DNA of 21,222 nt, taken from a virus. Position 1 is the first letter of the stretch. Each line of letters opens with the position of its first letter. The stretch is from positions 1-21,222 of IMG/VR virus record IMGVR_UViG_3300018421_000266; one strand, written 5' to 3'. Under the pieces are notes generated by a model, which saw only the letters and a program-made list of their open reading frames with translations, searched no databases and was not told where the DNA came from. Positions 1 to 21,222 of this stretch are shown here, in pieces. The translations under genes were made by a program, and so were the position numbers.

Positions 1-495
1 GGCGTTCTTTTCTTCTTCACTGATATTACCAAACTCAACGTTATATAGGTGTATACCAGCATCAAGAAGGTTGTTATCAAGCCCTCGCATCTCGTTGATG
101 TAGTCATCTGCTACATCTTGGTCGTCATACGCACTAGGGTCCAGACCACGATAGATTCGCCATTGCTGGATCACATCGTTGTAGTTCTCCACAATGTTGT
201 CTAGGTCGAGATGTTCCCCTACCTCGTCTTCTGCTGCTTCGAGAAGATCAGCAAAATCCTCCTCTGGCACAGGAGTCTCTTGTTGTGAGGCAAGTTGAAC
301 TTCTTCTTCTGCTCTTTTCAACAGGGTAGCAAAATCCTCTTCGTCCTCTTCAGGGGGTGCTTGTACATCCTCTTGAACAGGTGTTTGCTGGGCACCACTA
401 AAGTCTGCCACAGGCAAAGGTGTCTGTACAGGTGTAGCGCCAGCTTGACGAGTAAACTCGTTAGCTACTGTTTCGTCTTTTTGTGGTGTGAGCAT
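1..495 (-). CDS. Acidic phage protein, N-terminal 165 residues (cut by window edge)
   Basis: An open frame starts at the ATG at 493-495 and runs off the left edge without a stop. An AGGA ribosome binding site overlaps the stop of the gene before it, 7 bases away. The first 50 residues are Thr, Pro, Gln and Val rich (TPVQ occurs twice) and look disordered. Two near-copies of an acidic helix follow: EEDFATLLKRAEEEV at residues 52-66 and EEDFADLLEAAEDEV at 78-92. The remainder is also acidic and probably helical. I recognise no family. It is the last gene of a run of virion-internal-like proteins, so a large ejection protein whose body lies outside the window is a fair guess (inference only). 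Confidence 0.75.
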   Translation of the reverse strand, partial: MLTPQKDETVANEFTRQAGATPVQTPLPVADFSGAQQTPVQEDVQAPPEEDEEDFATLLKRAEEEVQLASQQETPVPEEDFADLLEAAEDEVGEHLDLDNIVENYNDVIQQWRIYRGLDPSAYDDQDVADDYINEMRGLDNNLLDAGIHLYNVEFGNISEEEKNA

Positions 496-502
496 AGTGT
501 TC

Positions 503-1405
503 CTACTTATTCAGAGAACTTAGTGAGCTATTCATGAAAAGTCTCGCTGGTTCGGGGTCTCCAGCCTTTAAGGCATCAAGCGCCCTTTGTGCAGCTTTGC
601 GAACATTTTCAAGTGGGGATTTTGCGGCTCCTTCTAGTACTCCTCGCATTCTAACTTCAGGGTTATCCTGTCCCACAGCAACTGTGTCTCCTTCTCCAGC
701 CCCAGGTGTAATGCTGGCTGTTCCCGCTTTAATCTGAGCACTTGTTGCCCCTCCAAGAGGTACAAAGTGTGCGTCTTTATGAAGTTTAAAAGCTTCCTCT
801 ATTTCCTCAGAATTATACTCAACCTTATCATAACCTTTGATAGGAACATACTCACCCTTTTCATTTAGTCTCATAATTCGGCCCATTTTTCTACTAGGTT
901 TTTGTGGTGCGTCCTTTTTAAACTTTGTAGCATAGTTAGTATCACCAGCGAGAGCGGCTGCTTCAATATGCGGTAATAGAAATTCTATTTCTTCATCAGT
1001 GTAACCATAATTTTCAGACTTCAACAAACCTGTCGCCGCTATCTTGATGTTTGTAACGAGGAGTTCCCGTTCTTTTTTAGTTAGTTCCTCCTTACGGTTA
1101 AATTCATCTTGAATCTGTTCTAGGCTGTTAAGGTGGCGTTCCTCAATTTGGTCTAGTGCAAACCTTTGCTGTGTCTTGGCGTTATCTTGCGTGTAGTCTT
1201 GGTCGATCTTCCTCAGTTCTTTTTGTCGGCCAAATTGACGATCTTCCGCAGCCCGAGTACGCTCTTCCGTTCTCGATTCAGTTTTCAACTGCCAATCACG
1301 CTCGTCTTCAAGGTCTTCCTTTTTACGCATACGCTCTTGTTGGTCTGTGATACCTTCACTGACAGACTTAAGGAAATGCTTGGCGAATTGACTAGTCCAT
1401 CCCAT
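503..1405 (-). CDS. Hypothetical coiled-coil virion-associated protein (300 aa)
   Basis: The ATG has a strong GGGAGGT ribosome binding site 7 bases upstream, and the gene overlaps the end of the preceding one by 14 bases. Residues about 15-115 are extremely charged (Glu, Arg, Lys, Gln) and lack prolines, as in a long coiled coil. A middle region, 120-165, looks like a small helical domain (GYTDEEIEFLLPHIEAAALAG). The C-terminal half is mixed, with a Gly/Ala/Pro linker around 220-250 and a helix at 258-285. There is no signal peptide or membrane segment. No known family is recognised. Its place among internal-virion-like genes, together with the long coiled coil, would fit an ejection protein, but that is inference. 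Confidence 0.85.
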   Translation of the reverse strand: MGWTSQFAKHFLKSVSEGITDQQERMRKKEDLEDERDWQLKTESRTEERTRAAEDRQFGRQKELRKIDQDYTQDNAKTQQRFALDQIEERHLNSLEQIQDEFNRKEELTKKERELLVTNIKIAATGLLKSENYGYTDEEIEFLLPHIEAAALAGDTNYATKFKKDAPQKPSRKMGRIMRLNEKGEYVPIKGYDKVEYNSEEIEEAFKLHKDAHFVPLGGATSAQIKAGTASITPGAGEGDTVAVGQDNPEVRMRGVLEGAAKSPLENVRKAAQRALDALKAGDPEPARLFMNSSLSSLNK

Positions 1406-1967
1406 TTTCCATACCTCCCATCATTGCTTCTGGTGCTTTCTGCGGCATCATTCCAGAACCAAGTGAAACTTCACCTGAATCTTCAGGTGTTTCCTCATCT
1501 TCCATAGCGTCTTCTAGCACGTTAGCTCCCTCAGACTCTTGCTTGGTTAGTTCCATCAACTCATACTCAGCCTCTTTCAGGGCGTCCAGTTCAGGGTCTT
1601 TGCTGTCATCGCTGTCAACTCGTGCTTCACCACCTAGATTTTCAACTGAGTTAATAACCCCGAGAAACACAGGCAGGGCCATTTGTACCGCAACATCTAC
1701 TGACCATTTACCCTCAGAGAAGCCTGTCAGCAGAATACCGTCAGTCATGTCCTCGGCAGAAACTCCTCGTTCCATAGCCTCAATCATGTTGCGTCCAACC
1801 TCAGCAGACATGATGTTAGGAAGAATAGAGTCCAGTGCTTCTTTCGGAGTGTTGTACTGCGGGGGTTGCTCCCACGGACGAGAACCTGGCTCTGTCGTGA
1901 GTGACATACCGGGAATTGGTGCACCAACAAAGTTGGTTAGTTTTTTATCTGGTGGCATACCTACCAT
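1392..1967 (-). CDS. Conserved-looking hypothetical phage protein (191 aa)
   Basis: The start ATG at 1965-1967 lies 2 bases after the preceding stop (TAATCATG). An AGGA about 10 bases upstream sits inside the previous gene. The N-terminal half has a compact, mixed composition (MSLTTEPGSRPWEQPPQY, then helices around 42-105) and looks folded. Residues 112-160 are strongly acidic (many Glu and Asp), and the tail is Met/Gly rich (MMGGMENGMD). I recognise no enzyme motif. Stop-start coupling on both sides places it in one translational unit with the 106-aa and 300-aa proteins. An internal virion or assembly role is inferred from position only. Confidence 0.85.
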   Translation of the reverse strand: MVGMPPDKKLTNFVGAPIPGMSLTTEPGSRPWEQPPQYNTPKEALDSILPNIMSAEVGRNMIEAMERGVSAEDMTDGILLTGFSEGKWSVDVAVQMALPVFLGVINSVENLGGEARVDSDDSKDPELDALKEAEYELMELTKQESEGANVLEDAMEDEETPEDSGEVSLGSGMMPQKAPEAMMGGMENGMD

Positions 1968-1969
1968 GA

Positions 1970-2290
1970 TTAGGACTTCCTTTTCTTCGTTTTCTTCTCT
2001 GCACGATTAGCGATACTAGTGGCAAGTGCCCTAGCATATGGTGCATCAGCGTAGAGTTTCAGTTGTTTTTCAAATGGAGAACTCACGCTAGGGACAGGTT
2101 GTTTTGGCCTGTTGTTGCGTTCTGCCAATGACGGTGGAGCCATGCTACTCAACAATGTAGCATCCTTTTTCTTTTTAGATTTTTCTTCAGAGGCATCCGC
2201 AGCATCCTCCAACTCACTTGCATCTTGAATGTTAAAAGACGCACGGGACGCTTTTGCAAAACTATTCAACGCTTGGCGTACTAGAGACAT
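1970..2290 (-). CDS. Small basic hypothetical protein (106 aa)
   Basis: The ATG at 2288-2290 has an AAAGGA ribosome binding site 8 bases upstream. The protein has an N-terminal helix (LVRQALNSFAKASRASFN), an acidic Ala/Glu stretch at about 25-36, a KSKKKK run at 38-43, a Pro/Ser-rich middle and a basic C-terminus ending KKTKKRKS. The opposite charges at different ends and the low complexity suggest a partly disordered protein that may contact DNA or acidic partners. No family is recognised. It lies between the FNA-repeat protein and the 191-aa protein, with almost no intergenic space downstream. Confidence 0.8.
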   Translation of the reverse strand: MSLVRQALNSFAKASRASFNIQDASELEDAADASEEKSKKKKDATLLSSMAPPSLAERNNRPKQPVPSVSSPFEKQLKLYADAPYARALATSIANRAEKKTKKRKS

Positions 2291-2311
2291 TTTTATTATC
2301 CTTTCCCTTTT

Positions 2312-4123
2312 TTAACCTGAACCGAATATAAACGAACCAATTTTGCTGGTAACGGCATCACTGGTAACAACCTTACCAAAGATTTCTCCAACGAAGCCAG
2401 CGATACCAGGATCGTCGGCTGCAATCGCATCTAGTTTGCCTTGGTTCATCAGGGTCTGTACCGCAATCTGTGTTGCACGATCTTGGTTGTTCTGATCCGC
2501 TTTAAAGGCATACTCTGCCTGATCTCTCCAATCCTGCCACAAGTTGTTCATCGCCTGATTACTCCGATCAAGGATGTTCTGTGCATTGAACTGATTGGCT
2601 GCGTTAATCGCCGCAGTATTTGCAGTGTTGATCTGACGACGCCACTGAGCGTTGGATTGGTCAATCTGTAGCCGCATGTTGGCATTAAACTGTTCACGCT
2701 GGTTTTTCATCTGAGCGTTAAACTGTGAAATAGCATTTGCTTCCCCAGCGTTAAACCGCTCCATAGCGTTTTTCTGGTCGGCGTTAAACGTGGATACAGA
2801 TGTTTCAAGCTGTGAGAAGAATTGCTGGTTCTGTTGTGTACTCTGTGCATTGAACTGCTTTGCAGCGTTCTGTGCAGCAGCATTGGTGAACAAAGCCTGT
2901 GCATACACTTGAGCATCATTCTGAGCAATTGGTAGAGCACTTTCAAACGCAGCCTGATACAAGGCTTTACCAGCTTCACTAGAAGCACCCATACCACGGG
3001 CAGCGAGTATCTGTTCTGCTCTACGGATGTTTGCAGCAGCCCAAGCAGGTACTTCACCCCCGTTGAACCCTTCATACAAATCTGCCAACTGGCCTTGAAT
3101 AGTTGCAGCTTCAGTTATCTCTACATTTGTAGCGTCATATGTTTGAGCATCTTGTCTAGCCGCTGCTTGAGCTTGGCTAGTGTTTGCCTCACGCATCTGT
3201 GCAGCAATGGTGTTAGGATCAAGAACCTTACCTTCAGTGCTTAGAAGTTCTCCTTCTTGAACACTCATAAGTGTTGGGTCTAGGCGACCACCTTCAGGCA
3301 GAGTGGGGGCGTTGAATTGGTCAACCATATCTGCTTTAATTGTGCGGCGACCATAGGCATCACGCTCTCCTGTGTAGCCTTTGGTCTGCCACTCACCAGC
3401 AGCACCCGTGCCCCAACCACCGAGATAACCACGATTACGATAATCCTGTCGTTCACGCAATACTTCGATAGGGATCGTGTCGGGATCAGTGAATTGGCCC
3501 CCGAGGAGGTCCGCACGGATGCTGCCAGTGTCTGCGTCGAGATAGTCCTTTACAGCGGCGTCTCGTGCAGCTTGTTCTTCAGGTGTGAGAGTAGTGGGGG
3601 TAGTTGTTGTACCATCAGGTGTAGTTGTAGTGCCACCGCTTTGATCAGTGGTGGTGGTAACTGTAGGAGCAGTTGTACCATCAGGTGCAGGTGCAGTTGT
3701 GGTGTCAACTTGTCCTTGTTGTGTTCCCGCAGGATAGTACTGCTGAATTTGTTCAGGAGTTAACTCGTGAAATGTACCATCAGCTGTACGATAGCCACCT
3801 TCTTGTGCGAGTTGTTGGGCAAACATAAACCCTTGACCACTGTTCTGGTAGAACGGGTCATCAATGTTAAAGTCGTCATTGAGGGTAAGAACGTTAGTCC
3901 CTTGTAGTGTCATACCGGGACCAGGTGCATTCCAATTGTTACCACCTTCGTAGGTGAAGGTGTTGTCATAAGCATTAACGATTTTACTATCGTTATTTTG
4001 TCCTACCTGTGGATAGGCAGTCGTGTATAGCCCCGTTTGGGTAGCAAAGTCTTGGACATTAGTAGTGTCAATGCCTTGGTTTGCTTTATCGAAGTTTACA
4101 CCGTAGTCGTTTGTGTTTGCCAT
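2312..4123 (-). CDS. FNA-repeat, putative internal virion/ejection protein (603 aa)
   Basis: The start ATG is supported by GAGGT 8 bases upstream. Residues 1-135 are Asn/Gln/Gly rich. Residues 141-180 form a Thr-rich linker (TTTT and TTTTT runs) that ends in PEEQAARD. Residues 181-340 are mixed, and from about 340 to 550 the protein is Ala/Gln-rich helix with almost no prolines. Within that, Phe-Asn-Ala recurs at exact 11-residue spacing from residue 424 to 512. The C-terminus (573-603) is hydrophobic and Gly rich and might interact with membrane. There is no catalytic motif. Long Ala/Gln-rich helical proteins downstream of tail genes are typical of short-tailed phage ejection proteins; the function here is inferred from that and from gene order. 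Confidence 0.88.
   Translation of the reverse strand: MANTNDYGVNFDKANQGIDTTNVQDFATQTGLYTTAYPQVGQNNDSKIVNAYDNTFTYEGGNNWNAPGPGMTLQGTNVLTLNDDFNIDDPFYQNSGQGFMFAQQLAQEGGYRTADGTFHELTPEQIQQYYPAGTQQGQVDTTTAPAPDGTTAPTVTTTTDQSGGTTTTPDGTTTTPTTLTPEEQAARDAAVKDYLDADTGSIRADLLGGQFTDPDTIPIEVLRERQDYRNRGYLGGWGTGAAGEWQTKGYTGERDAYGRRTIKADMVDQFNAPTLPEGGRLDPTLMSVQEGELLSTEGKVLDPNTIAAQMREANTSQAQAAARQDAQTYDATNVEITEAATIQGQLADLYEGFNGGEVPAWAAANIRRAEQILAARGMGASSEAGKALYQAAFESALPIAQNDAQVYAQALFTNAAAQNAAKQFNAQSTQQNQQFFSQLETSVSTFNADQKNAMERFNAGEANAISQFNAQMKNQREQFNANMRLQIDQSNAQWRRQINTANTAAINAANQFNAQNILDRSNQAMNNLWQDWRDQAEYAFKADQNNQDRATQIAVQTLMNQGKLDAIAADDPGIAGFVGEIFGKVVTSDAVTSKIGSFIFGSG
2558..2854 (-). repeat. 11-residue (hendecad) FNA repeat within the 603-aa protein
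   Basis: Phe-Asn-Ala or close variants fall at residues 424, 435 (FFS), 446, 457, 468, 479, 490 (SNA), 501 (ANT) and 512, which is nine positions in one 11-residue phase. The spacer residues are Gln, Asn, Arg and Glu rich. The DNA is divergent between units, so the periodicity is at protein level and not a recent tandem duplication. Confidence 0.85.
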
Positions 4124-4140
4124 AAAAGTTTACCTCGGGT

Positions 4141-4965
4141 TTATACCGCGTCCCTCGGATCAGGAAGCATGGGTCCAGATGGTCCCATCGGCAAATTGGT
4201 GGCAGCGTCATTGAGGTTTGAGCCAGCGGCAATTTGATTAGCAGGTGTAGTAGCAGCCTGTTGTGCAGGTGCCATTGGGGATTGCATTGCAGGTGAATTC
4301 AAAAGTGATTGTACACCTTGATTCGTGTTATAGGTCATAGGTTGCATGTCTTGTAGTTGACGCTCTAGATCAGCACGTCCTTGCAGACCTTGCTCACGTA
4401 CATCGCCAAGATTGCTTAAAGTTTGTGCAGAACGCCCTTCGTAGAGATTCTGGAAGTTACCAAGTTGGTTACCGAACTGGTCAAACTGACCTGCCATAGA
4501 ACCGAACTGATTACCGAGATTAGCCATAGCCTGACCTTGATTACCAAGTTGACCAAACACCGTCATACCCTCCTCAGCAGGTGTGCCAATAGCGCTTTGC
4601 ACTTCTCCTACACCCTGTCCAACAGTGCCAATATCACCTTGAAGGGTAGCTTGGTTTTGCATGATGGTGCCTTGATTACCTGCTAGTGCAGTTTGTCCTT
4701 CACCTAGTTGGGTTTGTCCCTGTTGAAGAGTGTCGAAGCGAGGGGCCATACCAGACGTAATTTCAGATACAGACGGACCAGTGAATTGCGGGGTTTGTTC
4801 CTGTTGCGGAACAGGTTGATTTGAATACATTTGCTCAAGAGTACCCGTGTCGAGACCCTGTTGTTGTGCCCACGTGCCAAACTGGCCTGTACCAAAGTCG
4901 CCTGTGTATCCAGTTTGTGATGCTAACCATTGGTTTTTCTCGGGGTTGTAACCATAATCAGGCAT
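4141..4965 (-). CDS. Gln/Gly-rich heptad-repeat protein, putative virion protein (274 aa)
   Basis: The ATG lies 2 bases after the stop of the membrane-protein gene. A GGAG about 10 bases upstream sits inside that gene. Residues 1-48 are aromatic and Gly rich. Residues 80-128 form seven clear seven-residue repeats with a hydrophobic first position (L80, L87, L94, I101, L108, V115, V122). A second block with the same spacing runs from 150 to 177 (LGNQFGS, MAGQFDQ, FGNQLGN, FQNLYEG). A charged helix at 184-207 and a Pro/Ala/Met-rich disordered tail follow. No known domain is recognised. The regular hydrophobic heptads suggest an oligomeric coiled coil despite the unusual Gly content. A structural or ejection role is inferred from its neighbours. 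Confidence 0.85.
   Translation of the reverse strand: MPDYGYNPEKNQWLASQTGYTGDFGTGQFGTWAQQQGLDTGTLEQMYSNQPVPQQEQTPQFTGPSVSEITSGMAPRFDTLQQGQTQLGEGQTALAGNQGTIMQNQATLQGDIGTVGQGVGEVQSAIGTPAEEGMTVFGQLGNQGQAMANLGNQFGSMAGQFDQFGNQLGNFQNLYEGRSAQTLSNLGDVREQGLQGRADLERQLQDMQPMTYNTNQGVQSLLNSPAMQSPMAPAQQAATTPANQIAAGSNLNDAATNLPMGPSGPMLPDPRDAV
4435..4728 (-). repeat. Two blocks of Gly/Gln heptad repeats within the 274-aa protein
   Basis: The first block covers residues 80-128 (bases 4582-4728): seven units beginning with Leu, Ile or Val, often with Gly or Gln at positions 2-6 and Thr or Ala at position 7. The second covers residues 150-177 (bases 4435-4518), four units with Phe, Leu or Met in first position. 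Confidence 0.75.
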
Positions 4966-4967
4966 CT

Positions 4968-5549
4968 CTAAATAACTCCTACTAAAATTGCAGTAACAAC
5001 TGCTAATCCGATTCCGACAGTGTACTCAACAAAAGCAAAGGTCGGTACTTTATTACGCATCCAATATACATAATGTTCAACCACCTGTAAACAAGGAGGT
5101 GCAAGGAACATATAAATACCAATTAAAGACAGCCAAGGGTTTACAAAGTACAGAGGGATACTCACAAAAAGGAACCACGCATAACGCATAAACATTCCCA
5201 TAAGGTCTCGACCAAAGCTGCTTTTACTTTTGAAGAACAGGTCTCGAATTTGCCAGCCCCATTCATCATCAGGTTTGTTGTTTCTCCCAAGGTCCATCTG
5301 CGTCCCGTGACCGGGGGTTTGAGCAGCAGCAAAGATGGCTCCCGCCAGAACAATCAAACCCAATGTAGTCAGGTTGAGTGGAAAGGTGAGGGTAGCAAAA
5401 AAGAGGGTGAGGACAAGGAACAGAGGCGTCAGCATTAGGCTGATTGCTCGCCCTGGCTTCCAAGGCTTGAAGCTTCCGCCCCTGATTGCCCAGGTCACTG
5501 TTAGTGTAGAGCATGTCATAAATGCGAGAAGTGTCCATTGAATCTCCAT
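4968..5549 (-). CDS. Polytopic membrane protein of unknown function (193 aa)
   Basis: The start follows the DUF4376 stop in the junction ACGTAACATGG, with no good ribosome binding site, so translation is probably coupled. Hydrophobic segments lie at about 5-22, 34-56, 60-77, 117-137, 139-157 and 171-193, giving five or six membrane spans. Between spans three and four is a polar loop (78-115) with an eye-catching GHGTQMDLG motif followed by Asn, Asp, Glu and Trp residues. It is larger than a typical holin and lacks the usual small-holin layout, but a role in lysis or membrane passage cannot be excluded. The clustered His and Asp residues could mark a functional site. No family is recognised. 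Confidence 0.85.
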   Translation of the reverse strand: MEIQWTLLAFMTCSTLTVTWAIRGGSFKPWKPGRAISLMLTPLFLVLTLFFATLTFPLNLTTLGLIVLAGAIFAAAQTPGHGTQMDLGRNNKPDDEWGWQIRDLFFKSKSSFGRDLMGMFMRYAWFLFVSIPLYFVNPWLSLIGIYMFLAPPCLQVVEHYVYWMRNKVPTFAFVEYTVGIGLAVVTAILVGVI

Positions 5550-5550
5550 G

Positions 5551-6150
5551 TTACGTAGGCCATCCAGATGTTACGTCAACTTTATTTAAAGCTGTTAAAG
5601 TAGTTGCTGCGTCAATTTGTTCTTGCAGGGCAGCTTCATTCGCGTACACAGCAGAGATATATGCTTCCACTGCATCACGAATTGCAGCAGCAGAGGTAAC
5701 ATCTCCAGTGACCACTGAACCCCCACGGGTTACGAACTTTTGTGTGCCACCACGACGGTCAAGCATATTGGCGAGTTGGTTGATTTCCTGTTGACTACGA
5801 AGGTCCGTTTTGTACTCAACACCGTTGATGGTGATGCCACGATTGATTGCATGGTTTGTGTAGTTACGAAGTTTACCAATGAAGGCAGCTTTTCGTTCAC
5901 CAAGGGTTGTGTTGCGTACCTGATTGCTGTACACAATGCCATCCTGTACGTAAGGCGCTGTGCTGACACTGATTTGGTTTGTGCCAACAGCCTTTTTGTC
6001 AATAGGGAAACATCCAAAAGTAGCAGCCTTTTCTTCGCTGATGTACGCTGTGAATGAGGTTCTAGGGAACAGAGAGGTCATAGAGCCAATGCCAATGATC
6101 TCATCATCAACAACTTGAGCCATGGGAGTTGTGTTGGTTTTAATTTGCAT
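5551..6150 (-). CDS. DUF4376-domain tail-associated protein (199 aa)
   Basis: The start ATG has AAGGA 8 bases upstream. Residues 1-85 have no clear family. Residues about 90-198 match the layout of DUF4376, a domain seen in phage tail-fibre regions: a short helix (KLRNYTNHAINRG), a strand pair (ITINGVEYKTD), a helix (SQQEINQLANML), a Gly-rich turn, then a long helix with AVEAYISAVYANEAALQEQI and the closing ALNKVDVTSGWP signature. I identified this by eye and not by a profile search. The gene lies just after the fibre and lectin-like genes, so it is likely a fibre-associated protein or assembly factor. The exact role of the family is unknown. Confidence 0.85.
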   Translation of the reverse strand: MQIKTNTTPMAQVVDDEIIGIGSMTSLFPRTSFTAYISEEKAATFGCFPIDKKAVGTNQISVSTAPYVQDGIVYSNQVRNTTLGERKAAFIGKLRNYTNHAINRGITINGVEYKTDLRSQQEINQLANMLDRRGGTQKFVTRGGSVVTGDVTSAAAIRDAVEAYISAVYANEAALQEQIDAATTLTALNKVDVTSGWPT

Positions 6151-6170
6151 AGATTAAATCCTTTTGTGTC

Positions 6171-6887
6171 CTAGAGCGCAGGGGGAGTTGGAGGGGTAAA
6201 TCCAGCGGTATCATAAACAAGCCCTGACGAAACTCGAAAATTGTTGTAAAGCATGAGTTGACTTCCGGGAGCGCCCCCATCTTGCATACGCTTACCAAAA
6301 CCCGGCGTACATGTATGAGCAGTAGAAAATGTCAATTCCATAGCGAGAGTACCATCGACGTGAATCCACCCCTGTGTTCCATCAGTCATAATGCTGTAAT
6401 GTACAAAGGCGTCTGCCCATCCAGATGCGCTAGTTACGGCGTAGCTACCTGTGGATGTAGCTACCCCGGTCTGACCCGAGAAATAGACTCTACCATCATC
6501 ATTTGTGAAGATACTTGCATACGGATTCGCGCTAGCGGCAGCGGTTGTTCGTAACCCAACAACAGTCATAAAATACTGTGTACTAGCCGCATTATTTCCC
6601 TTTGCCCAAATCTCTACTGTTCTAGTGTCTACTCCCCCTTCAAAATTAGAGGCAGACGACCAGAGTGAAGTATCTCCTGTTGCACCAAGCGAGAAGCTAT
6701 ACGTGCTAACACCTGTTGATTCATTTGTAGGGTTACTAGCACCACTGATAGTTAATGTATTAACCCCAGAAATACTGTCTAAGTAGGTAGTACCGTTGTT
6801 ATCATCAAGGCGGTATACTTCTAGAGTTCCAACGCCCTCACCAGACCCTGCTGCTCCCATCAATGCTGATTTATGGATCGTTGGCAT
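6171..6887 (-). CDS. LamG/concanavalin-like lectin-fold protein, putative receptor-binding tail protein (238 aa)
   Basis: Translation starts 2 bases after the fibre stop (GCGTAACCATG), without a clear ribosome binding site. After an 18-residue leader (MPTIHKSALMGAAGSGEG) the protein is beta-rich. It carries typical laminin-G / concanavalin A-like features: RTVEIWAKGN (around 87-96), a strand with YASIFTNDDGRVYFSG, HYSIMTDGTQGWIHVDGTL and a final LMLYNNFRVSSG. Such domains bind glycans or proteins and often decorate phage tails. It directly follows the fibre gene, so it could be a separate receptor-binding subunit or a fibre cap. The fold call is by eye; the ligand is unknown. Confidence 0.85.
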   Translation of the reverse strand: MPTIHKSALMGAAGSGEGVGTLEVYRLDDNNGTTYLDSISGVNTLTISGASNPTNESTGVSTYSFSLGATGDTSLWSSASNFEGGVDTRTVEIWAKGNNAASTQYFMTVVGLRTTAAASANPYASIFTNDDGRVYFSGQTGVATSTGSYAVTSASGWADAFVHYSIMTDGTQGWIHVDGTLAMELTFSTAHTCTPGFGKRMQDGGAPGSQLMLYNNFRVSSGLVYDTAGFTPPTPPAL

Positions 6888-6889
6888 GG

Positions 6890-8422
6890 TTACGCAAACG
6901 CCTGTCCTGCCGTGAAGCCACGAACTTTCGTACCATCAGGGCTAAAGAATGTGAACACATCAATACCAGCCGCACTTGAAGTCAAGGTTGGAGCAGTGTT
7001 GTCACTAGCCCACGACACTGCTGTTGCCCATGTGATTGTCGTTGTATTTGGGTGTACTTGAAGGGTCCAAGCATCGCCAGCAGAGATGGGGCTGAAGTCA
7101 ATGGTGGTTGCTACGCCCGTCGTCAAGAATAGGTCATACACTCCCGGTGCTGCAACAGTGTAAGCAGTGCTGACGGTAGCAGTGGTGACAGCTTCGCGAA
7201 TACCTGCATTAAAGGTTGCAAGGCCGTTGTGGGTGTTTGCGCCTGATGTTACAAGAGCGCCAGAGATGTTAACATCAGCGAAAGCGGCTGTAGAGTTAAC
7301 CGTCAGATTAGTGAACGTCCCCGCCGCAGCAGCAGATGCACCAATAACTGTGCTGTTGATTGTAGCACTGGTAAACACCACCCCTGCAATTGTGCCGCCA
7401 GTGATGGCAACATTGCTCTGATCAAGCGGAACACCCTGCACACCTGCAACGTTAACAGTCCAACCAGCATATGTACCAGAACCCTCTGTACGCTCAATGT
7501 CAAGGCTTACTGTCTGTGTTGCAGTCGTATAAGACGCAACCTCACCAAACACCCAGTTGTCCGCTGTTGCAGTGATAACCAATCGTGCTCCGGCAGCAAT
7601 ACCAAGGTTATCTGCAAGAACAAATGAAACTCCATCTGCGGTTGCAATTGTAGCTGTAGTTGTTGTGGTAGTTGAAAGAGCAAGATTATTAGCAATCTGC
7701 GTCGTCACATAGGACTCAGTGGCAATGGCATTGCCAGCAATAGTTCCTGTACTACCTACAACAAGATTGGTTACAGTCGCTGTCGTTGTGGTAACATTTG
7801 CAAAAGTTGCAGGAGCACCAGAAGCATTGACAGCGGAGGTGACATTCAGATTCCCTGCTGTCAGGTTTGTAAAGTTGGCAGAGGCAATAGTAATCGCTGA
7901 CAAATCTAATGTAGAGCCAGTTGCTAATGTCACGGTTCCTTGAAATACAGCGGAAGTCGTGTTGGTCAGATTAGCTATCGTTGCTGCCGTAATGACGTTA
8001 CCTGATAGATCAATTGTTCCACCAGTTGCGAGGGTAAGTGTACCACGAATTGTTGCGGCGGTGGTATCCACATTTGATACATAAAGAGTTCCATAACGGA
8101 CAGTGCTAGTTCCGAGATCAAAGGCTGTGCCCGTTGATGTACGGAGTTCAGTTACGCTGCTGACAAGTACCTCTGTACCAGCCACATCAATCCGTATCAG
8201 GTCTTCATCAGAGGTGCTCTCAACGCGGATACGTGTGTCACCATCTGCGTCAGAAATTAGAGGTACAAGTGCTCCTCCACCTGTAGTACCATCGTGATTA
8301 TGCCCTGTTGTTTCGGACATAGCCGCCTGGAGTTGGTTGAACTCAGCATTAAGTGGTGACGCCTGTACAACAGCGCCTGTAATGATGTCTGCGGCAGATT
8401 GTCGCTGGTAACCTTGTGGCAT
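6890..8422 (-). CDS. Tail fibre protein (510 aa)
   Basis: Start ATG follows the nozzle gene stop in the junction ACGTAACATG. The N-terminus (residues 8-50) has the layout of phage fibre attachment domains: SPLNAEFNQLQAAMSETTG followed by HNHDGTTGGGA. Residues 85-410 are a long Thr/Ala/Val beta-rich shaft with imperfect repeats such as TLATGGTIDLSGNVI and TLATGSTLDLSAITI. The last 90 residues (YTVAAPGVYDLFLTTG to the end) form a separate beta domain seen at the end of many phage fibres. The composition is striking: one lysine and no cysteine in 510 residues. It probably forms a trimeric shaft that binds the tail near the nozzle and carries the receptor-contacting end, perhaps with the LamG-like product downstream. 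Confidence 0.9.
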   Translation of the reverse strand: MPQGYQRQSAADIITGAVVQASPLNAEFNQLQAAMSETTGHNHDGTTGGGALVPLISDADGDTRIRVESTSDEDLIRIDVAGTEVLVSSVTELRTSTGTAFDLGTSTVRYGTLYVSNVDTTAATIRGTLTLATGGTIDLSGNVITAATIANLTNTTSAVFQGTVTLATGSTLDLSAITIASANFTNLTAGNLNVTSAVNASGAPATFANVTTTTATVTNLVVGSTGTIAGNAIATESYVTTQIANNLALSTTTTTTATIATADGVSFVLADNLGIAAGARLVITATADNWVFGEVASYTTATQTVSLDIERTEGSGTYAGWTVNVAGVQGVPLDQSNVAITGGTIAGVVFTSATINSTVIGASAAAAGTFTNLTVNSTAAFADVNISGALVTSGANTHNGLATFNAGIREAVTTATVSTAYTVAAPGVYDLFLTTGVATTIDFSPISAGDAWTLQVHPNTTTITWATAVSWASDNTAPTLTSSAAGIDVFTFFSPDGTKVRGFTAGQAFA

Positions 8423-8423
8423 G

Positions 8424-10037
8424 TTACGTTACTTCTCTTTCGCTGTCACGCATACTTATAACGAAGCCTTGTATGCTAAACGGTTTATTAGTTGTCCCTG
8501 TTGTAACAAAGGAAAATTTTACGCTGGGGGTAATTCCCACGATATTAGTTCTACGCCCGAAACGTCCTTCACCATCATAAAGAATAGTATTATCATCGTA
8601 AAGAACGTTAGGATCATCATAGATAGCACTCAGTGCTGTGATGCTCTCACTAAAGTTCGATGGGCTTTCATAATCAGGGTCATCCCAGGCGTAGTTTAGT
8701 CCAAGGAAGTATGAGAATTGTCCTTCAGAACTGATAAACAAATTTATCCGTCTAAGGTCTTTTAGTGTCTCCGTATCCCCAAAATCTAGATAAGGTGTGT
8801 CGTACACGGTGATTTTTTCTGATCCGTTGAAGCTTGTATCACCTCTTTCCAGTTCGTAGACTACACCGTCTTTACCACCAAAGATAACACGCTCAACACC
8901 ATTTACAAAATCACTGTCAGTACAGTTTGCTTGGATACCTAAAAGATCACCGAATTCCCATTGTGAAGTTCCATCTGATGCGTAACGCTTACCACCAATA
9001 ACCCCAATTGATTCTGAAGCCTGTTGGCTGCTCTCAAATATATAGAACCTGAACTGAGTCTTTTTACGTATAACTTGTCCTAGCACGTTTGACAGATCAT
9101 ATAGTTCTGGATAGTTAATCAGTTTTGACTTGATGTTTTCACTAATTGTTTCAAGTTCAACATCCCCGATTCGATCAGTACCGGAAACTGTACGTATGCC
9201 ATCTGGACTATAATAAATGAGATCGCCACCAACAGTAACAAGGGCATCACGAGACACAATCCCAATATTCTTAGTAACGTCAACCAACTGGAAGTCACTA
9301 CTGTTATTACCTGTGATTTTTTTAATCTGGTCACTACCGAATATGTAAAGGTCATCACGAAACACACCAATCGTTTGAACTGCAAAACCTACATTAACAC
9401 TCAGAGAGCCAGCACCAGTAGTAAATCCGTCAGGGTCATTAGGTGAACTAAAAACCACAAGGTTAGCACGAGTTCCAGACATACCGCTATATGCTAAGTG
9501 ATTCTTGAAATCCGCAGTTACAGAACAACCTTCTACATCAGTTGAATCCGCAGATGTAAGAACAGTCCAGCCGTCAGCGGAGTTATAAGCTGCGGGGAAA
9601 TTGACGCCATCAGTGACCGTGTACGCTTCTTTTCCCTCGAAGTTGTACTTGCTAACTCTCAGTCGGCTAACACCTACTGAACTGCGTACATCCGTACTAC
9701 CTGTTGCAAAAATGTTAACAGCCGCAGTTGCCCAAGTAGCTCCCGTAACCCATCTGTAAATATTGTATTCACTTCCAGTTGTACTACGTGCAGCGTGTAC
9801 CGTGTCTTGGAAAATCCAACAACCTAGTGTTGCACCTGTACCTGGCAGAGCGGTGGATGTTGTGTCATACGGGCGTGAACCATCAATAGTTCTGTAGCCG
9901 TCAGTCTGAGACACTTCGTAGTTAATTAGTCGTGTAGCATATCCAGGTCCGTTGACACTAAGGTTAATAGAGGAGTCCTTTGTGTTCAACCCGCCGTTAC
10001 AAAGAATACGCTCACTGCGAATTGGTTCATTTGCCAT
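8424..10037 (-). CDS. Tail nozzle-like / tail tubular protein (537 aa)
   Basis: ATG at 10035-10037 follows the adaptor stop in the junction ACGTAACTATG, with no Shine-Dalgarno. The protein is beta-strand rich throughout, with few long helices, and begins ERILCNGGLNTKDSSINL, a layout I associate with the nozzle or stabilisation protein of short-tailed phages (P22 gp10-like). Blade-like strand units such as FRDDLYIFGSDQIKKITGN, GGDLIYYSPDGIRTVSG and VIFGGKDGVVYELERG at about 225-410 suggest a propeller-like core. Its position directly between the head-tail adaptor and the fibre supports the call. Residue-level homology could not be tested, so the specific P22 comparison is an inference; a generic tail structural role is much safer. 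Confidence 0.85.
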   Translation of the reverse strand: MANEPIRSERILCNGGLNTKDSSINLSVNGPGYATRLINYEVSQTDGYRTIDGSRPYDTTSTALPGTGATLGCWIFQDTVHAARSTTGSEYNIYRWVTGATWATAAVNIFATGSTDVRSSVGVSRLRVSKYNFEGKEAYTVTDGVNFPAAYNSADGWTVLTSADSTDVEGCSVTADFKNHLAYSGMSGTRANLVVFSSPNDPDGFTTGAGSLSVNVGFAVQTIGVFRDDLYIFGSDQIKKITGNNSSDFQLVDVTKNIGIVSRDALVTVGGDLIYYSPDGIRTVSGTDRIGDVELETISENIKSKLINYPELYDLSNVLGQVIRKKTQFRFYIFESSQQASESIGVIGGKRYASDGTSQWEFGDLLGIQANCTDSDFVNGVERVIFGGKDGVVYELERGDTSFNGSEKITVYDTPYLDFGDTETLKDLRRINLFISSEGQFSYFLGLNYAWDDPDYESPSNFSESITALSAIYDDPNVLYDDNTILYDGEGRFGRRTNIVGITPSVKFSFVTTGTTNKPFSIQGFVISMRDSEREVT

Positions 10038-10039
10038 AG

Positions 10040-10777
10040 TTACGTCAACGTCACATTGCCAATATAGGCAGCGGAGCCTCTACGCCGCTTCATTCTACGA
10101 TCCTTGACACGAACGTATTGATCATTGGTTTCAATGGTCCGCATACGAGATACACCTTTTGCAAATTCCTGACGGAACATGCTGGCTTGGTCACTGTTAC
10201 CTCGCTTGGCGTTCAAATAGTAACACGCACCATTAACAATAACCTGTCCGTAGCGATCTGGAATACGTGTGGTATCTGTGCTGACACTAAGTGTGGTAGG
10301 ATCAACGTAGCGTGTGTAAGAAACTGTGTATGCCTGATCAGGGATTTTAGTGAACCCCAAATTGTTGTTAGGATAGCGGAACACATGACTAGGAGTGTCA
10401 TAGTCAGATGAAGTTGCATCCCCATCACGCTGTGAAAAATTCTTAACCCAATGGTCATAATCAATCTGAGGCAACCACCGCTGATTTACAGATAGCGCAT
10501 CAGACTGATTTAGCATGATGGTATCCATGTCAACATCTTTTGTGTCAGATGGAAGGGTGTAGCGTTGTGTTCCTGCAACCATCGTCAGAGTTGTTGCAGT
10601 AACGTTGAAGGCCCACTCAAACTCGTACATATTGATGTCTAGGATGGCGTCGTTAACAGCGTCTTTTGCTAGGCGAATTTCAGGGTCAGTGGAGGTATCA
10701 AAAGATGCAGCAGCAGCTTCCTTACCCCCAAAGCGGCGCAATGTTCTGTTTGTCAGATCAATAAATGTCAGCGCCAC
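10040..10777 (-). CDS. Head-tail adaptor / tail tubular protein A-like (245 aa)
   Basis: The start is a GTG at 10775-10777, decided by a full GGAGGT ribosome binding site 8 bases upstream. The protein opens with LTFIDLTNRTLRRFGGKEA, a helical start common in adaptor or connector proteins that sit under the portal. An alpha-helical segment at 30-55 (RLAKDAVNDAILDINMYEFEW) and a beta-rich centre follow. The C-terminal helices include QASMFRQEFAKGVSRM and a basic RVKDRRMKRRRG tail. It is similar in length to the gp4/gp11-type adaptors of short-tailed phages, and its neighbours fit: MAF-like gene and head genes upstream, nozzle downstream. No search was possible, so adaptor is a position- and layout-based call. 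Confidence 0.85.
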   Translation of the reverse strand: MALTFIDLTNRTLRRFGGKEAAAASFDTSTDPEIRLAKDAVNDAILDINMYEFEWAFNVTATTLTMVAGTQRYTLPSDTKDVDMDTIMLNQSDALSVNQRWLPQIDYDHWVKNFSQRDGDATSSDYDTPSHVFRYPNNNLGFTKIPDQAYTVSYTRYVDPTTLSVSTDTTRIPDRYGQVIVNGACYYLNAKRGNSDQASMFRQEFAKGVSRMRTIETNDQYVRVKDRRMKRRRGSAAYIGNVTLT

Positions 10778-10795
10778 TAAAGTGTACCTCCGTAA

Positions 10796-11719
10796 TTAGG
10801 CCGCAGCAGGTGTCTGCTCAACTACCCTTAAATCCTCACGAATAGAGAACTTTGGAAAACTCCCCATCATACCGGGGGTTTTCTTTAAAAAATTAATAAA
10901 ATCTGAATTCAGTCGATTAGCCATAAGTATGTGGACTTCATCATCCAGAACGCTTTTACCGTTGTTCTTCTGCTTTTCAACTATATAATCAGCCAATAGC
11001 CGTGTACCAATTATGTGAACAGGAATTGGGTTTAGTGATAGGGCTGCAAAAGCTTCTTGACAAGCACCTATTAGTACAAGATTTGTGTAGACTTCTGTAC
11101 CGTTGTTAAGAGTGATTGGAATCTGCCCTTGATCTTTAGTCATAGGCCGATCACCTGTGATATGGGTGGTCTTATCTTTATCCCATGAAAGGTCAAATCC
11201 GTAGACAACAACCTGTGAGAAGCCTAAATAATGGGCAATACCCATTGATTGTAGCGTTGTGTTTGAACCCTGTGCTACAGTTGTTGCTGGATGCCAATCT
11301 GCTGCTGTCCTACTCTGGAAGCGAACTACCTTGTCCTTCTTGTAAAGATCAAATAGTTTTGGATGGCATTGAGTTGAAATCAACTGTGTGGTATTTTTGT
11401 TGTGGTAGGTGTATTTTAACTCTGTTTCTTTGGTGTCAACATGAACGTTAAAGTCAACCTTGATACCGTATTTTTCCAGAGTTTCGCCACATTTGATGGC
11501 AAACACCTTGTGCCCGAATTTCTCTTGAGCGTTTTTGATGCTCATAATATTATCTATAAGACCGGGGCCAGGGGCACAAATAATAGCAATCTTACCAGCA
11601 TACTTCTTCTTGTGCATCTTCAGATGCTGTTGAATTGATACTGTACCTTTTCGAGCGTGATTGGCTTTGTGATTAGCCTTTAGGTTCTCTGTGTCGTCCT
11701 GACATTTAAGAGTAATCAC
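10796..11719 (-). CDS. MAF/DUF115-like (putative glycosyltransferase) protein (307 aa)
   Basis: A GTG start at 11717-11719 is supported by GAAGGA 8 bases upstream; the next in-frame ATG is residue 35. After a basic N-terminal extension (1-40), residues 42-97 look like the MAF_flag10/DUF115 Rossmann region: GKIAIICAPGPGLIDN (in place of the usual GxGPSLD), KVFAIKCGETLEKYGIKVDF and NVHVDTKE. Residues 151-179 match the second conserved block (GSNTTLQSMGIAHYLG followed by VVVYGFDLSW), and residues 218-240 the last (GACQEAFAAL to HIIGTR). Family members include bacterial flagellin-modifying MAF proteins, thought to transfer nonulosonic acids, and a pterin pyrophosphokinase-like branch. The substrate here is unknown. 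The gene follows a possible terminator and sits between head and tail genes, so modification of a virion or host surface protein is plausible. Confidence 0.85.
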   Translation of the reverse strand: MITLKCQDDTENLKANHKANHARKGTVSIQQHLKMHKKKYAGKIAIICAPGPGLIDNIMSIKNAQEKFGHKVFAIKCGETLEKYGIKVDFNVHVDTKETELKYTYHNKNTTQLISTQCHPKLFDLYKKDKVVRFQSRTAADWHPATTVAQGSNTTLQSMGIAHYLGFSQVVVYGFDLSWDKDKTTHITGDRPMTKDQGQIPITLNNGTEVYTNLVLIGACQEAFAALSLNPIPVHIIGTRLLADYIVEKQKNNGKSVLDDEVHILMANRLNSDFINFLKKTPGMMGSFPKFSIREDLRVVEQTPAAA

Positions 11720-11748
11720 AAAAACATTCCTTCTCTAAGTGCAGTTAA

Positions 11749-11782
11749 AGGTGGAGAGGGGTGATAAGCCCCCCTCGCACCT
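11749..11782 (-). terminator. Hairpin after the capsid accessory gene, possible terminator or attenuator
   Basis: On the minus strand AGGTG-C-GAGGGG pairs with CCCCTC-TC-CACCT around a loop near GGCTTATCA: 5 bp, a small internal loop, then 6 mostly G-C pairs. It is followed by TTTAACTG, a short and imperfect U stretch. It lies 22 bases after the accessory protein stop and before the GTG of the MAF-like gene. The weak U tract suggests partial termination or an mRNA-end stabiliser, which would favour capsid and accessory expression over the genes downstream. Confidence 0.5.
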
Positions 11783-11803
11783 AAATGTAGTTACACCTGA
11801 CGA

Positions 11804-12307
11804 TTAAGCCAGATAGTCACGTGTTGCCACACCACCGAGACCAAGCTCAGAAGCATCAGTCATCCACGCAACGACACGGACTTTACCGTTTGCTGGTACA
11901 GTTGCACCAGGTACGTTAAGAAGCATGTCAATGGTGTCGGCAGCAGAAGTAGGCAGAACAGTGTTTGCACCAAATGGAGCAAGACCATTCGAACCTACAG
12001 CCGGGTAGCCGAGGGTGTTGAGGTCACCACCGTCGATGAAGTCATCGCCAGCAGCAACGTCAAGGTCGAAGGTTGCACCCGTTGAGGTGTCAACCGTCAG
12101 AACTTCTGCAATAGCGCCGTGGAGGAGAGTATTAGCAGGTACATTGATGACCTGAATAATATCGCCAGTAGCGAGTGCAGAACCCTTGGTAGTGGTGACT
12201 TCAGCGAAGTCAACAATCCGTTCAACCATATACGGGACACGATTGCTCAGACCGGAAACATGGGTGCCTTCAGTAGCAGAGCCACGAGTGAAATTAACAG
12301 TAGCCAT
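11804..12307 (-). CDS. Putative capsid accessory / decoration-like protein (167 aa)
   Basis: ATG at 12305-12307 has GAAAGG 9 bases upstream and lies 28 bases after the capsid gene stop. The protein is small, Gly/Ala/Thr/Val rich and predicted to be mostly beta. It has a repeated pattern of strands (PYMVERIVDFAEVTTTKG, GDIIQVINVPANTLLHGAIA, VRVVAWMTDASELG) and only one or two lysines. No cysteine, signal or membrane segment is present. Small beta-rich proteins encoded directly after the major capsid gene are often head-decoration or stabilising proteins, and that is the basis for the call. A tail or fibre-associated structural protein is the main alternative. It shares the capsid promoter and ends at a hairpin. 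Confidence 0.8.
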   Translation of the reverse strand: MATVNFTRGSATEGTHVSGLSNRVPYMVERIVDFAEVTTTKGSALATGDIIQVINVPANTLLHGAIAEVLTVDTSTGATFDLDVAAGDDFIDGGDLNTLGYPAVGSNGLAPFGANTVLPTSAADTIDMLLNVPGATVPANGKVRVVAWMTDASELGLGGVATRDYLA

Positions 12308-12335
12308 AATAGATTACCTTTCTCTAAGCTCGGTC

Positions 12336-13424
12336 TTACTGACCCAAGTTATAACGGGCGGTTACGAGACCTTCAGGACGGAGAACTTTCCGACCGTACA
12401 GGTGCAGACCGCGAACAACATCACCGAAGAAGTCCGTAGAACGGTACGTTTCGGATTTGTTGATTTGCTCGGCGCAAGCAACGGAGCCTTTATGTCCTGC
12501 AACAATCACACCGTAGTTAGTTTGTTGTGCAGCCGTAGATACGGATTCAGGACCAGAACCAATGCTCGGAAGGTTGTTGGACGAGTACAGTTTAAAGCCG
12601 TAGATCATGCCTTTACCGATACGACCGTTCCGCAGCAGGTTTTCACCAGTAGAGGTAAAGTCGTGATCCATGAGCTTGGAACCTTCGTCACCAAGAACTT
12701 CAAGGAAGGCAGGGTCAACGATCAGCCAACGATCTTCTTGCGGGACGTTCTGACGGTCCAGCAGACGCTTCATACGGTTGATCACACGCAGCGGCGTAGT
12801 GAAGTTAGACGTATTAATCGTCGGGCTAGTACCAATCGGAATTGCATCACCAGCAGAAGCAGCAGTCGTACCAAACTGAACAGAGAAGTCAGTACGGTCG
12901 AGTTGCATGGAAGCCAGCAGACCTTGACCATTTGTGGTCGAGATCGGGGAGGTTCCAGAAGCATCTGCCGAAGTTGCAGTCGTGTCACCAACACCAGCGA
13001 GGCTAGACAGTTTGTAGCCCGTCATGTAGGCGAGAACGTCACGATCAAAGGTATCGCGGAGTTCATAACCAGCACGGTCAGAAGCCAAAGACTCCCAGTT
13101 GTGATGGGCATGTTTTTCCTCAATGTCGTCAATTTTGAACGCGTAGTAGTTCGACTTGTCGATTACCAGCGTGAATTCTTCGTCATCAAGGTCTTGAGCG
13201 GTGATCTGAGTACCACGAGAGTACTCTTTAACGGTGATCGACGGTTCTTTGATGATACGGACGGTATCACCTTCGTTTTCGATCTCACCGAAGTAGTCAG
13301 AGTTACAAATTTCCCGACATACGGAAGATTTGCGGAAAGCCAACTGTGCCTTCTTGGAGAAAATCTCAGGAGAGAAATTTCCGTTAGGAAGGTTGTTCCA
13401 GTTGGAAGCAGCGCGGAAAGCCAT
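12336..13424 (-). CDS. Major capsid protein (362 aa)
   Basis: The start is fixed by a perfect AAGGAGGT 8 bases upstream. An N-terminal arm (MAFRAASNWNNLPNGNF) is followed by a segment with a typical HK97-fold order: helix IFSKKAQLAFRKSSV, extended-loop strands (GDTVRIIKEPSITVKEY), then the spine helix region (HAHHNWESLASDRAGYEL). The C-terminal half has VIDPAFLEVL-like P-domain features (RWLIVDPAFLEVLGDEG), a GFKLYSSNNLP turn and the closing FFGDVVRGLHLYGRKVLRPE typical of phage coat proteins. It has its own promoter, a long leader and the best ribosome binding site in the window, as expected for the most abundant virion protein. It assembles on the scaffold-like product encoded upstream. Confidence 0.92.
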   Translation of the reverse strand: MAFRAASNWNNLPNGNFSPEIFSKKAQLAFRKSSVCREICNSDYFGEIENEGDTVRIIKEPSITVKEYSRGTQITAQDLDDEEFTLVIDKSNYYAFKIDDIEEKHAHHNWESLASDRAGYELRDTFDRDVLAYMTGYKLSSLAGVGDTTATSADASGTSPISTTNGQGLLASMQLDRTDFSVQFGTTAASAGDAIPIGTSPTINTSNFTTPLRVINRMKRLLDRQNVPQEDRWLIVDPAFLEVLGDEGSKLMDHDFTSTGENLLRNGRIGKGMIYGFKLYSSNNLPSIGSGPESVSTAAQQTNYGVIVAGHKGSVACAEQINKSETYRSTDFFGDVVRGLHLYGRKVLRPEGLVTARYNLGQ

Positions 13425-13432
13425 AGTAAGTT

Positions 13433-13440
13433 ACCTCCTT
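13433..13440 (-). promoter_or_regulatory. Perfect ribosome binding site of the capsid gene
   Basis: AAGGAGGT on the minus strand, 8 bases before the capsid ATG. It is the longest match to the anti-Shine-Dalgarno in the window and fixes the capsid start. Confidence 0.9.
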
Positions 13441-13521
13441 CAAGGGTTTTGGGCCTTTCCAATTCAGCCAAAAACGGGAGCTAACACATTCCAAGGCTAC
13501 TAACACATTAATTCAACAAAA

Positions 13522-13550
13522 TTTGACGGGTGCCATAAAGGGGCGTCAAA
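13522..13550 (-). other. Stem-loop in the capsid mRNA leader
   Basis: TTTGACG at 13522-13528 and CGTCAAA at 13544-13550 form a perfect 7-bp inverted repeat with a 15-base loop. In the mRNA it lies about 100 bases before the start codon and is followed by a short U-rich run (ATTTTGTTG). It could stabilise the leader or act as a weak attenuator. Confidence 0.4.
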
Positions 13551-13684
13551 GTAAGGGGTCGAAAAATGGAGTAGGAAATTGGTAGTCAGCAATAAGAACC
13601 AATCAACTTGGGGTATCAGAGTATCCACTAATGGAGGTCTTACCCACCTATGAAAGGTTCCATTGTATGCAAAAAGTGCTTTAA

Positions 13685-13705
13685 AAAAAGGTTTTTCACC
13701 TTTTT
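13685..13705 (-). other. A/T-rich hairpin at the 5' end of the capsid transcript
   Basis: AAAAAGGT and ACCTTTTT form an 8-bp stem with a 5-base loop, followed on the minus strand by two more T residues. It begins only a few bases after the predicted start of transcription. It has just two G-C pairs, so it is too weak and too early to be called a terminator; it could protect the 5' end or act on read-through RNA. Confidence 0.4.
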
Positions 13706-13713
13706 ACACGTAC

Positions 13714-13742
13714 ATTATATCACATAAAAATACGTTTGTCAA
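13714..13742 (-). promoter_or_regulatory. Consensus sigma70-type promoter for the capsid operon
   Basis: On the minus strand a perfect -35 TTGACA (13737-13742) and perfect -10 TATAAT (13714-13719) are separated by exactly 17 bases. The -10 is preceded by TGA, making an extended -10 element. Transcription would start near 13707 and give a leader of about 283 bases before the capsid ATG. The site lies in non-coding DNA just after the scaffold-like gene and points into the capsid gene. Confidence 0.88.
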
Positions 13743-13773
13743 GCACTTTTTGCAATTTCTTGTGTTTTTTTTT

Positions 13774-14784
13774 CTATTCAGTCGGAGCGTGGTTCAAATG
13801 ACCCGTTGCATCGTAGAGATATCGACCTTCACGACGAGCCTTATCAATCTGCTCCATGTGCTGTTCAAACTCTGCATCGCTCATAGCATTCACCATACTA
13901 TCACTATACAGGTATTCACGCTTGCTTACCGGATCAGTTTTTGTAGCAGTTTTGCTAGGAACATCTTCCGGTGGTTGACGTGTTTTACGCTTCTTCTTAG
14001 GAGCCTCTTCGAGTACTTCCTCGTCAGATTCATCTACAGGTGATTTCCACCCTGTGTCAGCCTTAAACAACGTGATGATAGCGTTGAGTTGCTTTGCAGT
14101 AGCATATGGGTTACTGAGAGTATCAACTGTATTTTCAGGTGCTTCTTCAGCTATCCAATCAGAGAACTCCTCAGAGTTTTTTACGTGCTCTGCATCTGGA
14201 TGGCGTTTGATAACCTGGCTCATAACCTTTGCTACGTGTAGTTCTGCCTTTACGGTATCAAGGTCTTTAGTACGATTAGTGAACTCTTCGTCAACTTCTG
14301 CAAGACGCTTTTCAACCATAGTGTCAAGTACACGAGTAAAGTCAGGATACTCAGCACGGAATTTTTCAATATCTTCCTCAGTGGAAAGATTCTTGAGGCG
14401 TTCCTTTTTATTAGCCTCTAGCTTGACATTCTTTAACTCATTTTGAATTTCTCTGAGTTGCTTTTGTAGTTCAGCATTCTGCCGTCGAGAGTCAGCATGA
14501 CGTTTTTGCCAATCATGCTTCTGCTCATTTTTCTTCTTCTGTTTAGGCTCTTCTTCATCCTCTTCAGATTCTGTTTCGTCAGCTTCTTCTACAACTTCCT
14601 CTTCTTCGACTTCTTCTTCGGCGTCGTCTTCAATAGGGGGAAGTTCAACTTTTTTTCCTAGTTGGGCTTCTCGCTCTTCTTGGAACTTCTTTTCTGCTTC
14701 GGCAATTTCCTTTTCTAGGTCTTCATCTGAAGTATTAGAACTAGAAAAACCATAACTCTTCATCATTGCTACTTTTTCAGCCAC
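13774..14784 (-). CDS. Putative scaffolding protein (336 aa)
   Basis: I place the start at a GTG at 14782-14784 because it has AAAGGA 8 bases upstream. An in-frame GTG at 14815-14817 would add 11 residues but has no ribosome binding site and lies in a predicted hairpin. From that start, the protein is strongly charged. An acidic stretch rich in Glu and Asp spans about 55-85, a Lys/Gln/Glu coiled coil about 85-140, and more helix about 145-235. A basic KKKRKTRQPP element near 265 and a short C-terminal helical domain (VNAMSDAEFEQHMEQIDKAR) follow. Length, charge, helix content and position just before the capsid gene match phage scaffolding proteins. A basic C-terminal helix is the part that usually contacts coat protein. 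Confidence 0.85.
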   Translation of the reverse strand: MAEKVAMMKSYGFSSSNTSDEDLEKEIAEAEKKFQEEREAQLGKKVELPPIEDDAEEEVEEEEVVEEADETESEEDEEEPKQKKKNEQKHDWQKRHADSRRQNAELQKQLREIQNELKNVKLEANKKERLKNLSTEEDIEKFRAEYPDFTRVLDTMVEKRLAEVDEEFTNRTKDLDTVKAELHVAKVMSQVIKRHPDAEHVKNSEEFSDWIAEEAPENTVDTLSNPYATAKQLNAIITLFKADTGWKSPVDESDEEVLEEAPKKKRKTRQPPEDVPSKTATKTDPVSKREYLYSDSMVNAMSDAEFEQHMEQIDKARREGRYLYDATGHLNHAPTE

Positions 14785-14812
14785 TTGTATATTCCTTTCA
14801 TAGTCGCTGGGG

Positions 14813-14868
14813 CGCACAAATAAAGGCTGTGCGGTGCCAACACCACAGAAGAATCATTTCTTGTGTGG
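14813..14868 (-). other. Two adjacent hairpins upstream of the scaffold gene
   Basis: At 14843-14868 CCACA-C-AAGAA and TTCTT-C-TGTGG form two 5-bp stems around a single C-C mismatch and a 4-base loop. At 14813-14833 CGCACA and TGTGCG form a 6-bp stem with a 9-base loop. They fill most of the 90-base gap between the 507-aa gene and the scaffold start. Neither has a U tract, so RNA processing or translational control is more likely than termination. Confidence 0.45.
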
Positions 14869-14874
14869 GTATTC

Positions 14875-16398
14875 TTAATCTGGTGTGTCGTTGTCTGCGC
14901 TTGCTTGTCCAGAGCCATCTGCGTCATCAGAGTCGGATTCATTTCCTCCGTATCCTCCAAAATCCCCTGAAGCGGCGTTGCTTCCTGCTTCTGCTTGGAC
15001 ATCCCGATCTTCTTTCGTGTTTCCAAAAGCGTCGAAGCCGATTTCCTCATCGTCCAAATCTTCTTTTTCTTTATCCATAAAGTCTTTTTCATACTCCCCT
15101 CGGAAGTCTAGTGCAGCTTCTACTTGTTGGTCTGTGAGATTACCAAAATAATCTACTGCTGCTTTAGTACCTAGAGAAGGGACAGGACCGCCAACTTGGT
15201 ATGAACCGTCTGAACTGTAAGACTCGATGTTACCACTAAAGGGGTTAGTGGTGTTATACCCACCAATAACGTTACCTACTGAACCTGGAGGGGCACCACC
15301 ATGTGCTTGAGATGTTTCAGACAAGGCTTCAAAGGATTTCTGTGCTGCATCCGCCATACTTTGCGCGATCTCGCCTTTTACTTCTGGCCCAGCAGTTGCA
15401 ATAGTAGACAGATAATCTCTAGCCTTTTGGCGATCTTTTGTAGCGAGGTCTCTTAGTTGGCCCTTTGTATCCATAAACCCAGCAACTTTACCGGGTAGAC
15501 CAGGACTAAGAGCAGCATTAGCTACCATATCCATAACATCAACGAGAGCGTCGGGCGCTGTGGCTGTATCAACAAGTCCCTCAATATTCCCTCGGTCAAT
15601 CATCTCTCCAACTGACTTACCAAACTCCCCGCCTTCAACACTACCGACGCCAAGGGTTTGAGTAGTTCCTCCTGCTTGACCTGCTCCACCCGGTGAGCCT
15701 CTATTGGTTCCCGCTCGCATCTCATTCTCTCCAGAATTTAAATCTTGAGTTCCTGGACCTTTAGTGGTAGATGAAGATGTACCTGTTCCTACAGTTTTAG
15801 AACCAGATGTTCCGGTGCCAACAGTACTTTGTCCCGCAGATGAAGCAGAACCTTCTTGCTGTTGTTTTTCCACCTCTTTTACAGCTGATGGTACATATGT
15901 TTTAGCAATGTTTATAGAACCTGGTTGGTAAACTGCTTCAGGGTAGTAGCCACCTTGAGTTACAACACCCCCTTGGTTAAACGCACGAACAGGTTGTGGA
16001 ACTTTCATCATAGGCTGCTGCTGCTGTGCCATCTGAGCAGGAGGAGTAGGCTGACCTTGTGGCTTGCCCATTTGAGGTTGTTGTGGAGGGCGTGGTTGTC
16101 CCTGCCCCTGTTGTGGTGGTTGTTGTGGTTTTCCCATCGGACGCTGTTGCGGAGGACGAGGCTGACCTTGTGGTGGTTGTTGTGGTACAGGTTTACCACC
16201 AACACGCCCCTGCTTCTGCATTTGTGCCATGCCTTCTTTTGCAGCAGACTCCATCTTCTGCAATTTCTCTAATCCATACCAAGCCACGGCTTCCTTTGTC
16301 AGGACGCCTTCACCTGGAGTCAACTTAGCTGGAACCGTGTCAGGACTTGAAGGCTGGGCGACGGGTCTTGGCTGCGGTTTTTGAAACGGAGTCTGCAT
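14875..16398 (-). CDS. Pro/Gln-rich hypothetical virion protein between portal and scaffold (507 aa)
   Basis: ATG at 16396-16398 has AAGGTGA 8 bases upstream, and the gene overlaps the end of the 101-aa gene by 59 bases. Residues 19-58 contain a PDTVPAKLTPGEGVLTKEAV motif with the look of the DxVPAxLxPGE element seen in several phage virion and tape-measure-like proteins, followed by a helix. Residues 61-137 are almost pure Pro, Gln and Gly, and 185-215 are Thr/Gly/Ser rich with a repeated TVGTGTS. A more helical segment lies at about 250-360 (DVMDMVANAALSPG and neighbours). The C-terminus is acidic (DKEKEDLDDEEIG, then DSDDADGSG). No specific function is recognised. It may be a portal- or head-associated structural protein, or an accessory scaffold. 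Confidence 0.8.
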   Translation of the reverse strand: MQTPFQKPQPRPVAQPSSPDTVPAKLTPGEGVLTKEAVAWYGLEKLQKMESAAKEGMAQMQKQGRVGGKPVPQQPPQGQPRPPQQRPMGKPQQPPQQGQGQPRPPQQPQMGKPQGQPTPPAQMAQQQQPMMKVPQPVRAFNQGGVVTQGGYYPEAVYQPGSINIAKTYVPSAVKEVEKQQQEGSASSAGQSTVGTGTSGSKTVGTGTSSSTTKGPGTQDLNSGENEMRAGTNRGSPGGAGQAGGTTQTLGVGSVEGGEFGKSVGEMIDRGNIEGLVDTATAPDALVDVMDMVANAALSPGLPGKVAGFMDTKGQLRDLATKDRQKARDYLSTIATAGPEVKGEIAQSMADAAQKSFEALSETSQAHGGAPPGSVGNVIGGYNTTNPFSGNIESYSSDGSYQVGGPVPSLGTKAAVDYFGNLTDQQVEAALDFRGEYEKDFMDKEKEDLDDEEIGFDAFGNTKEDRDVQAEAGSNAASGDFGGYGGNESDSDDADGSGQASADNDTPD

Positions 16399-16645
16399 TA
16401 GAGATCACCTTGTCTTGTTTTGCGGCTTCATCGGCCCACACTTGAGGGTCACGATTAATCTTGGCTTGTAACTGGCATAGAGCAGCGTAGCCACCATTCA
16501 CACGAATCAAGTCTTCTGCGGTGGATGGTACTTGTAGGTTTTTCACATAATCTGCTTTTAAATCCTCTATGATAATGTTTAGTGCCTTTACATTTTTTTG
16601 GATACATAGGGTTCTGTACGATTGTAGTACTTCTTTATTCATCAT
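16340..16645 (-). CDS. Small hypothetical protein (101 aa)
   Basis: The ATG overlaps the portal stop in an ATGA junction. GGAGGAG lies upstream inside the portal gene, so translation is coupled to the portal. Two ATG codons are adjacent, so the start could be one residue further in. The protein is helical, with EVLQSYRTLCIQKNVKALN at 5-23, a charged helix at 24-36, then AEDLIRVNGGYAALCQLQAKI and a Lys/Ala/Arg-rich tail. The pattern EDLIRVNGGYAALCQLQ resembles small phage proteins encoded next to portals, but I cannot name a family. The last 19 codons overlap the next gene. Confidence 0.8.
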   Translation of the reverse strand: MMNKEVLQSYRTLCIQKNVKALNIIIEDLKADYVKNLQVPSTAEDLIRVNGGYAALCQLQAKINRDPQVWADEAAKQDKVISNADSVSKTAAKTRRPAFKS

Positions 16646-18771
16646 TGTGGAACTTCTCCTCCTCCACCGCCATCATTTCCTGTAAATCCTGGGGTTCCCG
16701 GTACTTGCGGTACGCCTACTCCCGGTACACCCCCGCCAGAACCCTGTGTGTCTTGTGCTTGCGCTCCTGCGGGACCATTAGGGGGTTGCGGTGCCCCCGG
16801 TGCTCCTCCACCTTGAGGTCCACCCATTCCCTGCATCTGCATAAGGAGTGCTTGGTATTGTGCTTCCTCTGCGTTATTCAGGAGCTTATCAGGGTCAAGA
16901 TCAAGTGACTTGGCAATCTCACGCAGCATGTAAGGCCAGCGGACGTGCGGAGCCATAACCTGATTTGACGCCTGTTGCATGAACATAGCAAGACGTTGTG
17001 AACGAATTTCGTTAGACATGAGAGCGTCCGTGCCACGGGCACACACTGTCACATCTCCGAGAGCACGTTCATCAAAGTCAAACGTCATGTTGTACTCAAA
17101 GAGTGAGCGAGCCAACTTCTCTAGGCCGTTATCATAGTTCTTGATAACAGTTTTGATGTTGGTTGACGCTGCACCCATAAGCATTGAGATACCAGATGCT
17201 GTACGCCCAACGCCTGTGATGCCTGTCTGACCGTGTGCAAAACTTGGAAAGCCTGTGCTTTCATCTGATAGTTGACGAGCTTTGTCAAACATCATCATGT
17301 TTTCTTGGGTGGTGTTCTGGAACTTATGAGCAAAGATCGCCTGTCCCGGTGCACCACCTTGACGACGGAATACCTTACCAGACTCAATGGTTAGGTCTTG
17401 TCCCGGCACAAGGTAATCCTCTGCGATTTCAAATACAAGATCACCTGACTTAGCAGCGTTGTCAATCGCCATACGCATAAAGCCGTTCATAAGCAACTGT
17501 GTATCACTCATGTTCTCCGCAAGACCAACGCCAAAGAAGTTATTCGGGTTATACTCATAACGGAAGAAATGGAACGGTATACGCTCTGGCATATAAGGGT
17601 TAAAAGCAAATTTCAAAACCTGACCGTTACACACCCAAATCGACACGTTGAATTCATCTGCATCCTCGTATTCTTCTGGAATATCAATCTGTGAAAACAG
17701 ATCGTCGTCATCTTCAAAGTCTTCACGACCAACGATACCCCAAAACTCATACACTTCATAACGCTCGTTATTCTCATTTTGGCTGTCGTCGTTGATGTCC
17801 GTTTCCCACCACTTCTGCTCATAACTGGGGCCGTTTTCCAGAGCAGTGTCAATAGCCTCTGAACGGAACAGAGAACGTTTTTTAAGGTTGCGTAGTTGGT
17901 GGGCAGACATACGCCTGTCGATGACGACATATTCGAGGTCGTCCTCACCATAGGCTTCTGGATCAACATAAACGTCCAACAGACGGATGTGCTCATATGT
18001 AGGAATCATTTGTTTTACAGGGCGGTACAACGGTGGACCGTCTTCCTGTGGCTCCCAATATGGGTATTCTTTTTCAACCGCGAACGGGCCTTTGATGACG
18101 CCCGTACCATACAGCACACTATCAAACAGAGCACGACGCAGAGCCTCATGCCCTGCACCTTCTTGCAGTTGGTCCTGCATCTTCTTGTCCATGAATTCTG
18201 CCGCTTCTTGAGCAGGGAAAAAGTTTAGAGATGTAGGTGTGCCACCAGTGCCTTCTTCAAGTTTCTCTTCAACTGGTTTCAACTTTTTCTGGAGTGTTCC
18301 AAGATTGAAACGATATCCTGGCTCTAGGTCTTTACCATCGCCGGGGAAGCCATAAGGGCTGTCGAATTCATCTGACTCCTCCATCTCCTGCTCTTCAGGT
18401 TTAGGAGGAGCCTTTGGATCAATATGAACAGCTTCTTCAACGCCCTCTGGAATAGGGGTAGGCTTAACCATGATCGGAAACTTATTCCCACTATTGGGAA
18501 ACATAATTTCGTGAATGATACCGTAGGCAGCAAGAACCTTAGTCTTGGTGACCTTGATGAAAACATCTGACTCTTCATCTTCCTTGAACACGTTGTTTAC
18601 GTGCGGAAGACCACGATAGTTCAGGTATGCCTCTACCCAGCGCTCCTCCTGCTCACGACGATTATCCTGTGCACGATTAAACCGCTCCAAAACGTAGGTT
18701 GCCACAGGGCCATGCTCGGATAGAACAGCCTCATCATCTACAGACTCAATCTCAATCCCTTGCTCGTCCAT
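16642..18771 (-). CDS. Portal protein (709 aa)
   Basis: ATG at 18769-18771 has AGGA 7 bases upstream, overlapping the terminase stop. The length matches the large portals of P22-like phages. The N-terminal helix region (VATYVLERFNRAQDNRREQEERW and WVEAYLNYRGL) and AAYGIIHEIMFPN are portal-like, as is LRRALFDSVLYGTGVIKGPF near residue 225. The central block RIPFHFFRYEYNPNNFFGVG with MSDTQLLMNGFMRMAIDN matches the wing/stem region. The downstream TGFPSFAHGQTGITGVGRTASGIS with SMLMGAASTN corresponds to the clip/tunnel-loop region. Residues about 649-709 are Gly/Pro-rich low complexity. It forms the ring through which DNA is packaged by the terminase encoded just upstream, and binds the adaptor encoded further on. 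Confidence 0.93.
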   Translation of the reverse strand: MDEQGIEIESVDDEAVLSEHGPVATYVLERFNRAQDNRREQEERWVEAYLNYRGLPHVNNVFKEDEESDVFIKVTKTKVLAAYGIIHEIMFPNSGNKFPIMVKPTPIPEGVEEAVHIDPKAPPKPEEQEMEESDEFDSPYGFPGDGKDLEPGYRFNLGTLQKKLKPVEEKLEEGTGGTPTSLNFFPAQEAAEFMDKKMQDQLQEGAGHEALRRALFDSVLYGTGVIKGPFAVEKEYPYWEPQEDGPPLYRPVKQMIPTYEHIRLLDVYVDPEAYGEDDLEYVVIDRRMSAHQLRNLKKRSLFRSEAIDTALENGPSYEQKWWETDINDDSQNENNERYEVYEFWGIVGREDFEDDDDLFSQIDIPEEYEDADEFNVSIWVCNGQVLKFAFNPYMPERIPFHFFRYEYNPNNFFGVGLAENMSDTQLLMNGFMRMAIDNAAKSGDLVFEIAEDYLVPGQDLTIESGKVFRRQGGAPGQAIFAHKFQNTTQENMMMFDKARQLSDESTGFPSFAHGQTGITGVGRTASGISMLMGAASTNIKTVIKNYDNGLEKLARSLFEYNMTFDFDERALGDVTVCARGTDALMSNEIRSQRLAMFMQQASNQVMAPHVRWPYMLREIAKSLDLDPDKLLNNAEEAQYQALLMQMQGMGGPQGGGAPGAPQPPNGPAGAQAQDTQGSGGGVPGVGVPQVPGTPGFTGNDGGGGGEVPQ

Positions 18772-18775
18772 GTTC

Positions 18776-21222
18776 TTATCCTACTCTACGTTTGCTGAAC
18801 CAACGCTTAACGTTGTTGCTAGCGGTTTTTTGTGGGCGGGTTGAGACTCCGAACTCCGCAATGTTGCGTGCCCGTGGACGAGAAGAGATTCCATAACGAA
18901 GAGCGTCATACAAGTGATCTTCTGCGGTTGTGTCTACATCCTCGGGGTTTTTCTTATCAACCGGAATAGCCGGGAGTTGTGCAATAAGATTAACGCAATT
19001 TTCAAAAATAATTAATCTAGGTTCATCTAGAAATTCATCCACAGCCAGAAGACGGTGAATCTCTTGTTTACCTGCTGCTCGTGTACCTTTACTTCTATCA
19101 GATGGACGCCACTTACATCCCTGGGCAATCATTGCTTCTGCAATACTTACAGTTGTATCTCCACGCTTGTGCCAACAAGAACTGTCGAGTACACCGTAGT
19201 TAGGTGCCCAAATCTTGTCTCGCTCTAGAACATCATGTGCAAGATCAACTGCTAGACGTTTTGATACATATAGTTCATCAACTACAAAAATCTGGTCGCT
19301 AGGTGATACTGCAAACCATAGAACCCCTGTATAACTGCCATATCCATAATCACACGCACGAAATGTTTTCCAGTTCTCAGGAACGTCAAATGATTCACAC
19401 GTATGAATCTTACGGTTGAACTCGCTGAATGCAGCCCCTTCCGAGACATCCCAATCCCCATAAAGAAGTGCTCTACGCTTTTCCTCTGGCAACGTGAGAA
19501 GTGTTTCCACATAACCACTGTTTGCCAGATATGGATTGTCACTCAAGCGGCTAGGGATAAACTGACGCTTCATCAGTGGTTGCCCTGCTTTTGGGTGAGG
19601 ATTTCCATATTCGTCAAGCGGTGGGTAAACTAGGGTTTCACCTGTTTCTATATCTGTTGCCCAAAATGGTTTACCCCACGGAGCAGGGTCAATGAACATT
19701 TTCTTGACCCATTGGTGGCCTGGACCTCCTGGGTTGGTTGTGGCCCTCATAAGGGGCTTAATGTTTGGGTTAGCGCTACGGTTACGAGATCGCAGATAGT
19801 CCCAAGCATTAGGGGTGTGCCAGTGAGTCAATTCGTCAAATGCCACATACGGGTAAGGCTGTCCCTGAAAGCGCGAAAGGTCTTCGTCACGATCACAATA
19901 GGTCATCCAGATACGGGCACCAGAACTAAACCTCCACTCTGATTTCTTCTCCGACCACTTTGCACCGGGGTCCATTTTTGGGTATAGTTCTTGAGACTTG
20001 TTGATAAGTTCACGTAGTTCGTCAGTTGTTTTACGCAGGATCAAACCAACATAATCTGATTCATTAACACCATACAGAGCATCAACTAGAATAGCGTAAG
20101 AGTTGTGTGTTACAGTAAAATTTTCTGTTACATAAAGACCATCAGGGTTACTTACAGAAATACACCTACCCTCTATAGTCCCTTTTTGTTCTACTTTAAC
20201 AACAGCTTTCTGAACAAGTCCTTTACCAAATTTACCACGCTTCTTACGTTCCATACGAAAAAACTTATCAGGATTGTCGTGCTTTATATATAAACAATAA
20301 ACCTTCTGACAAATTACTTTTGTACCGTCTTGGTCACGATAAGAACCCATCTTATCTGTAATCGTGACACATGCTCCCAAACTTCTAAACAGACTTGCTG
20401 CGTCATTTGCTAACTGTTCTGATACTGTGTAATAGTAGATCGCATTCTTGTTGGGGGCTGAGTAACCGTCGGTATCCATTAGCCCTTGAGCAACTGCCCA
20501 ACGTACCTCTGAAGAATTGATAAGATAATCCCGAGGGATAAATTTTGTTGCACTACGTGTATACATAAGTCCATAGGAAGTAAACGCGCCAACTAACTCT
20601 TCTCTATATTCTCCCCCAAAACGTATGGTATTCTTTGTGTCCCACTTGTCTGTTGGGATATACTTTTTGTAGTGCTCCTTATCATCTTCATGGCACGTTA
20701 TAGTTATTTGATTTGTCGTCAGACAGCCATCCCCAATAAACACCCCCAACAAGTAAGGATCAACCTGTACCCCTTTAGAGTGAAAATACTGCTCAGAGCA
20801 CACTGGAACTTGTGGTTTATAACCTTTTTCAAGGTACTCTGAAAGTTTTTCTGTACTGACAACCTTACCCGACGCCTCGCCAAACACCCTAACACCATTA
20901 ATCTTTCTGCCTCTGCGTGCCAGCCACGAAAACCATAAATGCTCCTTAGCAACATCTAGGTGAGTGCCATCCGAAAAGTGTACGGTCCACTTAGGAAGGG
21001 TTTCCCAGGCAAATAGATGTTTGACAGTCTGTGTACCTCCTTTTGGGTGGCATATTTCATCACCCACCCTTAAATCTTCAACCTTTACAAAGCCTTCGGG
21101 AGTTAGAATTGAGTCACCCTTTTGTACTAGCTTACCACCACCTGCTGCCCCTCCGAATAAGACTTCACGAATAGGGGATGAAAGAAACTCTGTCTGAGGG
21201 CCGGGGTTAGGTCTGAAAACAA
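18776..21222 (-). CDS. Terminase large subunit with in-frame intein (5' end cut by window edge)
   Basis: This is the ATPase/nuclease motor that packages DNA into the head. The frame is open to the right edge, so the true start is outside. Visible N-extein is 30 residues (from VFRPNPGPQTEF to GGAAGGGK) and the C-extein 441 residues, so the spliced product exceeds 471. Joining them restores Walker A GAAGGGKS. Walker B is YVAFDE (Asp 19835-19837, Glu 19832-19834), followed by the coupling motif ATTNPGGPGHQW. Nuclease acidic residues appear as RACDYGYG (Asp 19349-19351), VLDSSCW (Asp 19194-19196) and EDHLYDALRYG (Asp 18905-18907). A GTG inside the intein at 21065-21067 is not a real start, because the extein and intein frame continues upstream of it. 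The gene ends 4 bases before the portal start. Confidence 0.95.
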   Translation of the reverse strand, partial: VFRPNPGPQTEFLSSPIREVLFGGAAGGGKLVQKGDSILTPEGFVKVEDLRVGDEICHPKGGTQTVKHLFAWETLPKWTVHFSDGTHLDVAKEHLWFSWLARRGRKINGVRVFGEASGKVVSTEKLSEYLEKGYKPQVPVCSEQYFHSKGVQVDPYLLGVFIGDGCLTTNQITITCHEDDKEHYKKYIPTDKWDTKNTIRFGGEYREELVGAFTSYGLMYTRSATKFIPRDYLINSSEVRWAVAQGLMDTDGYSAPNKNAIYYYTVSEQLANDAASLFRSLGACVTITDKMGSYRDQDGTKVICQKVYCLYIKHDNPDKFFRMERKKRGKFGKGLVQKAVVKVEQKGTIEGRCISVSNPDGLYVTENFTVTHNSYAILVDALYGVNESDYVGLILRKTTDELRELINKSQELYPKMDPGAKWSEKKSEWRFSSGARIWMTYCDRDEDLSRFQGQPYPYVAFDELTHWHTPNAWDYLRSRNRSANPNIKPLMRATTNPGGPGHQWVKKMFIDPAPWGKPFWATDIETGETLVYPPLDEYGNPHPKAGQPLMKRQFIPSRLSDNPYLANSGYVETLLTLPEEKRRALLYGDWDVSEGAAFSEFNRKIHTCESFDVPENWKTFRACDYGYGSYTGVLWFAVSPSDQIFVVDELYVSKRLAVDLAHDVLERDKIWAPNYGVLDSSCWHKRGDTTVSIAEAMIAQGCKWRPSDRSKGTRAAGKQEIHRLLAVDEFLDEPRLIIFENCVNLIAQLPAIPVDKKNPEDVDTTAEDHLYDALRYGISSRPRARNIAEFGVSTRPQKTASNNVKRWFSKRRVG
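20102..21130 (-). other. Class 3 intein with LAGLIDADG homing endonuclease (343 residues)
   Basis: The element begins with Leu1 (codon 21128-21130) right after Walker A Lys and ends with His342-Asn343 before Ser+1. Block A is LVQKGDSILTPEGFVKV. Block B has DGTHLDVAKEHLW: the conserved His64 is present, the usual Thr three residues before it is Ala, and Trp66 fills the class 3 Trp position. Block F is RCISVSNPDGLYVTENF with Cys323, and block G is TVTHN with Thr341. So the W, C and T marker residues of class 3 inteins are all present while the ordinary position-1 Cys/Ser is absent. LAGLIDADG motifs are YLLGVFIGDG (intein residues 126-135) and AVAQGLMDTDGY (212-223), both with acidic residues. 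Splicing activity and endonuclease activity are inferred. Confidence 0.93.

What the first reader, a model, noticed from the sequence alone, without database searches (positions are those of the whole stretch)
20102..21130. Class 3-type intein with Leu at position 1, splitting the Walker A loop of terminase
The insertion falls between Lys and Ser of GAAGGGK/S, so an unspliced terminase should lack a working P-loop. The first residue is Leu, not Cys or Ser, which a class 1 intein could not use. The Trp (block B), Cys (block F) and Thr (block G) set known from class 3 inteins is present, with the terminal His-Asn and Ser+1. The usual block B Thr is Ala, an added deviation. This makes packaging dependent on non-canonical splicing and adds a Leu1 example to test the mechanism.
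Basis: partly seen in the sequence, partly recalled or inferred. Interest (0 to 1): 0.82.

Follow-up and report, generated by a model that had tools for sequence, protein, structure and literature searches.

The report
Ordinary class 3 intein in phage terminase
A marine-type phage's DNA-packaging enzyme is interrupted in its ATP-binding loop by a self-removing protein element of a well-described kind (a class 3 intein); its unusual-looking first residue, leucine, also occurs in several related inteins and does not change how it should work.

Summary
Window 20102-21130 (minus strand) encodes a 343-aa intein inside an open terminase large subunit frame, exactly between Lys and Ser of GAAGGGK/S. 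Leu1, Trp66, Cys323, Thr341, His342, Asn343 and Ser+1 are as stated. Trp, Cys and Thr fall at the class 3 positions in alignments with 12 and then 126 diverse relatives, and the profile matches solved class 3 inteins. A confident model (pLDDT 93) shows a Hint domain carrying a LAGLIDADG endonuclease.

The novelty claims mostly fail. Leu1 occurs in 6 of 127 non-redundant inteins, including two other terminases with the identical GGAAGGGK|L junction. An 84%-identical intein at the same site has Val1. Block B position 7 is not conserved in class 3 inteins (Thr in only 18 of 127, Ala in 5), so "Ala instead of Thr" is not a deviation. Class 3 inteins in terminases, and P-loop Lys|Thr insertions, are published.

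79 of 80 close terminase relatives, plus phages HMO-2011 and CRP-1, have an empty site. The intein (84%) is more conserved than its host protein (68%) between two carriers, which suggests lateral movement. Most likely an active class 3 mobile intein: new member of a known kind, low interest.

The parts
18776..20101 (-). C-extein: terminase large subunit from Ser+1 onwards (rest of P-loop, Walker B, nuclease)
   Evidence: PHROG 979 terminase large subunit, E 1e-46; 63% identical to TerL of Puniceispirillum phage HMO-2011 and Roseobacter phage CRP-1
21131..21220 (-). N-extein (end part): terminase ending in Walker A residues GGAAGGGK
   Evidence: Translation; the complete N-terminus is in the overlapping record
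20102..21130 (-). Class 3 intein, 343 aa, Leu1 to Asn343
   Evidence: Translation, alignments, PDB profile match, structure model and fold search
21128..21130 (-). Leu1, non-nucleophilic first residue
   Evidence: Leu1 also in L086, L104, L140, L145, L223, L246
20939..20941 (-). His64, block B position 10
   Evidence: Invariant in 127 representatives
20933..20935 (-). Trp66, block B position 12 (W of WCT)
   Evidence: Invariant in 127 representatives
20162..20164 (-). Cys323, block F position 4, predicted initiating nucleophile (C of WCT)
   Evidence: Invariant in 127 representatives
20108..20110 (-). Thr341, block G position 5 (T of WCT)
   Evidence: Thr in 126 of 127 representatives
20102..20107 (-). 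His342-Asn343, C-terminal splice residues
   Evidence: Invariant in 127 representatives
20231..20776 (-). LAGLIDADG homing endonuclease domain (about residues 119-300; motifs LLGVFIGDG and AQGLMDTDG, Asp kept in both)
   Evidence: Pfam LAGLIDADG_3 E 9e-8 and Hom_end; fold match to PI-SceI and I-DmoI

Best explanation
This is a full-length mobile class 3 intein in the terminase large subunit of a phage related to HMO-2011. Inferred mechanism: Cys323 (F:4), with His64 (B:10) and Thr341 (G:5), attacks the Lys(-1)-Leu1 peptide bond directly and takes the N-extein as a thioester. The N-extein then moves to Ser+1. Asn343 cyclises and frees the intein, and an acyl shift makes the Lys-Ser bond that restores GGAAGGGKS. 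Leu1 is only the leaving-group residue, so it needs no nucleophile. The central LAGLIDADG nuclease spreads the element to empty terminase P-loop alleles. Shown here: insertion, signature residues, predicted fold, empty sites, and purifying selection. Inferred: splicing, its chemistry, and homing.
For: Exact in-frame insertion in a conserved site. W, C, T, H, H and N at the class 3 positions. The profile aligns both splicing halves to gp41-1 engineered with the WCT motif (6riz, E 2.7e-21) and to the class 3 DnaB inteins 6rix and 6bs8 (E 8e-19 and 3e-18), with W, C and THN aligned. Structure model mean pLDDT 93.4, pTM 0.92, matching PI-SceI over its length and 6riz, 6riy and 6bs8 in the splicing domain. 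Between the window's virus and L084: intein dN 0.099, dS 1.72 (ratio about 0.06), with splicing and endonuclease parts both constrained; intein 84% aa identical against 68% for the C-extein and 42% for the N-extein.
Against: No splicing experiment. dS is close to saturation, so the dN/dS ratio is rough. Position 1 is not wholly free in class 3 inteins: A1G abolished trans-splicing of the AceL NrdHF intein (PMC7891396), so Leu1 tolerance is inferred only from recurrence in nature.
Confidence: 0.93

Rival explanations
1. A decayed, non-splicing intein (pseudo-intein) in a defective phage.
For: A class 3-like pseudogene is known (Arsp-FB24 Arth_1007, PMC3196547). The window is a metagenomic fragment.
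Against: All catalytic residues are intact, while the known pseudogene lacks Cys F:4 and His B:10. dN/dS is about 0.06. The terminase is uninterrupted on both sides and sits in an intact structural module (portal, head protein). The same allele is in three records.
Confidence: 0.03
2. [quoted passage not shown]
For: Position 1 lacks a nucleophile, as in class 2 inteins (PMC4031507).
Against: Known class 2 inteins are KlbA orthologues with Ala1, Cys+1, Ser at G:6 and Asp at F:4. Here G:6 is His, F:4 is Cys, +1 is Ser, and the WCT set is complete.
Confidence: 0.02
3. The intein is kept as a regulatory switch for packaging (conditional splicing), not as a plain selfish element.
For: Insertion in the P-loop makes activity depend on splicing. 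A DnaB intein of M. smegmatis that responds to oxidative stress is known (PMC6195587, title and abstract).
Against: Nothing in the sequence specifically supports it. Patchy distribution (1 of 80 close relatives) and an intact endonuclease fit a selfish mobile element.
Confidence: 0.05

Closest known systems
Class 3 inteins with LAGLIDADG endonuclease (for example mycobacteriophage TerL and Bethlehem DnaB inteins; Deinococcus Snf2)
   Same: WCT motif at B:12, F:4 and G:5, no required nucleophile at position 1, His-Asn end, Ser/Thr+1, central homing endonuclease
   Different: Leu at position 1 (uncommon but recurrent); host is an HMO-2011-type terminase
P-loop Lys|Thr terminase inteins of mycobacteriophages (TerL1-a, PMC5050341)
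   Same: Same insertion point between the invariant Lys and the hydroxyl residue of Walker A in a terminase large subunit
   Different: Different terminase family (nearest to Terminase_6, PF03237, rather than terminase_1); the TerL groups that paper names with class 3 are TerL1-c and -e
Intein of IMG/VR contig 3300031162_000424 (L084)
   Same: Same site in a related terminase, 343 aa, 84% identical, same catalytic residues
   Different: Val at position 1; terminase C-extein only 68% identical
Thiohalocapsa phage LS06-2018-MD04 gene TPMD04_11 (OP947166.1, L086)
   Same: GGAAGGGK|L junction, class 3 signature, Leu1, Ser+1
   Different: About 35% identical intein, longer (367 aa); annotated as 'DarB-like antirestriction'

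Membership tests
Class 3 intein | No required Cys/Ser/Thr nucleophile at position 1 | tested here: met
   Leu1
Class 3 intein | Trp at block B position 12 | tested here: met
   W66, invariant column; aligned with solved class 3 inteins
Class 3 intein | Cys at block F position 4 | tested here: met
   C323, invariant column
Class 3 intein | Thr at block G position 5 | tested here: met
   T341
Class 3 intein | Block B His10, terminal Asn, Ser/Thr/Cys+1 | tested here: met
   H64, N343, Ser+1
Class 3 intein | Hint splicing fold | tested here: met
   Model pLDDT 93.4; Foldseek hits 6riz, 6riy, 6bs8, PI-SceI
Class 3 intein | Falls in the class 3 clade to the exclusion of class 1 inteins | not tested
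   The tree held only relatives with the WCT set; no class 1 outgroup was included
Class 3 intein | Splicing through a block F branched thioester | not testable with these tools
   Needs expression and mutants
LAGLIDADG homing endonuclease intein | Two LAGLIDADG motifs with catalytic Asp | tested here: met
   LLGVFIGDG and AQGLMDTDG; Pfam LAGLIDADG_3; fold match to PI-SceI and I-DmoI
Class 1 intein | Cys/Ser/Thr at position 1 | tested here: not met
   Leu1
Class 2 intein (KlbA type) | Ala1, Ser at G:6, Asp at F:4, Cys+1 | tested here: not met
   Leu1, His342, Cys323, Ser+1

The most novel reading that the evidence does not exclude
Bulky aliphatic residues (Leu, Val, Ile, Met) at position 1 are a property of class 3 inteins in glycine-rich terminase-type P-loops (11 of 32 against 5 of 95 elsewhere). 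They may compensate for the flexible GGGK N-extein by keeping the strained scissile bond that the Cys attack needs.
Probability: 0.15. Interest if true: 0.35.

Novelty: new member of a known kind. Interest (0 to 1): 0.17.

Why it matters
It adds a well-supported natural class 3 intein with Leu1, and a close Val1 partner at the same site, so position-1 tolerance could be tested in one scaffold. It also adds relatives of HMO-2011 to the phages that carry such elements. It does not change the understanding of intein mechanism.

Tried and rejected
Considered Leu1 as a unique feature: rejected by recurrence. Considered Ala at B:7 as a deviation: rejected. Considered class 2 and pseudo-intein: rejected on residues and dN/dS. 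Pfam and NCBIfam gave no splicing-domain model above its cut-off for this protein (Hint_2 below cut-off); recognition came from relatives. Tori & Perler 2011 is not held, so whether Leu1 was listed there could not be checked. A paper search for HMO-2011 together with intein found nothing.

Full report
Observation. The minus-strand frame 18776-21220 is open without a stop. The stretch 20102-21130 translates to 343 residues from Leu1 to Asn343, between Lys and Ser of GGAAGGGK|S. An overlapping IMG/VR record (identical to the window over 8,087 bases) carries the complete 899-aa open frame, so the window simply cuts the terminase N-terminus.

Host protein and site. The C-extein is a terminase large subunit (PHROG 979, E 1e-46), about 63% identical to TerL of Puniceispirillum phage HMO-2011 and Roseobacter phage CRP-1. 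A portal/head-tail adaptor protein and a major head protein follow. Of the 80 best terminase relatives in IMG/VR, 79 have an uninterrupted Walker A loop and one is the same virus. HMO-2011 and CRP-1 read GGSAGGGKSYAML. The insertion is therefore exact, and an unspliced protein would have its P-loop broken between the invariant Lys and the following Ser. That packaging needs splicing follows from general knowledge of P-loop ATPases; it was not tested.

Class. In an alignment with 12 other inteins, His64, Trp66, Cys323, His342 and Asn343 are invariant and Thr341 nearly so. A larger sample was gathered with DNA patterns taken from the endonuclease motifs, not from the splicing motifs, plus phage hits. 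It gave 174 full-length inteins, 127 after clustering at 70% identity. B:10 is His, B:12 Trp, F:4 Cys, G:6 His and G:7 Asn in all 127, and G:5 is Thr in 126. This is a sample, not a census: scans were cut at 600 candidates and 80 loci, and full-length profile matching favours typical members. A profile of the first alignment matches the WCT-engineered gp41-1 intein and the class 3 DnaB inteins of M. chimaera and M. smegmatis in both splicing halves, with W, C and THN in register. The predicted structure (mean pLDDT 93.4, pTM 0.92) matches PI-SceI over its length, and 6riz, 6riy and 6bs8 in the splicing domain.

Leu1. Position 1 in the 127 representatives: Ala 83, Gly 7, Ser 7, Leu 6, Val 6, Glu 6, Met 3, Asp 3, Gln 2, Pro 2, Ile 1, Cys 1. 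Besides the window, Leu1 is found in the terminases of Thiohalocapsa phage LS06-2018-MD04 (L086) and contig L104, both GGAAGGGK|L, in viral contigs L140 and L145, and in two near-identical Bacteroidaceae loci (L223, L246). On a tree built without residue 1, Leu needs five changes, at least two of them forced by well-supported branches. The nearest inteins have Val1 (L084, 84% identical, read as V; the M printed is a start-codon artefact of the translation) and Ile1 (L100, 50%). So Leu1 is an uncommon, recurrent, interchangeable residue.

Block B position 7. In the sample the position is Cys 50, Asp 21, Thr 18, Gly 16, Ser 14, Ala 5, others 3. PMC7891396 states that class 3 inteins show no conserved residue there, that members with Gly or Asp are functional, and that Ser65Ala at this position of AceL NrdHF only slowed splicing fourfold. 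It is not a deviation.

Mobility and selection. Between the window's virus and L084 the intein is 84% identical in amino acids, the C-extein 68% and the N-extein 42%. Intein dN is 0.099 and dS 1.72. Splicing and endonuclease parts are both constrained, and the intein is more alike than its host gene, which suggests lateral transfer or homing. dS near saturation means the event is not recent and the ratio is rough. Both LAGLIDADG motifs keep their Asp.

Literature. Class 3 inteins, their WCT motif and the Cys F:4 mechanism are established (PMC4031507, PMC3196547, PMC5222942, PMC7664689). 1,701 class 3 inteins had been collected by 2020, 82.5% with LAGLIDADG motifs (PMC7891396). TerL is the commonest intein host in mycobacteriophages, with a 'classic' Lys|Thr P-loop insertion, and some TerL inteins are class 3 (PMC5050341). 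The present case is a new member of that known kind.

Residual interest. Aliphatic residues at position 1 are commoner at GG-type P-loops (11 of 32) than elsewhere (5 of 95; Fisher p 1e-4). The test ignores relatedness, and the window's closest terminase clade accounts for part of it. It is recorded as a lead only.

Noticed in passing
L142 (IMGVR_UViG_3300001520_000018), intein start: An intein with the full class 3 WCT set but Cys at position 1 (GTQK|CQPLYSKVLTPD ... THN|T); seven other representatives have Ser1. These are mixed class 1/class 3 N-termini.
   Followed up: no
phage records OP947166.1, NC_070999.1, NC_070998.1, NC_070950.1, NC_028972.1, NC_028999.1, NC_070936.1: Intein-bearing terminases and helicases are annotated 'DarB-like antirestriction' in these records, although sister records name several of the same genes terminase or helicase; probably an annotation error spread through the shared intein.
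   Followed up: no
L086, L104, L100, L101, L103, L122, L117, L123, L085, L140 and window: Aliphatic position-1 residues are enriched in class 3 inteins at GG-type P-loops (11 of 32 against 5 of 95).
   Followed up: partly
window 18776-21220 against L084: Intein 84% identical while C-extein is 68% and N-extein 42%, pointing to lateral movement of the intein between related terminases.
   Followed up: yes
L087, endonuclease motif 2 (GLMDIGGC): Parabacteroides phage PF672P1 intein has lost the Asp of its second LAGLIDADG motif, so its endonuclease may be dead while the splicing residues remain.
   Followed up: no
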